Assembly: GCF_001424485.1 (NCBI RefSeq)
Contig: NZ_LMQC01000019.1
Span: forward strand, 248,001 to 312,000
Direction of reading: 5' to 3'
Length of the DNA stretch: 64,000 bases
Source of the DNA: Modestobacter sp. Leaf380
GTDB taxonomy: Bacteria > Actinomycetota > Actinomycetes > Mycobacteriales > Geodermatophilaceae
Part shown: positions 1 through 64,000 of the stretch, piece by piece
Layout of the letters: each line of letters starts with the position of its first letter
How positions within the stretch are numbered: the first letter of the stretch is position 1
Made by a program: the position numbers and the translations under genes
The notes under the pieces: model-generated
What the model saw: the letters and a program-made list of their open reading frames with translations, nothing else
Told to the model about the DNA's origin: nothing
Databases searched by the model: none

Positions 1-1015
1 GCCCCAGGTCCAGCGTCTCCAGGTCCGCCGCCCAGCGGGGGTCCCGGTCGGCACCGGCCAGCGAGCACAGCACCAGCTCGCCGCCGGCGATCGGCTGGCC
101 GGCCAGCACCGTGTCCGCGCGGGCGAAACGGGGGAAGGCAACCTGCACGACGCTGAGGTGGCGCAGCAGCTCCTCGACGGCCCGCTGCACCGCCTCGGGC
201 CCCTGCCGAAGCCGGTCGGCGGCCGCGGGATCACGGAGCAGCACCAGGCTGGACAGCGCCAGCATGCTCGCCGTCGTCTCGTGCCCGCCGACGAGCAGGC
301 CGTCGACCAGACCGGCGAGCTCGGCGTCGCCGACGGTGTCACCGTGCTCGCGGACCAGGTCCCCCAGCAGGCCGGGCCGCGGCTGCTGGCGCACCCGGGC
401 CACGAGCTCGCCCAGCACCACCAGCGACCGTGCCGCGGAGTCCAGCGGGGCCACCACGGACTGCAGCAGGTCGAAGCGGCCGGCGGCCAGGGCCGCGACG
501 TCGACCCCGTCCTCCGGGGTCAGCCCCAGCAGCTCCCCGATGACCAGGGCCGGCACCGGTTCGGCGAACCCGGCGACCAGGTCGGCACCGGGCCCGGCGG
601 CCTCGAGGGCGTCCAGCCGGGCCTCGACGACCCGCCGGACGGCCGGTGCCAGCGCGGCGACCGATCGCGCGGTGAACGCGGGGGCCAGCATGCGGCGCAG
701 CCGGGTGTGGTCCGGCGGGTCCCGGAACCCGAGGCCACCGGGGTCGGCGAGGCCCAGGTCGCCGTCCTCGTCGGCCGCGGCCAGGTGCGCGAAGTCGTTG
801 CTGAAGGTCGCGGTGTCGGCCAGCACGGCCCGCACGTCGGCGTGCCGGGTGACCAGCCAGACCGGGTTGCCGAAGAGGTCCAGCCGGGTGACGGGCCCGG
901 CCTCCCGGTGCCGGGCCAACCAGGGCAGCGGGTCGACGTCGGTGCGGGTGAGCGGTCCGAAGACGTCGTCGGGCGCGGGTCCGGGCAGTGCGGTCGGACA
1001 GCCGGTGGTGGTCAG
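1..1015 (-). CDS. Cytochrome P450, 3' end cut by window edge
   Basis: A haem monooxygenase; the substrate cannot be told from sequence. The visible protein (about 338 residues) has the P450 I-helix motif GGHETTA, the K-helix ExxR region (VEELLRH, followed by the F-P-R stretch) and the beta-rich stretch after it. The Cys-containing haem loop lies beyond position 1, so the gene is partial. No ATG, GTG or TTG occurs in frame between the preceding stop (1106-1108) and conserved sequence. The only reasonable start is CTG at 1013-1015 (reading M-TTTGCPTAL), with a good GAGGAG ribosome-binding site at 1023-1028, 7 nt away. The gene follows the DsbA-like gene in the same direction. Family is sure; the CTG start is inference. 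Confidence 0.88.
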   Translation of the reverse strand, partial: MTTTGCPTALPGPAPDDVFGPLTRTDVDPLPWLARHREAGPVTRLDLFGNPVWLVTRHADVRAVLADTATFSNDFAHLAAADEDGDLGLADPGGLGFRDPPDHTRLRRMLAPAFTARSVAALAPAVRRVVEARLDALEAAGPGADLVAGFAEPVPALVIGELLGLTPEDGVDVAALAAGRFDLLQSVVAPLDSAARSLVVLGELVARVRQQPRPGLLGDLVREHGDTVGDAELAGLVDGLLVGGHETTASMLALSSLVLLRDPAAADRLRQGPEAVQRAVEELLRHLSVVQVAFPRFARADTVLAGQPIAGGELVLCSLAGADRDPRWAADLETLDLG

Positions 1016-1105
1016 GGTCGGGCTCCTCGGGGTGTTGCGCGTGGTGCGGTCCGGACGGGTGGGCCGGGGCGTGCTCGGTGACGACCGCCGTGGTGGCGGC
1101 CCGGG

Positions 1106-1912
1106 TCAGGTCCCCTGGGCCGCGTCCACCGCAGCGGTCAGCCCGGCCGCGGTCCGGTCCGTCAGCGGCCGGCCGTCGACGAGGACGGTGGGGGTGCTGC
1201 TCACCCCGTCCTGGCTGGACTGCTCGGTGACCCGCTCGGTCCACCCCTCGAAGCGCAGGTCCCGGATGCCCTCCTCGACGGCGGTCCCGGTGGCGCCAGC
1301 CTCGGCGGCCAGCTCGACCAGGCGGTCGTCGCTCAGGCCCGCCCCGCCCTCGGCCGGCTGCTCGGCGAACAGCGCGTCGTGCAGTACCGGGAACGCCTCC
1401 GGTCCCGCGGCGTCGACGACCACCGCGGCGGCGTTCAGCGACCGGGTCGAGTAGTCGTCGGTCGAGGCGCGGTCCAGGATCGCGATCGGCTGGTAGCGCA
1501 GCTCGATGTCGCCGTCGGCGGCCAGCTGGGTCAGCGTGTCGCCCACCGTGGACTCGAACTGCCGGCACGCCGGGCACAGGAAGTCCTCGTAGACCTGCAC
1601 GACGACCGGGCCGCCCTCGTTCACGACGACCGCACCGTCGGTCACACCGGCGGGCGAGGCCGCGTCCTGCTGGCCGGAGGTGCGGGCGGTCTGCACGACG
1701 ATGACCACGATCATCGCCACGGCCACGACCACGGCCGCCGTGGTCGCGCCGATGATCCCGCGCCGCTTGCGGGCCGCGGCGTCGGCGGCGGCCCGCTCGG
1801 CCGCACGCTTCTGGTCGATGCGCTGGCGGGCAGCGGCGCGCTTGCCGGGGGCGGGCCGGGCGCCGGGCCCGCGGGTGGGGTCAGAGCTGGGAGACACGGA
1901 CGTGGTCCTCAT
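1106..1912 (-). CDS. Membrane-anchored DsbA/thioredoxin-like oxidoreductase
   Basis: Predicted extracytoplasmic thiol-disulfide oxidoreductase, about 268 residues from the ATG at 1912. A basic, Ala-rich cytoplasmic tail (about 1-52) precedes one membrane helix (about 53-74). A thioredoxin-fold domain with the active site C-P-A-C (residues 113-116) follows, and the cis-proline loop T-P-T-V-L-V-D-G is near the C terminus. This is the DsbA/TrbB-like family common in actinobacteria. The start is uncertain: the frame opens at 1975, but an ATG at 1912 or a GTG at 1897 (GAGGA 8 nt upstream) overlaps the upstream MauE gene less. The neighbour encodes a MauE-type membrane protein, which commonly supplies electrons to such proteins, so the two probably form one redox unit. 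Confidence 0.85.
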   Translation of the reverse strand: MRTTSVSPSSDPTRGPGARPAPGKRAAARQRIDQKRAAERAAADAAARKRRGIIGATTAAVVVAVAMIVVIVVQTARTSGQQDAASPAGVTDGAVVVNEGGPVVVQVYEDFLCPACRQFESTVGDTLTQLAADGDIELRYQPIAILDRASTDDYSTRSLNAAAVVVDAAGPEAFPVLHDALFAEQPAEGGAGLSDDRLVELAAEAGATGTAVEEGIRDLRFEGWTERVTEQSSQDGVSSTPTVLVDGRPLTDRTAAGLTAAVDAAQGT

Positions 1913-2459
1913 CGGTCGGGGACGCGGCACCGGGGCCGGCGTCGTCGGGGTCGGTGTCATCGGGGTCGGGGTCATCGGTGCCGTGGTGGATCGGGGGCCC
2001 CGCCAGGACGGAGCGCAGGGCGAGACGGGTGCGCGGCCACCGGGCCAGCGCTGCCGCGACGGCGAGGAGCGCCACGTCTCTCAGCACCTCGCTCAGGTAC
2101 GCGGTCTCACCGGCCTCCACCTGACCGCCGCCGCCGAAGCACCCGCAGTCGATCTGCAGGCCCCGGGCCCAGGCCGAGGAGACCGCGGCGATGAAGACCA
2201 CCAGGACGACGGCCGACGTCACCGCGGCTGCGCGCACGGCCACCCCGGCGACCAGCGCGAGGCCGACGAGGACCTCCAGGGCCGGCAGCCCGAAGGCCAC
2301 CGGACCGACGAGGGCCTCGGGGAGCAGCTGGTAGGCGCGGACCGCTCGTTCGGCGGCGGCCGGGTCGGGGAACTTCAGCGCGCCGGCGACCAGCCACACC
2401 ACGCCCAGTCCGATGCGGGCCGTCGTCCCCAGCCAGGGGGTCGCTCTGCTCAGGTGCAC
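1881..2459 (-). CDS. MauE/DoxX-family membrane protein
   Basis: A 192-residue integral membrane protein with four hydrophobic segments and the D-C-G-C-F-G motif typical of the MauE branch of the DoxX superfamily, where the paired cysteines pass reducing equivalents across the membrane. The last 35 residues are Asp/Pro-rich and probably cytoplasmic. It overlaps the following DsbA-like gene, which supports a functional pair (electron supply or oxidative folding outside the membrane). The start is GTG and no strong ribosome-binding site is evident. A DoxX-type role in sulfur metabolism is possible but less likely given the DsbA-like partner. Confidence 0.8.
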   Translation of the reverse strand: MHLSRATPWLGTTARIGLGVVWLVAGALKFPDPAAAERAVRAYQLLPEALVGPVAFGLPALEVLVGLALVAGVAVRAAAVTSAVVLVVFIAAVSSAWARGLQIDCGCFGGGGQVEAGETAYLSEVLRDVALLAVAAALARWPRTRLALRSVLAGPPIHHGTDDPDPDDTDPDDAGPGAASPTDEDHVRVSQL

Positions 2460-2594
2460 GGTGGAGTGGTCGTCGGCCGGGGCCCAGGAGTTCCCGGCGA
2501 TCGGTCGTGTGCCCCTCGGGTCGCGCCTCCGGGGTCCTCGGCCCGGATCGGGGCGCCAGCACCCCGGCAGTGCACCCCACCAGCATCAGTGCAC

Positions 2595-2622
2595 TTGACG
2601 TAACCGGTGCATGGCATGCACC
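2595..2622. promoter_or_regulatory. Operator palindrome ahead of the NmrA-like gene
   Basis: Positions 2606-2622 form a perfect inverted repeat, GGTGCATG-G-CATGCACC (8-bp arms, 1-bp centre), ending just before the NmrA-like start. A TTGACG hexamer at 2595-2600 is a possible -35 box. The arrangement suits binding of a dimeric repressor over the promoter. No regulator gene adjoins it, so the regulator must lie elsewhere. Confidence 0.55.
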
Positions 2623-2632
2623 AATGGTGGCC

Positions 2633-3475
2633 ATGACCTACATCGTGCACGGCGCCACCGGCGCCCAGGGCGCTCCTGTCCTCGCCGCCCTCACCGCCGC
2701 CGGACTGTCGGCCACGGCCGCCGTCCGCAACACCGCAGCCGTCCAGAGCCACCCCGCCGTGGCCGTCGACAGCACCTCGGCGGACTCCCTCGTGGCCGCC
2801 TACACCGGCGCCGACGGCGTCTTCGTCCACCTGCCCGTCGGCTCCCCCGAGCAGCAGATGGCGGCCGCCCGGGCCATCGGCGAGGCCGCCACCCGGGCCC
2901 GCCCCGGACGCGTGGTCTTCTCCACCAGCGGCTTCCCGATCGGCGTCCCCGGCCAGGAGGGCCCCGGTGACGTCCTGCTCGGCCTGCTCGCGGCCGGCGG
3001 GGTGTCCCACGCCGTCCTCGCCCCCAAGCTCTTCCTGGAGAACCTGCTCCTGCCCGTGGTCGTCGGGCCCGCCCGCGAGGAGGGCGTCCTGCCCTACCCC
3101 CTGCGCGAGGACTACGCGGTCTCCTGGTGCTCCCACCTGGACGTCGCCGATGCCGCCGTCGCCCTGCTGACCGACACCTCGGTGTCCGGGACGATCGGGG
3201 TCGGCGCGCTGCCCGCCCTCCTCGGTGCCGACCTCGCCGCCGGCTTCGCCGGCCACCTCGAGCGCGACGTCCGGTTCTCCCCCGTCACCCCGGAGGAGTT
3301 CGGCCGGCAGATCATCCCGATGTTCGGTGAGGCGGGTGCACGCCCCGTCATCGACTCCTACGTCTGGCGCGCGACCCAGTCCGGCGAGGTCATCGACACC
3401 GCCACCTCGGCGCAGACGGTCCTGGGCCTGACCCCCCGCACCGTCGGGCAGTGGCTGCGCGACCTCGGCCTCTGA
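2633..3475 (+). CDS. NmrA-like NAD(P)-binding oxidoreductase
   Basis: An atypical short-chain dehydrogenase of the NmrA/azoreductase-like group (280 residues). The N terminus forms a Rossmann strand-turn-helix, YIVHGATGAQG, with the TGxxGxxG pattern altered to H-G-A-T-G-A-Q-G, followed by alternating beta/alpha units. The middle holds the substrate-side segment expected for NmrA proteins. Such enzymes reduce quinone-like compounds or act as redox sensors; the substrate here is unknown. The start is taken as ATG 2633 because conserved sequence begins there; ATG 2624 is in frame too. It is a single-gene unit converging on the SMR genes through a strong hairpin, behind a clear operator palindrome. 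Confidence 0.82.
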   Translation: MTYIVHGATGAQGAPVLAALTAAGLSATAAVRNTAAVQSHPAVAVDSTSADSLVAAYTGADGVFVHLPVGSPEQQMAAARAIGEAATRARPGRVVFSTSGFPIGVPGQEGPGDVLLGLLAAGGVSHAVLAPKLFLENLLLPVVVGPAREEGVLPYPLREDYAVSWCSHLDVADAAVALLTDTSVSGTIGVGALPALLGADLAAGFAGHLERDVRFSPVTPEEFGRQIIPMFGEAGARPVIDSYVWRATQSGEVIDTATSAQTVLGLTPRTVGQWLRDLGL

Positions 3476-3481
3476 GCAGCG

Positions 3482-3510
3482 GCCGCCGTGGGCACGGGGC
3501 CCACGGCGGC
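3482..3510. terminator. Hairpin terminator between convergent genes
   Basis: A perfect 12-bp GC stem (3482-3493 with 3499-3510, 5-nt loop) lies between the NmrA-like stop and the SMR stop. It has no U-tract, which is common for actinobacterial terminators, and can serve both strands. Confidence 0.7.
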
Positions 3511-3513
3511 ACC

Positions 3514-3834
3514 TCAGTGCGCCGAGCCCAACTCGATGAGCAGCACACCGCTGACGATGACCGCGATCCCGGCGACCATCGTCCGGGTCAGCGGCTCGGC
3601 GAAGAGGACCCGGCCGGCCACCGCGGTGAGGGCGACGCCCGAGGCCGCCCAGATGCCGTAGGCCACGCCCAGGCCGATGCCCTCGCGCAGCACGAGCGCG
3701 AGCAGCCCGAAGGCCACCACGTAGCCGACGACGACCGGCACGTACCACCGCCGGCTGCCCCGGGACGCCATCCGCAGCGACAGGGTGGCGCTGACCTCGG
3801 CCACGATCGCCAGCACCAGGAAGAGGTACCCCAT
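3514..3834 (-). CDS. Small multidrug resistance (SMR) exporter subunit B
   Basis: A 106-residue, four-helix DMT/SMR transporter. Helix 1 carries the essential membrane glutamate (A-I-V-A-E-V-S-A-T, about residue 13) used for proton/drug antiport. The Y-G-I-W motif of helix 3 and the C-terminal helix are present. The start overlaps the stop of the upstream SMR gene by 1 nt (TGATG). Two adjacent, non-identical SMR genes usually form a heterodimer (EbrAB/YkkCD type), exporting quaternary ammonium or guanidinium-like cations. Substrate cannot be told. Confidence 0.85.
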   Translation of the reverse strand: MGYLFLVLAIVAEVSATLSLRMASRGSRRWYVPVVVGYVVAFGLLALVLREGIGLGVAYGIWAASGVALTAVAGRVLFAEPLTRTMVAGIAVIVSGVLLIELGSAH

Positions 3835-4181
3835 CAGGCGGTCCCACCCGGGGCGCGGGCGGCCTGCTGGCTGCCGATCTCGACGGTCAGCACGCCGACG
3901 ACGACCAGGCCGATGCCCACACCCGTGAGCGCGGACAGCGGCTCGCCGAAGACCGCGGCCGACAGCAGCGCCGTCGCCACCACACCCGAGGCCCCCCAGA
4001 TGCCGTAGGCCACCCCGACCGGCATCTGCCGGCGCAGCACACCGACGAAGAACGCGAAGGACACCAGGTACCCGAGCACGACGGCGGCGTACCAGCCCGG
4101 GTGGTCCTGGGCGGCCTTCAGCGACAGCGACGCGGTCACCTCGGCGGTGATGGCGCCGACGAGGAACGGCCAGGCGCCCAT
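3834..4181 (-). CDS. Small multidrug resistance (SMR) exporter subunit A
   Basis: A 115-residue four-helix SMR protein, first gene of the SMR pair. It has the helix-1 glutamate (A-I-T-A-E-V-T-A-S) and the G-V-A-Y-G-I-W-G-A-S-G motif. A strong AGGAGGG ribosome-binding site precedes the ATG. The C-terminal tail (QQAARAPGGTA) is slightly longer than in its partner, as often seen for one subunit of paired SMR systems. It probably acts as a heterodimer with the next gene in the cytoplasmic membrane. Confidence 0.85.
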   Translation of the reverse strand: MGAWPFLVGAITAEVTASLSLKAAQDHPGWYAAVVLGYLVSFAFFVGVLRRQMPVGVAYGIWGASGVVATALLSAAVFGEPLSALTGVGIGLVVVGVLTVEIGSQQAARAPGGTA

Positions 4182-4206
4182 GCGGTCCCTCCTGGTGGTG
4201 GGGTCC

Positions 4207-4821
4207 TCAGCTGGTCGCCGAGACGACCAGGTTCGAGCCGGCCAGCGCGCTGCCGGTGCCGAGGGCCGCGGTCCAGCCGTCGGTGTCGGTGACGGCGGCC
4301 CAGTTGGAGTTCAGCAGCGCCATCAGCGTGGTGTGCACGGTCCGCGCGTCGACCGAGCCGGCCTCGTTGCGGATGTTGATGGCGCCGGTGGCGTCGGAGA
4401 GGACCTCGACGGACAGTCCGTGGGTCTCGGCCTCGGCGGCCGAGGCGAGCACGCAGTTGTTGGTCATGTAGCCGACCAGCGTGATGGTGTCGACCTCCCG
4501 CTCGCGCAGCCAGTCCACCAGGCCGGTGCCGGCGAACACGGTGCCGAACTGCTTCTCGGAGTGGAACGACCCGGCCGGCACGCGCTGGGCGACCTCGGGG
4601 TGCAGCTGCCACTCGGGCGTCGTCGGGTCGAAGACGGGGGCGCCCTCACCGGTCGTGTGCTGCAGCACGGCGACCGGGACGTCGGCGGCGGCCGCGGCGT
4701 CCAGGGCGGCGGCGATGCGGGGCAGCGACTCGGCGTGCGGCGGGAACTGCACCTCCAGGGGGCCGGCGAAGTACTGCTGCTGGACGTCGATGACGACGAG
4801 GGCGCGGCGGGGCTGGGTCAC
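4207..4821 (-). CDS. Isochorismatase-family cysteine hydrolase
   Basis: A 204-residue cytosolic hydrolase of the isochorismatase/nicotinamidase superfamily. The catalytic triad is visible: Asp12 (V-V-I-D-V-Q), Lys90 (S-E-K-Q-F-G) and nucleophile Cys123 (T-N-N-C-V-L-A-S), with the conserved G-Y-M-T segment before the cysteine. The frame is open further upstream, but the GTG at 4819-4821 has an ideal GGAGGC site 5 nt away and starts just before the first beta strand. It is divergent from a GlxA-like regulator at 4917, which probably controls it. The substrate is unknown: an amide such as a nicotinamide-like compound, or another small amide. Confidence 0.87.
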   Translation of the reverse strand: MTQPRRALVVIDVQQQYFAGPLEVQFPPHAESLPRIAAALDAAAAADVPVAVLQHTTGEGAPVFDPTTPEWQLHPEVAQRVPAGSFHSEKQFGTVFAGTGLVDWLREREVDTITLVGYMTNNCVLASAAEAETHGLSVEVLSDATGAINIRNEAGSVDARTVHTTLMALLNSNWAAVTDTDGWTAALGTGSALAGSNLVVSATS

Positions 4822-4868
4822 GGGGTGCCTCCAGGGCTGGGTGGACGGTCGGGACCCACTCTGCGGTC

Positions 4869-4910
4869 GTGCCACCGATCCGACCACTGGCACGGCGGCA
4901 GTCTTACGAT
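4869..4910. promoter_or_regulatory. Divergent promoter region with inverted repeat
   Basis: GTGCCA (4869-4874) and TGGCAC (4888-4893) form an inverted repeat with a 13-bp gap, a likely regulator site. TACGAT at 4905-4910 is a good -10 box for the rightward gene. The GTG start at 4917 then falls about at +1, suggesting a leaderless transcript. The leftward hydrolase gene starts at 4821. Confidence 0.5.
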
Positions 4911-4916
4911 GGTTCC

Positions 4917-5891
4917 GTGCCAACCCCCACCCGGGTCGCCGTCTACGCCTTCGACGGCGTCACCACCTTCCACCTCGCCGTCCCCCAGATGGTGTTCGAC
5001 GAGGTCCGCCGCCAGGGTCTCGGCGACTGGGAGACCGTGCTGTTCGGCGACCGGCCCGGCAGCATCCGCACCGACGAGGGCCTCACGCTGGGCGAGGTCG
5101 CCGGCCCGGAGGCCGCCGCCGGCGCCGACCTGGTCGTCGTCCCCTCGTGGTCCGCCGACGGCCGCCGAGCCCAGCCGGACCTGGTCGACCTGCTGGTCAC
5201 CGCCCACGCGCGCGGGGCGACCGTCGTGGGGCTGTGCCTGGGCGCACTGGTCGTGGCCGACACCGGCCTGCTGGCCGGGCGCAGCGCCGTCACCCACTGG
5301 CAGGCCTTCGACGCGATGGCCCGCCGGCACCCCGACGTCGCCCTGGACACCTCGGTCCTCTACATCGACCACGGCGACGTCCTCACCTCGGCGGGCACCG
5401 CCTCGGGCATCGACGCCTGCCTGCACCTGGTGCGCACCCGGCTCGGTGCCACCGCCGCCAACCAGGTCGCCCGCAGCCTGGTGGTCGCCCCGCACCGGCT
5501 CGGCGGGCAGGCGCAGTACATCGAGCGGCCGCTGCCGGCCTCCACCGAGCGCGACCCGATCGCCGACGTGCAGGAGTGGGCGCTGACCCGGCTCGAGGGG
5601 TCCCTCACGGTGGCCGAGCTGGCCGCGGCCGCGCACATGAGCCGGCGCACCTTCATCCGGGCCTTCCAGGCCTCGACGGGCACCACCCCGGCGGTGTGGG
5701 TCCGCTCCCGCCGGCTGGACCTGGCCCGGCGCCTGCTGGAGAGCACCGACCGCCCGGTCGACCAGGTCGCCACGGCGTGCGGCTTCGGCAACCCGGTGAC
5801 CCTGCGGCAGGCCTTCGCCGCGGCCTTCCGCACCTCGCCCTCGGAGTACCGGCGGCAGTTCAGCACCCGGGCCGGGACCGGAGCGGCCTGA
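4917..5891 (+). CDS. GlxA-type transcriptional regulator (DJ-1/PfpI + AraC HTH)
   Basis: A 324-residue regulator. The N-terminal half is a DJ-1/PfpI-like amidotransferase fold with the nucleophile-elbow sequence V-V-G-L-C-L-G-A (Cys107). The C-terminal 100 residues form the double AraC/XylS helix-turn-helix (S-R-R-T-F-I-R-A-F ... C-G-F-G-N). GlxA-family proteins respond to small metabolites and usually activate a neighbouring gene. Here the divergent isochorismatase-type hydrolase is the obvious target. Start GTG 4917 is chosen over the earlier frame opening because a -10 box (TACGAT) ends 6 nt before it, implying leaderless translation. Confidence 0.87.
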   Translation: MPTPTRVAVYAFDGVTTFHLAVPQMVFDEVRRQGLGDWETVLFGDRPGSIRTDEGLTLGEVAGPEAAAGADLVVVPSWSADGRRAQPDLVDLLVTAHARGATVVGLCLGALVVADTGLLAGRSAVTHWQAFDAMARRHPDVALDTSVLYIDHGDVLTSAGTASGIDACLHLVRTRLGATAANQVARSLVVAPHRLGGQAQYIERPLPASTERDPIADVQEWALTRLEGSLTVAELAAAAHMSRRTFIRAFQASTGTTPAVWVRSRRLDLARRLLESTDRPVDQVATACGFGNPVTLRQAFAAAFRTSPSEYRRQFSTRAGTGAA

Positions 5892-5916
5892 GCAGGCACG
5901 GTCGGGCGTCGAGCGG

Positions 5917-6633
5917 TCAGGCGTCGGGCGGGCCGACCAGCCGGCGGGCCGTCCGCACGCCGGGGTGCAGGGCCTGCAGGTCCCGCTCGAGGGCGTCTGC
6001 GGCCGCGGTCAGCCCCTCGACCCCCAGCGGTCCCAGCCCGTCCAGGACGAAGACGGCGCGGGTGGTCGCGTGCGTGATGCGGGTGCGGGTGCCCTGGCGC
6101 CAGTTCCACCGCCGGCAGGTCACGCCGGCGTCGTCGCGCCAGACCACCTCGCCGGGCTCCGGGTGCTCGACCACGGCCTCGCCGCCGGCCGTCGTGTCGA
6201 AGACCTCGGTCCCGTCGGCGCGGACCAGCGCGGCCGGGCCCTCGTAGTGGTCCAGGTCCTCCCCACCGATCGGCAGCAGGTGGGCGATGGACACCGCGTT
6301 GTAGGCGTCGGTGACCCGGTCGACCCGGGGCAGACCCGGGTCCAGCCGCCGCAGCAGGGCCTCCACGCTGGGTCGGGTGCGCTGCGGTTTGGCACCGAAC
6401 GCGCGGTAGGCCTCCCGCCAGGCGGCCGGGTGCGGCAGCGCCTCGGGCGCCCCCTCCCCGACCAGCGCCCGGGCGCGGGCCTCCGCGGCGCCCAGCAGCC
6501 GCTCGCTGTCCTCGTCCGGGGGACCGCCTCGCAGTCCCTCCGCGACCAGCAGCAGGGCGCGGTAGTCCGGGCGCAGCGCGAGCACCGCGTCGTCCACCGA
6601 GGCCGCCGCCAACCAGTCCGCGGCCGCGGTCAC
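5917..6633 (-). CDS. B3/B4 tRNA-binding-domain protein
   Basis: A 238-residue protein dominated by a B3/B4 domain like that of the phenylalanyl-tRNA synthetase beta subunit. It shows the typical core (A-F-G-A-K-P, V-D-A/T-Y-N, H-L-L-P-I-G-G-E-D) and the D-T-T-A-G-G-E stretch. Free-standing B3/B4 proteins are thought to act in tRNA or amino-acid editing, but few have been tested. The GTG start overlaps the stop of the XRE-cupin gene by 4 bp (GTGA), so the two are co-translated. The neighbour across the divergent promoter is an amino-acid PLP enzyme, which fits an amino-acid-related role (inference). Confidence 0.8.
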   Translation of the reverse strand: MTAAADWLAAASVDDAVLALRPDYRALLLVAEGLRGGPPDEDSERLLGAAEARARALVGEGAPEALPHPAAWREAYRAFGAKPQRTRPSVEALLRRLDPGLPRVDRVTDAYNAVSIAHLLPIGGEDLDHYEGPAALVRADGTEVFDTTAGGEAVVEHPEPGEVVWRDDAGVTCRRWNWRQGTRTRITHATTRAVFVLDGLGPLGVEGLTAAADALERDLQALHPGVRTARRLVGPPDA

Positions 6634-7220
6634 GACGCCACCCCCGCACCGACGCCGGGCTGGAAGACCGTCAGGGTGAACCGGCAGCCGTCCCCGTCGG
6701 CGGGCGCGGCGTACCCGTGCGCGACGTCGCCCGGGAAGGCCGCGGAGTCGCCCACGGCCAGCCGCTCGACCCGCTCGCCGACGTGCAGGTCGACCGCCCC
6801 GTCGCGGACCAGCAGCAGCTCCTGGGTGCCGGCGCTGTGCGCCTCGCTGCGGTGCTCCTCCCCCGGCTGCATCGACCAGTCCCACAACTCGACGACGTCC
6901 GGCGGGTGCGTGCCGGCGACCAGCACCGCACGGCCGCCGCGGGCCCCGCGCCACAGCACGGGGGCGTCGCCGTCCCGGGTGACGGTGGTCGTGCGGGCCT
7001 GGTCGACGTCGACCAGGACGGGCAGGCCGACGCCGAGTGCGTCGCTGAGCCGCAGCAGGGTGGCGATGCTCGGGTTGCCCTCGCCGTGCTCGATGGTGAT
7101 CACCATCCGACGGCTGACGCCCGACCGCTCCGCGAGCTCGTCGAGGGTCCAGCCGCGGGCGGTGCGGTGCCGCCGCACCCGGTCCCCGATGAGCTCGTTG
7201 ACCACCAGGGTGTCCTTCAC
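6630..7220 (-). CDS. XRE-family regulator with cupin sensor domain
   Basis: A 196-residue two-domain regulator. Residues about 11-65 form an XRE helix-turn-helix (W-T-L-D-E-L-A-E-R-S-G-V-S). Residues about 105-185 form a cupin beta-barrel with H-S-A-G-T-Q-E motif-1 and F-P-G-D-V-A-H-G-Y motif-2. Such proteins repress or activate amino-acid, amine or sulfur genes after binding a small ligand. The gene is divergent from the PLP enzyme at 7295. A GTGCA-N6-TGCAC palindrome lies in the shared promoter, so autoregulation and control of the PLP gene are likely. The start is GTG at 7218-7220. Confidence 0.87.
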   Translation of the reverse strand: MKDTLVVNELIGDRVRRHRTARGWTLDELAERSGVSRRMVITIEHGEGNPSIATLLRLSDALGVGLPVLVDVDQARTTTVTRDGDAPVLWRGARGGRAVLVAGTHPPDVVELWDWSMQPGEEHRSEAHSAGTQELLLVRDGAVDLHVGERVERLAVGDSAAFPGDVAHGYAAPADGDGCRFTLTVFQPGVGAGVAS

Positions 7221-7232
7221 GCCGACGCCGCC

Positions 7233-7265
7233 TTACGCTGCCTCATGTGGTGCAACATAATGCAC
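7233..7265 (+). promoter_or_regulatory. Promoter and operator for the PLP enzyme / XRE regulator pair
   Basis: TTACGC (7233-7238), a 17-bp spacer and CATAAT (7256-7261) form a readable sigma-70-type promoter for the rightward gene. GTGCA-N6-TGCAC (7250-7265) is an inverted repeat covering the -10 box, a natural repressor site for the divergent XRE-cupin protein. Confidence 0.6.
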
Positions 7266-7294
7266 TCACCGGACGGACGTCGAGGAGATCGCGG

Positions 7295-8452
7295 ATGGAC
7301 ACCGAGCAGCCCCACAGCCTCCGGGTCGAGACCCGGCTCGTCGGCCTGGGACGTGGACAGCACCGGGCCGGCCAGCCGCTCAACGTGCCGGTCGTGCTCG
7401 CCTCCACCTTCCGCGCCCCCGGCTCCAGCGAGGTCGGCCGCGAGTACGCCCGGGACGACGGCACCCCCGGCTGGGAGGCGCTGGAGGAGCTGGTGGACGA
7501 CCTCGAGGGCGGCCCGGCGGTCGCCTTCTCCTCGGGCATGGCCGCCATTGCCGCCGTGCTGGAGCTGCTCCCGGTCGGCGCCCGCGTCGTCGTCCCCCAG
7601 GACAGCTACACCGGACTGCGGGGACTGCTCGCCGACGGCGCCGCGGCGGGAGGGCGCTGGGACGTCGTCGAGGTCGACGCCACCGACACCGACGCCCTGC
7701 TGGCCGCCGTGGCCGAGGCGGACCTGGTGTGGGTGGAGAGCCCCAGCAACCCCCTGCTGCACCTGGTCGACATCGAGGCCGTCACCCGTGCGGCACACGC
7801 GGCCGGCGCCCGGGTGGCCGTGGACAACACCTTCGCCACCCCGCTGCTGCAGAACCCGCTGCAGCTGGGCGCCGACGTCGTGGTGCACAGCGCCACCAAG
7901 GCCATCGGCGGCCATTCGGACCTGCTGCTGGGCCTGGTCGCCGTACGCGACCCCGCCGACCGCGAGCGGCTCACCCGCCGCCGGGAGGTCGGTGGCGCCA
8001 CCCCGGGATCGCTGGAGTGCTACCTGGCCCTGCGCGGCGCCCGCACCCTGGCCCTGCGGGTGGAGCGCGCCCAGGCCTCCGCCGGCGAGCTCGCCCGGCG
8101 CCTGGCCGCCCACCCGGCCGGCCTCCCGGTGGGCTACCCGGGCCTGCCGGACCACCCTCAGCACGCCCTGGCCGTCCGGCAGATGCGCGGGCCGGGGATC
8201 GTGCTGACCCTCGAACTGCCCGACGCCCGGCTCGCCGATGCCTTCTGCGAGCGCGTCACGGTGGTCGCCCACGCCACCAGCCTCGGCGGTGTGGAGTCGA
8301 CCCTGGAACGGCGCGCCAAGCTCCCCGGCCAGGAGCACGTGCCCGCTGGACTGGTCCGGATCAGCGTCGGGTGCGAGCACGTCGAGGACCTGTGGGCCGA
8401 CCTGTCCGGGGCGCTGGACGCCGTCCTCGGGGAGCAGACCCCCCGCCACTGA
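7295..8452 (+). CDS. Cystathionine gamma-synthase/lyase-like PLP enzyme
   Basis: A 385-residue fold-type I PLP enzyme of the Cys/Met metabolism group. It shows the cofactor-phosphate region S-S-G-M-A-A, the D-N-T-F-A-T-P aspartate that pairs with the pyridine nitrogen, and the Schiff-base lysine in H-S-A-T-K-A-I-G-G-H (K202). The C-terminal R-I-S-V-G-C-E-H segment is also typical. Members cleave or form C-S bonds in cystathionine, homoserine esters, methionine or cysteine; the exact reaction is not decidable here. Start ATG 7295 has GAGGAG at 7282-7287. The divergent XRE-cupin regulator and an overlapping palindrome suggest ligand-controlled expression. Confidence 0.88.
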   Translation: MDTEQPHSLRVETRLVGLGRGQHRAGQPLNVPVVLASTFRAPGSSEVGREYARDDGTPGWEALEELVDDLEGGPAVAFSSGMAAIAAVLELLPVGARVVVPQDSYTGLRGLLADGAAAGGRWDVVEVDATDTDALLAAVAEADLVWVESPSNPLLHLVDIEAVTRAAHAAGARVAVDNTFATPLLQNPLQLGADVVVHSATKAIGGHSDLLLGLVAVRDPADRERLTRRREVGGATPGSLECYLALRGARTLALRVERAQASAGELARRLAAHPAGLPVGYPGLPDHPQHALAVRQMRGPGIVLTLELPDARLADAFCERVTVVAHATSLGGVESTLERRAKLPGQEHVPAGLVRISVGCEHVEDLWADLSGALDAVLGEQTPRH

Positions 8453-8482
8453 CCCGCCGCCGAACCGCCCCAGCACCCCCAG

Positions 8483-8519
8483 GACAGCCCCGGACCGACG
8501 CCGTCGGCCCGGGGCTGTC
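8483..8519 (+). terminator. Hairpin terminator after the PLP gene
   Basis: An 11-bp GC-rich stem (GACAGCCCCGG with CCGGGGCTGTC, 15-nt loop) begins 30 bp after the PLP gene stop and is followed by TTCG. Confidence 0.75.
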
Positions 8520-8582
8520 TTCGCTGCGGGCACCGTCGGTGACGGCGTCACCCGGCCACTCCCTCTGTCGCGGTCATCTCCG

Positions 8583-8620
8583 GGAAACGCTTTCGGTGTT
8601 GCACAGGTCACTGCTAGGTT
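8583..8620 (+). promoter_or_regulatory. LacI-type operator and promoter for the giant secreted protein
   Basis: GGAAACGCTTTCGG at 8583-8596 is a copy of the locus-wide GAAAACGNTTTCGG site. Its right half overlaps a possible -35 (TTTCGG, 8591-8596). An extended -10 box, TGC-TAGGTT (TAGGTT at 8615-8620), lies 18 bp on. The start codon is at 8680. Confidence 0.6.
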
Positions 8621-8679
8621 CCGCTGACCTGCACTTACTCGTGCACGTGCCCCGCCTCATCAACGACGAAGAGAGCTCC

Positions 8680-11600
8680 GTGAAACTCTTTCGGTATCGA
8701 CCCGTGATGGCCACGGCCGCCGTGACCGCCGTCCTCGTGACCCTGACGCCGGCGTCCACCGCCTCCGCAGCCGACCCCTGGGACCCCTACGGCGAGGGGC
8801 TGTCCAACACCGTCGCCGACCTCGACTACCCGGTCTTCGTCAACGGCGACCAGGCCGTCCCCGACACCGGCCTGGACATCGACCCCTCGACGTCCTACCT
8901 GCGGGAGGTCTTCGACGCCGACGTGGCCGAGGGCGCCGGTTCCCGGCCCGGGCAGGACTTCTGGGTCGACGAGATGCTGTCCCGGGACGGGGCGCCGCCG
9001 GACGAGCCCGGCGGGCTGTCGTTCAACACCAGCCAGCCGGAGAACATCAACTACGACAACAACGCGGTGCTCTTCTCCCGCGGTCGTGCGCTGTACATGG
9101 AGGACTCGACCGCCGGCCTGGGCTTCCAGGGCGACGTCGCCTACATCGAGAGCCTGGGCAACCGCTCCGCCTACACCCTCACCCTCACCCTCACCGTCGG
9201 CGGCCAGACCGTCACCCTGACCGAGGACACCGCGAAGCGGCACAACACCCCCAGCTACTGGTCCGGTGAGTTCACCGGGTCCGGGCTGCGCGTGGTGCAG
9301 GCCAAGTTCATCGATGCCGAGAACGTCCTGGCCGAGTGGGTCTCGATCAGCACGACCGACGGCAGCACCAGGGACGTCACGCTGACCGCGGCCTCGCCCT
9401 TCACCGACCGGGCCGAGGGCGACGAGCTGCGCGGCAGCGTCACCACCCCGCACAACGTCACCCGGGTCGAGACCCGACTGTCCGGCGACGGGTTCACCGC
9501 CTCGGGCAACCAGCTCACGCGCACCGTCCAGGCCGGCTCCACCGGCACCGACGTCAAGGTGCAGATGGGCTTCCTGACCACCGAGATCCCCGCGGCCGGG
9601 CAAGCCTACGACCGGATCCGCGCCGCCGCCCCGCAGGCCGCGTACGCCGCGCAGACGACGTCGTACAACGAGTGGTGGGTGGAGAACGTCCCCTACCTGG
9701 AGACGCCGTCCCCCGAGCTGGACAAGTCCGCCTTCTACCGGTGGTGGCTGCTGCGCACCAACTACCTGGACGCGAACGTCTCCGGCAACGACTTCCAGTT
9801 CCCGACCGCCATCGAGGGCGTCTTCGGGCAGGCCTACAACAACGCCATCGTGCTCACCACGGGCATGTTCGTCGACGACCTCAAGTACTTCCGCGACCCG
9901 GCGTCCTCCTACGGCTCGTGGCTGTCGGCAGGTGAGGTCGCCCGGCACCAGGCCTTCATCGACAACCCGGGCAACCCGGTCAACTGGAACGCCAACTACT
10001 CCAACTACATCGCCGAGTCCGCCTGGGAGAGCTACCAGGTGCACGGCGGTGACAGCTCGATCGCCGAGCAGATCGCCGACTACGCCCGCGACGACGTCAC
10101 CGGGCAGCTCGCCCGCTTCGACAGCAACGACAACGGTCTGATCGAGTACACCAGCCCGGCCTGGCCCGGCAACGACACCGACGCGGTGTCCTTCTCCTGG
10201 CGCGGCCCCGACCCGTGGCACTCGACCGCGATGGACCGCCCCGAGAGCGCCTACGTCTACGCCGGCGCCATGTCCGCCGCCGAGGCCTACGAGCTCGCCG
10301 GCGACACCGCCGCGGCCGCCGAGATGCGGGCCCAGGCCGAGCAGATCAAGGCCTCCGTGCTCGACGTCCTCTGGGAGGACCAGCGGACCACGCCGGACGA
10401 GGCGGGCCTGTTCGGCAACCTGGTCAAGGCCTCCTACGCGGCCAGCGACTACGGCGCCGTCGCCGGGGAGCAGATCCCGTGGAAGGAGGTGAACATGTAC
10501 TACCCGTACACCGTCGGCCTGATGCCGCAGCCCGGTGACGCGGACTTCGACCCCAAGTACCTGGAGTCCTTCCGGCTCTTCGTCGACGAGGCCCAGTACT
10601 CGCCGTTCCCCTTCTACACGGCCAACCAGGTCGACGCGCAGGCGCGAGCCGAGCGCGACCCCGGCCGGGTCTACTCGAACAACTTCTCGACCATCAACTC
10701 CACGGTCATGTTCCGGCTGCTGTCCTCGACGATCCGGGACTACCCCAACCACTACCTGACCTCGGAGTACTACAAGAACCTCCTCTACTGGAACGCCTGG
10801 GCCTCCTACGAGGAGGGGGACGTCACCCGGCAGAACGAGAACGAGTTCTGGGCGCACGGTTCCACCGAGGACGGCGGGTCGATCCAGTACCGCTCGTGGA
10901 TCCACCAGACCCAGCTCGGGACGACCAACTTCACCCTGATCGAGGACGCGATGGGCCTGCAGACGCGGGCCGACGACCTGATCGAGGTGTCCCCCATCGA
11001 CATCGACTGGGACCACTTCGCGGCGAACAACATCCGGTACCACGACCAGGACCTGAGCATCGTCTGGGACGCCCCCGGCGGCGAGGACCACTACGAAGCC
11101 GCACCGGAGGGCTACTCCGTCTACCTCGACGGGGAGCTGGCGTTCACGCTGGACTCCCTCCAGCCGGCCGTCTACGACCCCTCGACCGGTGAGGTGACCA
11201 CCGAGGCCGGCGTCACGACCTCGACCACCAGCACCCTCGCCAGTGCCGACGACGTGCGGTTCGACTCCGACGACCGGGTCGTGGACCTGATGGCCCTCGC
11301 CGGTGTCGACATCGACCCCGCGACCTCCGAGGCGCCCGACCTGGCCACCGGCCGGCCCGTCACGGCCTCCTACTCCGCCGGGGGCAACACCCCCAGCGGC
11401 AAGCCACTGGCCCCCGCCGGTGCGGTCGACGGCTCCACGGTCAACGAGCCCTTCTGGGGCACGGCCGGCTCGCCCGACGAGTCCGACTGGATCCAGATCG
11501 ACCTCGGTGAGCCCACCGCCGTCGACGAGGCGCAGGTGCACTTCTACCGCTCGTCGTCCTCGACCACCGTCCCGGGCTACGCGGCCCCCAGCCGCTACGC

Positions 11601-14600
11601 CGTGCAGTACCAGGACGCCACCGGCGCCTGGGTCTCGGTGGCGAACCAGGCACGCACGCCGGTCACCCCGCAGGGGAACCTGAACACGGTCAACTTCGAG
11701 GAGGTCACCGCCCAGCAGTTCCGGGTCCTGGCGTACCACGCCCCGGGTGCCCGCACCGGTGTGAAGGAGGTGCGGCTGCGCGACACCGGTGCCGAGTACA
11801 CGCCGGCGACCAACGCCGCACCGGTCGTGAGCTTGGACCGCGACGCCGCCGAGGGCTCCCCGCGGGTGCGCTTCACCGGCAACGTCACCGACGACGGGCT
11901 GCCCTCGGGCGCGCTCACCTCGTCGTGGACCGTGGTGAGCACGCCCTCCGACGACGCCCGGGTCTCCAACACCAACCCGACCAGCCCCAGCACGGTGCTG
12001 ACGTTCTCGGAGAAGGGCGACTACCGCCTGGAGTTCACCGCCACGGACGGGGAGTCCACCACCACGGTGCCGGTCTCGGTCACCGTCAGCGGCGACCTGC
12101 CCCCCGGCCCGGACATCAGCGGGACGTCGCAGGCCACCGCGAGCCACACGGCGGCGTGGAACCGGCTGGCGGCCCTGGCCGACGGCCGGGTCGTCTCGGC
12201 CACCGACCCGGCACAGACCGAGCTCTGGGGCACCTACCGTGACGGGGCCCGCCCCGCACAGGACACGGTGACCCAGACCTGGGCCTCCCCGCAGCGGGTG
12301 TCCGGCGTCTCGGCCTGGTTCTGGAACGACACCGCACCGGGCACCGGTACCGGTGTCGCCCTGCCGCAGAGCTGGCGGGTCGAGCACCTGGCCGCCGACG
12401 GGTCCTGGCGGCCCGTGGACGCGACCACGTACCCGACGTCCCCCCGGGGACAGGAGAGCCGGGTCGGCTTCACCCCCGTGGAGACGACGGCCCTGCGCGT
12501 GGTGTTCACCGCGAGCCCGGGCAACGGCAACAACGCCGCGATCGCCCTGTCCGAGCTGGACGTGTTCACCACGGCCGTCGACGAGGTGGAGCCCATCGCC
12601 CTGCGGACCGCCGCGGGGACGCCGGCCACCCTGCCGGCGACCGCCGTGGCCGTGTACGCCGACGGTCGGCGGGTCACCGTGCCCGTCGACTGGGAGGCCG
12701 TCGACGCCTCCCGGTACTCGGTGCCCGGCCAGCTGGTCGTGAACGGCACCCTCGCCGGGTCCGCCACGGCCGTGACGGCCACCGTCAGCGTCGGTGCCAG
12801 CTCCAACGACATCGCGTCGCTGCAGCCGGCCACCGCGCGGACGTACGTGGGTTCGGCCCCCGACCTGCCGCGCACCGTCGTGGCGGTCTTCGCCGGGGGC
12901 AGCGGGGCCCAGGAGAGCCGTCCCGTGGTCTGGGACGCCGTCGACGCCGCGCGCTACGCCCAGGAGGGCACCTTCGACATCGCGGGCACCGTGGCCGGCA
13001 CCGCCGTCCGGGCGCTGGTCACCGTGACCGTCGAGCAGAACCCGGACGGTGTCGCACCCGCGGCACCCGAGGGGCTGCGGGCCGACGTCGCCGGCACCGA
13101 CGTGACGGTCTCCTGGACCGCCCCCGCGGCGGACTCCGGCGTCACCTCCCACGAGGTCGTGCTGACCTCGCTGGCCGGCGGCACCCCCGTCGTCCGGACG
13201 GTGCCCGCCGACGCCCGCCAGGTGGTCTTCACCGGCACCGCGGTCGGTGAGTACACGGTCGCGCTGCGGGCCCAGGGCGAGAAGCTCTTCTCGCCGGTGG
13301 TCTCGGCCCCGGTGGGCGTCGTGGCCCGGCCGGGTGCCCCGGTGGCGACGGTCGCGCCGGCCGCCGCCGACGGAGCGGCCGGGTGGTACGTCACCGCCCC
13401 GACCGTGCAGGTCCGTCCCTCGGCCGGTGCCCTGGCCGGCACCGCCGCGCCCGCCGCCGCCTACACGGCCCCGTGGAACACCCTCGCGGCCCTGGCCGAC
13501 GGCCGGGTGTCCTACACCGGCGCGACCAACCCGGTCTGGGGCACCTGGTCCCCCGACCGACCGGCCAGCCGGACCGTGGAGTACCGCTGGGCGACCCCCA
13601 AGGTGCTCACCGGCTCGACGGCGCACTTCTGGAGCGACACGACGGCGGCCTCCCCCGGTGACGGGGTCGGCCTGCCCGCCGGCTGGTCCCTGCAGCAGCT
13701 GGACGCCGCCGGCCAGTGGGTCGATGTCGAGGGGGCCTCGGCCTACCCGGTCGCGGCCGGCCAGCCCAACACGGTCGCGTTCCCAGCGGTGACCACGACC
13801 GGGCTGCGGATGGTCCTGCAGGCACGCGGCAACGGCACCTCATTCGCCGGTCTCGCCCTGAGCGAGTGGACCGTCGAGGGCTGGGACGCCGGGACCCGGG
13901 TGCAGCAGCTGCGCGAGGGAACCTGGACCGCCGTCACCGACGGCGCCGTCACCCTCGACGGCGCACCGGGCCCGCAGGAGCTGCGGACCCGCTCCGTCGC
14001 CTCCTCCGGGCTGGTCTCGGAGGAGACCACGACGACGGTGCAGGTCGACCGGGTCGCCCCGGTGTCCTCGGCCAGCACGAACCCGGCCGGCGGCTCCGTC
14101 CCCGAGGGCACGACGGTCACGGTGACGTTCGCCGCGACCGACGCCGGCTCCGGGGTGGACCGGGTGGAGTACTCCACCGACGCCGGGACGACGTGGCAGC
14201 CGGCCACGGCGGCCGGGGTCGGCTTCACCGCCGTCGGCCCGCACGTGGTCCAGTACCGGGCCGTCGACACGGCTGGGAACGTCGAGGCGGCCAAGCAGGT
14301 CACCGTGACCGTGACGGCGCCGCAGAGCGCTGCCGCGACGGTCGCGATCACCTCGGCGGACCAGCCCAGCGACGCCGGGTGGTACCAGCAGGACGTGCTC
14401 GTGCGGCTGACGCCGCCGGTCGCCGGCCAGCGGGTGCAGTACCAGGTGAACGGTGGGGCCTGGCGGACGGTGACCTCCTCGATCACCGTCAGCAGGAACG
14501 GCACGACGGTCATCGGCCACCGGGTACTGAGCTCCAACGTCGTCGTCGCCGGATCGGAGGCCGAGACCGTGGTCAAGCTGGACAAGGTGGCGCCGACGGC

Positions 14601-15111
14601 CGCGGTCACGCGGACGCCGACCAGCGGCACCATCACCCCGCGCAACCCGCTCTCGGCGGTCTTCGCCGCGACGGACGCGCAGTCCGGGGTCACCCGGGTC
14701 GAGTACCGGGTCAACCAGGGTGACTGGCAGGCCGCGACGGCCGACCCGGTCGTCTTCGACCGGGTCGGGGACTTCGTGGTCACCTACCGGGCCACCGACG
14801 CCGCGGGGAACACCTCCACGGCGAAGGCCTTCACCCTCACGGTGAAGGAGGACGTCCCGACCCGGGTCACGACCAGCTCCAGCCGGGTCGCCCCCGGGGC
14901 GGCGGTCACGCTGAGCCTGACCGGGCACGCCCGCTGGGACGACGTGGCGGTGACCGTCGGCGGCGTCGAGGTCGCCCAGGTCCTCACCGACGTGAACGGT
15001 GCGGCCCGGGTGACCGTGCGGGTGCCCGCGACCGCTCCCGACGGGGCCACGACCGTGGTCACGACGGGGACGACCACCACCGCCCAGGTGGTGATCACCG
15101 TCCGGCGCTGA
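8680..15111 (+). CDS. Giant secreted multidomain glycoside hydrolase-like protein
   Basis: A 2143-residue exported protein. GTG 8680 follows GAAGAGAG and gives a classical signal peptide (K-L-F-R-Y-R, hydrophobic core, A-S-A cleavage near residue 30). A beta-rich segment (about 35-320) leads to an (alpha/alpha)-barrel glycosidase-like domain (about 325-790) resembling MGH1/GH63-like hydrolases (W-W-L-L-R-T-N-Y, Y-N-N-A-I-V-L-T-T-G, P-E-S-A-Y-V-Y-A-G-A-M). Then come three discoidin/F5-8C-like modules (about 885-1038, 1147-1300, 1587-1735), a PKD-like module, two Big_4-like Ig modules, an Fn3 and repeated Ig/OmpL47-like modules. No sortase signal or C-terminal membrane anchor is seen, so it is probably released. 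Modules 2 and 3 resemble the C terminus of the DUF5695 protein at 27639. The exact substrate and catalytic acids are not assignable; a plant arabino-glycan is inferred from context. Confidence 0.8.
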   Translation: MKLFRYRPVMATAAVTAVLVTLTPASTASAADPWDPYGEGLSNTVADLDYPVFVNGDQAVPDTGLDIDPSTSYLREVFDADVAEGAGSRPGQDFWVDEMLSRDGAPPDEPGGLSFNTSQPENINYDNNAVLFSRGRALYMEDSTAGLGFQGDVAYIESLGNRSAYTLTLTLTVGGQTVTLTEDTAKRHNTPSYWSGEFTGSGLRVVQAKFIDAENVLAEWVSISTTDGSTRDVTLTAASPFTDRAEGDELRGSVTTPHNVTRVETRLSGDGFTASGNQLTRTVQAGSTGTDVKVQMGFLTTEIPAAGQAYDRIRAAAPQAAYAAQTTSYNEWWVENVPYLETPSPELDKSAFYRWWLLRTNYLDANVSGNDFQFPTAIEGVFGQAYNNAIVLTTGMFVDDLKYFRDPASSYGSWLSAGEVARHQAFIDNPGNPVNWNANYSNYIAESAWESYQVHGGDSSIAEQIADYARDDVTGQLARFDSNDNGLIEYTSPAWPGNDTDAVSFSWRGPDPWHSTAMDRPESAYVYAGAMSAAEAYELAGDTAAAAEMRAQAEQIKASVLDVLWEDQRTTPDEAGLFGNLVKASYAASDYGAVAGEQIPWKEVNMYYPYTVGLMPQPGDADFDPKYLESFRLFVDEAQYSPFPFYTANQVDAQARAERDPGRVYSNNFSTINSTVMFRLLSSTIRDYPNHYLTSEYYKNLLYWNAWASYEEGDVTRQNENEFWAHGSTEDGGSIQYRSWIHQTQLGTTNFTLIEDAMGLQTRADDLIEVSPIDIDWDHFAANNIRYHDQDLSIVWDAPGGEDHYEAAPEGYSVYLDGELAFTLDSLQPAVYDPSTGEVTTEAGVTTSTTSTLASADDVRFDSDDRVVDLMALAGVDIDPATSEAPDLATGRPVTASYSAGGNTPSGKPLAPAGAVDGSTVNEPFWGTAGSPDESDWIQIDLGEPTAVDEAQVHFYRSSSSTTVPGYAAPSRYAVQYQDATGAWVSVANQARTPVTPQGNLNTVNFEEVTAQQFRVLAYHAPGARTGVKEVRLRDTGAEYTPATNAAPVVSLDRDAAEGSPRVRFTGNVTDDGLPSGALTSSWTVVSTPSDDARVSNTNPTSPSTVLTFSEKGDYRLEFTATDGESTTTVPVSVTVSGDLPPGPDISGTSQATASHTAAWNRLAALADGRVVSATDPAQTELWGTYRDGARPAQDTVTQTWASPQRVSGVSAWFWNDTAPGTGTGVALPQSWRVEHLAADGSWRPVDATTYPTSPRGQESRVGFTPVETTALRVVFTASPGNGNNAAIALSELDVFTTAVDEVEPIALRTAAGTPATLPATAVAVYADGRRVTVPVDWEAVDASRYSVPGQLVVNGTLAGSATAVTATVSVGASSNDIASLQPATARTYVGSAPDLPRTVVAVFAGGSGAQESRPVVWDAVDAARYAQEGTFDIAGTVAGTAVRALVTVTVEQNPDGVAPAAPEGLRADVAGTDVTVSWTAPAADSGVTSHEVVLTSLAGGTPVVRTVPADARQVVFTGTAVGEYTVALRAQGEKLFSPVVSAPVGVVARPGAPVATVAPAAADGAAGWYVTAPTVQVRPSAGALAGTAAPAAAYTAPWNTLAALADGRVSYTGATNPVWGTWSPDRPASRTVEYRWATPKVLTGSTAHFWSDTTAASPGDGVGLPAGWSLQQLDAAGQWVDVEGASAYPVAAGQPNTVAFPAVTTTGLRMVLQARGNGTSFAGLALSEWTVEGWDAGTRVQQLREGTWTAVTDGAVTLDGAPGPQELRTRSVASSGLVSEETTTTVQVDRVAPVSSASTNPAGGSVPEGTTVTVTFAATDAGSGVDRVEYSTDAGTTWQPATAAGVGFTAVGPHVVQYRAVDTAGNVEAAKQVTVTVTAPQSAAATVAITSADQPSDAGWYQQDVLVRLTPPVAGQRVQYQVNGGAWRTVTSSITVSRNGTTVIGHRVLSSNVVVAGSEAETVVKLDKVAPTAAVTRTPTSGTITPRNPLSAVFAATDAQSGVTRVEYRVNQGDWQAATADPVVFDRVGDFVVTYRATDAAGNTSTAKAFTLTVKEDVPTRVTTSSSRVAPGAAVTLSLTGHARWDDVAVTVGGVEVAQVLTDVNGAARVTVRVPATAPDGATTVVTTGTTTTAQVVITVRR

Positions 15112-15151
15112 CCCGGCGCCCCCGACCGGGGCGACGAGGAGACACCTGCTG

Positions 15152-15181
15152 CAGCCCCTGGCCGACACCGGCCAGGGGCTG
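15152..15181. terminator. Hairpin terminator between the giant gene and chrA
   Basis: A perfect 12-bp stem, CAGCCCCTGGCC with GGCCAGGGGCTG (6-nt loop), lies 40 bp after the stop of the giant gene and before the convergent chrA stop. It can act on both strands. Confidence 0.75.
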
Positions 15182-15232
15182 TGGCGTTCCTGGGGGCTGT
15201 GACGTTCCCGGGGGCTGTGGCGTTCCCGGGGT
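15179..15232 (+). repeat. 18-bp tandem repeat, three copies
   Basis: Three copies of an 18-bp unit like CTGTGGCGTTCCTGGGGG start at 15179, 15197 and 15215 with two or three base changes. They sit between the terminator hairpin and the chrA stop. No coding role is seen. Confidence 0.7.
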
Positions 15233-16620
15233 CAGCCGACGGGCACCCCGGCCAACCCCGCCGCCAGGCCCAGGACCGCACACACCCCGAGCGTCGTCAG
15301 CACTGACGTCCGGACCCGGAACAGCAGCACGGCGGCGACGACGACCAGCGCGACGGCCAGCGGCCGCAGGGTCGACAGGTCGGGCACCTCGAGCGCCACC
15401 GGCCCCCAGGAGGTCTCGCTGCTCTCCCGGAACAGGGTGTGCACCGCGAAGTAGACGCCCAGGTTCGCGATCACCCCGACGACGGCGGCGGTGATGCCGG
15501 TGAGCGCCGCGGACAGACTGCGGTTGCCGCGCAGCCGCTCCATGTAGGGGGCACCGAGCAGCACGAAGAGGAAGCTCGGCACGAACGTCACCCAGGTGAC
15601 CAGGAGGGAGGCCAGCACCGCGGCCACCCAGGGGTCCAGGTCGCCCGGGGACCGGTAGGCGCCCAGGAACGCCACGAACTGCACCACCATGATCAGCGGC
15701 CCGGGCGTGGACTCCGCCAGCGCCAGGCCGCGGACCATCTCCCCCGGTCCGAGCCAGCCGTAGACCGACACCGCCTGCTGCGCCACGTAGGCCAGCACCG
15801 CGTACGCGCCGCCGAAGGTGACCACCGCGGCCCCGGAGAAGAAGAGGCCCTGGTCGGTGAGGGTGCTGCCCGCCCCGGTGAACGCCGCGACCAGGGCGAT
15901 CGGCACGCCCCAGGCGACGAGGCCGACGACCAGCACCCGCAGCGTGCGCCGCCACGAGGGCGCCTCGGTGTGCAGCACGTCGTCGGACACCACCGGTGGC
16001 GGCCCGTCGTCGACCTGGGCGGCCTTGGGGCGCTCGGCGAGCAACGCGGGCCGGAACCGCCCCATCGCCCACCCGACGGCACCGGCCAGGCCGACCACCA
16101 CCGGGAAGGGCACCGCCAGGAGCGTCAGCGCCAGGAAGGCGCCGACGGCGACCGCCACCAGCGCCGGGCTGGTCAGCGCCCGCTTGCCGACCCGGGTGAC
16201 GGCCTGGGCGACGACGGCGAGCACCGCCGGTGCGAGCCCGGCGAACACGGCCAGCACGGCCACCGTGGTGCCGAAGGCGACGTAGACCGCCGACAGCCCC
16301 AGCAGGGCCAGCAGGCCCGGCAGCACGAAGAGGCCACCGGCCACCAGCCCGCCGCGGGTGCCGTGCAGCAGCCAGCCCACGTAGGTCGCCAGCTGCTGCG
16401 CCTCGGGGCCGGGCAGCAGCATGCAGTAGTTCATCGCGTGCAGGAACCGCCGCTGACCGATCCAGCGCTTGTCCTCCACCAGGCTGCGCTGCATCACCGC
16501 GATCTGCCCGGCCGGCCCGCCGAAGGTCTGCAGGGAGATGGCGGCCCAGGCCCGGACGGCGGTCCGGAAGGGCACCACCTGCCCGACCGGGTCGGGCGTG
16601 CGGTCGTCGACGTCGTCCAT
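15232..16620 (-). CDS. chrA: ChrA-family chromate transporter
   Basis: A 462-residue inner-membrane protein with two homologous CHR halves. Each opens with the family signature: F-G-G-P-A-G-Q-I in the first half and T-F-G-G-A-Y-A-V in the second, and both have the P-G-P motif (L-L-P-G-P-E-A-Q-Q, S-T-P-G-P-L-I). ChrA expels chromate from the cytoplasm. A poly-charged loop (about residues 205-230) joins the halves. Two chrB-type genes lie directly upstream in the same operon, supporting chromate resistance. Start ATG 16620 is preferred for its GGGGGA site; an in-frame GTG at 16635 overlaps the upstream stop and is possible. Confidence 0.9.
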   Translation of the reverse strand: MDDVDDRTPDPVGQVVPFRTAVRAWAAISLQTFGGPAGQIAVMQRSLVEDKRWIGQRRFLHAMNYCMLLPGPEAQQLATYVGWLLHGTRGGLVAGGLFVLPGLLALLGLSAVYVAFGTTVAVLAVFAGLAPAVLAVVAQAVTRVGKRALTSPALVAVAVGAFLALTLLAVPFPVVVGLAGAVGWAMGRFRPALLAERPKAAQVDDGPPPVVSDDVLHTEAPSWRRTLRVLVVGLVAWGVPIALVAAFTGAGSTLTDQGLFFSGAAVVTFGGAYAVLAYVAQQAVSVYGWLGPGEMVRGLALAESTPGPLIMVVQFVAFLGAYRSPGDLDPWVAAVLASLLVTWVTFVPSFLFVLLGAPYMERLRGNRSLSAALTGITAAVVGVIANLGVYFAVHTLFRESSETSWGPVALEVPDLSTLRPLAVALVVVAAVLLFRVRTSVLTTLGVCAVLGLAAGLAGVPVG

Positions 16621-16631
16621 GGGGTCCCCCG

Positions 16632-17081
16632 TCACGTGGTCAGGCCGGCTCGTGGCCCGCGGAGCAGCCGCTGGTGGTGGAAGGCGTACAGGCCGTCGAG
16701 GACCGCATCGGTGACGGCGAGGGTGGCGGGGTCGGTGCCGGTCATCGTCAACCCGCGGACGACGGCGTCCAGTCCGGGGGCCTCAGGGGCGTCGAAGAGG
16801 TCGTCGTCGAGGTCGGCGACGTGCACGACCTCGGCGATCCGCCACAGCACCGGGTCGTGCAGCTGGTGCAGCCGCAGCAGGGTCTCGAAGGTGCAGTCCC
16901 GCCCGCGGTGGCCGATGCCGACGCCGGGGACGTCGAAGAGCACCAGGTCCGCCGGCAGGCTCGCCGGGTCCGACCAGTCGTCGAGGAAGACGAACTCGGC
17001 CGCGGGGTCGATGTGCCGGCGGACCAGCCAGGCACAGGCCGCCCGGTCCACGTGCACCCCGGCCCGGGTCGCCCACCTCAC
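16632..17081 (-). CDS. ChrB C-terminal domain (chromate resistance) protein
   Basis: A 149-residue protein equal to the C-terminal half of ChrB (chromate-resistance domain). It has the typical opening R-A-C-A-W-L-V-R-R-H-I-D-P-A-A-E-F, the conserved C-T-F-E-T-L segment and H-V-A-D-L-D. In two-domain ChrB this half is needed for the chromate response. Here it is a separate gene whose GTG start overlaps the upstream ChrB-N stop by 4 bp (GTGA), so translational coupling probably keeps the two at equal levels. The stop lies 12 bp before the chrA start. Function rests on homology and operon context. Confidence 0.85.
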   Translation of the reverse strand: MRWATRAGVHVDRAACAWLVRRHIDPAAEFVFLDDWSDPASLPADLVLFDVPGVGIGHRGRDCTFETLLRLHQLHDPVLWRIAEVVHVADLDDDLFDAPEAPGLDAVVRGLTMTGTDPATLAVTDAVLDGLYAFHHQRLLRGPRAGLTT

Positions 17082-17635
17082 GGGGCACCCCCCGCGGGCG
17101 CGGTGGCCCCTCCCGCGGGCGCGGCGGCCTCGTCGGCCAGGGTCTCCGCCAGGTCGGCCAGCGCCCGCTCCGCGGCGTCCCGGCCGGGCGGTGCGGTGAA
17201 GTCCCGCCGGGTGACGGCGCGCAGCTCGCGGCGCAGCCGGCGCAGCTCGCGGACCCGCTCGTCCCGGCCCCCTGCCCACGTCAGCGCGGCGCGGGCGGCG
17301 GCGGCCAGCTCGGCGTACTCGGCCTCCCGGGCGGCGCCCATCTCGGCCAGCAGCGTGCGCTCGTGGTCCGCGGTGACGGCCCGGGCGACCCAGACCCCGG
17401 CCCGGCCCCCGCCGGCGACGACGTCGGCGGCCAGCCACTCGAACTCCTCACGGGTGCGGGGGTCGGCCGGCAGCGCGACCACGCCGTCCCCGAGGGCGGC
17501 CACCCCCAGCCTGCGCAGCCGCCGCCACAGCGTGGTGCGCGGTCCGGAGGGCTCGCGGGGCAGCCGGTGGCTGAGCACGACCCACTCACGGGTCGGGACG
17601 TCGTCGGGCACGGCGGGATGCAACCACGGTTGCAT
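17078..17635 (-). CDS. ChrB N-terminal domain protein (chromate-responsive regulator half)
   Basis: A 185-residue protein matching the N-terminal half of ChrB. It has the marker V-V-L-S-H-R-L-P-R-E-P-S and the W-R-R-L-R-R-L-G basic helix, then a long Ala/Arg/Glu-rich helical region. ChrB proteins act as chromate-sensing regulators of chr operons, and this half carries the basic, presumably DNA-binding, segment. ATG 17635 is used; GTG eight codons later (before P-D-D-V-P) is an alternative. A perfect 9-bp inverted repeat overlaps the start codon (17617-17636), a candidate autoregulatory operator. It is the first gene of chrBN-chrBC-chrA, 29 bp after a LacI gene. Confidence 0.83.
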   Translation of the reverse strand: MQPWLHPAVPDDVPTREWVVLSHRLPREPSGPRTTLWRRLRRLGVAALGDGVVALPADPRTREEFEWLAADVVAGGGRAGVWVARAVTADHERTLLAEMGAAREAEYAELAAAARAALTWAGGRDERVRELRRLRRELRAVTRRDFTAPPGRDAAERALADLAETLADEAAAPAGGATAPAGGAP

Positions 17636-17636
17636 C
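17617..17636. promoter_or_regulatory. Perfect inverted repeat at the chrB start
   Basis: GATGCAACC-2 bp-GGTTGCATC, 9-bp arms without mismatch, covers the ATG at 17633-17635. It could be the operator through which ChrB or another repressor controls the chr operon, or an RNA hairpin hiding the start codon. Confidence 0.55.
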
Positions 17637-17664
17637 GCCGACGTCCAGTTCGCTGGGGCTGGGC

Positions 17665-18654
17665 TCAGCCCAGGGTGGACTCGCGCAGCACCAGCCGGGT
17701 CGGCAGCCGCTGCACGCCCGCGCGCGGAGTGCCTTGGACCGCCTCCAGCAGCGCCCGCGCGGCGGTCTGGCCGACGGCCTCCAGGTCGGGGTCGATGCTG
17801 GTCAGCGGCGGGCGCGACCCGGTGGTCATCGCCTCCCAGTTGTCGTACCCGACGACGGCGACGTCCTGCGGGATGCGCAGACCCCGGTCGCGCAGGGCGT
17901 CGGTGACGCCGCGGGCGATGGCGTCGCTGCCGCAGAAGACCGCGTCGACCTCCCCGGCACGCAGCACCATGTCGGTGGCGACGCGGCCCCACTGCTCGGT
18001 CCAGTCGCCCAGCAGCGGCCCGGGAGGGACCAGCTGCAGCCCCTGGGCGGTGAGGGTGCGCTCGACGGCGGCCGCGCGGCGGCGGGTCGCGGCGAAGTCC
18101 ACCGGGCCGGTGACGTGGGCGATCCGGCGGCGGCCCAGGGCCAGCAGGTGCTCCACCGCGGTCGCCGCCCCGGCGTCCTCGTCGGGGACCACGGAGAAGT
18201 CGGCCGGGTCGGTGGAGGCGCCGTAGGCGTAGACCACCGGGACCCCGATGTCACCCAGCGAGGGCTGGTCGTCGGTGGTGGAGGCCAGCGTGATCAGCCC
18301 GTCGATGCCGTGCTCGAGCAGGGTGTGCAGGTGGTGCCGCTTGCGGATGTCGTCCCCACGGGAGTCGCACAGCAGCACGGACATGCCCTCCGCGCCGACC
18401 GCGTCGCCGGCACCCAGCAGGACCGGGGTGCTGAACCGACCGACGCTGTCGCTGGTGAGCATCCCGACCGTGCGGGAGTACCCGCTGCGCAGCCGCCGGG
18501 CGTTCCCGTTGGGCCGGTAGCCCATCTCCGCGGCCAGTGCCCGCAGGCGGTCCCGGGTGGCCATGCTGACGTCGTTGCTGGACCCCAGGGCCTTCGACAC
18601 GGTCCCGACCGACACCCCTGCGGCCTGGGCGACGTCGCTGAGCCGGACGCTCAC
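17665..18654 (-). CDS. LacI-family transcriptional regulator (glycan locus, copy 1)
   Basis: A full-length 329-residue LacI/GalR regulator. The N-terminal HTH reads D-V-A-Q-A-A-G-V-S-V-G-T-V-S-K, and the hinge is M-G-Y-R-P-N-G-N-A-R-R-L. A periplasmic-binding-protein-like sugar-sensing domain follows, with D-A-V-F-C-G-S-D and V-V-G-Y-D-N-W-E motifs. It is the last gene of the arabinoside-importer operon, 66 bp after the HTH-epimerase fusion. It closely resembles the LacI protein at 26534-27568 (shared G-R-F-S-T/I-P-V and M-S-V-L-L-C-D blocks), so the two are paralogues. The target may be the GAAAACGNTTTCGG-type sites of this locus; which paralogue binds them is not known. Confidence 0.9.
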   Translation of the reverse strand: MSVRLSDVAQAAGVSVGTVSKALGSSNDVSMATRDRLRALAAEMGYRPNGNARRLRSGYSRTVGMLTSDSVGRFSTPVLLGAGDAVGAEGMSVLLCDSRGDDIRKRHHLHTLLEHGIDGLITLASTTDDQPSLGDIGVPVVYAYGASTDPADFSVVPDEDAGAATAVEHLLALGRRRIAHVTGPVDFAATRRRAAAVERTLTAQGLQLVPPGPLLGDWTEQWGRVATDMVLRAGEVDAVFCGSDAIARGVTDALRDRGLRIPQDVAVVGYDNWEAMTTGSRPPLTSIDPDLEAVGQTAARALLEAVQGTPRAGVQRLPTRLVLRESTLG

Positions 18655-18720
18655 CGGCGCCGTCGGGCCGGGGGGTGGGCGGGGCGGTGGTCCCGGCCGC
18701 CGGCGGTGCGTGCGGCGCCG

Positions 18721-19962
18721 TCAGCGACCGGGGACATGGTCCCGCCAGGTGTGGGCCGGCACCCAGCCCAGCACCCGCCGCGCCTTCTCGGTGCTCATCA
18801 GGGCGGTGTGCTGACCCAGCTCGCAGTGCACGGGGACACCGGGGAACTCCAGGGCAGCGAGCTCCGCGGTGGGCCGGCTCATCACGGTGTCGCCGTTGGC
18901 GATGACGAACACGTCGGCGCCGCGGTCGGGGTGCCGCAGCCCGGCCGAGATCGCGCGGGCGGCGTCCCGGGCGTCGATGTAGCTCCAGCCGTTCCAGCGG
19001 CGCAGCGCCGCGTCGGCGTCGAAGGAGGGGAAGGCCGCGTAGTCCTCGACGGCCATCACGTTGGACAGCCGCAGCCCGACCAACTTCATCTCCGGGCACC
19101 ACCGGGCGAACTGCCGGGCCATCTCCTCCTCGAGGGTCTTGGACAGCGAGTACGAGGTGGTGGGGGTCGGCCCGGTCTCCTCGTCCAGCGGGAACGAGGG
19201 CGGCGGCACGTCCAGCGGCAGCCCCAGGACGGTCTCGCTGGAGGCCCACACGACCTCGGTGATGCCCACCCGGCGCGCGGCGGCGAAGACGTTGTAGGTC
19301 GTCGTGATGTTGGTGGCGAACAGGGTGGCGTCGGGCAGCAGCCCGGGCGCGGGGATCGCCGCCAGGTGCACGACGGCGTCCGGGCGCTCCCAGCGGTCGT
19401 CGATCCCGGACAGCACCTCCAGCGCCTGGCCGGGGTCGGTCAGGTCCGCCCGGGTCCACGGGACGTCGGGCCGGTGCGGGGCCACCAGGTCCACGACGAC
19501 GACCCGGTGGCCCTCGGCGAGCAGGTGGTCCACCGTGGCCCGTCCGAGCTTGCCGCTGCCGCCGGTGACCAGCACCAGCGACGACGGTCGGGTCCCCCCG
19601 GCCGAGGCGTCGTCGCCAGCCCCGGCCGGGGTGGTCTCGTCGACGTCCGCGGTCCCGTCGAGGGACGCGGGGGTCGGACCGGGCGCGGCCGACACCAGCA
19701 CCGGTCGCACCGCGCCCGGGTTCTCTGCGCCCGGGGTCTCCGCGCCCGGGGTCTCCGGGACCGTCCGTCGTCGGCTCAGCGACTGGGCCGCCTCGTTGGG
19801 TGACCACCCGAGCACCTCGATCGCGGCCAGCACCCGGGCGCGGGTGCTGGCCCGGACCGGACCGGAGGCGTTGATGACCCGGGAGACCGTCTGGTAGGAC
19901 ACCCCGGCCTCCCGGGCGACGTCGGTGATCACGGGGAGGTCACCGTGCTGCGCGGCGGTCAC
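18721..19962 (-). CDS. LacI-type HTH fused to NAD(P)-dependent epimerase/dehydratase
   Basis: A 413-residue single reading frame. Residues 11-66 are a complete LacI DNA-binding unit: the HTH (D-V-A-R-E-A-G-V-S-Y-Q-T-V-S-R-V-I-N) and hinge helix (L-G-W-S-P-N-E-A-A-Q-S-L). A Pro/Ala/Gly-rich linker (about 68-128) with a short repeat follows. Residues 129-413 form an extended SDR: V-T-G-G-S-G-K-L-G cofactor loop, the serine in W-A-S-S-E-T and the Y-S-L-S-K catalytic pair. The SDR part resembles UDP-sugar epimerases and uronate dehydrogenases. It replaces the usual LacI sensor domain. The GTG start lies 4 bp after the ABC ATPase stop, so it belongs to the sugar-import operon. No stop or frameshift separates the halves. 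It could be an NAD- or sugar-sensing regulator, or an enzyme that also binds DNA. Confidence 0.85.
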   Translation of the reverse strand: MTAAQHGDLPVITDVAREAGVSYQTVSRVINASGPVRASTRARVLAAIEVLGWSPNEAAQSLSRRRTVPETPGAETPGAENPGAVRPVLVSAAPGPTPASLDGTADVDETTPAGAGDDASAGGTRPSSLVLVTGGSGKLGRATVDHLLAEGHRVVVVDLVAPHRPDVPWTRADLTDPGQALEVLSGIDDRWERPDAVVHLAAIPAPGLLPDATLFATNITTTYNVFAAARRVGITEVVWASSETVLGLPLDVPPPSFPLDEETGPTPTTSYSLSKTLEEEMARQFARWCPEMKLVGLRLSNVMAVEDYAAFPSFDADAALRRWNGWSYIDARDAARAISAGLRHPDRGADVFVIANGDTVMSRPTAELAALEFPGVPVHCELGQHTALMSTEKARRVLGWVPAHTWRDHVPGR

Positions 19963-19966
19963 CGGG

Positions 19967-21040
<1,074 letters not shown>

Positions 21041-21041
21041 G

Positions 21042-23027
21042 TCAGGCCTCCTGGGGGGTCGTGGTGGCGGGAGCGGTGGTGGAGGCCGCGGGCAGGAAGA
21101 CGCGCATGGTCGTGGGACCGCGCTCGGCCCAGTCCGCGTAGGGGGCCAGGCGGACCGGCTGCGTCGGGGTCGACGCGGCGGGCGCCGGCTCCCCGGGCGT
21201 CCCGTAGGGCCAGGCGGCGTCGGCGTGCGGCCGCAGCCAGCCCTGCACCTGGACCTCGCCGTCGACCTCCACCGGGGGCTGGGAGGTGTCCACGACGAGC
21301 TCGTCGACGTGCACCCGGCCCGGCAGGTCGACGGACTCCACGCAGAGGACCTGCGGCCCGCGCTCGACGGCCACGGTGCCCCGGACGGCGTCGATCCGGC
21401 CGTCGGCCACGGTGAACCGCGGGGCGACCGGCAGGTCGAGGCGGACGACGTCCCCGGCGGCGAACACCCGGGTGACCGCAGCCGACCCCGGCGCCACCGG
21501 GGAGGTGGTGCCGCCGTCGGACAGCGTCGCGCCCACGGCCCAGGACGGCACCCGCAGGGTGAGCGTCACCGGGGTGCCCGGGGCCTCGTCGACGACGACC
21601 TCGACCCGACCGCTGCGCGGGTAGTCGGTGACCACCCGGACGGCCATGCGCCGGTCACCGGGCAGGTCGGCGGTGAGGGTGGCCGGGGCGTACTGGTGGA
21701 CCTGCACGCCCTCGTCGTCGGTGGTGGCCAGCAGGGTCTGCAGGCTGGCGAAGGTGCGGGCCACGTTGGTCGGGCAGCAGGACACCGCGAACCAGGGGGC
21801 ACGCAGCGAGGAGGCCGCGCGGGGCACCGCCTGGTCGGGGTCCGGGACGGTGCCCAGGACCCGCTGGTGCAGCGTGTTCGTGTAGAAGAACGCGGTGCCC
21901 GAGGCCGAGGGACCGGCGTCCACGACGTTGTAGAGGGTGCGCTCGATCAGGTCGGCGTAGCGGGGGTCGCCCTGGGCCAGCAGCAGGCGCCAGGCCAGCT
22001 GGACCGAGCCGATGCCTGCGCACGTCTCGGAGTACGCCCGGTCCGGGGGAAGCACGAAGTCCTCGCCGAACGCCTCGTCCTGGTGCCGGGAGCCCATGCC
22101 ACCGGTCAGGTAGGTGCGGCGGGCGACGGTCGCGTCCCACTGCCGCACGACGGCGGCCAGCAGCTCGTCGTCACCGGTCTCGACGGCGAGGTCGACGGCA
22201 CCCGAGGAGAGGTAGGTGGCGCGCACGGCGTGCCCGCGCAGCACCTCGGCGTCCCGGATCGGCTCATCGTCCTGGAAGTAGGAGCGACCGAACTCGATCT
22301 CGGAGAGCACCTGGTGGCCGCGGCGTTCCAGGAAGAGCCGGGCCTGCTCCAGGTAGCGACGCTCACCGGTGACCCGGTAGAGCTCCACCAGCGCCGGCTC
22401 GATCTCCGGGTGCCCGCAGACCGACTCGATGCCGCCGGGTCCGAAGACGTCGCACACCAGGTCGGCGGCGCGGGTGCACACCTGCAGCAGCAGGTCCGGG
22501 CCGGCCGTCCGGGCCCGGGCGACACCGGCCTGGAACAGGTGGCCCAGGCAGTAGAGCTCGTGGCCCCACTCCAGGTCGGTCCACCGGTCGGGGGTGCCCG
22601 GGCGCCCGAAGGCGGTGCTGAGGTACCCGTCGGGGGCCTGCGCGGCCGCGACCCGGGCGACGATCGCCTGCAGTCGCGCGTCGAGCTCGGCGTCACCGGT
22701 GCGGCCGTGCTCCCAGGCCATCGCCTCGAGGAGCTTGTAGGTCTCGCTGTCGGCGAACTCGCGGCCGGCCCGGTCGGCGCCGGAGGCACCGGCGGCGGTG
22801 GCGTCGAAGTTGCCCAGCCAGCCCTCGCGCTCGAGCCAGTGCTCGACGTGGGCCAGCGTGGCATCCGCGTTGACGTCCTGCCGCCGGCCCCAGGGGCCGC
22901 CGGTCACCGCGACCTGGTCCAGGCGCAACGGCTGCAGCGTGCCGCGGGAGGGGGCCACCGGTCCGCGGGCGGACGGCGTCCGGACGACGTCGTCCGATGT
23001 GGTCGTGGAAGTGAGGGTCACGGTCAT
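21042..23027 (-). CDS. GH127 beta-L-arabinofuranosidase (cytoplasmic)
   Basis: A 661-residue (alpha/alpha)6-barrel glycosidase followed by beta-sandwiches. The GH127 zinc/cysteine site is intact: E334-T-C336 and C417-C418-P, matching Glu338, Cys340, Cys417 and Cys418 of Bifidobacterium longum HypBA1. In that enzyme Cys417 is the nucleophile and the set binds zinc. The T-G-G-M-G-S-R-H block is also typical. HypBA1-type enzymes release L-arabinose from beta-L-arabinofuranosides of hydroxyproline-rich plant glycoproteins. No signal peptide is seen, so it acts on imported sugars. The ATG overlaps the permease stop by 4 bp (ATGA) and the gene sits inside the ABC importer operon. Confidence 0.92.
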   Translation of the reverse strand: MTVTLTSTTTSDDVVRTPSARGPVAPSRGTLQPLRLDQVAVTGGPWGRRQDVNADATLAHVEHWLEREGWLGNFDATAAGASGADRAGREFADSETYKLLEAMAWEHGRTGDAELDARLQAIVARVAAAQAPDGYLSTAFGRPGTPDRWTDLEWGHELYCLGHLFQAGVARARTAGPDLLLQVCTRAADLVCDVFGPGGIESVCGHPEIEPALVELYRVTGERRYLEQARLFLERRGHQVLSEIEFGRSYFQDDEPIRDAEVLRGHAVRATYLSSGAVDLAVETGDDELLAAVVRQWDATVARRTYLTGGMGSRHQDEAFGEDFVLPPDRAYSETCAGIGSVQLAWRLLLAQGDPRYADLIERTLYNVVDAGPSASGTAFFYTNTLHQRVLGTVPDPDQAVPRAASSLRAPWFAVSCCPTNVARTFASLQTLLATTDDEGVQVHQYAPATLTADLPGDRRMAVRVVTDYPRSGRVEVVVDEAPGTPVTLTLRVPSWAVGATLSDGGTTSPVAPGSAAVTRVFAAGDVVRLDLPVAPRFTVADGRIDAVRGTVAVERGPQVLCVESVDLPGRVHVDELVVDTSQPPVEVDGEVQVQGWLRPHADAAWPYGTPGEPAPAASTPTQPVRLAPYADWAERGPTTMRVFLPAASTTAPATTTPQEA

Positions 23028-23941
23028 CCCTTGAGTGCGCCGGACATGAAGCCGCGCACGTAGTGGCGCTGCAGGAGGAGGAAGATCAGGACGCAGGGCA
23101 GCGCGAGGACGACGACGCCGGCCTCGGTGGCGCCGTAGTCGACGATGCCCATGGTCTGGCCGCGCAGGTTGGCGACTGCCAGCGGCAGCGGCACCTTGGT
23201 GGAGTCGGAGATCAGGATCAGCGGGGTGATGAAGTCGTTCCAGGCCGCGAGGAACGCGAAGATCCCCACGGTGATCAGGCCGGGCCGGACGGCGGGCAGG
23301 AGCACCCGGACGAGGGCGGTGAAGCTCCCGCAGCCGTCGACGAGGGCCGCCTCCTCCAGCTCCTTGGGCACGGCCTCGAAGGAGATCCGCATCATGAAGG
23401 TGGCGAAGGGGAGCTGGAACATCGTCAGCACCAGCGCCAGGCCGACCAGCGAGTTCTGCATGCCCAGGTCGTTGAGCAGCACGTAGAGCGGGATCAGCAG
23501 GGTCGCGTAGGGGACCATGAGGATCGCCAGCGTGCCCAGGAAGAGCAGGTTCTTGCCGGGGAACTGGAAGCGGGCGAAGGCGTAACCGCCCAGCAGCGAG
23601 ACCCCGACGGTGAGCAGCACGGTGAGCACCGAGACGATCGTGGAGTTGAGCAGGTACTGCCCGATGCCCGCCTGGTAGTTGGCCAGCGTCTCGTAGTTGG
23701 CGAAGCCGTAGCCGTCGGTCTGCGCGGTGCCGCCCTGCGGGGAGACCGAGGAGACGGCGGCCCACAGCATCGGGAAGAGGAACAGCAGCGCGAGCCCACC
23801 GGTGAAGGTCCGCTGGCCCATGCTGGCCAGCGAGGCCGAGGGACGTCGGGGGCGCCGGCCCATGCTGGCGGTGGTGGGGGTGGCGGCCGGGTCGGCGCCG
23901 TCGGTCAACGGCGCGGCAGAGGCCACGGGTGTGGTGGTCAT
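23024..23941 (-). CDS. CUT1 sugar ABC transporter permease, MalG type
   Basis: A 305-residue inner-membrane permease with six membrane helices after a Pro/Ala/Thr-rich N-terminal tail. The cytoplasmic EAA loop (E-L-E-E-A-A-L-V-D-G-C-G) that docks with the ATPase is present. It pairs with the MalF-type permease upstream (ATGA overlap) and is coupled to GH127 downstream (ATGA overlap). It likely forms the channel for arabinose-containing oligosaccharides. Confidence 0.92.
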   Translation of the reverse strand: MTTTPVASAAPLTDGADPAATPTTASMGRRPRRPSASLASMGQRTFTGGLALLFLFPMLWAAVSSVSPQGGTAQTDGYGFANYETLANYQAGIGQYLLNSTIVSVLTVLLTVGVSLLGGYAFARFQFPGKNLLFLGTLAILMVPYATLLIPLYVLLNDLGMQNSLVGLALVLTMFQLPFATFMMRISFEAVPKELEEAALVDGCGSFTALVRVLLPAVRPGLITVGIFAFLAAWNDFITPLILISDSTKVPLPLAVANLRGQTMGIVDYGATEAGVVVLALPCVLIFLLLQRHYVRGFMSGALKG

Positions 23942-24897
23942 GCGTCCTTGTCCCCTCGCAGACCGAGGAACTGGACGGCGTTGAGCACGATGAGCCCGCC
24001 CAGCACGACGATCGACAGGGCCGCGGCGCGGCCCAGGTCGTTGGAGCCCTGGAAGGCCATGGAGTAGACGAGCTGGACGATGGTGACCGTGCTGTTGTCC
24101 GGCCCGCCCTTCGTCAGGATGTAGAACTGGTCGAAGGCCAGCAGCGAGCCCGTGACGCACAGGATCGTGCAGAGCGCCAGCGAGGGCTTGAGCAGCGGCA
24201 GGGTGATGCGGCGGAAGGTCTGCAGCGCGCTGGCGCCGTCGAGGCGGGCGGCCTCGTAGACGTCGCCGGGGATCGACTGGAGCCCCACGAGCAGCAGCAG
24301 CATGTAGAAGCCGGCGAAGCGCCAGACCACCAGCGCGACGGTCGACCACAGCGCGCGGTCCGGGCTGCCCAGGAAGGACACCGGGTCCTCGCTGATCCCG
24401 GTCCACTCCAGCACGGCGTTGAACGGGCTGGCCTGCGGTGAGTACAGCGCGTAGAACAGCAGCGACGCCGAGGCCAGGCCCAGCGCGCTGGGCACCAGGA
24501 ACGAGGTCCGCACGAAGGCCGACCAGCGGCCGGACTCCTGGACGACCAGGGCCATCGCCAGCGCCAGGCCCAGCAGGATCACGGTCGTCACGACCGTGTA
24601 CTTCAGGGTGAACCAGACCGCCGGCCAGAAGAGCCGGTCGTCGAGGGCCTTGGTGAAGTTCTCGGGCGCGTTGAGCCCCAGGTCCCCCGTGAACAGGCCC
24701 CAGTCCGAGACCGACATCCGGAACACCAGGATGACCGGGACGACGAAGAAGACGATGAGGAACAGCGCGGTCGGGGCGGCGTAGAGCGCGCCCTGACGTC
24801 GTCGCGCACGGGCCCGGCGGGTGACGCGCGGGCGCACGGCCGGACGGCGGGGACCGTCCTCCGTGGGGGGAGGGGCCGTGCTGTGGGTGGTCGCCAT
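23938..24897 (-). CDS. CUT1 sugar ABC transporter permease, MalF type
   Basis: A 319-residue permease with an Arg-rich N-terminal tail, six membrane helices and the EAA loop (V-Y-E-A-A-R-L-D-G-A-S). The ATG at 24897 has GAGGAG upstream. It is the first permease gene after the binding-protein gene and is translationally coupled to the MalG-type permease. With the 19967 ATPase and the 24978 lipoprotein it makes a complete CUT1 importer. Confidence 0.92.
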   Translation of the reverse strand: MATTHSTAPPPTEDGPRRPAVRPRVTRRARARRRQGALYAAPTALFLIVFFVVPVILVFRMSVSDWGLFTGDLGLNAPENFTKALDDRLFWPAVWFTLKYTVVTTVILLGLALAMALVVQESGRWSAFVRTSFLVPSALGLASASLLFYALYSPQASPFNAVLEWTGISEDPVSFLGSPDRALWSTVALVVWRFAGFYMLLLLVGLQSIPGDVYEAARLDGASALQTFRRITLPLLKPSLALCTILCVTGSLLAFDQFYILTKGGPDNSTVTIVQLVYSMAFQGSNDLGRAAALSIVVLGGLIVLNAVQFLGLRGDKDA

Positions 24898-24938
24898 GGA
24901 GTTCTCCTCGTCCAGGTCGGCGCTCGGTGGGGCTGCAG

Positions 24939-24968
24939 GGTGCCGCCGGCCCGGAGGCCGGCGGCACC
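24939..24968 (-). promoter_or_regulatory. Hairpin between binding-protein gene and permease genes
   Basis: A perfect 13-bp stem (GGTGCCGCCGGCC with its complement, CGGA loop) lies 9 bp after the binding-protein stop inside the operon. Hairpins here typically protect the upstream mRNA or cause partial termination, giving more binding protein than permease. Confidence 0.7.
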
Positions 24969-24977
24969 GTGGGAGCG

Positions 24978-26285
24978 CTACTGCTGGAGTGCCTCGGTGA
25001 TGGCCTCGTTGTCGGCCTCGAGGGTGGAGGCGTCGCCGAAGACCTGGTTGCGGAACAAGGTGCTCCACGGGCTGCCGACGGCGTTGAAGGCCTGCTGGAA
25101 GTTCAGCGCGATCGGGGTCTGGCTGTCAGCGGCGGTCGAGACCTCGTTGATCAGCTGGACCCGGGGGTCGGTCGCGTAGGAGTTGTCCAGGAAGTCCGCG
25201 CGGGCCGGGGTCACGTTGTTCGCGGCCAGCACCTCGACCTGTGCGTCCTCGCTCATCAGCCACTGCATGAAGTTCCAGGCCTGGTCGGGCGTGTCGGAGT
25301 CCTTGCTGATGCCCAGGCCGTCACCACCGACGAAGGTCGAGGTGCCACCGTCGATCCCGGGGATGGCGGTCACGCCGACGTCCACGGTCTCGTCGGCGGT
25401 CTGCAGCAGGGTGGCCGGGTACGGCATGACGCCGATCTGGCCCTCCTGGAACGCGGCGGTCCAGGTCGCACCGGTCTCGTCGGCGGCGCCGGGCGCGATG
25501 GCGCCGGCGTCCTCGAGGTCGCGCCAGATGCCGTACACGTCCTGCGCGGTGTCGCTGGCCAGGTTGGCCGTGGTGCCGTCGTCCTCGAGGACCTCCTCGC
25601 CACTGGCCCAGAGCATCGGGAACCAGGTGAAGACGCCGCAGCCGCCGCAGTTGCCACCGAAGTAGGTGCCGTAGGTGTCGGGCTTGTTCAGCGCCTGCAC
25701 GGCCAGCGCCTGGTCACGGAACTCGGTGAGGGTCGTGGGGCCCTGCTCGGGGTCCAGACCGGCCTCGCGGTAGAGGTCCTTGTTGTAGAACATGACCGAG
25801 AGGTCCAGCACGAAGGGCAGCACGTACTGCTGGTCCTCGTAGGTGCCGGCGTCCAGGACGGCGGGGTTGATCTGGTCGGCGTAGTCCAGGTTGCCGATGC
25901 GCTCGGTGATGTCGCTGAACAGGCCCGCGGAGGTCCAGTTCGGCAGGTAGACGACGTCGGCGGCGAACAGGTCGGGCAGGTCGCCGGAACCGGCGGCCGC
26001 GCCGACCTTGGCGACGTAGTCGTCGTTGGGGACGACGGTCAGCTCGACCTGGTTGTCGTGGCTGGCGTTGTAGGCGTCGACCAGCAGGTTGGCCTGGGCC
26101 TCCAGCGGGGCGCGCGTCCAGAGCGTGAGGGTGGTGCCGTCGTCGACGCCCTCCACGTTGGAGGCGTCACCGGTGGCGGCGGGCCCGTCCGAGCCACCTC
26201 CACAGGCGCCCAGTGCTGCGGTCATGGTGGCCACAGCGAGCGCTGCGGCAACCCGGGTGGTGCGGCGGCGTGGTGTCCACGTCAT
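24978..26285 (-). CDS. Sugar-binding lipoprotein of CUT1 ABC importer
   Basis: A 435-residue extracellular solute-binding protein, family 1. The signal peptide ends in lipobox L-G-A-C, followed by a Gly/Ser/Asp linker. Two-lobe SBP motifs include L-T-L-W-T-R-A-P near the N terminus and the W-F-P-M-L-W-A-S segment typical of oligosaccharide binders. An unusual N-C-G-G-C-G pair of cysteines at about residue 213 may form a surface disulfide. It is the first gene of the importer/GH127/fusion operon. The promoter region carries two GAAAACGNTTTCGG-like sites shared with the divergent LacI gene. Confidence 0.92.
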   Translation of the reverse strand: MTWTPRRRTTRVAAALAVATMTAALGACGGGSDGPAATGDASNVEGVDDGTTLTLWTRAPLEAQANLLVDAYNASHDNQVELTVVPNDDYVAKVGAAAGSGDLPDLFAADVVYLPNWTSAGLFSDITERIGNLDYADQINPAVLDAGTYEDQQYVLPFVLDLSVMFYNKDLYREAGLDPEQGPTTLTEFRDQALAVQALNKPDTYGTYFGGNCGGCGVFTWFPMLWASGEEVLEDDGTTANLASDTAQDVYGIWRDLEDAGAIAPGAADETGATWTAAFQEGQIGVMPYPATLLQTADETVDVGVTAIPGIDGGTSTFVGGDGLGISKDSDTPDQAWNFMQWLMSEDAQVEVLAANNVTPARADFLDNSYATDPRVQLINEVSTAADSQTPIALNFQQAFNAVGSPWSTLFRNQVFGDASTLEADNEAITEALQQ

Positions 26286-26335
26286 CGTGTCGTGCCTTCC
26301 TGTCAGCGGCGTGGTCTCGCCGCACCTGTACTTCA

Positions 26336-26349
26336 GAAAACAGTTTCGG
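26336..26349. promoter_or_regulatory. LacI-type operator, importer side
   Basis: GAAAACAGTTTCGG, 51 bp upstream of the binding-protein start. It matches the sites at 8583, 26434 and 31017. Confidence 0.6.
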
Positions 26350-26433
26350 ACGAGCATGGCGCCCCAGGCGGTCGGGATCGAGCTGCCCTGTTGGTACAAG
26401 ACCCCTCGACGCCGCGCTCGTGATCCACGTCGC

Positions 26434-26447
26434 TAAAACGTTTTCGG
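26434..26447. promoter_or_regulatory. LacI-type operator, regulator side
   Basis: TAAAACGTTTTCGG with a perfect AAAACGTTTT core (26435-26444), 87 bp before the LacI start and 98 bp from the sister site. This is the most symmetrical copy. A TAGAGT hexamer at 26488-26493 is a possible -10 box for the regulator gene. The rest of 26286-26533 shows nothing further. Confidence 0.65.
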
Positions 26448-26533
26448 ACCATATCGACGACACGGCATGCGGTCAAGGGCCTCGCGCTAGAGTCCCGATG
26501 TGTCGCAGTAGACACTCGGCAGGGAGGAGATCC

Positions 26534-27568
26534 GTGACGCTCGACGAGGTCGTCCCTGCGCGCCGTGGGCGGGCGGTGACCCTGCGGGAGGTGGCTGCCC
26601 GGGCCGGGGTCTCGATCGCCACGGCGTCCAAGGCGCTCAACAACCGCCAGCACGTGGGCGCGGCGACCAGGCTCCGGGTGCAGAACGCTGCCGAAGAGCT
26701 GGACTTCTCCCCGAACGCGATGGCGCAGGGCATGGTGTCCCAGCGCAGCGGGACCGTGGGGCTGCTGACCTCCGACCTCGTCGGCCGGTTCAGCATCCCG
26801 GTGATGCGCGGCGTCGAGGACGCCTTCGGCTCGGAGAAGATGTCGGTGCTGCTGTGCGACGCCCGCGGTGACCGGCTCCGCGAGCAGCACCACCTGCGCG
26901 CTCTGATCTCCCGACGGGTGGACGGGCTCATCGTGGTGGGGGCCCGGCCCGACCCGCGGCACTCGCTGGGGCACCTGGGCGTCCCCGTCGTCTACGCCTA
27001 CGCCCCCTCAGACGACCCCGCGGACATGTCAGTGGTCGTGGACGAGCAGGCCGGCGGGCGGATGGCCGTCGAGCACCTGGTCACCTGCGGCCGGCGCCGG
27101 ATCGCCCACATCACCGGGGACCCCAGCTACGGCGCCTCGCACGATCGGGCCGCCGGCGCACTGGGCGCCCTGTCCGACGCCGGGCTGGCGCTGGCCGGCG
27201 GCGAGGTCATGTACGGCAGCTGGAGCGAGGCCTGGGGGCGCGGGGCGACCCGGCTGCTGCTGGACCGGGACCCGGACCTGGACGCGGTCTTCGCCGGCTC
27301 CGACCAGATCGCCCGAGGCGTGCTGGACGCCCTGCTTGAGGCCGGTCGGAAGGTGCCCGAGGAGGTGTCGGTGATCGGCTACGACAACTGGGAGGTCCTC
27401 AGCCTGGACTCCCGGCCGCCGCTGACCACCGTGGACCCGGGGCTGGAGAACCTGGGCCGGGTCGCCGCGCTGCGGCTGGCCGCGGCGATCGAGGGCCGCG
27501 AGGGGCACGGCGTGGAGATCCAGGCCGGCCGCGTCGTGACGCGCTCGTCCACCGCGCCGCTGCACTGA
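26534..27568 (+). CDS. LacI-family transcriptional regulator (glycan locus, copy 2)
   Basis: A 344-residue LacI/GalR regulator. The HTH reads T-L-R-E-V-A-A-R-A-G-V-S-I-A-T-A-S-K-A-L-N-N, with hinge D-F-S-P-N-A-M-A-Q-G-M and a complete sugar-sensing domain (A-V-F-A-G-S-D, V-I-G-Y-D-N-W-E). Start GTG 26534 has GGAGGAGA just upstream; an 18-residue tail precedes the HTH. It is divergent from the importer operon with two operators between, so it probably represses both. It is paralogous to the LacI at 17665. By shared sites it may also control the giant secreted protein and the DUF5695 protein. Confidence 0.92.
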   Translation: MTLDEVVPARRGRAVTLREVAARAGVSIATASKALNNRQHVGAATRLRVQNAAEELDFSPNAMAQGMVSQRSGTVGLLTSDLVGRFSIPVMRGVEDAFGSEKMSVLLCDARGDRLREQHHLRALISRRVDGLIVVGARPDPRHSLGHLGVPVVYAYAPSDDPADMSVVVDEQAGGRMAVEHLVTCGRRRIAHITGDPSYGASHDRAAGALGALSDAGLALAGGEVMYGSWSEAWGRGATRLLLDRDPDLDAVFAGSDQIARGVLDALLEAGRKVPEEVSVIGYDNWEVLSLDSRPPLTTVDPGLENLGRVAALRLAAAIEGREGHGVEIQAGRVVTRSSTAPLH

Positions 27569-27571
27569 CCG

Positions 27572-27590
27572 CTGCCGGCTGAGCCGGCAG
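27572..27590. terminator. Hairpin terminator between convergent genes
   Basis: CTGCCGGC-TGA-GCCGGCAG (8-bp stem) starts 4 bp after the LacI stop. A second GC-rich pair (GGGCGGG with CCCGCCC) lies further on, before the DUF5695 gene end. Confidence 0.65.
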
Positions 27591-27638
27591 GCAGGCGGGC
27601 GGGACGTCGAGACGCCCCACCCGCCCGGCCATCCCGGC

Positions 27639-30600
27639 TCAGAACACCTGCCACTCCTTGATGCCCAGGCTGCCCTTGCCGCTGACCGTGCCGCGCGCGT
27701 TCAGCACCAGCCGCAGCTTGGTCGTCGTCACCGGGGTGAACGTCGCGGTGTTGTAGGTGTTCGCCGCGGTCGGGTAGCCGCTCGCGCCGGCGACGGCGCG
27801 CCAGGTGCTCGTCCCGGCGTCCCACCACTGCACCGACCAGGACGCCGGCACCGTGATGCCGTTGCCGTTGGCGTCCAGGTTGTCCACGAAGTAGACCCCG
27901 ACCCGGCGCAGGCTCCGCACCGCGGGCCAGGTGTACTCGACCCACTGCTGGCTCACCTGCGGGTAGGCCCCCCAGGTGGTGGCGTTGTCATTGGGGGACA
28001 CGTCGCGGGAGGTGGTGGGCTGCGCGCCGTCGTTGAGGCCGCCCACCCGGTTCCAGGCGGCGGTGAACGAGGCGGCCGCCGCCGCGGCCCCGGCGACGTT
28101 GGTCTGCGCCGTCAGCGCCACCACGCTCGAGGCCCCGGTGAGGCCGGGCACCTCGACGGTCGCCCGCCGGCCGTCGCTGACCAGCTGCGTGCCGGTGACC
28201 GCACCGTCGACCGAGACGGCGTAGCTGCCCGCGGGCAGGTTGGTGACCGTGATCCGCGGGGAGTACGTGCCGCCGGAGACGTTCTGCAGCGTGAGGGTGA
28301 TCCGGCTGCGGTCGGTGGCGACCTCGGCCCGGGTGTAGCGGGTCCGGGCCAGCTGCACACCCAGGGTGCCCAGGTTGTACATCGTGAACGCGGTGCGGAC
28401 GCCGTCCTTGGGCACGATCGTCTGCACGCCCGAGGTCAGCGTCAGGTCACCGCCGTAGGCGTAGAGCCCCACGACGTCGTCGTCCACGACGTTGACCGAC
28501 GCCGACCTCAACCCGCCCCAGAAGCCCAGGTCGGCCTCGCCGGACCAGGCCCACCAGCCGTCCAGGATCGGGATGTTGCTGTAGTTGGCGATCGCGCCCT
28601 TCTCGCTCTGGAAGATCCAGGCCGCCGCCCCGGTGTTCACCGCCGCGGGGCTGATCTGCCCGGAGTTGATCAGCGCCCACCCGGCCAGCCAGGCACCGTA
28701 GGTCGAGCGCATGGCGTCGTCGAAGTCGCGGTCGGTGGGTGCGGCGTAGGTGCTCAGGTAGTCCTGCTGCTGCCAGGCGCCGAGCTGGCACTCGTAGCCC
28801 AGGTTCCACCAGGACTCGCCCATGTGCCGGTTGTCCGAGCCGTAGAAGTACCAGAGCGGCTGCATGCCGCGGCAGGCCAGCGACGCCGTCATGCACTTGT
28901 CGGCCAGCGCCCGGTTCCCGTACGTCTTGGCCAGGGTGTAGTTGGACTCGAAGCCCGTCGTGTCGATGCTCATCTCGGACGCGAAGGGGTACTCCTGCCC
29001 GAAGAGGTAGTCGCGCTTGGCCTCGATGAGCGAGCGCAACCGGGCGGACTGGGTGGTCTGCCCCTCGGCGTCCAGCGCCGCAAGGATGTCCGGGTAGGTC
29101 GACTCCCCCATCATCCCGTGGATCCGCGCCGCGTCACCGATCGGCGTGGGCAGCGGGATCTTGGTGAACATGGCGTTGAGCGTCTGGTAGGCCATGTCCA
29201 GGTACTGCGCCGGCGTGAACGCCGTGGTCAGGGCCGGGTAGGCCTTCTTGACCTGGTACATCAGGTAGTACGTGTTCGCGATGTGCACGTAGTTGTAGGC
29301 GCGCCACACCTGCTGGTCGTTCGGGGTGTCGTCGCGGCCGTCGTACCAGCGGTACACCTGCCAGGTGCGCTGGCCGTTCTCGGTGCGACTCTGCATGTAG
29401 CCCAGGATGAAGTTCTGCAGGTAGTAGTCGATCGAGGTGATCTCGGCCTGCTTGGGCGAGCGCAGGTTCTTCTCGGCCAGGAAGACGGCCGGGCCCAGCC
29501 CGAGGTCGTCGGAGCCGCCGGCCATCCACTCCTTCCAGCCACCGGGGGGGTAGTCGTCCCAGGTGATGAGCCGCTCGCGGGTCATGTCCCACTGCAGGTA
29601 GGCGCCGTCGTACCCGCGGGTCGTACGGGCCTGCTGCTTGGTGGTCAGGAAGGTGGTGCGCGACTCGATGAGCTCCTCGATCGGGCGCATCGAGGCGTAC
29701 TGCAGGACCGACTCCCGGCCGGTGCCGTACTGCACGGTCACGAAGCGGGGCCCCAGACCGGTGAACCGCAGCTCGTAGAGCTGGTACCCGTTGCGCGTGC
29801 CGCGGGGGGTGATGGTCGTCTGGGTGCCCTGGGCCACGACGCCGGTGATGCCGTCCTTGGCGCGGACCGCGAGGGTGGCGGCGGTGTCCTGCGGGATGAC
29901 CATGCCCGGCAGCGAGACGACGTCGACGACGCCGGCGTCGAACAGGACGTCGCGCAGGTCCTTGTAGTCCCCGGCCCAGCGGAAGGTGAAGCCCCAGGTC
30001 CTCTCGGCGCCGGGGGCCAGCGTCGTGGAGGTCGCCGGCAGGTACTGGGCGGCGTCGTTGCGGCGGGCGAAGGCGACGGCCTTGGAGTGGATGTAGAACT
30101 CCACGACCCCCTCGAAGCTGGGGGTGACCTCGCCGAAGGGGCCCTCCCCCTCCCCCGCCTTGTTCTTGAACTCCAGCCCGGTCCCGGGCTGCGGGGTCAT
30201 CACCAGGTAGGGACCCACGCCGTTGGGGCGCTGCCAGTACACGTAGGAGCCGTCCTTGCCGACGAAGGAGTGCCGGCCGACGTTCTGCTCGTAGATGCCG
30301 GTCTGGTCACCGGCGTTCCAGAAGGCGTTCATCAGCACCGGGAACCCGAGGTCCTGGATCTCCAGGGCCTCGGTCGAGGTGTTCTTCAGGGTGATCGTCC
30401 AGGACAGCCGGTCCCGCGCGGTGCCCGTGAGGCTGTAGGCCGACGTCAGCGACAGACCGCGGATCCCGTTGGCGTTGGCCGGGGTGCCGGCGTAGGTGAC
30501 CTGCACGCCGGCAGCGCTGGAGGTGACCTGGCGGATGTCGTCGGACAGGCTCGTCGTCATCGGGGTCCCCGCCGTCGCGCTGGCGCGACGCACGTTGAGC

Positions 30601-30893
30601 AGGACGTCCCCGGTCCACCGGGAGTCGTTGATGTCGAAGGCGGGCCGCGACGTCGGGTTGGCCACGTAGTTCGTGCGCAGCCCGTCGGCGGGGTTGACCA
30701 GCGTGTGGATCGCCCCGGTCGCCTGGTCGATCCGGACGTCGAAGACGCCGGAGGCCAGGTCGAAGCTGGGCCCCGCGGCCAAGGCCGCCGTGGGCAGCGC
30801 CCCGGCCATGGTGACGGTGAGCCCGGCAGCGGCCGAGCCGGCGAGGAAGCGGCGCCGGGACAGGTCCCGGGAGGGCAGGGTGGTGTCGGACAT
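27639..30893 (-). CDS. Tat-exported DUF5695-like protein with C-terminal discoidin module
   Basis: A 1084-residue exported protein resembling the DUF5695 family. The N terminus has a twin-arginine signal (S-R-R-R-F-L, hydrophobic core, A-L-A-A cleavage). A beta-sandwich region (about 40-400) is followed by a helical barrel-like region (about 420-800: W-D-D-Y-P-P-G-G-W-K-E-W-M, R-A-Y-N-Y-V-H-I-A-N, E-S-W-W-N-L-G-Y-E). An Ig-like stretch then leads to a discoidin-like module (about 925-1083: A-A-W-N-R-V-G-G-L-N-D-G) like those in the giant protein. The layout resembles carbohydrate-active enzymes, but activity is not established. Start ATG 30893 has GGAGGA. A locus-type operator lies upstream at 31017. 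Confidence 0.82.
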   Translation of the reverse strand: MSDTTLPSRDLSRRRFLAGSAAAGLTVTMAGALPTAALAAGPSFDLASGVFDVRIDQATGAIHTLVNPADGLRTNYVANPTSRPAFDINDSRWTGDVLLNVRRASATAGTPMTTSLSDDIRQVTSSAAGVQVTYAGTPANANGIRGLSLTSAYSLTGTARDRLSWTITLKNTSTEALEIQDLGFPVLMNAFWNAGDQTGIYEQNVGRHSFVGKDGSYVYWQRPNGVGPYLVMTPQPGTGLEFKNKAGEGEGPFGEVTPSFEGVVEFYIHSKAVAFARRNDAAQYLPATSTTLAPGAERTWGFTFRWAGDYKDLRDVLFDAGVVDVVSLPGMVIPQDTAATLAVRAKDGITGVVAQGTQTTITPRGTRNGYQLYELRFTGLGPRFVTVQYGTGRESVLQYASMRPIEELIESRTTFLTTKQQARTTRGYDGAYLQWDMTRERLITWDDYPPGGWKEWMAGGSDDLGLGPAVFLAEKNLRSPKQAEITSIDYYLQNFILGYMQSRTENGQRTWQVYRWYDGRDDTPNDQQVWRAYNYVHIANTYYLMYQVKKAYPALTTAFTPAQYLDMAYQTLNAMFTKIPLPTPIGDAARIHGMMGESTYPDILAALDAEGQTTQSARLRSLIEAKRDYLFGQEYPFASEMSIDTTGFESNYTLAKTYGNRALADKCMTASLACRGMQPLWYFYGSDNRHMGESWWNLGYECQLGAWQQQDYLSTYAAPTDRDFDDAMRSTYGAWLAGWALINSGQISPAAVNTGAAAWIFQSEKGAIANYSNIPILDGWWAWSGEADLGFWGGLRSASVNVVDDDVVGLYAYGGDLTLTSGVQTIVPKDGVRTAFTMYNLGTLGVQLARTRYTRAEVATDRSRITLTLQNVSGGTYSPRITVTNLPAGSYAVSVDGAVTGTQLVSDGRRATVEVPGLTGASSVVALTAQTNVAGAAAAAASFTAAWNRVGGLNDGAQPTTSRDVSPNDNATTWGAYPQVSQQWVEYTWPAVRSLRRVGVYFVDNLDANGNGITVPASWSVQWWDAGTSTWRAVAGASGYPTAANTYNTATFTPVTTTKLRLVLNARGTVSGKGSLGIKEWQVF

Positions 30894-31016
30894 CGGTGTC
30901 CTCCAGGTCGATGGGGGCTCGTCCCCGCGGGCACTGCGGGGGCCGGCCGACGCGGGCTCCCGTCGGGTCGACGGGGCCAGGCCTGAGAGCAAGCTATGTC
31001 ACACCACTGGGGTCAG

Positions 31017-31030
31017 GAAAGGCTTTTCGG
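31017..31030. promoter_or_regulatory. LacI-type operator upstream of the DUF5695 gene
   Basis: GAAAGGCTTTTCGG, 124 bp upstream of the DUF5695 start. On the minus strand it overlaps a possible -35, with a CATAGC-type -10 about 16 bp on. It is the fourth copy of the locus motif. Confidence 0.55.
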
Positions 31031-31106
31031 ACTTTCGCTGACCACCGCGCAGGTTGCGGTGTTTGCGCTGATCAGAGACGACTCGGTCCGCCGGCGGGCG
31101 GCCCTC

Positions 31107-32165
31107 TCAGCGCGGGTAGACAGCGACCTCGGAGGCCTTGACCGAGGCCCAGACCGAGGACCCGGGCACCAGGCCCAGCTCCGCGAACGCCGTCGCCGTG
31201 ACGTCGGCGGTCAGCGGCACCTCACCGCCCAGGTCGCAGCGCACCGTCGAACCGTGCGGCGTCGCGCCGACCAGCCGGACCGGCCAGACGTTGCGCGGGC
31301 TGCCCTCGGGACGGGCCGGGTACAACGCCACCGTCTCGGGCCGGACGGCGACGAACACCGGTCCCTCGGCCGGCTCCCCGACCGCCACCACTCCCCCGCC
31401 GTCCAGCACGACCGTCGTCCCCCGGCCCTGCCCGGGCAGCAACGACAACCCGACCAGTCGGGCCACGTAGTCCGTGCGCGGCATCCGGGCCACCTCGGCC
31501 GGGGTGCCCTCCTGCACCACGACGCCGTCCTCGACGACGACGACCCGGTCGGCCAGCGCCATCGCGTCCACCGGGTCGTGGCTGACCAGCACCGTGCAGC
31601 CGGCGAACTCGGCCAGGTGCCGGCGCAGCTCCGCGCGCACGGTGAGCCGGGTGCGGGCGTCCAGGGCCGACAACGGCTCGTCCAGCAGCAGCAGCCGGGG
31701 CTCCCCCACCAGCGCCCGGGCCAGCGCCGCCCGCTGCGCCTGCCCCCCGGACAGCTGGGTCGGCCGCCGGTCGCCCAGGCCCGCCAGGCCGACGCGGTCC
31801 AGCCACGCGCCGGCCGTCGTCCGGGCGGCGGCCCGGCGGACCCCGCGGGTGCGCAGCCCGAAGGCCACGTTGTCGGTCACCGACAGGTGCGGGAAGAGCA
31901 GGTGGTCCTGGAACACCACGCCCAGCGGCCGCTGGTGGGGCGGGACGTGCACCTCGTCGTCGTCCCAGACCACCTCACCGCCCGGGACGTCGAGCGCCAC
32001 CCGGCCGCCGTCCGGGGCGAGCAGCCCGGCCAGCACCCGCAGGACCGTGGACTTGCCGGCGCCGTTGGGGCCCAGCACGGCCAGCACCTCGCCGTCGGCG
32101 ACGGTCAGGTCGACGTCGACCAGCAGTGCCCCCCGCCGGACGACGACGTGCGCGCGCAGGCTCAC
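31107..32165 (-). CDS. modC: Molybdate ABC transporter ATPase
   Basis: A 352-residue ATPase: Walker A G-P-N-G-A-G-K-S, signature L-S-G-G-Q-A-Q-R, Walker B L-L-L-L-D-E-P-L-S-A-L-D and H-loop V-S-H-D. A C-terminal TOBE/MOP-like domain (about 280-352) probably binds oxyanion, as in ModC. The GTG start overlaps the modB stop (GTGA). It powers molybdate or tungstate uptake with the two upstream genes. Molybdate is preferred over sulfate because of the ModA protein and the mopI-like gene. Confidence 0.9.
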   Translation of the reverse strand: MSLRAHVVVRRGALLVDVDLTVADGEVLAVLGPNGAGKSTVLRVLAGLLAPDGGRVALDVPGGEVVWDDDEVHVPPHQRPLGVVFQDHLLFPHLSVTDNVAFGLRTRGVRRAAARTTAGAWLDRVGLAGLGDRRPTQLSGGQAQRAALARALVGEPRLLLLDEPLSALDARTRLTVRAELRRHLAEFAGCTVLVSHDPVDAMALADRVVVVEDGVVVQEGTPAEVARMPRTDYVARLVGLSLLPGQGRGTTVVLDGGGVVAVGEPAEGPVFVAVRPETVALYPARPEGSPRNVWPVRLVGATPHGSTVRCDLGGEVPLTADVTATAFAELGLVPGSSVWASVKASEVAVYPR

Positions 32166-32947
32166 GCGACCGGGCTCCCCGAGCGGCCCAGCCAGCGGTC
32201 GCGCAGCAGCAGCAGGGTGGCCAGCGAGACCCCCAGCAGCACCAGCGACAGCACGATCGCCGCCTCCGGGTTCGACTGCAGGGCCAGGTAGACCGCCAGC
32301 GGCATCGTCTGCGTCGTCCCCGGGAAGTTGCCGGCGAAGGTGATGGTGGCGCCGAACTCGCCCAGCGCCCGGGCCCAGCAGAGCACCGCGCCGGCCGCGA
32401 CCCCGGGGGCCACCAGCGGCAGGGTCACCCGGCGGAACGTCGTCCACCGGTCGGCCCCCAGGGTGGCGGCGGCGTCCTCGAAGCGGGCGTCGGCGGCGCG
32501 CAACGCGCCCTCCACGCTGATCACCAGGAACGGCATGGCCACGAACGTCTCGGCGATGACCACGGCGGTCGTGGTGAACGGGATCGTCAGGTCGAACTGC
32601 TCGTACAGGAACCGGCCGACGATCCCCTGCCGGCCCAGCACCAGGAACAGCGCGACGCCGCCGACCACCGGGGGCAGCACCAGCGGCACGGTCACGATCG
32701 CGCGCAGCACCGACCGGCCGGGCAGCGTCGAGCGGGCCAGCACCCACGCGATGGGGACGCCGAGGACCAGCGACACCGCGGTCGCCAGGGTCGCCGAGAG
32801 CAGCGACAGCCGCAGCGCCTGGCCGACCTGGGGCTCGGCCAGCTGGGGCAGCAGGTCCGACCACGGCGCCCGGACCAGCAGCCCGACCAGCGGCAGCACC
32901 AGGAACGCCACGCCCAGCAGCGCCGGGACCAGCAGGGGTGCGGGCAC
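32162..32947 (-). CDS. modB: Molybdate ABC transporter permease
   Basis: A 261-residue permease with about six membrane helices and the EAA-type loop (F-E-D-A-A-A-T-L-G-A-D-R-W). A-L-G-E-F-G-A-T-I is diagnostic for ModB/CysTW permeases. The GTG at 32947 is taken as start. The frame stays open upstream to a CTG at 33002-33004 that overlaps the modA stop and would add a Pro/Arg-rich tail (S-T-A-P-A-P-P then a run of Arg). It lies between modA and modC in one operon. Confidence 0.9.
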   Translation of the reverse strand: MPAPLLVPALLGVAFLVLPLVGLLVRAPWSDLLPQLAEPQVGQALRLSLLSATLATAVSLVLGVPIAWVLARSTLPGRSVLRAIVTVPLVLPPVVGGVALFLVLGRQGIVGRFLYEQFDLTIPFTTTAVVIAETFVAMPFLVISVEGALRAADARFEDAAATLGADRWTTFRRVTLPLVAPGVAAGAVLCWARALGEFGATITFAGNFPGTTQTMPLAVYLALQSNPEAAIVLSLVLLGVSLATLLLLRDRWLGRSGSPVA

Positions 32948-33000
32948 ACCACCGCCCCGGGGCCGTCGACGACGGCGCCGGGGCGGGGCGGGCGCGGTGC

Positions 33001-33801
33001 TCAGTTCGACGGGCTCCGGAACCCGGCGTCGGTGAGCGCCTGCTGCCCGGCGTCGGACCCGACCAGGTCCAGGAACGCCCGGGCGGCCTCGGGGTTGGGC
33101 GCATCCGACAGCTGCGCGATCGGGTAGTCGTTGACGGCGTCCTCGGCCTCGGGGAACGCGATGCCCTCCACCCGGCCCGCGGCGGACTGCACGTCGGAGG
33201 CGTAGACCAGCGCGGCGTCCACCTCGCCGAGCTCCACCTTGGTCAGCGCGGCGCGGACGTCCTCCTCCAGGGTGTCGGGCTGCGCGGTGACCCCGGCAGC
33301 CTCGAAGACCTGCTCGGCGGCCGCCCCGCAGGGCACGTCCGGTGCGCAGACCGCCAGGGTCAGGTCGGCGTCGCCGAAGTCGGCGATGCCGGTGACGTCG
33401 GCCGGGTTGCCCTCGGGGACGGCGATGGCCAGCACGTTCTCGGCGAACACCGTCGGGTCGCCGTCGGCCAGCCCGGCGTCGGTGACCACGGTCATCTGGG
33501 TCTGGTTGGCGCTGGCGAACACGTCGGCCGGTGCGCCCTGGGTGACCTGGGTGGCCAGCGCGGAGCTGCCGGCGAAGTTGAAGGTGACCGTCAGCCCGGG
33601 GTTGTCGGCCATCAGCCGGTCCCCCAGGTCGGTGAACACGTCGGTCAGCGAGGCGGCGGCGAAGACGGTGAGCGTGCCGGTCAGCCCGCCCCCGGCCGCC
33701 GTCCCGTCGGCGGGCGACGCGGCGTCCGTGGTGGACCCCCCGCAGGCGGTGAGGGCGAGCAGCCCGGCGGCAGCCAGGGTCAGGGGAGCACGCAGACGCA
33801 C
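33001..33801 (-). CDS. modA: Molybdate-binding lipoprotein
   Basis: A 266-residue binding protein with a lipoprotein signal (L-L-A-L-T-A-C). ModA hallmarks are present: L-T-V-F-A-A-A-S-L-T-D-V-F near the N terminus, N-F-A-G-S-S-A-L-A-T-Q, the G-A-P-A-D-V-F-A-S-A-N motif and C-terminal A-F-L-D-L-V. It captures molybdate outside the membrane for ModBC. It is the second gene of mopI-modABC; the 43-bp gap to the upstream gene holds a TCGTTCCGG direct repeat of unknown meaning. Confidence 0.92.
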   Translation of the reverse strand: MRLRAPLTLAAAGLLALTACGGSTTDAASPADGTAAGGGLTGTLTVFAAASLTDVFTDLGDRLMADNPGLTVTFNFAGSSALATQVTQGAPADVFASANQTQMTVVTDAGLADGDPTVFAENVLAIAVPEGNPADVTGIADFGDADLTLAVCAPDVPCGAAAEQVFEAAGVTAQPDTLEEDVRAALTKVELGEVDAALVYASDVQSAAGRVEGIAFPEAEDAVNDYPIAQLSDAPNPEAARAFLDLVGSDAGQQALTDAGFRSPSN

Positions 33802-33844
33802 GGGGCCTTCTCTCGTCGTTCCGGCTCTTGTCGTTCCGGTGGGA

Positions 33845-34240
33845 TCAGGGGACGTCGACGCTGACCTGGGTGGCCTTGACCGTGGCCACGGCGCGCACGC
33901 CGGTCTCCAGACCCAGCTCGTCGGCTGCCTCGCGGCTCATCAGCGAGACCATCCGGTAGGGGCCGCACTGGATCTCCACCTGCGCCATCACGGTGTCCCG
34001 GACGACGCGGGTGACGATGCCGGTGAGCCGATTGCGGGCACTGGAGCCGCTGGTCGTCCCCGGCGCCGGCGCCTCGCGCAGCTCGGTGGCCACCCGGGCG
34101 AGGTCGGCGCCGTCGACCTGGGCCGGCCCGCTCCCGCCCCGGGAGGCGGCGAGCCGGTCGCTGTCGATCCAGCGGCGGACCGTGTCGTCGCTGACCCCGA
34201 GCAGCTCCGCGGCCTCGGCGATCCGGTAGGTGGCAGTCAC
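33845..34240 (-). CDS. Molybdate-responsive HTH-TOBE (MopI-like) protein
   Basis: A 131-residue protein with a short MerR/excisionase-type HTH (Y-R-I-A-E-A-A-E-L-L-G-V-S-D-D-T-V-R-R-W) followed by a TOBE/Mop domain (R-N-R-L-T-G-I-V ... M-A-Q-V-E-I ... S-R-E-A-A-D-E-L). This two-domain form is common in actinobacteria ahead of modABC and is believed to bind molybdate and regulate uptake. GTG 34240 is the chosen start: a TATGGT -10 box (34248-34253, minus strand) leaves 7 nt, so the mRNA is probably leaderless. An ATG at 34252 is in frame but overlaps that box. Confidence 0.87.
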   Translation of the reverse strand: MTATYRIAEAAELLGVSDDTVRRWIDSDRLAASRGGSGPAQVDGADLARVATELREAPAPGTTSGSSARNRLTGIVTRVVRDTVMAQVEIQCGPYRMVSLMSREAADELGLETGVRAVATVKATQVSVDVP

Positions 34241-34307
34241 ATCGCGCACCATAGACACGCATCTGCGGATCGGCAACGCGTCGTCGACCGCAGCAGCGGA
34301 TGCGTCG

Positions 34308-34464
34308 CCGTCCCCGCTGGGTGGCTGAGCCGTCCCCGCTGGGTGGCTGAGCCGCCCCCCAGGTGGATGAGCCCTCCTCGCTGGGTGGCTGAGCCGCCCA
34401 GCTGGGGGTTGGGCCGCCGTCTACCGCGGCCTGTCCCCCAGCCAGGTGGCTCAGCCACCCAGCA
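34308..34464. repeat. 22-bp tandem repeats with an inverted copy
   Basis: Four 22-bp units like CCGTCCCCGCTGGGTGGCTGAG begin at 34308, 34330, 34352 (degenerate) and 34372. An inverted copy (CTCAGCCACCCAGC) follows, and 34445-34459 is itself palindromic (GGTGGCT-C-AGCCACC). The element fills the left part of the 459-bp gap between the mopI-like gene and recQ. No coding sense was found. Confidence 0.75.
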
Positions 34465-34517
34465 CGGCGGGTTACGGCCGCGGGCGGGGGTCGCGGGCGA
34501 GGCGCGGTGGGGACGAC

Positions 34518-34577
34518 GGGGGGCCGGGGGCGGCGGGGAGGGCGGGGACGGCGGGGAGGGCGGGACGGCGGGGAGGG
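34518..34577 (+). repeat. G-tract cluster (possible G-quadruplex) upstream of recQ
   Basis: At least six runs of three to six guanines, separated by 1-4 bases, lie on the coding strand 120-180 bp before the recQ start. They satisfy the G3+N1-7 quadruplex rule several times over. The surrounding 34465-34690 is a purine-rich minisatellite with no other feature seen except a TTGACG hexamer at 34666-34671. Confidence 0.7.
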
Positions 34578-34699
34578 AGGCCGGTGGGACGGCGGGACGG
34601 GAACCGGACGGGGACGGCAGCGGGAGAGCGGGCGGGGCTGCGCGGGGCGCTCACCTGCGGGGGGTTTGACGATCAGCGGAACCGGGGCAGCAGCGCCCC

Positions 34700-36433
34700 G
34701 TGACCGACTCTGCCACCGCAGCCACCAGCGCCAGCGCCGTTTCCGCACGACCCACGGCCGGCGCCACGGCCGCAGTGCGCACCCGCCGCATCCGCCAGGC
34801 TGCGCGTGAGCTGCTGGGCACCGGCGGCTTCCGGCCGGGCCAGGAGGAGGCCCTGCAGGCGGTCTGCGCCGGGCGGGACACCCTCGCGGTGCTGCCCAGC
34901 GGCGCCGGCAAGTCGCTGGTCTACACGGTGGCCGGGGAGCTGCTGGAGGGCCCAGTGGTCGTCGTCTCCCCGTTGATCGCCCTGCAGCGCGACCAGGTCC
35001 AGCGCCTGCACGACCTGGGGCTGACCGCGGCGGTGCTGAACTCCACCGAGTCGGCGACCGACCAGCAGGCCGCCCTGGACGGCCTGGGTGACGGATCGGT
35101 CCGTTTCCTCTTCCTGGCCCCCGAGCAACTGGCGAAGGCGCAGGTCACCGCCGCGCTGCGGGCGACCGCCCCCGCCCTGCTCGTCGTCGACGAGGCGCAC
35201 TGCGTCTCCTCCTGGGGGCACGACTTCCGCCCGGACTACCTGCGCCTGGGTGCCGTCGCCGAGCAGCTGGGCGGCCCGACGGTGCTCGCGCTGACGGCGA
35301 CCGCCGCTCCCCCGGTCCGCGCCGAGATCGTGGAACGGCTGCGGATGGAGGACCCCGCCGTCGTCGTCGCCGGGTTCGACCGGCCGGAGATCCGGTTCGA
35401 GGTCGAGCACCACGCCGACGCCGACGCCAAGACCGCCGCCCTGCTGGACCGCGCCGTCGCCGAGGCCCAGCGCGGGAACGGCATCGTCTACAGCGCCACC
35501 CGGCGGGGCACCGAGGAGCTCGCCGAGGCCCTCGCCGGCCGCGGACTGCGCACCGGGGCCTACCACGCGGGGCTGGCCAAGAAGGCCCGCACGGAGGTGC
35601 AGCGGGCGTTCATGGCCGGTGAGTTCGACGTCGTCGTCGCCACCAGCGCGTTCGGCATGGGCATCGACAAGCCCGACGTCCGCTTCGTCCTGCACGCCGA
35701 GCCCGCTGACTCCCTGGACAGCTGGTACCAGGAGATCGGCCGCGCCGGCCGGGACGGCGACCCCGCGGTCGCCGTCCTCTTCTTCCGGCAGGAGGACCTC
35801 GGCATCCGCCGCTTCTTCGCCGCCGGGGTGCCCGCCGAGGAGGACCTGCAGCACGTCGCCGGGCTGGTCCGGGCCGGGGACGCCGCGGGCGCGGAGGTCG
35901 ACGTCCGGGCGCTGCGGGAGGAGACGCACCGCGGCGCCACCCCGCTGACCCGTGACCTCAACCTGCTCGAGCAGGTCGGCGCCGTCACCCTCGCCGACGA
36001 CGGCACCGTGCTCCCCTCCCCCGACGCCCCCGCGCCCGGCGAGGCGGCCACCGCGGCCCGGCAGCTGGCCGAGCACCACCAGCGCGTCGACGAGAGCCGG
36101 GTGGAGATGATGCGGGCCTTCGCCGACACCACCGGGTGCCGCCGGCAGTTCCTGCTCGGCTACTTCGGCGAGGAACTGGACGGCCCGTGCGGCAACTGCG
36201 ACACCTGCACGGCGGGCAGCGCCCAGCAGGCCGCCGAGCAGCGCGCGCACGACCCGGCCGCCGGCACCTTCCCGGTGGACACCCCGGTCGAGCACGCCGA
36301 GTGGGGACCGGGTGTGGTCATGCGGGACGAGGGCGACCGGATCGTCGTCCTGTTCGAGCGGGCCGGGTACCGGACGCTGGCCACCCGCGCCGTCACCGAG
36401 CACCACCTGCTGCGGCCACGCTCGGCGGCCTGA
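34700..36433 (+). CDS. recQ: RecQ-family ATP-dependent DNA helicase
   Basis: A 577-residue superfamily-2 helicase. It has a Q-motif (F-R-P-G-Q-E-E-A), Walker A L-P-S-G-A-G-K-S, the DEAH-box [14 protein letters not shown], motif V ([10 protein letters not shown]) and motif VI ([10 protein letters not shown]). The RecQ zinc site follows ([12 protein letters not shown] ... C-G-N-C-D-T-C). No HRDC domain is present; the C terminus has a short W-G-P-G-V-V beta segment instead. It unwinds recombination and G-quadruplex structures. GTG 34700 is used. The gene stands alone behind a G-tract-rich upstream region. Confidence 0.92.
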
Positions 36434-36435
36434 CC

Positions 36436-36462
36436 GTTTCCCGCTCCGGCCAGGACGGGTAG
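36436..36462 (+). promoter_or_regulatory. Stress-sigma (SigB/SigF-type) promoter
   Basis: GTTTCC-N15-GGGTAG matches the actinobacterial SigB/SigF consensus (GTTT and GGGTA with a 14-16 bp spacer). It lies 52 bp before the DUF4383 start and just after recQ. Confidence 0.6.
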
Positions 36463-36513
36463 ACCCCCGGGACGCCCAGCCCCCGGCGTCGGCACCACCC
36501 CCGGGAGAGCCCC

Positions 36514-36981
36514 GTGACCACACCCCGCACTACCGGCACCCGACCCACCAGCGGCTGGCCCCGCACCCTCGCGCTCGTCGTCGGCGTCGTCTACACCCTG
36601 GTCGGCATCGCCGGCTTCTTCGTCACCGGGTTCGACGACTTCTTCGGCATGAGCGGTGACACCCTGCTCGGCTTCATGGTCAACCCGTTCCACAACGTGG
36701 TGCACCTGGTCATCGGGCTGGCCGGCATCGCGTTGTCCCGCACCCTGAGCGGGGCCCGGACCTACGGCTGGTTGCTCGGCCTGGGCTACGGCGCCGTCTT
36801 CGTGTACGGCCTCTTCACCGTCGGCGAGAGCTGGGACCCGCTGAACCTGAACTGGGCCGACAACTGGCTGCACCTGGCCAGTGCCCTGATCGGCTTCGTG
36901 ATCGCCCTGGGCCCGGTCCGCCGGGTCGACACGGTCGACCACGGCCGGACCGAGTCCCTCGGCCCGGACCGCCGCCGCTGA
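36514..36981 (+). CDS. DUF4383 membrane protein
   Basis: A 155-residue membrane protein with four helices and the DUF4383 signature ([12 protein letters not shown] between helices 1 and 2; N-W-A-D-N-W-L-H before helix 4). Function is unknown; the family is common in actinobacteria and often belongs to general stress regulons. The GTG start follows GGGAGAG. The promoter at 36436 is of stress-sigma type, which agrees. The C-terminal tail is charged and cytoplasmic. Confidence 0.83.
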
Positions 36982-37031
36982 GCCCCCGACCCGGGGCGGG
37001 ACACCCGCGACAGCGGGTTACCGTCCCGGGC

Positions 37032-38243
37032 ATGGACTTCGCACTCTCCGCCGCAGCCGAGGACGTCAGTGGCCGGATGTGGGACTTCATGCGCGAGCGT
37101 GTGTTCCCCGCCGAGGCCGTCTACCACGCATGGCGACGGGAGCGTGGCCACGACGACCACTCCCTGCCGCCGGTCATCGAGGAGCTCAAGGCCGAGGCCC
37201 GCTCCCGGGGCCTGTGGAACCTGTTCCACCACGAGCTGGCCGGGCTCTCCAACCTCGAGTACGCCTCCATCGCCGAGATCACCGGCTGGTCGCCGGTCAT
37301 CGCCCCCGAGGTCGTGAACTGCGGGGCGCCGGACACCGGCAACATGGAGACCCTGATGCTGTTCGGCACCCCCGAGCAGAAGCAGCAGTGGCTCGAGCCG
37401 CTGCTGGCAGGGGAGATCCGCTCCGGGTTCGCGATGACCGAGCCCGACGTCGCGTCCTCCGACGCCCGCAACATCCAGACCTCGATCGTCCGCGACGGCG
37501 ACGAGTACGTCATCAACGGCCGCAAGTGGTGGATCACCGGCTCGGCCGACGAGCGCTGCGCCGTGTTCATCGTGATGGGCAAGACCGACCCCGACGGCCC
37601 CGCGCACCAGCAGCAGTCGATGGTGCTGGTCCCCCGCGACACCCCCGGCCTGGAGATCGTCCGACACCTGCCGGTCTTCGGCTACCAGGACCAGCACGGG
37701 CACTCCGAGCTGCGCTTCACCGACGTCCGGGTGCCGGTCAGCAACATCCTGGCCGGGGAGGGCGAGGGCTTCATGATCGCCCAGGCCCGCCTGGGCCCGG
37801 GCCGGATCCACCACTGCATGCGGGCCATCGGCATGGCCGAGCGCGCCCTGGGCCTGATGGTCGCCCGCGCCCAGGACCGGGTCGCCTTCGGCCGCCCGCT
37901 GGCCGAGCAGGGCACCGTCCGGGAGGACATCGCCCGCTCCCGCATCGAGATCGACCAGGCCCGGCTGCTGGTGCTCAAGACCGCCGACCTGATCGACAAG
38001 TACGGGGCCAAGGGCGCCCGCACCGAGATCGCCGCCATCAAGGTCGCCGCCCCGCGGGTGTGCCTGGACGTCATCGACCGGGCCATCCAGCTGCACGGCG
38101 GCGCCGGCGTCAGCGACGACACCCCGCTGGCCGAGTTCTACGCCCACGCCCGCACGCTGCGGATCGTGGACGGGCCGGACGCCGTCCACATCAGGTCGGT
38201 GGCCCGGGAGGAGCTGGCGCGCGAGCGCCCCTACGTCGGCTGA
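37032..38243 (+). CDS. Acyl-CoA dehydrogenase
   Basis: A 403-residue flavoprotein of the ACAD family, nearest to the ACAD10/11-type branch. It shows [12 protein letters not shown] (FAD/substrate loop), [31 protein letters not shown] and the C-terminal [11 protein letters not shown]. It oxidises an acyl-CoA to enoyl-CoA; chain type is unknown. It stands alone, about 50 bp after the DUF4383 gene, and its 3' side is occupied by a large inverted repeat. Confidence 0.9.
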
Positions 38244-38250
38244 CCCCGGC

Positions 38251-38365
38251 CCGCGCGCCGAGCGTGGATCAGGGGCGTTCACCGGAGTCCGTCCTCCCAC
38301 ACCACATCTCGTGGGGGAGGACGGACTCTGATCAGGGACCCTGATCCACGCTCAGGCGCGCGGGG
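38251..38365. repeat. Nested double inverted repeat (about 115 bp)
   Basis: Outer arms (about 24 bp; 38251-38274 with 38340-38365, one bulge) contain GAGCGTGGATCAGGG and its complement. Inner arms (38285-38300 and 38311-38328) contain GAGTCCGTCCTCCC and its complement around an A-rich loop. It fills the convergent gap between the acyl-CoA dehydrogenase and a small gene. It can act as a bidirectional terminator, but its size and nesting look like a REP/BIME-type or miniature mobile element. Confidence 0.75.
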
Positions 38366-38366
38366 G

Positions 38367-38570
38367 TCACATGGCCAGGTTGCCGCCGATGGCGCCGCCG
38401 GCGAGGTGGCCGAGCAGGGTCTGCTGGTCCAGGCCGACCGCGGTGAGGGCGTCGGCGTCGCGAGCTGTGTCGATCGTGTCCGGCAGGTCCGCGGCCTCGA
38501 CCCGCTCGGCGGTGTCGTTGTCGCCCTGCCCGTGCAGCAGCTGGACCAGGTCCTTCTTGGCGAGCTCCAC
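38367..38570 (-). CDS. Small hypothetical protein (67 aa)
   Basis: Unrecognised. A 67-residue acidic, soluble-looking protein, starting V-E-L-A-K-K-D-L-V-Q-L-L-H-G-Q-G-D and ending with a Gly-rich, weakly hydrophobic tail (G-H-L-A-G-G-A-I-G-G-N-L-A-M). GTG 38570 has a good GGGAGAA site 5 nt away and codon use like its neighbours, so it looks real. The pattern (acidic helix, hydrophobic G-rich end) is reminiscent of small regulatory or membrane-associating proteins, but no function is assigned. Confidence 0.6.
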   Translation of the reverse strand: MELAKKDLVQLLHGQGDNDTAERVEAADLPDTIDTARDADALTAVGLDQQTLLGHLAGGAIGGNLAM

Positions 38571-38661
38571 GCGTGTTCTCCCGTCGTCCCCGGGAGCGCC
38601 GTCGGCCCCCGCCCGTGCCGACGCGGTGCCCGTCACACCGCGGGGTAAACGGCGTTTCCGC

Positions 38662-38862
38662 TCAGGCGGTTGAGGACCGCTTCACCAGGAACCCGCCGAC
38701 GCCGGCGAGCAGCAGCCCCACGACGACCTGCGCGATGCCCACCGTGCCGCGGTCGCTGGAGAACCAGGTGGGGCTGGACAGCAGCAGCACGACGGCGACG
38801 CCGAGCACGAACAGCCCGACCAGACGCTCGCGGCGGGCGTTGCGGGTGCGGGGCTCAGCCAT
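38662..38862 (-). CDS. Small two-helix membrane protein (66 aa)
   Basis: Unrecognised. A basic N terminus (E-P-R-T-R-N-A-R-R-E-R) precedes two membrane helices (L-F-V-L-G-V-A-V-V-L-L-L and V-G-I-A-Q-V-V-V-G-L-L-L-A-G) joined by a short S-S-P-T-W-F-S-S-D-R loop. ATG 38862 is chosen for its GGGAGGC ribosome-binding site; the frame extends upstream only into an inverted repeat. It is likely cytoplasmic-membrane located. Its role is unknown. Confidence 0.6.
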   Translation of the reverse strand: MAEPRTRNARRERLVGLFVLGVAVVLLLSSPTWFSSDRGTVGIAQVVVGLLLAGVGGFLVKRSSTA

Positions 38863-38894
38863 GCCTCCCACCCTAGGGACGCCCTCCCCGCCTC

Positions 38895-38953
38895 GGCATG
38901 GGATCCCCCGCATACCGCCTGACGCGTTGGCAGTATGCGAGGGATCCCATGCC
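38895..38953. repeat. 25-bp-arm palindromic intergenic element
   Basis: Arms 38895-38919 and 38929-38953 match at 23 of 25 positions (GGCATGGGATCCC core) around a 9-nt loop. It lies between the start of a small membrane-protein gene and the end of xylA, just 12 bp from the xylA stop. It can form a strong cruciform or RNA hairpin. Confidence 0.8.
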
Positions 38954-38964
38954 AGGGCGAGGGG

Positions 38965-40113
38965 TCAGCGGACGCCGAGGAGGTGGTCCATGGCGAGCTG
39001 GTCCAGGCGCTCGAAGGCCATGCCGCGCTCGGCCATCGCCTGGACGTCGAAGGACTGCTCCCGCACGGTCGCCAGGGTCTCGCCGGCGGCCAGGGTCGGG
39101 GTGCGCAGCTCGGCGACGCGGGAGGCGGCCAGCGCCTCCTGCACCTCGGGGTCGGCCCGGAACGCGGCGGCCTTGGCCTTCAGCGCCAGGTAGTTGGCCA
39201 TGCAGCCGCGGGCGGACTCCCAGACACCGGCGGCGTCCTCGGTGCGCGGGGGCTTGAAGTCGAAGTGCAGGTAGCCGTCGTAGCCGCCCTGCTCCAGGGC
39301 GTCGACGGTCCAGAAGGCACCGCGCAGGTTGCCGGCGCCGAAGCGCAGGTCCTGGTCGTAGCGCGGGCCGTGCTGGCCGTTGAGGTCGACGTGGAAGAGC
39401 TTGCCGTGCCACATGGCCTGGCTGATGCCGGCGGCGAAGTTCAGCCCGGCCATCTCCTCGTGCCCGACCTCGGGGTTCAGGCCGACCATCTCGGAGTGCT
39501 CGAGCTCGTTGATCAGCGCCAGGGCGTGGCCGATCGTGGGGAGCAGGATGTCGCCGCGGGGCTCGTTGGGCTTGGGCTCGATCGCGAAGCGCATGTCGTA
39601 GCCCTGCTCGATCGCGTACGAGCAGAGGGTGTCCATGCCCTCCTTGTAGCGCTCCAGCGCCGCACCGATGTCCTTGGCGGCGCCGGACTCGGCGCCCTCG
39701 CGGCCACCCCAGAAGACGTAGGTGGTGGCGCCCAGCTCGGCGGCCAGGTCGATGTTGCGGGCGGCCTTGGCCAGGGCGTAGCGGCGGACGTCGCGGTCGT
39801 TGGAGGTGAACGCGCCGTCCTTGAAGACGGCGTGGCCGAAGAGGTTGGTGGTGGCCATCTCCACGCCCATGCCGGTCTCGGTCAGCGCGGTGCGGAAGCG
39901 CTCGAGGGTGGCGTCGCGGGTGGCGTCGTCGGGCACCAGGTCGTCGTCGTGGAACGTGACGGCGGCAGCACCGAGCTCGGCGAGCTGGTGGACGGCCTCG
40001 ACCGGGTCCATCGGCGGGCGGACGGCGCCGCCGAACACGTCGACGCCCTGCCAGCCGACGGTCCAGAGGCCGAAGGAGAAGCGGTCGGCGGGGGTGGGCT
40101 TCAGGGTGGTCAT
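38965..40113 (-). CDS. xylA: Xylose isomerase
   Basis: A 382-residue TIM-barrel isomerase converting D-xylose to D-xylulose. The family motifs are present: V-T-F-H-D-D-D (catalytic His and Asp), the [10 protein letters not shown] metal/substrate strand, I-E-P-K-P-N-E-P (metal Glu) and [15 protein letters not shown] supplies further metal ligands. This is the short class I (actinobacterial) form. ATG 40113 overlaps the xylR stop by 4 bp and has GGAGG upstream. It works with xylB across the divergent promoter. Confidence 0.95.
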
Positions 40114-41291
40114 GCGGAGGCCTCCAACGGCACGGTGGTGGGGTCGTGGAACACCGGCTGCAGCGCGACGTGCGCGCCGCCCCGGACGGCTGCGGTGAAC
40201 CCGAGGGTGGACAGGACCACCCGGCGGGGGCCCTCGACCCGCGCGGCGAGCGCGCTGGTCAGGGGGTCGAGCAGGAACTCGCCGACCACGGCGAAGTACC
40301 CGCCGAGGACGACGACGGCGGGGTCCAGCAGCGACACCAGGACGGCGGCGCCGACGCCCAGGCCGGTGCCGATGTCGGTGAGCGCGGCCAGCGTGCGGGC
40401 GTCGCCGGCGCGGGCCCGGGCGACGACCTCGGCGAGCCGGTCCTCCAGGTCGCGGCCGGGGTCGCAGAGCGGGTCGCCGGGGTCGGCGGCGGCGCGCAGC
40501 AGGGCACCGAGGCCGACGACGGTCTCCCAGCAGCCCCGCCGTCCGCAGCCGCAGGGCGCGTCGCCGGGGGTGAGCGCCAGGTGGCCGACCTCGCCGCCGA
40601 GCCCGGTGCTGCCGCGCAGCAGCCGCCCGCCGCTCACGACGCCGCCGCCGACACCGACCTCGCCGGTCAGGTAGACCAGGTCGGGGGTGCGCGCGTGCGG
40701 GCCGGCCGACCACTCGGCCAGGGCGGAGAGGTCGGCGTCGTTGGCCACGGTGACCGGCAGTCCGGTGCCGGCCAGGCCGGCGGCGACGTCGAGGCCGGGC
40801 CAGCCGGGCAGGTTCGGGGCGGTGGCGACGACGGTGCCCTGCACGCTGCCGGGGACGGCGACGGTCAGGCCGACCGGGGTGGCGTCGACGTCGGCCAGCA
40901 CCGCGCGGACCAGCGTCGTCACGGCGTCCAGCACCTGGCCCGCGGGGGAGCCGGCGACGTCGAGGGCCAGCCGGCGTTCGGCCCGGACCTCGCCGCGCAG
41001 GTCCAGGACGAGCACGGCCAGGTAGTCGACGTTGACCTCGACGCCGACGCCGCAGACGCCCCGGCCGCCGAGCTCGACGAGGGTGCCCGGGCGGCCGACG
41101 GAGCCGGGCCGGTGCAGGGCGCCGTCGGCGACCAGCCCACGGTCGACGAGCTCGCCGACCAGGCTGGAGACGGTGGCCTTGGTGAGCCCGGTGTCCGCGG
41201 CCAGGCGGGCCCGGCTGCGCGGGCCGTCGTCCCGGAGGCGGGCCAGGACGGCGGCCAGGTTGGCGCTGCGCACCTGTCCCTGGGTCTGCAC
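40110..41291 (-). CDS. xylR: ROK-family xylose repressor
   Basis: A 393-residue ROK repressor. An N-terminal winged HTH ([20 protein letters not shown]) precedes the ROK sugar-binding domain, with V-N-D-A-D-L-S-A and the zinc-binding [10 protein letters not shown] motif. It probably represses xylA/xylB without xylose. The frame opens at 41354, but a likely promoter for this gene (TTGACG-N18-AATAGT) lies over that part. GTG 41291 with a G-rich site is therefore preferred. It is co-transcribed with xylA (ATGA overlap) and divergent from xylB. Confidence 0.88.
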
Positions 41292-41337
41292 GCGCCACCC
41301 CCCAGCCGTCTCGTCCCGCCATTCGTTTGGTCGTTGC

Positions 41338-41367
41338 ACTATTGTCTGCGTCACGCTCGCCCGTCAA
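41338..41367 (-). promoter_or_regulatory. Divergent xylR-xylA / xylB promoter region
   Basis: On the minus strand TTGACG (41362-41367), 18 bp and AATAGT (41338-41343) form a promoter for xylR-xylA. TATTGT at 41340-41345 could be the overlapping plus-strand -10 for xylB. No clean operator palindrome is seen. Confidence 0.4.
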
Positions 41368-41381
41368 CCCAGGAGGTCCCC

Positions 41382-42767
41382 GTGCCGCTCGTCGCCGGTG
41401 TGGACAGCTCGACCCAGGCCTGCAAGGTCGTCGTCCGGGACGCCGAGAGCGGGGAGCTGGTCCGCGAGGGCCGGGCCCCGCACCCGGCGGGCACCGAGGT
41501 CGACCCGGCCGCCTGGGAGGCCGCGCTCACCGAGGCGCTGGCCGGCGCCGGGGGTCTGGACGACGTCGCAGCGCTCGGCGTGGGCGGGCAGCAGCACGGC
41601 ATGGTCTGCCTGGACGAGGCCGGGGACGTCGTCCGCCCGGCGCTGCTGTGGAACGACGTCCGCTCCGCCGGTGCCGCGGCCGACCTGGTCGCCGAGCTCG
41701 GTGGCGGACAGGCCTGGGCGGACGCTGTCGGCATCGTCCCGGTGGCGTCCTTCACCGCCTCGAAGCTGCGCTGGCTCGCCGACGCGGAGCCCGCCAACGC
41801 CGACCGGACGGCGGCCGTCTGCCTGCCGCACGACTGGCTGACCTGGCGACTGTCGGGCGCAGCCGGGCTGGACACCCTCGTGACGGACCGGTCCGACGCG
41901 AGCGGCACCGCCTACTGGTCGGCGGCCACGGGGGAGTACCGGCCCGACCTGCTGACCCTGGCGCTGCGCGGGCGCACGCCGGTGCTGCCGCGGGTCGCCG
42001 GGCCGCACGAGCTGGTCGGCGCGCACGGCTCGGTGCAACTGTCCGCCGGCGCCGGGGACAACGCGGCCGCCGCGCTCGGGCTGGGCGCCCGGCCGGGGGA
42101 CGTGGTGGTCTCGATCGGCACGTCCGGGGTGGTGTCGGCGGTGTCCGAGGTGGCCGCGGTCGACCCGACCGGCACCGTCGCCGGGTTCGCCGACGCCACC
42201 GGCCGGCACCTGCCGCTGGTCTGCACGCTCAACGCCGCCCGGGTGCTGGACTCGGCCGCGGCGATGCTGCGGGTGTCCCTGGACGAGCTGGCCGAGCTGG
42301 CGCTGCAGGTCCCGGCGGGGGCCGACGGCCTGGTGCTGGTGCCCTACCTGGAGGGCGAGCGGACCCCGGACCTGCCGCACGCCACCGGCTCGGTGCACGG
42401 GCTGACCCTGCGCACCTCGACGGCGGCGCACTGGGCCCGGGCCGCGGTGGAGGGCCTGCTGTGCGGGCTCGCCGACGGCATCGAGGCCCTGGTCGCCCAG
42501 GGCGCGGCGGTGGAGCGGGTGCTGCTGGTCGGTGGGGGAGCCCGCTCCCGGGCCGTCCAGGAGATCGCCCCGGCGGTCTTCGGCCGGCCGGTGCTGGTGC
42601 CCGAGCCCGGCGAGGCGGTCGCCGACGGTGCTGCCCGGCAGGCCGCCTGGGCGCTGACCGGGAGCCTCCCCGAGTGGGCCGCCGCCGGCACCCGGCTGGT
42701 GGAGGCCGACCCGACGCCGTCGGTGCGCGAGCGTTACGCCGAGGTCCGGGACCGCACCGACCGCTGA
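41382..42767 (+). CDS. xylB: Xylulokinase
   Basis: A 461-residue FGGY-family kinase phosphorylating D-xylulose to D-xylulose 5-phosphate. It has the phosphate-1 loop [20 protein letters not shown] (xylulokinase-specific), [10 protein letters not shown], the catalytic Asp region G-A-G-D-N-A-A, and G-G-G-A-R-S in the ATP lobe. GTG 41382 has a perfect AGGAGGT site. It is divergent from xylR-xylA and ends at a strong bidirectional terminator. Confidence 0.94.
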
Positions 42768-42770
42768 CAG

Positions 42771-42807
42771 CAGGAGCCCGGTGGTCCTGGGGACCACCGG
42801 GCTCCTG
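42771..42807. terminator. Strong bidirectional hairpin terminator
   Basis: A perfect 17-bp stem (42771-42787 with 42791-42807, TGG loop) lies between the xylB stop and the convergent BNR_4 gene stop. Confidence 0.85.
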
Positions 42808-42823
42808 TCGTGCTGCCGAGGGC

Positions 42824-44785
42824 CTAGACGGGGGCCCTGACCGAGACCTCCGCGACCTGCACGTTGCGGGCGGCCGCGGGAGCCCGGCCGTTGTCGTAGG
42901 CAGCCGTGACGACCAACCGGAGCTGCCGGGCCAGGACGTCGGGGGTGTCGAAGGTGGCTGCGGCGTTAGGCATCTCATAGGTGCCCAGCGTGGTCCAGGC
43001 CCCGTTGACCAGGGCCTCGATCCGCAGGCTCCGGGGGCCGTACCCGACCCGCGGGGTCACCGTCACCGAACCGATCGCCTGGGCGGTGCTGGCGCTCTGG
43101 CCGTACGTCACGGTGAGCGTCTCCGGGCGGGTCGGCTGGGGACCCTGACCCTCGGTGGTCCCGCTGCTCACCCAGAAGGTCGACGCCCTGCCGTCGACGG
43201 CCAGGGACGCCGGGTAGGCCGGCTGGCTGGTCGATGCGGTGGCAGTGGGGGCCGGGACCAGGCTTCCGGTGTAGTCCACCGGGGCCGGCTGTGGTGTCGT
43301 GTCGCGCTGAGCATCGGCACCCGTGGCGCCAGGACCGGTGCGCAGGTCAGTCACCCGGAAACCGCCTCGGATGCCATCGCCGACCTGCAGGTAGGCCATG
43401 CTCAGGACGCCGTCGCGCTGCAGCCGGGTCCGGTCGACGACCAGCTCGGCCAGCGGGTCCGCGGCGGGGTCGCTGAAGGCCAGCTGCCAGTCCGACCAGG
43501 TGCTGGCGGCCGTCGCGGTGACGACCCGCCCGTCGGGCAGGACCACCCACGCCGTGTCCTGGGCGTCGAAGAGCAGCTTCGTCCGACCGGCGCTGTTGCT
43601 GTAGAAGGGCAGCTCCATCGACCGCCACGTTCCCTGGGCGTCCCGCCAGTGGTGGAAGGGCTTCGCGTACTGCGCCCGCTGGGAGTAGGTGGAGGTGTGA
43701 CAGCCGCCGATGGCGGCCAGGTCGGCGTCGTTGAACTGGGAGGTCATCACGTGGACCCGACCCTGACTGTCGAAGGTCTGCGCCTCCTGGTTGATCAGCC
43801 CGCGGTTGATCGAGATCGGGACGACGACGTGTGGGTCACGCACGGAGATCCGGTCGCTGGTCCCGGTCCGGCCGGTGACCCGACCGCTGTCGTCCGTCCA
43901 GGTGAGGCCGCCGTCCGAGCTGCGGGCGTACCCCAGGTCGTGGTTGCCCAGGCCGCCGCTGTTGCACCAACCGGCGCGCTCGCGCCACGAGAAGCTGATC
44001 TCGAGGTCCCCGGTCACCGGGTTGGTGCCGAAGCCGTGCAGGTAGCTGTACCGGGACGAGCTGCTCCCGTAGGGACCGGTCCACGTCCCGGTGGAGTCGG
44101 TGAAGCGTCCCAGGTAGGTCCAGGTCCCGGCCGCGTCGCCGTTGTAGCGGACCAGCGTCTGCTCGCCGGCGTGGGTGATGCCCTCGCGGTAGGTCAGCAA
44201 CAGCTGCCCGCGGTTGACCTCGAACTGCGGGTAGGTCCACAGGCCGGTGTTGCCCGTCCCACCCGGGTTGGTGAACGGCAGGACCCGGACGACCGCCTCG
44301 AACGATCGGGACGTCCAGGCGGCCGTGGCGATGTCCGGCACGGACTTGACGTAGAGCTGGGCGCCCGTGTGGGTGCCCAGGGCGAGGTGGAGTCGCCCGT
44401 CGGACGGGGAGACGGCCATCGAGATCGTGTTGTGCGAGTCGTTGGCGGCGAGCCGGCCGTCGAGCTCGAGGCTCTGCCAGGTCCCCCCGGGCAGGGTCCG
44501 CCGGGACACCACGACGGTGCCGTCCTCGCGGTACCACGACGTGTACTGCAGGTTGTCGACGGTGAGCAGGACGTCCTGCTGGAAGCTCCCGATGTTGACC
44601 GAGCCCTCGTAGGTGACACGGGCGTGCGCCGCAGGGTCCAGCAGGTGGTCCGAGAGGCGCTGAGCTGGTGCCGCCTCGGCGGCGAACGCGCGGGACGGGG
44701 CGAGAGCTGTCTGACCACCGGCGAGCAGAGCCGCCAGGGTGACGAGGAGGACCACGGCGCGGGAGCGCCTCAGGGGGATCGTCAT
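42824..44785 (-). CDS. Secreted BNR_4 beta-propeller protein, GH145/PL-like, with discoidin module
   Basis: A 653-residue exported protein. The signal peptide (P-L-R-R-S-R-A-V, hydrophobic core, cleavage near A-F-A-A) precedes a seven-bladed BNR_4-type beta-propeller (about 45-500; S-H-N-T-I-S-M-A, R-S-S-D-G-G-L-T-W and R-D-P-H-V-V-V motifs). A C-terminal discoidin/F5-8C domain follows (about 510-653; A-S-L-A-V-D-G-R-A-S-T-F-W). BNR_4 propellers include GH145 rhamnosidases and PL24/25/27 lyases acting on rhamnose-uronic acid glycans, so a rhamnose-releasing role fits the adjacent rhamnose genes (inference). Start ATG 44785 has GGAGGA. A TGATACGTTTCA site 17 bp upstream matches the rhamnose regulator sites. 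Confidence 0.82.
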   Translation of the reverse strand: MTIPLRRSRAVVLLVTLAALLAGGQTALAPSRAFAAEAAPAQRLSDHLLDPAAHARVTYEGSVNIGSFQQDVLLTVDNLQYTSWYREDGTVVVSRRTLPGGTWQSLELDGRLAANDSHNTISMAVSPSDGRLHLALGTHTGAQLYVKSVPDIATAAWTSRSFEAVVRVLPFTNPGGTGNTGLWTYPQFEVNRGQLLLTYREGITHAGEQTLVRYNGDAAGTWTYLGRFTDSTGTWTGPYGSSSSRYSYLHGFGTNPVTGDLEISFSWRERAGWCNSGGLGNHDLGYARSSDGGLTWTDDSGRVTGRTGTSDRISVRDPHVVVPISINRGLINQEAQTFDSQGRVHVMTSQFNDADLAAIGGCHTSTYSQRAQYAKPFHHWRDAQGTWRSMELPFYSNSAGRTKLLFDAQDTAWVVLPDGRVVTATAASTWSDWQLAFSDPAADPLAELVVDRTRLQRDGVLSMAYLQVGDGIRGGFRVTDLRTGPGATGADAQRDTTPQPAPVDYTGSLVPAPTATASTSQPAYPASLAVDGRASTFWVSSGTTEGQGPQPTRPETLTVTYGQSASTAQAIGSVTVTPRVGYGPRSLRIEALVNGAWTTLGTYEMPNAAATFDTPDVLARQLRLVVTAAYDNGRAPAAARNVQVAEVSVRAPV

Positions 44786-44801
44786 CGTTCCTCCGGTGTG
44801 T

Positions 44802-44813
44802 TGATACGTTTCA
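44802..44813. promoter_or_regulatory. Rhamnose-type LacI operator upstream of the BNR_4 gene
   Basis: TGATACGTTTCA matches TGANACGNTTCA sites at 56693 and 56804. It lies between the promoter and start of the BNR_4 gene. Confidence 0.6.
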
Positions 44814-44919
44814 GTGCCAATGTGTCCCGGCACACAGCCACCTGACAAGGCGATGGCCGGAAGCGGTCAGTCCTCGCTGCCCGCTGCGCGGGGTGCAGCG
44901 CGTCGGGCCCGCACGGGCC

Positions 44920-45141
44920 TCAGACCAGGTCGTTCCGAACCGCCCAGACCACGGCCTCCACCGGGGTGCGCACCCCGAGGGCGCTGCACACGGACGCCGT
45001 CCGGCGCCGCACCGTCCGCGGCGAGGTCACCAGCTCCCGCGCGATCTGCTCCACCAGCAGACCCCGAGCGAGCAGGCTCAGCAGCAAAACGTCCTCGCCC
45101 GAGATCGGCCCGGCCCGACCCGGTACGGCTGCCTCAGGCAC
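44920..45141 (-). CDS. LuxR-type HTH-only mini-regulator
   Basis: A 73-residue protein that is almost wholly a LuxR/GerE helix-turn-helix: I-S-G-E-D-V-L-L-L-S-L-L-A-R-G, I-A-R-E-L-V-T-S-P-R-T-V-R-R-R, and the closing helix G-V-R-T-P-V-E-A-V-V-W-A. There is no sensor or receiver domain. GTG 45141 overlaps the rhaB stop by 8 bp, so it is the last gene of the rhamnose catabolic operon. It could regulate this operon, act in trans, or compete with full-length LuxR proteins. The gene ends 134 bp from the divergent BNR_4 start. Confidence 0.75.
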   Translation of the reverse strand: MPEAAVPGRAGPISGEDVLLLSLLARGLLVEQIARELVTSPRTVRRRTASVCSALGVRTPVEAVVWAVRNDLV

Positions 45142-46600
45142 GACCGGTACGGCGCTCGGCGGCGTCCCAGGGGCCGGGGTCGCCGACGGGCTCGTACCGG
45201 ACGACGTCCTGGGTCACCCGCAGCAGCGCCCGCATCTCGGCGAGACCGCCGGACACCGCGCCGCCGGCTCTGGCCTGGACCAGGACGTTGCCCAGTGCGG
45301 CTGCCTCCACCGGACCGGCCACCACCGGCAACCCGCAGGCGTCCGCCGTCAGCTGCATCAGCAGCGCGTTGCGGGCACCACCGCCCACCACGTGGACGAC
45401 GTCCACGTCGCGGCCGGACAGCTCCACCGCAGCCCGGACGGTGCGCCGGTAGGCCAGCGCCAGGCTGTCCAGGATGCAGCGGACCGTCTCGGCCTGGGAC
45501 TGCGGCGGCGTCTGGCCGGTCTCCCGGCACAGGTCCGCGATCCGGGACGGCACGTCGCCCGGCGGCAGGAAGCGGGGGTCGTCGCAGTCGACGACCGCGG
45601 TGAAAGCCGGCACCCGGGCTGCGGCGTGCAGCAGTTCACCCAGGTCCGCCGGCAGCCCGGCCGCCGCCCACGTGCGCAGTGACTCCGACAGCAGCCACAG
45701 GCCCATGACGTTGCGCAGGTAGCGGACCGTGCCGTCCACGCCCAACTCGTTGGTGAACCCGGCGGACCGGCTGGGCTCGGTGAGCACCGGGTCGGGCAGC
45801 TCGAGGCCGACCAGCGACCACGTCCCGCAGGAGACGTAGGCGAAGCGCTCGGACTCGGCCGGTACCCCCACCACGGCCGAGGCAGTGTCGTGGGACCCGA
45901 CGGCGGTCAGCGGCACGGGACCCACCAACCCGGTCTCACCGAGCACCTGGTCGGTGAGCAGGCCGAGCCGGTCGCCCGGCGTGGTCAGCGGCGGGAGGAG
46001 GGTCCGGGGCAGGCCGAGCGAGTCGACGACGGTCCAGGACCACTGGCGACTGCGGGCGTCGAGCAGCCCCGTGGTGGAGGCGTTGGTCACCTCCGCGCCC
46101 ACGGCCCCGGTGAGCCAGTGGCCCAGCAGGTCGGGGACCAGCAACGCCGTGCGGGCGGCCTCCAGCTGAGCACTGCCGCGGAGCGCGGCGAGTTGGAAGA
46201 CCGTCGTGAAGGGCAGGTGCTGCAGTCCGTTGACCCGGTACAGCTCCGCCACACCGAGCGCAGCGTGCACGGCGGGCACCGCCGTCTCGTGGCGGGCGTC
46301 GCGGTAGTGCACCGGGTTGCCCAGCAGCACGCCGTCGGCATCCAGCAGGCCCACGTCGACCGCCCAGCTGTCGATGCCCACACCGTCGACCGGTCCGGTG
46401 CGCCCGGCGGCCCGGAGGCCGTCGAGCACCCCGGCGTACAGCGCCAGCACGTCCCAGTACAAGCGCTCGCCGACCGGGACGGGCCGGTTGGCGAAGCGGT
46501 TGACCTCGGTGAGCTCGAGCCGCCCGTCCCCGACCAACCCGGTCATCACCCGCCCGCTGGAGGCCCCCAGGTCGACGGCGGCCAGTCTGAGGAGGCTCAC
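45134..46600 (-). CDS. rhaB: Rhamnulokinase
   Basis: A 488-residue FGGY-family sugar kinase. It has the N-terminal A-V-D-L-G-A-S-S-G-R-V phosphate loop characteristic of rhamnulokinases, the D-S-W-A-V-D segment, V-G-S-H-D-T-A-S-A-V (catalytic Asp), Y-V-S-C-G-T-W-S-L-V-G and V-V-G-G-G-A-R-N. It phosphorylates L-rhamnulose at O1. GTG 46600 overlaps the stop of the arabinose-isomerase-like gene (GTGA). L-ribulose or L-fuculose phosphorylation is possible given that neighbour, but the N-terminal motif and operon favour rhamnulose. Confidence 0.92.
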   Translation of the reverse strand: MSLLRLAAVDLGASSGRVMTGLVGDGRLELTEVNRFANRPVPVGERLYWDVLALYAGVLDGLRAAGRTGPVDGVGIDSWAVDVGLLDADGVLLGNPVHYRDARHETAVPAVHAALGVAELYRVNGLQHLPFTTVFQLAALRGSAQLEAARTALLVPDLLGHWLTGAVGAEVTNASTTGLLDARSRQWSWTVVDSLGLPRTLLPPLTTPGDRLGLLTDQVLGETGLVGPVPLTAVGSHDTASAVVGVPAESERFAYVSCGTWSLVGLELPDPVLTEPSRSAGFTNELGVDGTVRYLRNVMGLWLLSESLRTWAAAGLPADLGELLHAAARVPAFTAVVDCDDPRFLPPGDVPSRIADLCRETGQTPPQSQAETVRCILDSLALAYRRTVRAAVELSGRDVDVVHVVGGGARNALLMQLTADACGLPVVAGPVEAAALGNVLVQARAGGAVSGGLAEMRALLRVTQDVVRYEPVGDPGPWDAAERRTGRA

Positions 46601-48048
46601 CCCAGCCGCACGTGCAGGAAGTCCAGCTCGCACAGCTGGGCCACCCGCTCGAGCTCGGCTGCGCGGTGGCCGACCCCCAGCGCCCAGTGGTGCCCGACGC
46701 CCGATGCACTCCACTCGTCGGTCCACTCGCCGGGGTCGACCCCGAAGTCGACGCGCGAGGTCGTGTTGCCGATGGCCAGCAACGGCCCGTCCACGACGGT
46801 CCCCTCGGCTGCGATCAGCCGGAACGAGCCGTCCCGCAGCTGCCCCAGCCCGCAGAGCGTCACCGGTCCGTGCTGCACGTCGAACTCGACAGAGACGCCG
46901 TAGCCGCGCTTGCCGTGGAAGACGCCCAGGCCGCGCAGCAGCGGGCGGCGGGCGCTGATCGCCAGGTGCGCCGGCCCGTCGTGGCCCATCTCGACCACGC
47001 CGGCCCGGAAGTCCAGCGCCTGCAGCTCGGTGAACGACCCACCGCCGCCGAGACGGTCCATGACCAGCATCGCGATGGAGGTGCGCAGCTCGTACTCCCC
47101 GACGAGGGGGATGCCGCGGGCGGTGAGGAGGGAGGCGCCCAGGATCATCCCGGCGGCGACCCGCTCGTGGGCCTCACCGTCCAGGCCACGGTGGTAGTAG
47201 GCCATCGAGTCCAACGCGAAGTCCTCGACGAGTCGGTCCAGGGCCACCGACACCTGCGCACCCCACCGCAGCTCGGGTTCGGCGACGGACTCGTCCAGGG
47301 TGAACACGTCCCGGGCCAGCTGCACGCGGGCGTCGACCTCGGCCTCGGTGACCTTCTCCACCCGCACCCGCAGGTCGTCGATCTCGAGCACCTCGACGTG
47401 CCCGCCGAGCTGGGTGGAGATGCTGGTCAGGTCGGTGGAGACGTCCAGCATGCCCGGGTAGAGGTGTCCCATCAGCCCGTGCCTGCCGTGGCGCAGCATC
47501 CCGCGGACCCCGGCGGCCTTCACCCAGTGGGCGATACGCCCCCAGGCCCGCTCGTCTTCCACGTAGCCCGACACGGAGCGGAACGGGATGCCGGCGCGAC
47601 GGAAGGAGTTGGCCATCTCCGGCAGCGGGCAGGCCCCGCAGTAGGCGAGCCACTCCCCGGTGCCGAAGGTCGCGTGGTCCATGACCTCGGTGGGCTGCAG
47701 GTTCAGCAGCAGCACCGGCGCGCCCGCCCGCTGGGCGACCGGGACCAGCATCGACGCCGTCATGTAGGTGGTCAGGAACCCCACGATCAGGTCGCAGCCG
47801 GCGGCCCGCAGCCGCTCGGCGGCCACGGCCGCCTCCTGGGCATCGGACACGAAGCCGACGTCGACCACCTCGCAGTCCAGGTCCTGCATGCGCTCGGACA
47901 CCCGGCGCGCACTCGCCTGCAGCTGAGGGAGCAGCTGCGGGAACTGCGGCCAGTAGGCGCCGAGCCCGCCGGCCACCAGGCCGACCTTGACGGGGCGGGT
48001 GCGCACCCGGGCGAGGCCGGCGTGCACCTGGTCGAGAGGGCTGCTCAT
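46597..48048 (-). CDS. L-arabinose/L-fucose isomerase-family protein
   Basis: A 483-residue aldose-ketose isomerase of the AraA/FucI superfamily, closest in pattern to actinobacterial arabinose-isomerase-like proteins. The N-terminal Rossmann-like domain has K-V-G-L-V-A-G-G-L-G-A-Y-W-P-Q-F and G-F-L-T-T-Y-M. The middle domain has M-G-H-L-Y-P-G-M, and the metal/catalytic segments include V-E-M-G-H-D-G-P-A-H. It would isomerise L-arabinose (or a related sugar) to the ketose. Its place between rhaB and rhaD is unexpected because rhamnose has its own isomerase in the operon. It may take L-arabinose released by GH127 upstream. The ATG is 28 bp after the rhaD stop. Confidence 0.82.
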   Translation of the reverse strand: MSSPLDQVHAGLARVRTRPVKVGLVAGGLGAYWPQFPQLLPQLQASARRVSERMQDLDCEVVDVGFVSDAQEAAVAAERLRAAGCDLIVGFLTTYMTASMLVPVAQRAGAPVLLLNLQPTEVMDHATFGTGEWLAYCGACPLPEMANSFRRAGIPFRSVSGYVEDERAWGRIAHWVKAAGVRGMLRHGRHGLMGHLYPGMLDVSTDLTSISTQLGGHVEVLEIDDLRVRVEKVTEAEVDARVQLARDVFTLDESVAEPELRWGAQVSVALDRLVEDFALDSMAYYHRGLDGEAHERVAAGMILGASLLTARGIPLVGEYELRTSIAMLVMDRLGGGGSFTELQALDFRAGVVEMGHDGPAHLAISARRPLLRGLGVFHGKRGYGVSVEFDVQHGPVTLCGLGQLRDGSFRLIAAEGTVVDGPLLAIGNTTSRVDFGVDPGEWTDEWSASGVGHHWALGVGHRAAELERVAQLCELDFLHVRLG

Positions 48049-48076
48049 CGTGGGGGCTCCAGGGGGTTCGGGACGG

Positions 48077-50113
48077 TCAGCGGAGGAAGGCGGCGGCGAC
48101 GCCGGAGTCGACCGGGACGTGCAGGCCGGTGGTCCGGGTCAGCTCGCCCCCGGTCAGGGCGAAGACGGCGTCGGCGACGTGCTCCGGGAGCACCTCGCGC
48201 TTGAGCAGGGTGCGCTGGGCGTAGTAGGCGCCCAGCTCCTCCTCGGGGACGCCGTAGACGGCGGCTCGCTTGGCGCCCCAGCCGCCGGCGAAGATGCCCG
48301 ATCCGCGGACGACGCCGTCGGGGTTGATGCCGTTGACCCGGATGCCGTGCTCGCCGAGCTCGGCAGCCAGCAGCCGGACCTGGTGGGCCTGGTCGGCCTT
48401 GACCGCGGAGTAGGCGATGTTGTTCGGCCCGGCGAAGACGGAGTTCTTGGAGGAGATGTAGACGACGTCCCCACCCAGGCCCTGCTCGATCATGACCCGG
48501 GCGGCCTCGCGGGAGACCAGGAAGCTGCCCTTGGCCATCACGTCGTGCTGCAGGTCCCAGTCCCGCTCGGTGGTCTCCAGCAGCGGCTTGGAGATCGAGA
48601 GCCCGGCGTTGTTGACCACCAGGTCGACCCCGCCGAAAGCCAGGGCCGCGGCAGCGAACGCGGCGGCCACGGCCTCACCGTCGGACACGTCCGCGGCCAC
48701 CCCGACGGCGACGTCGGTCGAGCCGATCCCGGCTGCGGCCTCCTGGGCCTTGGCCAGGTCGAGGTCGGCGACGACGACGCAGGCGCCCTCGGCGGCGAGC
48801 CGCTCCGCGATGGCCTTGCCGATGCCCGACGCGGCACCGGTGACCAGGGCGACCCGGGAGGCCAGCGGCTTGGGCTCGGGCATCCGGGCGAGCTTGGCCT
48901 CCTCGAGGGACCAGTACTCGATCCGGAACTTCTCGACCTCGTCGATGGGGGCGTAGGTCGAGACGGACTCGGCGCCCCGCATCACGTTGATCGCGTTGAC
49001 GTAGAACTCCCCGGCCACGCGGGCGGTCTGCTTGTTCGCACCGAAGCTGAACATGCCGACCCCGGGCACCAGCACGACTGCCGGGTCGGCTCCGCGCATG
49101 GCCGGGCTGTCGGCCGAGGCGTTGCGCTCGTAGTAGGCGGCGTAGTCGGCGCGGTAGGCCTCGTGCAGCTCCCGCAGCCTGGTGGTGACCTGCTCCAACG
49201 GCGCGGTCGGCGGCAGGTCGAGCACCATCGGGGCGACCTTGGTGCGCAGGAAGTGGTCGGGGCAGCTCGTGCCCAGCGAGGCCAGCCGGGGGTGCTCGGC
49301 CGAGGCCAGGAAGTCCAGGACGACATCGCTGTCGGTCAGGTGGCCGACCTGCGGCTTGTCGGTGGAGGCCAGCCCGCGCAGCAGCGGGAACACAGCGGCG
49401 GCCCGGGCACGGCGCTCGGGCTCGGGCAGCGGCTCGAACTCCGGCAGCCGGGCTCCGAACGGCTCGGGTCGGCCGTGCTCGGCGAGGAACTCCTCGGCGG
49501 TGCGGATGATCTCCAGGCTGTTGGCCTGGCACTGCGCGGAGGTGTCGGCCCAGGCGGTGATCCCGTGCCCACCCAGGACCGCGCCGATGGCCTGCGGGTT
49601 GGCCTCCGCCAGCGCGGCGATGTCCAGCCCCAGCTGGAAGCCCGGCCGGCGCCACGGCACCCAGACCACGCGATCGCCGAAGCACCGACGGGTCAGCTCC
49701 TCACCGTCCGCGGCGGTGGCCAGCGCGATGCCGGAGTCGGGGTGCAGGTGGTCCACGTGCGCGGCCCGCACCAGCCCGTGCATGGCGGTGTCGATGGACG
49801 GCGCCGCCCCGCCCCGGCCGTGCAGGCAGTAGTCGAACGCGGCGACCATCTCGTCCTCGCGGTCGACACCGGGGTAGACGTCGACCAGTGCCCGGAGCCG
49901 GTCCAGCCGCAGGACGGCCAGTCCGGGCTCGGTCAGGGTGCCCAGGTCACCGCCGGAGCCCTTCACCCAGAGCAGCTCGACCGGCTGGCCGGTGACCGGG
50001 TCGGTCTCGCTGCCGGCTGCGGAGGTGTTGCCACCGGCGTAGTTGGTGTTGCGGGGGTCGGCCCCCAGCGCGTTGGAGCGCTGGAGCAGCTCGCTGACCA
50101 CGGGGTTCGTCAC
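48077..50113 (-). CDS. rhaD: Bifunctional rhamnulose-1-phosphate aldolase/lactaldehyde dehydrogenase
   Basis: A 678-residue two-domain enzyme. Residues about 1-410 form a class II aldolase-type domain (G-G-N-T-S, the metal site H-V-D-H-L-H-P-D, G-G-H-G-I) that splits rhamnulose 1-phosphate to DHAP and L-lactaldehyde. Residues about 430-678 form a classical SDR (V-T-G-A-A-S-G-I-G, N-N-A-G, Y-S-A-V-K) predicted to oxidise L-lactaldehyde to L-lactate. This fusion (often named RhaEW or RhaD) is known in many bacteria. GTG 50113 follows GAGGAC. It sits 49 bp after rhaI in one operon. Confidence 0.93.
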   Translation of the reverse strand: MTNPVVSELLQRSNALGADPRNTNYAGGNTSAAGSETDPVTGQPVELLWVKGSGGDLGTLTEPGLAVLRLDRLRALVDVYPGVDREDEMVAAFDYCLHGRGGAAPSIDTAMHGLVRAAHVDHLHPDSGIALATAADGEELTRRCFGDRVVWVPWRRPGFQLGLDIAALAEANPQAIGAVLGGHGITAWADTSAQCQANSLEIIRTAEEFLAEHGRPEPFGARLPEFEPLPEPERRARAAAVFPLLRGLASTDKPQVGHLTDSDVVLDFLASAEHPRLASLGTSCPDHFLRTKVAPMVLDLPPTAPLEQVTTRLRELHEAYRADYAAYYERNASADSPAMRGADPAVVLVPGVGMFSFGANKQTARVAGEFYVNAINVMRGAESVSTYAPIDEVEKFRIEYWSLEEAKLARMPEPKPLASRVALVTGAASGIGKAIAERLAAEGACVVVADLDLAKAQEAAAGIGSTDVAVGVAADVSDGEAVAAAFAAAALAFGGVDLVVNNAGLSISKPLLETTERDWDLQHDVMAKGSFLVSREAARVMIEQGLGGDVVYISSKNSVFAGPNNIAYSAVKADQAHQVRLLAAELGEHGIRVNGINPDGVVRGSGIFAGGWGAKRAAVYGVPEEELGAYYAQRTLLKREVLPEHVADAVFALTGGELTRTTGLHVPVDSGVAAAFLR

Positions 50114-50162
50114 GTCGTCGTCCTCAGGTCGGTGGGGTGTGCGGGGCGGTGCCGGACGGCGC

Positions 50163-51332
50163 TCACGCGCCCCAGGAGGCCTGGGTGCCGCCGACGCGGT
50201 CGGCGGCGAGACGGTCCTGGTGGCCAGAGGCTGCGTAGGCGGCGTTGGGGTCGGGGTGCAGGCCGGCGGACTCGCGCAGCTCGGCGAGCAGCGGACGTAC
50301 GTCGGTGGCGAAGGCGTCGGTGAGCGCGGCGTGCGCCCCGAGGACGTCACCGGCCTGCTGGGCGGCGTGCAGCGCATCCCGGTCGACCAACAGCGCCTTG
50401 GCGGTGGCCTCCTGCACGTTGGTCACCGAACGGATCTGGCCCGGGATCTTGGGCTCGATGTTGTGGCACTGGTCCAACATGAAGTTGACGCCGGACTCCG
50501 GGCGCAGCGCGTCGGCCTCGACGATCTCGTTCATGATCCGGAACAGCTGGAAGGGGTCAGCCGCTCCGACGATCAGGTCGTCGTCGCCGTAGTTGCGGCT
50601 GTTGAAGTCGAAGGCGCCCAGCCGGCCCACCCGCAGCAGCTGCATGACGATGAACTCGATGTTCGTGCTGGGCGCGTGGTGGCCGGTGTCCAGCACGACC
50701 TGGGCCTGGTCCCCCAGGGCCAGGCAGTGCACCAGCGAGGTCCCCCAGTCGGGGATGTCCATCGCGTAGAAGTACGGCTCGTAGATCTTGTACTCCACGA
50801 GCAGCCGGTGCTCGGGGTCCAGCAGCGCGTAGATCTGCTGCAGGGAGTCGGCGAGGCGGTCCTGGCGCGCGCGCAGGTCGTCCTGGCCGGCGTAATTGGT
50901 GCCGTCGGGCAACCAGAGCTTGAGGTCGGTGGAGCCGGTGGCCCGCATGACCTCGACGCACTCGGCGTGGTGGGCGATCGCCCGGTCCCGGACCGCCTTG
51001 TCGGCATGGGTCAGCGAGCCCAGGCGGTACTCGTCGTCCTGGAAGAGGTTGGAGTTGATCGCGCCGATCGTGACGCCCTCATCGGCGGCGTGGGCACCCA
51101 GCTTCGCGTAGTCCTCGACCCGGTCCCACGGGATGTGCAGCGAGACGCGCGGCGCGGCGCCGGTCAACCGGTGGACGACGGCGGCGTCGGAGATCTTCTC
51201 CCACGGGTCGCGGGCGACCCCGGGGGCACCGAAGACCTTGAACCGGGTGCCGGAGTTGCCGAACGCCCACGACGGCAGCTCGATGGTCTGGGCGCGCAGC
51301 GCCTCGAGGGCTGCAGTGCGGAGGTCGCTCAT
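50163..51332 (-). CDS. rhaI: L-rhamnose isomerase
   Basis: A 389-residue TIM-barrel L-rhamnose isomerase of the RhaI type (as in Pseudomonas stutzeri), not the E. coli RhaA type. Motifs include S-L-H-I-P-W-D, I-N-S-N-L-F-Q-D-D-E-Y, L-W-L-P-D-G-T-N-Y-A-G-Q, Y-K-I-Y-E-P (metal Glu), D-T-G-H-H-A-P and F-D-F-N-S-R-N-Y-G-D-D-D. It converts L-rhamnose to L-rhamnulose. The ATG overlaps the rhaM stop by 4 bp. C-terminal Y-A-A-S-G-H-Q matches RhaI length and end. Confidence 0.95.
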   Translation of the reverse strand: MSDLRTAALEALRAQTIELPSWAFGNSGTRFKVFGAPGVARDPWEKISDAAVVHRLTGAAPRVSLHIPWDRVEDYAKLGAHAADEGVTIGAINSNLFQDDEYRLGSLTHADKAVRDRAIAHHAECVEVMRATGSTDLKLWLPDGTNYAGQDDLRARQDRLADSLQQIYALLDPEHRLLVEYKIYEPYFYAMDIPDWGTSLVHCLALGDQAQVVLDTGHHAPSTNIEFIVMQLLRVGRLGAFDFNSRNYGDDDLIVGAADPFQLFRIMNEIVEADALRPESGVNFMLDQCHNIEPKIPGQIRSVTNVQEATAKALLVDRDALHAAQQAGDVLGAHAALTDAFATDVRPLLAELRESAGLHPDPNAAYAASGHQDRLAADRVGGTQASWGA

Positions 51333-51703
51333 CGGTGGTCCTGCTCTCGTACGTGGGATGGGGTGTCAGTGGGTGTGAGCTGGTCCTCCAGGTGGAAGAC
51401 CTCGGTCAGCAGCAGCAGCCCCTCGTCGGGGCGCCGGCCGGCCAGACCGGTGAAGAAGGGGGCCATCTCCGCCTGCCACCGGGCGTTGACCTCGGTGGCC
51501 TCCATGGCGGCCTGCGCGGCATCGAGGTCGTGCGCCTCGACGTAACCGACCAGCAGGCCGTCGGGCCGGGCGAAGAGGGAGTAGTTGTGCCACCCGGACT
51601 CGGCCAGGGCGGTCGTCATCTCCGGCCAGACGCTGGCGTGCCGGCGGGTGTACTCCTCCAGCATCTCCGGACGGACCTGGAGGAGGAAGCAGTAGCGGGG
51701 CAC
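51329..51703 (-). CDS. rhaM: L-rhamnose mutarotase
   Basis: A 124-residue dimeric alpha/beta-barrel mutarotase interconverting L-rhamnose anomers. It has the family pattern Y-C-F-L-L-Q-V-R at the start, the H-x-x-V-W-P-E-M helix, H-N-Y-S-L-F (catalytic His) and W-Q-A-E-M-A-P-F-F near the end. GTG 51703 is the start that fits RhaM length; the open frame upstream lacks family similarity. It feeds RhaI, to which it is translationally coupled. Confidence 0.9.
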   Translation of the reverse strand: MPRYCFLLQVRPEMLEEYTRRHASVWPEMTTALAESGWHNYSLFARPDGLLVGYVEAHDLDAAQAAMEATEVNARWQAEMAPFFTGLAGRRPDEGLLLLTEVFHLEDQLTPTDTPSHVREQDHR

Positions 51704-51744
51704 CGGAGGTCTCCTCGGGCAGTCGGGGCGGGGAGCGGGTGCTG

Positions 51745-51791
51745 CCCGGGGGTGTACGGGTCGTCGTGGTGACGGCCCGCACACCCCCGGG
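51745..51791 (-). promoter_or_regulatory. Hairpin between rhaS and rhaM
   Basis: CCCGGGGGTGT (51745-51755) pairs with ACACCCCCGGG (51781-51791) across a 25-nt loop, just after the binding-protein gene. It is probably an mRNA stabiliser or attenuator separating transport from catabolic genes. Confidence 0.6.
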
Positions 51792-51800
51792 GCGCGCGAC

Positions 51801-52886
51801 TCAGAAGTCGAAGTCGGCGATGTTGCTGGCGTCGAACACGGTCGGCGGGCCGAGCACGATCGAGGGGCCGGTCTCACCGGTGGGGGCCAGGACGGTGTAC
51901 TCGCCCAGCCGGCCGGCCTCGAAGGTCGCGCCCTCGTCCAGGTTCGTGGTGCCCGAGGCGAGCGCAGCCGCGGCGTAGCCGGCCAGGTAGCCCAGGTCGT
52001 TCGGGTTCCACAGCTCGAAGCCCTGGACGGTGCCGTTGTCGACGTACTCGCGCATCTGCGAGGGCAGGCCCAGACCGGTCAGGGTGACCCGCGAGGCGAC
52101 ATCGGGGTTGTTCGACAGGTACTGGGCGGCCGTCGAGATGCCCACGGTGGTCGGCGAGATGATGCCCTGCAGGTCCGGGTAGGCCGAGAGCAGGCCCTGC
52201 AGGACGGTGAGCGAGGTGGCCGGGTCGTCGTTGCCGTAGACGGTGTCGACCAGCTCGAGGCCGGGGTAGTTCTCGGCGATGTAGGGCTCCATGGCCGCGA
52301 TCCAGGAGTTCTGGTTCGTGGCCGAGGCGGCCGCCGACAGGATGGCGATCTGGCCGGTGTCGGTGCCCATGTAGTCCACCAGCAGGTCGACCTGGGAGGT
52401 GCCGATCTCGGTGGTCTCCGCCTGGTTGATGAACAGGTGGTCGAAGGCGTCGCAGGCGATGTCGGAGTCGAACGCGAGGACGGCGATGCCCGCAGCGTCA
52501 GCCTGCTGCAGGGTCGGGCAGAGCGCCTGCGGGTCGTTGGCTGCGATCACGATCGCGTCGGCCTGGGCCTGGATCGCGGCCTGGATCGAGGGGATCTGGG
52601 CCGCGGCGGTCGCCTCCGTGCCGCTGCTCACCGTCACCGTGCCACCGAGCTCCTCCAAGGCGGTCTCGCCACCGTCGAGGGCCAGGAGGGTGTAGGGGTT
52701 CTGGGTGTCCTTCGGGATGAAGTAGACGCTCAGGCCCTCCTCGACGGCGGTGGCCGTGGCCTCGCCACCGGCGGAGGCGCTGCCTCCGCCGTCGTCGCTG
52801 GAGCCGCAGGCGGCGAGGGTCAGGCCCACGACAGCCGTGCTGACGACGGCGGTCATCCGCCGTCGGTGGGATCGGATCTGCGTCAT
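51801..52886 (-). CDS. rhaS: Rhamnose ABC transporter substrate-binding lipoprotein
   Basis: A 361-residue periplasmic-binding-protein-like lipoprotein (type 1 fold, autoinducer-2/rhamnose-binding group). The signal ends in T-L-A-A-C. Motifs include I-P-K-D-T-Q-N-P-Y, A-I-V-I-A-A-N-D-P-Q-A-L, A-F-D-S-D-I and I-I-S-P-T-T-V-G. It captures L-rhamnose for RhaPQT. ATG 52886 has GGAAGGA upstream. A 160-bp spacer to the permease gene holds only small GC hairpins (one at 52925-52941). Confidence 0.9.
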   Translation of the reverse strand: MTQIRSHRRRMTAVVSTAVVGLTLAACGSSDDGGGSASAGGEATATAVEEGLSVYFIPKDTQNPYTLLALDGGETALEELGGTVTVSSGTEATAAAQIPSIQAAIQAQADAIVIAANDPQALCPTLQQADAAGIAVLAFDSDIACDAFDHLFINQAETTEIGTSQVDLLVDYMGTDTGQIAILSAAASATNQNSWIAAMEPYIAENYPGLELVDTVYGNDDPATSLTVLQGLLSAYPDLQGIISPTTVGISTAAQYLSNNPDVASRVTLTGLGLPSQMREYVDNGTVQGFELWNPNDLGYLAGYAAAALASGTTNLDEGATFEAGRLGEYTVLAPTGETGPSIVLGPPTVFDASNIADFDF

Positions 52887-53046
52887 TGCTGGATTCCTTC
52901 CGGGTGGTGCTGGGGAGGGCTCGGCGGCGGGGGACCCGCCGGACGAGGGCCTGACCGGGCCAGGGTCGGTCCGGCGCGCGATGCGGACCGGTTCCGGAGT
53001 CGAGGTGGTGCGAGGGGGAGATCGGCGAGACGGACCCGTGGGGCGC

Positions 53047-54111
53047 TCAGGTCCGGGTGGGTGGGGTACGCACCCGGTCACGCAGCCGTCGCCAGACGGC
53101 CGGGGTGTTGGGGACCAGGACGCTGATCAGCAGCAAGAACCCGGTGACGATGTTCTGCACCTCGGCCTGGACCTGCTGCTGGGTGAGTGCCTGCTGCAGG
53201 ACTGCCACGATCGCCACCGAGAGCACCACGCCCAGGACCGTGCCGCGCCCACCGAAGATGGACACGCCACCGAACAGGACCACGGCGACCACGGTCAGCT
53301 CGAGCCCGAACCCGGCGCTGTAGCTCGCCGAGGAGTTCTTCAGCGCGAACAGGACACCGGCCAGCGAGCACAGCAGACCCGACAGGACGAAGAGACCGAA
53401 CCGCACCCTGGTCACCCGGATGCCGGCGAACTCGGCGGCCTCGGGCTGCAGGCCGATCGCGTAGAGCGACCGCCCCGACGGCGTGGCGTGCACGAAGGCC
53501 GCGGTCGCGACGGCCAGGACGGTGAAGACCGCCAGGGAGTAGGGCACCTGGGTGCCGGGGATCGGGAGCACCCCCAGTGTCGCCACCTCCGACGGGAAGG
53601 GCGTGGTGGTCGGGTTGGGCAGGATGATCTGGGCGATGCCCCGGAAGAGGGTCAGCGACCCGATCGTCACGGCGATCGACGGCAGCCCGAGGTAGGCGAC
53701 GAGGTAGCCGTTCAGCGCCCCGCCCACGAGGCCGGTCAGCAGCGCGGCTGCCACCGCGACACCGAAGGGCGTGCCCGCTTGCCACAGGACGCCCATGACC
53801 GCCCCGGACAGGGCCAGCATCGCCGCGACGGACAGGTCGATCTCACCGATCAGCACGATCATCAGCAGCGGCAAGGCCATGATCGCGATCTCGCCGATGT
53901 TGAGCCCGGCGAAGAAGAACGTGGTGCCGGTGAAGAAGTTCTCCGAGCCGGTGGACCCCACCACGAGGGTGAGCAGCAGGAGCACCACCAGGGCGCTCTC
54001 CCAGCGGATGCCGGCCTTCCACCAGGCCTTCGAGGTGGTGTCCACGCCGGTGTAGCTGGGTGTCGGCTCCTGGGCCCGGGCGGGCTCGGGGCGGACAACG
54101 GTCTCAGACAT
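53047..54111 (-). CDS. rhaQ: Rhamnose ABC transporter permease
   Basis: A 354-residue CUT2/BPD_transp_2 permease with about 9-10 membrane helices. It has the G-E-I-D-L-S-V-A-A-M-L-A-L segment and Y-A-I-G-L-Q-P-E-A-A-E-F-A-G-I in the ATPase-contact region. It forms the membrane channel together with the adjacent permease. Its ATG overlaps the upstream permease stop by 8 bp. Assignment as RhaQ versus RhaP is by order (ATPase, permease, permease, binding protein). Confidence 0.87.
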   Translation of the reverse strand: MSETVVRPEPARAQEPTPSYTGVDTTSKAWWKAGIRWESALVVLLLLTLVVGSTGSENFFTGTTFFFAGLNIGEIAIMALPLLMIVLIGEIDLSVAAMLALSGAVMGVLWQAGTPFGVAVAAALLTGLVGGALNGYLVAYLGLPSIAVTIGSLTLFRGIAQIILPNPTTTPFPSEVATLGVLPIPGTQVPYSLAVFTVLAVATAAFVHATPSGRSLYAIGLQPEAAEFAGIRVTRVRFGLFVLSGLLCSLAGVLFALKNSSASYSAGFGLELTVVAVVLFGGVSIFGGRGTVLGVVLSVAIVAVLQQALTQQQVQAEVQNIVTGFLLLISVLVPNTPAVWRRLRDRVRTPPTRT

Positions 54112-55153
54112 CGCGGTGGGCTCCTTCCTGGGAGCGCAGTCGCCGAGCGATGCGCAGGGACAGCGAGCGGTCGAAGGCGATGGCGCCCAGCAGCAGCGCC
54201 CCGGCGATGGCGTCGGTCCAGAAGCCGGAGACCCGGCTGGCGACGAGCGCCTGGTCGATGGTGTTCAGCAGGAGGGCCGCCAGGGCCGCGCCCACGACCG
54301 TGCCGCTGCCCCCGAAGATCGCGACGCCACCGACGACCACCGCAGCGACCACGAGGAACTCGTAACCGCGCCCGGCCGTCACGTCCACCTGTGCGTAGAG
54401 GGCGACGAAGAGGGCCCCGGTGAGTCCGGCGAGCGCGCCGCTCACCAGGAACGCGGTGAACACCCGCTTCTCCGACGGGATGCCCGCCAGCTCGGCCGCG
54501 GCGGGGTTGGACCCGATGGCGTAGAGGTCACGCGCCGAGCGGAAGGAACGCATGACGTAGGCGGCGATCACCACGACGGCCAGCACCAGGAGGAAGAGGA
54601 CCGGGATCCCGAGGACCGTCTCGTAGCCGATCCGCTGGAACTCCCGCGGGATGGACTGCGGGTTGATGATGACGCCGTCGACGAGCAACCCGTCCAGGCC
54701 GCGGATGAGGTAGAGCCCGGCCAGGGTGACCACGAGGCTGGGCACCCGGAAGACGGTGACGACCATCCCGGTGATCGCACCGAAGACGGCGCCGAGCCCG
54801 ATGCCGATGAGGAAGCCGAGGAACACCGGCATGTCCGGGTTGTCCCGGAAGCTCATGCCCACCACGTAGGCGGTGATGCCGACGACCGAACCCACCGAGA
54901 GGTCGACGTTGCGGGTGACGATGACCATCGTCTGACCGACGGCCAGCAGGGCGATCAGCGAGGCACCCAGGAGCAGCTGTTGGACGCTGTTGGCACTGGC
55001 GAAGGCCTCGTTCTTGGCGGTCGCGGCCACGAAGACGACCACGATGAGGACGGCGATGCCCGTCTCCCTGGCCCGCAGCACCCCGCCCACGCGCTGCTTC
55101 AGCGGGGTGCGGGACGACGCAGCCGACCTGGGCGCCGAGGTGGAGGTGGTCAT
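54104..55153 (-). CDS. rhaP: Rhamnose ABC transporter permease
   Basis: A 349-residue CUT2 permease. It has [12 protein letters not shown] (family signature) and [15 protein letters not shown], with about 9-10 hydrophobic helices. It pairs with the next permease. The ATG overlaps the rhaT stop by 4 bp. The first 28 residues are Ser/Thr/Arg-rich and cytoplasmic. Confidence 0.87.
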
Positions 55154-56670
55154 GCAGCAGCTCCAGAGGTCAAGCCCGACGCCGCGCGCATGATCGAGTC
55201 CTCGGTGGCCTCGGCCCGGGACAGCTCCGCGGTGATCCGGCCCTCGTGCAGGACCAACACCCGGTCGGCCATGCCCAGGACCTCGGGGAGCTCGGAGGAG
55301 ATCATCAGGACGGCCATGCCGTCGGCGACGAGAGAGTCGATGATGCGGTGGACTTCGGCCTTGGTGCCGACGTCGATGCCGCGGGTGGGTTCGTCGATGA
55401 TCAGCAGTTGCGGGTCACGGCTGAGCCACTTGCCCAGCACCACCTTCTGCTGGTTCCCGCCGGACAGCGTGGACGCGGCGTTGCCGAGGCGACCGAACTT
55501 CAGCTGCAGCCTGCGGGCCCACTCGACAGCCAACGAGCGCTCGCTGGAGCGTCGCAGCAGACCGCCCGTGGCCAGCCGGTCCAGAGAGGCCAGGGCCATG
55601 TTCTGGTCGATGGGCATGTCCATGACCAGACCCTGCTGACGGCGGTCCTCGGGGACCAGGGCGACGCCCGCTGCCATCGCCGCGCGCGGTCGGTGACCGG
55701 GCAGCTCCCGACCGAGCACGGTGACCCGCCCCCGCGAGCGCGGGTCGATGCCGAAGACCGCTCGGGCGACTTCGCTGCGACCGGCCCCCACCAGACCGGC
55801 CAGGGCCACGATCTCGCCGCGCCTGACCTGGAAGGAGATGTCGGAGAAGACGCCGTCCTCGCCGATCCCGTCGACGTCGAGCACGACCTCACCCGGGGCG
55901 GTCTCGCTCTTGGGGAACAGGGCGTCCAGGTCCCGGCCCACCATCGACCGGATGATCTCGTCGACCGAGACCTCCTCGATCGGGGCGGTCCGCACGAACC
56001 GACCGTCCCGCATGATCGTGACCCGCTGGCAGCTGGCGTAGACCTCTTCCAGGCGGTGGCTGATGAACATGACCGCCGCCCCGTCGGCGCGCAGTGTCTC
56101 CATGACGCTGAACAGGCGCTGGACCTCGACCCCGGTCAGGGCTGCGGTGGGCTCGTCCATCACCAGCACGCGGGCGTTGAGCGAGAGGGCCTTCGCGATC
56201 TCGACGATCTGCTGGTCGGCCACCGACAGACCGCGAGCCGGACGGGCGGGGTCCAGCACGACCCCCAGCCGGGCGAACACCTCACGGGCGGCGGCGTTCA
56301 TGGCCCTGCGGTCGATCCGGCGACCGGCGACCGTGGGTTGCCGGCCCATGTAGATGTTCTCGGCGACCGTGAGGTCCGGGAAGAGGGTCGGCTCCTGGTA
56401 GATGATCGACACGCCGGCGTCGCGGGCGTCGGAGGCGCCGTTGAAGACCAACGGCACCCCGCCCACACGCAGCTCACCGGCATCGGCCCGGTGCACCCCG
56501 GCCAGGATCTTCACCAAGGTGGACTTGCCGGCGCCGTTCTCGCCCAGGAGGGCGTGGGCCTCGCCGGGGAACAACTCGATCGACCCGTCGACGAGTGCCC
56601 GGACCGGGCCGAAGCTCTTCTCGGCGCGCTCCAGGACGAGCAGTGGATCGGCCGTCGCTCGTGGCTCCAC
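55150..56670 (-). CDS. rhaT: Rhamnose ABC transporter ATPase (two nucleotide-binding domains)
   Basis: A 506-residue CUT2 ATPase with two ABC domains. The first has Walker [16 protein letters not shown] and M-D-E-P-T-A-A-L-T. The second is typically degenerate at Walker A (A-G-L-V-G-A-G-R-S) with L-S-G-G-N-Q-Q-K and [13 protein letters not shown] 56670 with GGAGGAGG is chosen; the longer frame would run through the promoter. First gene of the rha transport/catabolic operon, behind a strong promoter and an operator. Confidence 0.9.
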
Positions 56671-56692
56671 GTGTCGCCTCCTCCAGCGGTTG

Positions 56693-56751
56693 TGAAACGG
56701 TTCATCCGTTCTGTGGCGCAGACCATAAGAGTGGCGTGGATCGCGTGTCAA
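56693..56751 (-). promoter_or_regulatory. rha operon promoter and operator
   Basis: On the minus strand TTGACA (56746-56751), 18 bp and TATGGT (56722-56727) form a near-consensus promoter. The operator TGAAACGGTTCA (56693-56704) lies just downstream, where a bound repressor would block elongation. Confidence 0.7.
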
Positions 56752-56802
56752 GCACCACGTTGAGCTCGTTTAAGCACCGACTAGCCACGACCTGCCGGGC
56801 GG

Positions 56803-56815
56803 TTGACACGTTTCA
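56803..56815 (+). promoter_or_regulatory. Operator/-35 of the rhamnose LacI-lutABC operon
   Basis: TTGACA (56803-56808) is a possible -35; the operator TGACACGTTTCA (56804-56815) overlaps it. The -10 is weak (CACCAT at 56825-56830). The site agrees with autoregulation by the LacI gene that starts at 56898. Confidence 0.55.
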
Positions 56816-56897
56816 TCCCCATGGCACCATGGCCGTGGTCCACGTCACCGCCCGTCCGGCGACCGGCCCCCCGCCCCGTGTCGACCGAGGAGCCACC

Positions 56898-58025
56898 GTG
56901 ACCGCCAGCATCCGTGACGTCGCCCGCCGGGCCGGGGTCTCGCTGGGCACGGTCAGCAACGTGCTCAACCGGCCCGACCAGGTCGGCGCCGCCAGCCGCG
57001 AACGGGTGCTCGCGGCGATCGCCGAGCTCGGGTTCGTGCGCAACGAGTCCGCCCGTCAGTTGCGCGCGGGCACCAGCCGGACGATCGGCCTGGTGGTGCT
57101 GGACATCGCCAACCCGTTCTTCACCGACGTCGCCCGCGGGGTCGAGGACGTGGCGAACGAGGCCGGCCTGGCGGTCATCCTGTGCAACTCCGACGACCTC
57201 CCCGCCAAGGAGGGCGCCTACCTGGACCTGCTGGCCGAGCAGCGGGTGCAGGGCGTGCTCATCACCCCGACCGCCGAGCTGTCCCCACACCTGGCCGCCC
57301 TGCGGCGACGGGGGGTGCCGGTGGTGCTGCTGGACCGGCGGGCGCCGGGCCCGGGCCAGTGCGCGGTCACCGTCGACGACGTCCTCGGCGGACGCCTTGC
57401 AGCCGACCACCTGCTCGAGCGCGGGCACCGGCGGATCGCCTTCGTCGGCGGCTCGTCGGGTCTGCCGCAGGTCGAGGAGCGGCACGCCGGCGTGGTCGCC
57501 GCCGTCCGCGAGGAACTCGGCGGGGAGGACGCGCTGACCGTCTTCTCCCCGGAGAAGCTCACCGTGGCCGCCGGCCGCGAGGCCGCCGCGGAGATCATCG
57601 GCATGCCGGCCGCGCGGCGACCCACCGCGGTCGTCTGCGCCAACGACCTGCTGGCACTGGGCATGCTGCAGGAGATGGTCCGGCACGGAGTCCGGGTCCC
57701 CGAGGAGTTCGCCATCGTCGGCTACGACGACATCGACTTCGCCGCGGCTGCCGCCGTCCCGCTGACCTCGGTGCGCAAGCCGCGCCAGGAGCTGGGCCGC
57801 CGGGCCGCCCTGCTGTTGCTCGACGAGGCCACGCGCGGCCCCGACCACGTGCACGAGCAGCTGGTGTTCGAGCCGGTGCTGGTCGTCCGGGAGTCCTCGA
57901 TGGTGCGTCGCACGGGGCGCTCGAGCGCTGGTGGCACCACCACCCCCGACACCCGTCGTACTGTGGTCGGACCACACACCACCACCCCGGCCGGCGAGAG
58001 CCCGGTCACCGAGGAGAGCGCGTGA
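56898..58025 (+). CDS. LacI-family regulator of rhamnose use
   Basis: A 375-residue LacI/GalR regulator. The HTH reads I-R-D-V-A-R-R-A-G-V-S-L-G-T-V-S-N-V-L-N, with hinge L-G-F-V-R-N-E-S-A-R-Q-L and a full sugar-binding domain (D-I-A-N-P-F-F-T-D-V-A-R-G near its start; V-V-C-A-N-D-L-L-A; I-V-G-Y-D-D-I). About 40 extra low-complexity residues close the protein. GTG 56898 has GAGGAG 5 nt upstream. It is divergent from rhaTPQS and overlaps lutA (GTGA), so rhamnose control and lactate oxidation share a transcript. Its probable site is TGANACGNTTCA. Confidence 0.9.
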   Translation: MTASIRDVARRAGVSLGTVSNVLNRPDQVGAASRERVLAAIAELGFVRNESARQLRAGTSRTIGLVVLDIANPFFTDVARGVEDVANEAGLAVILCNSDDLPAKEGAYLDLLAEQRVQGVLITPTAELSPHLAALRRRGVPVVLLDRRAPGPGQCAVTVDDVLGGRLAADHLLERGHRRIAFVGGSSGLPQVEERHAGVVAAVREELGGEDALTVFSPEKLTVAAGREAAAEIIGMPAARRPTAVVCANDLLALGMLQEMVRHGVRVPEEFAIVGYDDIDFAAAAAVPLTSVRKPRQELGRRAALLLLDEATRGPDHVHEQLVFEPVLVVRESSMVRRTGRSSAGGTTTPDTRRTVVGPHTTTPAGESPVTEESA

Positions 58026-58795
58026 AGGTCGCCGTCTTCGCCACCTGCCTGGTCGACACCCTGACCCCGCAGGTCGGCATCGCCACCGTGCGGCTGCTCC
58101 AGCGGCTGGGGCACGAGGTCGTCGTCCCGCCGGGCCAGAGCTGCTGCGGGCAGATGCACGTCAACACCGGGTACCGCCGGGACGCCGTCTCCATCGTGGC
58201 CAACCACGTGCGGGCCTTCGCGGGCAGCGACGTGATCGTGTCGCCGTCCGGGTCGTGCGTGGCCTCGATCCACCACCAGCAGGCCCAGGTCGCCCGCCGG
58301 GCCGGGGACACCGCGCTGGCCGAGGCCGCGCAGGAACTGGCCGGCCGCACGTACGAGCTGTCCCAGTTCCTGGTCGACGTCCTGGGGGTCACCGACGTGG
58401 GCGCCAGCTACCCGCACCGGGTCACCTACCACCCGACCTGCCACTCGCTGCGGCTGCTGCGGGTCGGTGACCGGCCGCTGCAGCTGCTGCGCGCCGTCCG
58501 CGGCCTCGACCTGGTCGAGCTGCCCGGTGCCGAGCAGTGCTGCGGCTTCGGCGGCACCTTCGCGGTCAAGAACGCCGAGACGTCGACGGCGATGCTCACG
58601 GACAAGATGGCCGCGGTGCTCTCCACGCACGCCGAGGTGTGCACCGCCGGGGACGCGTCCTGCCTGCTGCACATCGGCGGCGGCCTGACCCGGCTGACCT
58701 CGGGCACCCGCACGGTCCACCTGGCCGAGATCCTGGCCTCGACCGACGGCGCCCGCACCGCCACGCAGGTCACCCAGCCGGCGGTGCTCGCGTGA
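58022..58795 (+). CDS. lutA: L-lactate utilisation protein LutA (Fe-S oxidoreductase)
   Basis: A 257-residue CCG-domain protein. Two cysteine-rich blocks (P-G-Q-S-C-C-G-Q near residue 40 and A-E-Q-C-C-G-F-G-G near 175) are typical of LutA/YkgE and bind Fe-S clusters. It acts with LutB and LutC to oxidise L-lactate to pyruvate. It is coupled to the LacI gene upstream and lutB downstream by GTGA overlaps. Here the lactate would come from rhamnose through RhaD. Confidence 0.92.
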   Translation: MKVAVFATCLVDTLTPQVGIATVRLLQRLGHEVVVPPGQSCCGQMHVNTGYRRDAVSIVANHVRAFAGSDVIVSPSGSCVASIHHQQAQVARRAGDTALAEAAQELAGRTYELSQFLVDVLGVTDVGASYPHRVTYHPTCHSLRLLRVGDRPLQLLRAVRGLDLVELPGAEQCCGFGGTFAVKNAETSTAMLTDKMAAVLSTHAEVCTAGDASCLLHIGGGLTRLTSGTRTVHLAEILASTDGARTATQVTQPAVLA

Positions 58796-60267
58796 CCGCC
58801 GTCCACCTGGGCATGCCCACCCTGCCCACGGCCCCCCGGGGCGTGGGCCACCTGCGCGGCACCCGCTCGTTCCCCGACGAGGCCCGCGACTCCCTGCGCA
58901 ACGGCCAGCTGCGCGCCAACCTGGGCCACGCCACGACGACGATCCGCGGCAAGCGGGCCGGCGTCGTGGCCGAGCTGCCCGACTGGGAGCAGCTGCGGCA
59001 GGCCGGGGCCGCGCTCAAGCGCGCCACCATGGCCCGCCTGGACGACCACCTCGAGGAGCTGGAGCGCCAGGTCACCGCCCGCGGCGGCACCGTGCACTGG
59101 GCCCGGGACGCGAACGAGGCCAACGAGATCGTCGTGCGGCTGGCCCGGGAGGCCGGCGCCCGCGAGGTGGTCAAGGTCAAGTCGATGGCCACCCAGGAGA
59201 TCGGCCTGAACGAGGCCCTGGAGGCCGCCGGGATCGACGCCTTCGAGACCGACCTGGCCGAGCTGATCGTCCAGCTGGGGGAGGACAAGCCCAGCCACAT
59301 CCTGGTGCCGGCGATCCACAAGAACCGGTCCGAGGTGCGCGAGATCTTCGCCCGCACCATGCCCGACGTCGACCCCGACCTGACCGACGACCCGCGCCAG
59401 CTGGCGATGGCCGCCCGCGCGCACCTGCGCGAGCGGTTCCTGCGGGCGACGTTCGCGGTCAGCGGGGCCAACTTCGCCGTCGCCGAGACCGGCACCCTGT
59501 CGGTCGTCGAGAGCGAGGGCAACGGCCGGATGTGCCTGACCCTGCCCGACACCCTGGTGACCGTCATGGGCATCGAGAAGCTGGTGCCCACCTGGCGCGA
59601 CCTCGAGGTGTTCCTGCAGCTGCTGCCCCGCTCGAGCACCGGTGAGCGGATGAACCCCTACACCTCGACCTGGGCCGGGGTCACCCCCGGCGACGGCCCG
59701 CAGGACTTCCACCTGGTCCTGCTGGACAACGGCCGGACCGCGGTGCTGGCCGACGAGGTGGGCCGCGAGGCGCTCAACTGCATCCGCTGCTCGGCCTGCC
59801 TGAACGTCTGCCCGGTCTACGAGCGCGCCGGTGGGCACGCCTACGGCTCGGTCTACCCGGGCCCGATCGGGGCGATCCTGTCCCCGCAGCTCACCGGGGT
59901 CGAGGACAACGCCTCGCTGCCGTACGCCTCCTCGCTGTGCGGGGCCTGCTACGACGTCTGCCCGGTGGCCATCGACATCCCCTCGATCCTGGTGCACCTG
60001 CGCGCCGAGCACGTCGAGGCCCAGACCCACCCGACCGCGGAGTCCACCGCGTTCGCCGCGCTGGCCCGGGTGATGTCCCGGCCGCGGCTGTGGCGCGCCG
60101 CCCAGCGCGCCGCCGGCCTGGGCCGCTTCCTGTCCCGCGGGAAGCCGGTGCTGCCCCGGCTGCCCGGCCCGGCCGCCGGCTGGACCCGGTCCCGGGACCT
60201 GCCGACCCCCCCGGCCGAGACCTTCCAGCAGTGGTGGGCCAAGGAGAACGGCGGTGGCCGCTCGTGA
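58792..60267 (+). CDS. lutB: L-lactate utilisation protein LutB (Fe-S protein)
   Basis: A 491-residue LutB/YkgF-type protein. An N-terminal LUD domain (A-E-T-G-T-L-S-V-V-E-S-E-G) is followed by two 4Fe-4S sites (C-I-R-C-S-A-C-L-N-V-C-P and C-G-A-C-Y-D-V-C-P) and a C-terminal helical part. It carries electrons in the LutABC complex. GTGA overlaps link it to both neighbours. Confidence 0.93.
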   Translation: MTAVHLGMPTLPTAPRGVGHLRGTRSFPDEARDSLRNGQLRANLGHATTTIRGKRAGVVAELPDWEQLRQAGAALKRATMARLDDHLEELERQVTARGGTVHWARDANEANEIVVRLAREAGAREVVKVKSMATQEIGLNEALEAAGIDAFETDLAELIVQLGEDKPSHILVPAIHKNRSEVREIFARTMPDVDPDLTDDPRQLAMAARAHLRERFLRATFAVSGANFAVAETGTLSVVESEGNGRMCLTLPDTLVTVMGIEKLVPTWRDLEVFLQLLPRSSTGERMNPYTSTWAGVTPGDGPQDFHLVLLDNGRTAVLADEVGREALNCIRCSACLNVCPVYERAGGHAYGSVYPGPIGAILSPQLTGVEDNASLPYASSLCGACYDVCPVAIDIPSILVHLRAEHVEAQTHPTAESTAFAALARVMSRPRLWRAAQRAAGLGRFLSRGKPVLPRLPGPAAGWTRSRDLPTPPAETFQQWWAKENGGGRS

Positions 60268-60899
60268 GCGCCCGCGACGACGTGCTGTCCCGCATCCGCA
60301 GCGCCCTGGGTCCGGACCGGTCCGTCCCACCCGAGGCGGTCCGGGACTACCGGCTCACCGACGACCGCCCCCTCGACGTGCTGCTCGACGTGCTCGTCGA
60401 CCGGGTCGAGGACTACCGCGCCACGGTGGCCCGCTGCGGCCAGGACCAGGTGCGGACGACGGTGCAGCGCCTGCTCACCGAGACCCTCGGCGAGCACGAC
60501 CCGGCCGACGTCGTCGTCGCCCCCGGGCTGCCGGCCCCCTGGCGGCCCGAGGGCAGCACCGAGGACGACGACCGGCCCGCCGTCGAGCTGGCCGCCCGCG
60601 CCGCCGCCGTCACCGGGGTGGCCGTGGCGATCGCCGAGACCGGGACGCTGGTGCTGGACGGCTCCCCGACGTCGGGACGGCGCGCGCTGTCCCTGCTGCC
60701 GGACTGCCTGGTCTGCGTGGTCACCGCCGACCAGGTGGTCGGCAACGTGCCCGAGGCACTGGCCCGGCTGGACCCGCTGCGGCCGCTGACCATGGTCAGC
60801 GGGCCCTCCGCGACCAGCGACATCGAGCTGGAACGGGTCGAGGGTGTCCACGGCCCGCGCACCCTGCTCGTGGTGCTCGTGGCACCGGCGACAGACTGA
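60264..60899 (+). CDS. lutC: L-lactate utilisation protein LutC
   Basis: A 211-residue LUD-domain protein (LutC/YkgG). The conserved core A-I-A-E-T-G-T-L-V-L-D-G is followed by L-P-D-C-L-V-C-V-V and closes with T-M-V-S-G-P-S-A-T-S-D-I-E. Third member of the LutABC lactate oxidase complex, cytoplasmic. GTG 60264 overlaps lutB; the stop is 5 bp before the alditol-oxidase-like gene. Confidence 0.92.
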   Translation: MSARDDVLSRIRSALGPDRSVPPEAVRDYRLTDDRPLDVLLDVLVDRVEDYRATVARCGQDQVRTTVQRLLTETLGEHDPADVVVAPGLPAPWRPEGSTEDDDRPAVELAARAAAVTGVAVAIAETGTLVLDGSPTSGRRALSLLPDCLVCVVTADQVVGNVPEALARLDPLRPLTMVSGPSATSDIELERVEGVHGPRTLLVVLVAPATD

Positions 60900-60904
60900 G
60901 CAGC

Positions 60905-62149
60905 GTGGAGACCGACTGGGCAGGGACGCACACCTTCGAAGCACCCGTGCAGCGGCCGGGGTCGGTCGCCGAGCTGCAGGAGCTGGTCGCCGGCGCCCCG
61001 GCCGTACGGGCGCTGGGGACCCGGCACACGTTCAACGGCCTGGCCGACGGACCCGGCGTGCTGGTCGACCTGACCGCGCTGCCCGACGAGGTCGCCGTGC
61101 ACGACGACGGCACGGTCACCGTCAGCGCCGGCACCACCTACGGCGCTCTGGGCCGCGAGCTGCACCGGCAGGGCCGGGGGCTGCACAACACCGGGTCGCT
61201 GCCGCACATCTCCGTCGGGGGAGCGGTGTCCACGGGCACGCACGGGTCCGGCGACGGGGCCGGCTGCCTGGCCACCGCGGTCCGCGGTCTGGACGTCGTC
61301 GCGGCCGACGGCACCCTGAGCCGGGTGGCGGGGGAGGACCTGGAGGCCCGCGCGGTGGCCCTGGGCGCGGGCGGCGTCGTCGTCCGGGTGGTGCTGCAGA
61401 CCGAGCCGACCTACCTGGTGCGGCAGGACGTGTACCGCGGGCTGTCGCTGACCGCGCTGGTCGAGGACCCGGCCGCGGTGACCGGCGCGGGCACCAGCGT
61501 CAGCGTCTTCACCCGCTGGGACGGCGTCGGCGACGTGTGGGTGAAGACCCGGCTGGCCGGCAGCGACCCCGGCACCGTGCCCGGCACCGTGCTGGACGCC
61601 GTCCTGGACCCGGAGAGCCGGGACCGGATCACCGACGAGATCGTGGGCAACGTGACCGCCCAGGGAGGGCAGCCCGGCCCGTGGCACGAGCGGCTGCCGC
61701 ACTTCCGGCACGACGCGACGCCCAGCAACGGCGACGAGGTGCAGAGCGAGTTCTTCGTGGACCGGGCCGACGCCGGGGCCGCGATCGCCGCGGTGGCGGC
61801 GGTGGGGGAGCAGCTGCGGCCGCACCTGGTGGTCAGCGAGCTGCGCACGATCGCCGCGGACCGGCTGTGGCTGTCCCCCGCGTACGGGCGGGACTCCCTC
61901 GCGCTGCACTTCACCTGGCGCAAGACGCCCGAGGTGGGCAGCGTCGCCGTCCCGCTGGTGGAGCAGGTGCTCGCCCCCTTCGGCGCCCGACCGCACTGGG
62001 GCAAGGCCCACGGCGTGCGCGACCTGTCCGGGCTGGTCCCGCGGCTGGCCGACGCACGGGCGCTGCTGGACGGTCTGGACCCCTCCGGCGTCTTCTCCTC
62101 GACGCGACTCACCCGCCTGGGGGTCCGGGGGTCGCGGTACTCGTCATGA
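60905..62149 (+). CDS. FAD-linked alditol/sugar-lactone oxidase-like enzyme
   Basis: A 414-residue flavoprotein of the VAO/PCMH family, AldO-like. The N-terminal FAD domain has A-L-G-T-R-H-T-F-N (the His is at the covalent-flavin position of AldO) and L-P-H-I-S-V-G-G-A-V-S-T-G-T-H-G-S-G. The C-terminal part has R-P-H-W-G-K-A-H, typical of alditol and arabinono-lactone oxidases. It would oxidise xylitol, sorbitol or a sugar lactone with O2. Its tight spacing after lutC implies co-transcription with rhamnose-controlled genes, but a rhamnose role is unproved. Confidence 0.85.
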   Translation: METDWAGTHTFEAPVQRPGSVAELQELVAGAPAVRALGTRHTFNGLADGPGVLVDLTALPDEVAVHDDGTVTVSAGTTYGALGRELHRQGRGLHNTGSLPHISVGGAVSTGTHGSGDGAGCLATAVRGLDVVAADGTLSRVAGEDLEARAVALGAGGVVVRVVLQTEPTYLVRQDVYRGLSLTALVEDPAAVTGAGTSVSVFTRWDGVGDVWVKTRLAGSDPGTVPGTVLDAVLDPESRDRITDEIVGNVTAQGGQPGPWHERLPHFRHDATPSNGDEVQSEFFVDRADAGAAIAAVAAVGEQLRPHLVVSELRTIAADRLWLSPAYGRDSLALHFTWRKTPEVGSVAVPLVEQVLAPFGARPHWGKAHGVRDLSGLVPRLADARALLDGLDPSGVFSSTRLTRLGVRGSRYSS

Positions 62150-62156
62150 CGACTGG

Positions 62157-62173
62157 TATTGTGAGCGTTAACA
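62157..62173 (+). promoter_or_regulatory. lac-like operator over the -10 of the IIB-like gene
   Basis: TATTGT (62157-62162) is a -10 candidate. TGTGAGCGTTAACA (62160-62173) is a LacI-family operator with a central CG whose left half, TTGTGAGCG, equals the E. coli lac operator half-site. The gene starts at 62201. Confidence 0.55.
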
Positions 62174-62200
62174 CTCTTCTGATCTTGGAGCACCATTCTC

Positions 62201-62506
62201 ATGCCGAGCATCGACGGCTCCGCCGTCCGCAAGCTGGTCATCGCCTGTGACGCGGGGATGGCCAGCAGCGTGCTGATGAGCACCCAGCTCCGCAAGCACC
62301 TGGCCCCCCGGGTGCTGGTCACCCACAGCCCGGTCGACGCCCTCCCGGCCGACGCCGACGTCGTGCTCACCCACGACAAGCTGGCCGCCCGCGCCCGGCT
62401 GGCCGCCGGCGACCGGCCGGTCGTCGCCTACGACAAGCTCATCGGCGACCCCGCCGTCGCCGACCTGGTCCGCGCCATCCGCGAGGGCGAGCTCATCCAG
62501 GCCTGA
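62201..62506 (+). CDS. Orphan PTS EIIB-like protein
   Basis: A 101-residue protein with the P-loop-like active site of mannitol/lactose-type IIB domains: K-L-V-I-A-C-D-A-G-M-A-S-S-V-L-M-S, the Cys being the phosphorylated residue, then the alternating fold ending in a helix. No EIIC, EIIA or HPr gene is near, so it may work with proteins elsewhere or serve a regulatory role. ATG 62201 is preceded by TTGGAG about 12 nt upstream. A lac-like operator covers its promoter. It is followed 3 bp later by an SRPBCC gene. Confidence 0.8.
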   Translation: MPSIDGSAVRKLVIACDAGMASSVLMSTQLRKHLAPRVLVTHSPVDALPADADVVLTHDKLAARARLAAGDRPVVAYDKLIGDPAVADLVRAIREGELIQA

Positions 62507-62509
62507 GCC

Positions 62510-62983
62510 GTGGCCCAGGTGCAGGCCGAGACCGTCGTCGCCGTCCCCCCGGACGTCGCGTTCGCGGTCTCCCAGACGACCGGGGGCACCCGCTACCGCT
62601 GGGACCCGTTCGTCCGCGAGCAGCACTTCCTGGACGGTGCGACGCTGCCGGCGAAGGGCGTCCGCACCGCGACGGTGTCCCGGCACCGGCTGCGGATGGT
62701 CAGCCGGTACGTCAGCTGGGCACCGGGCTCGCACGTGGGCATGACGATGACCGAGGGCCCGTGGTTCTTCGAGGTCTTCGCCGGCAGCTGGCGGTTCACC
62801 CCCACCGGGGACGGCGGCACCCGGGCCGTGTGGCGCTACGTCTTCCGCTGCCGGCCCCGGTGGGCGGCCGGTCCGATGGAGGCCGTCGGCCAGCTGGTGC
62901 TGGGCCGGGACGTCCGCCGCCGGATCGCGGGCTTCGCCCGCGGCTGCGCCGACCCGGTCGTGCTCGCCGCCGTCCGCGGCTGA
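62510..62983 (+). CDS. SRPBCC-family protein (polyketide cyclase/START-like)
   Basis: A 157-residue SRPBCC fold protein: beta-strand 1 Q-V-Q-A-E-T-V-V-A-V-P-P-D-V-A-F-A-V, a W-D-P-F turn, strands R-T-A-T-V-S-R and the long C-terminal helix G-Q-L-V-L-G-R-D-V-R-R-R-I-A-G-F. The fold binds hydrophobic ligands in a cavity; no ligand can be named. GTG 62510 is 3 bp after the IIB-like stop, so they are probably co-transcribed. It converges on the LCP gene with an 8-bp gap. Confidence 0.75.
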   Translation: MAQVQAETVVAVPPDVAFAVSQTTGGTRYRWDPFVREQHFLDGATLPAKGVRTATVSRHRLRMVSRYVSWAPGSHVGMTMTEGPWFFEVFAGSWRFTPTGDGGTRAVWRYVFRCRPRWAAGPMEAVGQLVLGRDVRRRIAGFARGCADPVVLAAVRG

Positions 62984-62990
62984 CCGGGTC

Positions 62991-64000
62991 TCAGCCGCGG
63001 GTGGGCGGCTCGCCGGCGTCCAGCGCGGCCTGGGCGGCCGCCGGGTCGTAGGCGCAGGCGTTGCTGACCTCGTCGACCGGGCCCGCGTCGGTGGCCGGCG
63101 CCGGTGCGGCCGACGTCGTCGGCGCCGCGCTCGAGCTCGGCGCGGGTGCCGGGGCGGGCGCCGGCGCGGCGCCCAGCGCCTGCTGGACGAGCAGGCGCAT
63201 CGCGTCGTAGTCCGGGTAGGCCGGGGTGATGACGGTGTCGTCGAAGACCACGCTGCGGATGCCGGCGTCCTTCACCAGGAACGCCAGGTCGACGAACTCC
63301 CCGAGCACCGCCTGCGGGACGTCGGTGCTGACGATGTCCGACGTGGTCGCGGCCAGCTGCTGGTACCGGGTCAGCAGGGTGACCGGGTCGGCCGCCGCCA
63401 CGATCGCGTCCAGCACGCAGCGCTGGCGGTCCATCCGCTGGTAGTCCGAGAGGCCGAAGCGCCCGCGGGCGAAGTCCAGCGCCCGGGGCCCGTCCATCTC
63501 CTGGCCGGGGCCGGGGGCGATGTAGGCGTCGGGCAGCACGCCCAGCGAGGGCTCGCCGCCGATCGGCACGTAGTAGTTGACGTTGACCGTGATGCCCCCC
63601 AGCGCGTCGACCAGCTGGCTGAAGCCGTCCAGGTTGACCAGCACGTAGTAGTCGATCGTCAGCCCCAGGGCCGCCCCGACCCCGAGCTTGAGCCAGTCGG
63701 CGCCCGGGTCGGCGCTGGGCACGCCCAGGGCGTCGGGGTAGAGCGCCGGGCCGTTGCGGTAGACCGCGTTGAGCAGGCTCTCGCTCTCGCTGCCGGCGTC
63801 GAACCCGTCGGGGAACAGCTCGGCCAGCGGACTGCCCTCGGGGAAGGGCAGGTCCTCCAGGTTGCGCGGCAGGCTGAACAGCGTCGTCGCACCGGTGGCG
63901 GTCTCGATGCTGGCCACGATCACGCTGTCGGTGCGGACGCCCTCCCGGCCGTCGCCGCCGTCACCGCCCAGCAGCAGCACGTTGACCCGCTCCTTGTCCC
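62991..64000 (-). CDS. LytR-CpsA-Psr (LCP) family protein, 5' end cut by window edge
   Basis: Partial: about 336 C-terminal residues are visible. LCP proteins are membrane-anchored enzymes that attach teichoic-acid-like polymers, arabinogalactan or capsule to peptidoglycan. Catalytic-core motifs are seen: N-V-L-L-L-G-G-D, R-T-D-S-V-I-V-A-S-I, L-F-S-L-P-R-N, the G-G-I-T-V-N-V strand and R-A-L-D-F-A-R-G-R with D-Y-Q-R-M-D-R-Q. A Pro/Ala/Ser-rich tail follows, ending N-A-C-A-Y-D-P-A. The N-terminal membrane anchor lies beyond the edge. Confidence 0.9.
   Translation of the reverse strand, partial: DKERVNVLLLGGDGGDGREGVRTDSVIVASIETATGATTLFSLPRNLEDLPFPEGSPLAELFPDGFDAGSESESLLNAVYRNGPALYPDALGVPSADPGADWLKLGVGAALGLTIDYYVLVNLDGFSQLVDALGGITVNVNYYVPIGGEPSLGVLPDAYIAPGPGQEMDGPRALDFARGRFGLSDYQRMDRQRCVLDAIVAAADPVTLLTRYQQLAATTSDIVSTDVPQAVLGEFVDLAFLVKDAGIRSVVFDDTVITPAYPDYDAMRLLVQQALGAAPAPAPAPAPSSSAAPTTSAAPAPATDAGPVDEVSNACAYDPAAAQAALDAGEPPTRG

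Follow-up and report, generated by a model that had tools for sequence, protein, structure and literature searches.

We find that a protein joining a LacI-type DNA-binding head to an extended SDR enzyme domain is real and conserved, not an artefact, and that it is rare, being conserved in part of one genus. Its gene occupies positions 18721..19962 on the minus strand of a 64,000-nucleotide stretch of the Modestobacter sp. Leaf380 genome (contig NZ_LMQC01000019.1; hereafter the window) and encodes, from a GTG start, 413 aa laid out as a LacI-type HTH, a linker and an extended SDR. Because an apparently intact SDR is joined to a LacI head within a sugar-uptake cluster, the enzyme itself may sense food and control genes; a function as a regulator is likely. 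The original prediction, made from the letters of the window, is as a whole partly supported.

Domain layout of the fusion protein

The reading frame is open from end to end, and the linker, where the original prediction had allowed for a stop or frameshift, contains neither. Both halves score over their Pfam cut-offs: PF00356 (LacI) matches residues 12-56 with 61 bits against a cut-off of 27, and PF01370 (Epimerase) matches residues 130-355 with 95.7 bits against a cut-off of 20.9, covering the whole profile. The reading of the gene as HTH, linker and SDR in one frame is thereby confirmed.

The HTH and hinge helix were placed at residues 10-66 (19765..19935, minus strand) by Pfam, by a match to the lac repressor and by modelled helices. 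The closest solved structure for this part is the DNA-binding domain of the lac repressor (1l1m, E 2.6e-11), and the stretch GVSYQTVSRV is identical in the window fusion, the lac repressor and the fusion of Klenkia marina; a third fusion, in the Klenkia genome G004, has GVSRQTVSRV there. An AlphaFold2 model was built from a 60-row alignment (mean pLDDT 81.5; a structure run without an alignment gave a mean of 42.6). This alignment omits 22 HTH rows and 21 SDR rows of an earlier one of 103 rows, in which HTH fragments were judged misplaced from identities of 10-25% and which was dropped. The model predicts HTH helices at residues 11-19, 23-31 and 38-51 (block pLDDT 91-96) and a hinge helix at 55-67 (pLDDT 77 in block 51-60 and 48 in block 61-70), so that the full HTH and hinge helix originally described are both recovered, the end of the hinge at low confidence. 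The linker (residues 67-128; 19579..19764, minus strand) is mostly predicted to be disordered, with pLDDT below 50 over residues 67-124. It is shorter in both orthologues, and 33 of its residues can be aligned with the K. marina linker and 24 with that of G004.

The SDR domain spans residues 129-413 (18724..19578, minus strand), and its fold is modelled after residue 124 with pLDDT mostly above 90. All 60 rows agree at T133, G134, G137 and G140 of the cofactor loop (TGxxGxxG, residues 133-140), at D158, which closes strand 2, and at S241, S242, Y271 and K275. Given this invariance of the catalytic residues, the active-site motif of the fusion SDR is intact, in keeping with the complete extended SDR, cofactor loop and YxxxK pair first proposed. 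By sequence, the closest solved structures are sugar-nucleotide epimerase/dehydratases (top 3icp, E 1.2e-12), with mostly about the first 180 residues of the SDR aligning. The first Foldseek match is a UDP-sugar 4-epimerase (7xpq, E 3.7e-17, 23% identity), and identities run from 20 to 28% among the 50 Foldseek rows listed. The earlier name of sugar epimerase is not established, since no NCBIfam match reaches its own cut-off among the 25 listed of 44. All three fusions carry Arg at SDR residue 336, where 50 of the 57 other rows have Gln and the four nearest solo SDRs have Ala, Ser or Gly; this change may be linked to the fusion.

The usual periplasmic-binding-protein (PBP) sensor is absent, as was originally claimed: a Pfam search at E ≤ 0.001 found no Peripla_BP domain in any of the three fusions, whereas in the same search a neighbouring, full-length ordinary LacI regulator (17665..18654, minus strand; LacI 51.9 bits) does carry Peripla_BP_3 with 122.8 bits.

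Distribution, constraint and origin

The window's genome shares its genus with K. marina. The other two fusions lie in K. marina DSM 45722 (L001:5998-7149, 383 aa) and in G004 (L048:7688-8818, 376 aa), each with both Pfam domains over cut-off, and this in-frame recurrence in two other Klenkia genomes takes the architecture beyond chance. A second, named genome collection also contains the K. marina copy. In all, three of the nine Klenkia genomes examined have the fusion, counting the window's own and one genome that is 73% complete. No fusion orthologue is present in the remaining six; five of these have only a paralogue of 41-42% identity, and the incomplete one gave no match at 1e-15. A paralogue of 40-42% identity occurs besides the fusion in each of the three fusion genomes.

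Our wider survey drew its loci from overlapping searches of 97, 112, 397 and 394 genomes (relatives, family, order and class), and its counts apply to the matches listed. Among these, 154 of 285 loci match the fusion-SDR profile at E ≤ 1e-5; an in-frame HTH match was found in 13 of the 154, which come down to three distinct places, and none in the other 141. Counted as distinct SDR stretches, there are at least 101, at least 85 of them at 150 bits or more, and three have the HTH. Homologues in relatives are therefore not always without the HTH, as the original prediction had feared, since K. marina and one more Klenkia genome have it, but all the non-Klenkia relatives examined do lack it. On plasmids, 2255 of 72,556 records match the fusion query, none across more than 80% of its length. 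A pattern scan of named genomes confirmed at least six loci, and among the matches listed only K. marina matched both parts. Rows that seemed to start within the HTH region (for instance G602, query 8-378) were considered as further fusions and rejected as alignment run-on, because no HTH lies in the SDR frame at any of the 24 doubtful places (11 and 13) among the matches listed. A search for HTH remnants upstream of solo SDRs in five related genomes gave chance-level tblastn matches (best E 0.065).

Ratios of dN/dS (Nei-Gojobori with Jukes-Cantor) between the window and K. marina fusions are 0.234 for the HTH (57 codons), 0.232 for the SDR (284) and 0.747 for the linker (33), and 0.226-0.329 for four partners in the cluster. 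As the HTH ratio is as low as that of the enzyme, the DNA-binding head has been maintained in these two genomes; the two heads are 78.9% identical and their recognition helix stretch is unchanged. Between the window and G004 the ratios are 0.852 for the HTH and 0.458 for the SDR. The first of these weighs the more because the HTH of the neighbouring ordinary LacI (LacI_A), compared between the same two genomes as a control, stands at only 0.407. It speaks against a uniform constraint and may reflect less constraint or a weaker function, another source of the HTH, or a changed specificity.

The fusion may have arisen once or twice. In an 81-row SDR tree the G004 fusion groups with four solo SDRs of another genus (support 100/96), and the three fusions are united in none of 200 bootstrap trees; a 19-row tree gives this grouping support of 84/92 and unites the fusions in 4% of bootstrap trees. 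Further, the HTHs of the two fusion lineages are not each other's nearest. Three positions are shared by the fusions alone, and four to five place G004 with the solo SDRs, these coming from 25 positions at which G004 agrees with the solo SDRs against the window and K. marina. Both the SDR tree and the HTHs hint at two fusion origins. A single fusion clade costs 8.11 log-likelihood units and is not rejected by the AU test (p 0.132), which makes one origin possible, and the overlap between the gene neighbourhoods would favour it.

Gene neighbourhood, candidate operators and short LacI proteins

In the window the cluster runs on the minus strand throughout, in the order solute-binding protein, two permeases, GH127, ATPase, fusion. 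The solute-binding protein (24978..26285; Pfam SBP_bac_1, 128.1 bits) is its first gene. It is followed by importer permeases A (23938..24837, start uncertain) and B (23024..23941), both named by sequence and synteny from the gene call and the K. marina match, then by a GH127 beta-L-arabinofuranosidase (21042..23027) with the Pfam catalytic, middle and C-terminal domains, and by an ABC importer ATPase of the MsmK/MalK type (19967..21040; ABC_tran 118.2 bits, OB_MalK 41 bits), which lies directly upstream of the fusion, 4 bases before its start. From the first permease onward no gap between adjacent genes exceeds 4 bases, and some genes overlap. Pfam thus verifies the ATPase, GH127 and solute-binding protein of the sugar importer setting noted at the outset. 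The ordinary LacI gene lies a further 66 bases on, in the same orientation, so the transcript may run on beyond the fusion.

The fusion forms the downstream end of a sugar ABC-importer cluster in all three fusion genomes. In K. marina its GTG start and the GH127 stop share four bases, with no ATPase between, and the next gene is convergent. In G004 it follows 9 bases after the permease genes of a different importer; GH127 is divergent nearby, and a convergent LacI comes after the fusion. LacI_A adjoins the fusion in both the window and G004. An FGGY-family kinase and a xylose-isomerase-like gene lie near the fusion in K. marina (by Pfam) and in G004 (by eye), as does a ROK-like gene, named by eye in both. 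In the 19 stretches around the SDR outside Klenkia, among the output listed, the SDR is unfused and stands in other neighbourhoods.

Consensus scans of the window, K. marina, G004 and the Klenkia genomes tied no site to the fusion. The importer promoter of the window holds the near-palindrome CTAAAACGTTTTCG (26433..26446, no strand), with a counterpart in K. marina (L001:618); at up to three mismatches the window has five matches to it, where 20 simulations predict 0.25. It is more likely a putative site of another LacI-type regulator of the locus, judging by the site type, which would suit other heads. One sequence with three mismatches to it, GGGAAACGCTTTCG (window 8582-8595), lies upstream of a large gene called from 8641. 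Lac-type sites were absent from the importer promoters of both the window and K. marina in these scans, and the G004 importer promoter has one with a single mismatch (L048:4445). The lac-type pattern TGTNANCGNTNACA occurs 10 times in the window's genome and three to seven times in seven others, five of them without the fusion; the reversed pattern, used as a control, gave zero matches. One of these 10, the lac-operator-like sequence TGTGAGCGTTAACA (window 62160-62173), lies a short distance upstream of a PTS-IIB-like gene (named by eye), a small one that starts at 62201. It was considered as a target of the fusion; the similar gene in G004 shows no match upstream.

Searching 60 genomes with the window HTH gave, after K. 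marina, best matches in G002 (57.2 bits), G074 (55.8) and G000 (55.3). In G002 and G000 the match is to a short gene, 133 aa long in the first and 138 aa in the second, which immediately follows an importer ATPase gene (named by eye). With the 138-aa protein as query, 112 genomes yielded first a relative in G143 that matches along nearly its whole length (70.2 bits). Next came an ordinary LacI of G002 (61.0), then the short G002 gene at 55.7 and, at 55.3 over query residues 8-100, the fusion of the window. These three mini-LacI proteins (L208:5374-5790 in G000, L209:4397-4798 in G002 and L258:6141-6557 in G143) measure 133-138 aa, consist of a LacI HTH, a hinge and a short tail, and directly follow importer/GH127 genes; Pfam found HTH models only and no sensor domain in them. 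They resemble the fusion in their close LacI HTH and their place after importer/GH127 genes, but are far shorter and have no SDR. G143, which belongs to another genus, has the K. marina order (solute-binding protein, permeases, GH127, with GH127 named by Pfam and the rest by eye) with the mini-LacI where the fusion stands. A class search of 394 genomes, at a threshold of E ≤ 1e-18, brought up more matches, whose open frames are 202-896 residues long. From a weak alignment, the mini-LacI tails may be the first unit of a former PBP sensor. Given their similar cluster position, we hypothesize a stepwise route in which loss of the sensor would have preceded gain of the SDR, as these three short genes suggest. 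In G000 another gene follows the mini-LacI on the same strand, 185 bases on, and the space between the two holds a lac-type pattern match, TGTAACCGCTTACA (L208:5250). The importer ATPase before the G002 mini-LacI (approximately L209:4795-5870) is split over two reading frames, so the G002 cluster may be decaying.

Proposed reading: an enzyme in place of the sensor

We lean, by a little, towards a one-component regulator in which an extended SDR takes the place of LacI's PBP sensor, dimerising the heads and reporting a ligand. An SDR dimer would pair two flexibly linked LacI heads and so give them a grip on a palindromic operator; NAD(H) and a sugar-derived ligand, bound or turned over by the SDR, would alter this grip. 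The SDR is probably also still an active enzyme, which would make the protein a 'trigger enzyme', and its targets would probably be the sugar-use genes of its own locus. DNA binding, dimerisation, ligand sensing, catalysis and targets are here inferred, and sensing by the SDR would be the most economical model. The regulator model draws support from the in-frame architecture in three genomes, the constraint on the HTH of the window and K. marina fusions and its identity there to the lac repressor over GVSYQTVSRV, an intact catalytic motif, the lack of a PBP domain, the tight cluster and the mini-LacI proteins in a similar position. Against it stand the failure to tie an operator to the fusion, the lac-type sites in five Klenkia genomes that lack it, the window-G004 HTH ratio, and the SDR relatives outside Klenkia that have no HTH and other neighbours.

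LacI heads normally bind DNA as dimers, and so the SDR would at least fix the oligomeric state even if the protein were a DNA-tethered or bifunctional enzyme, in which the HTH binds and the SDR catalyses with no ligand signal between them (a constitutive repressor, or an enzyme held near its genes). A linker that is long, predicted to be disordered, fast-evolving and variable in length, together with the intact catalytic residues, would fit such a protein, but a ligand-blind repressor would presumably be of little use in a catabolic cluster, and we consider this unlikely while taking it seriously.

That the HTH is the relic of a decayed LacI gene, in frame by accident, and the protein just an enzyme, seems improbable to us. 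It would accord with the 98 of 101 distinct SDR stretches without an in-frame HTH among the matches listed, with the SDR relatives examined outside Klenkia, which all stand alone, with mini-LacI genes that resemble truncated LacI in a weak alignment, and with the high HTH ratio between the window and G004. The similarity, low dN/dS and unchanged recognition helix stretch of the window and K. marina heads speak against it.

Quite improbable, too, is the production of two proteins, a separate SDR started from an internal GTG and an HTH part that is a mini-LacI or a vestige. In-frame GTGs do occur in or near the linker (residues 85, 88, 90 and 130 in the window, 79 and 102 in K. marina, 76 and 77 in G004), and relatives do have mini-LacI proteins, but no convincing ribosome-binding site was seen by eye before the internal GTGs. 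Finally, a sequencing or assembly artefact can practically be dismissed, the same in-frame architecture occurring in three genomes and the K. marina copy in a second collection.

LacI regulators are textbook one-component switches that have, as a rule, one sensor type. Like the fusion, LacI/GalR regulators such as the lac repressor, CcpA and PurR have an N-terminal HTH and hinge helix and lie beside sugar import genes; unlike them, the fusion has an SDR after a disordered linker, and no PBP-like sensor was found in it. With extended SDRs of PF01370, such as UDP-sugar 4-epimerases and uronate dehydrogenase, it shares TGxxGxxG, the Ser, YxxxK and the fold, but it differs in its DNA-binding head and in the low identities of the Foldseek rows listed. 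PutA, NadR, BirA and MocR/GabR are enzyme-regulator fusions or trigger enzymes which, like the fusion, carry a DNA-binding domain and an enzyme or enzyme-fold sensor in one chain. We know of no enzyme-regulator fusion or trigger enzyme whose head is of the LacI type or whose enzyme part is an extended SDR. Nor did we find a LacI-HTH/SDR regulator described in the open-access literature searched, where the original statement that no regulator of such design was known also held. One survey reports 3504 GalR/LacI proteins in 761 genomes with 25 companion domains, one of them enriched, and ranks the family as highly 'promiscuous'; its main text contains neither 'epimerase' nor 'dehydrogenase' (PMC5882156). 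The main text of a second paper contains neither 'epimerase' nor 'fused' (PMC4052901).

More tentatively, and with rather less confidence than doubt, we suggest a new LacI-type class in the making. The PBP sensor would have been lost first, as in the mini-LacI that ends a beta-arabinofuranoside cluster, and an active NAD-dependent sugar dehydrogenase/epimerase then joined as dimeriser and sensor, possibly twice in one genus, to give a switch that reads pathway flux or redox state. If the regulator model is true, an unrelated fold is able to drive a LacI head, in a natural and conserved swap of its sensor for an apparently catalytic SDR. The fusion would then make sensor replacement open to testing, relatives supplying a plausible intermediate, and would point to a modular way of building regulators that respond to NAD or a sugar.
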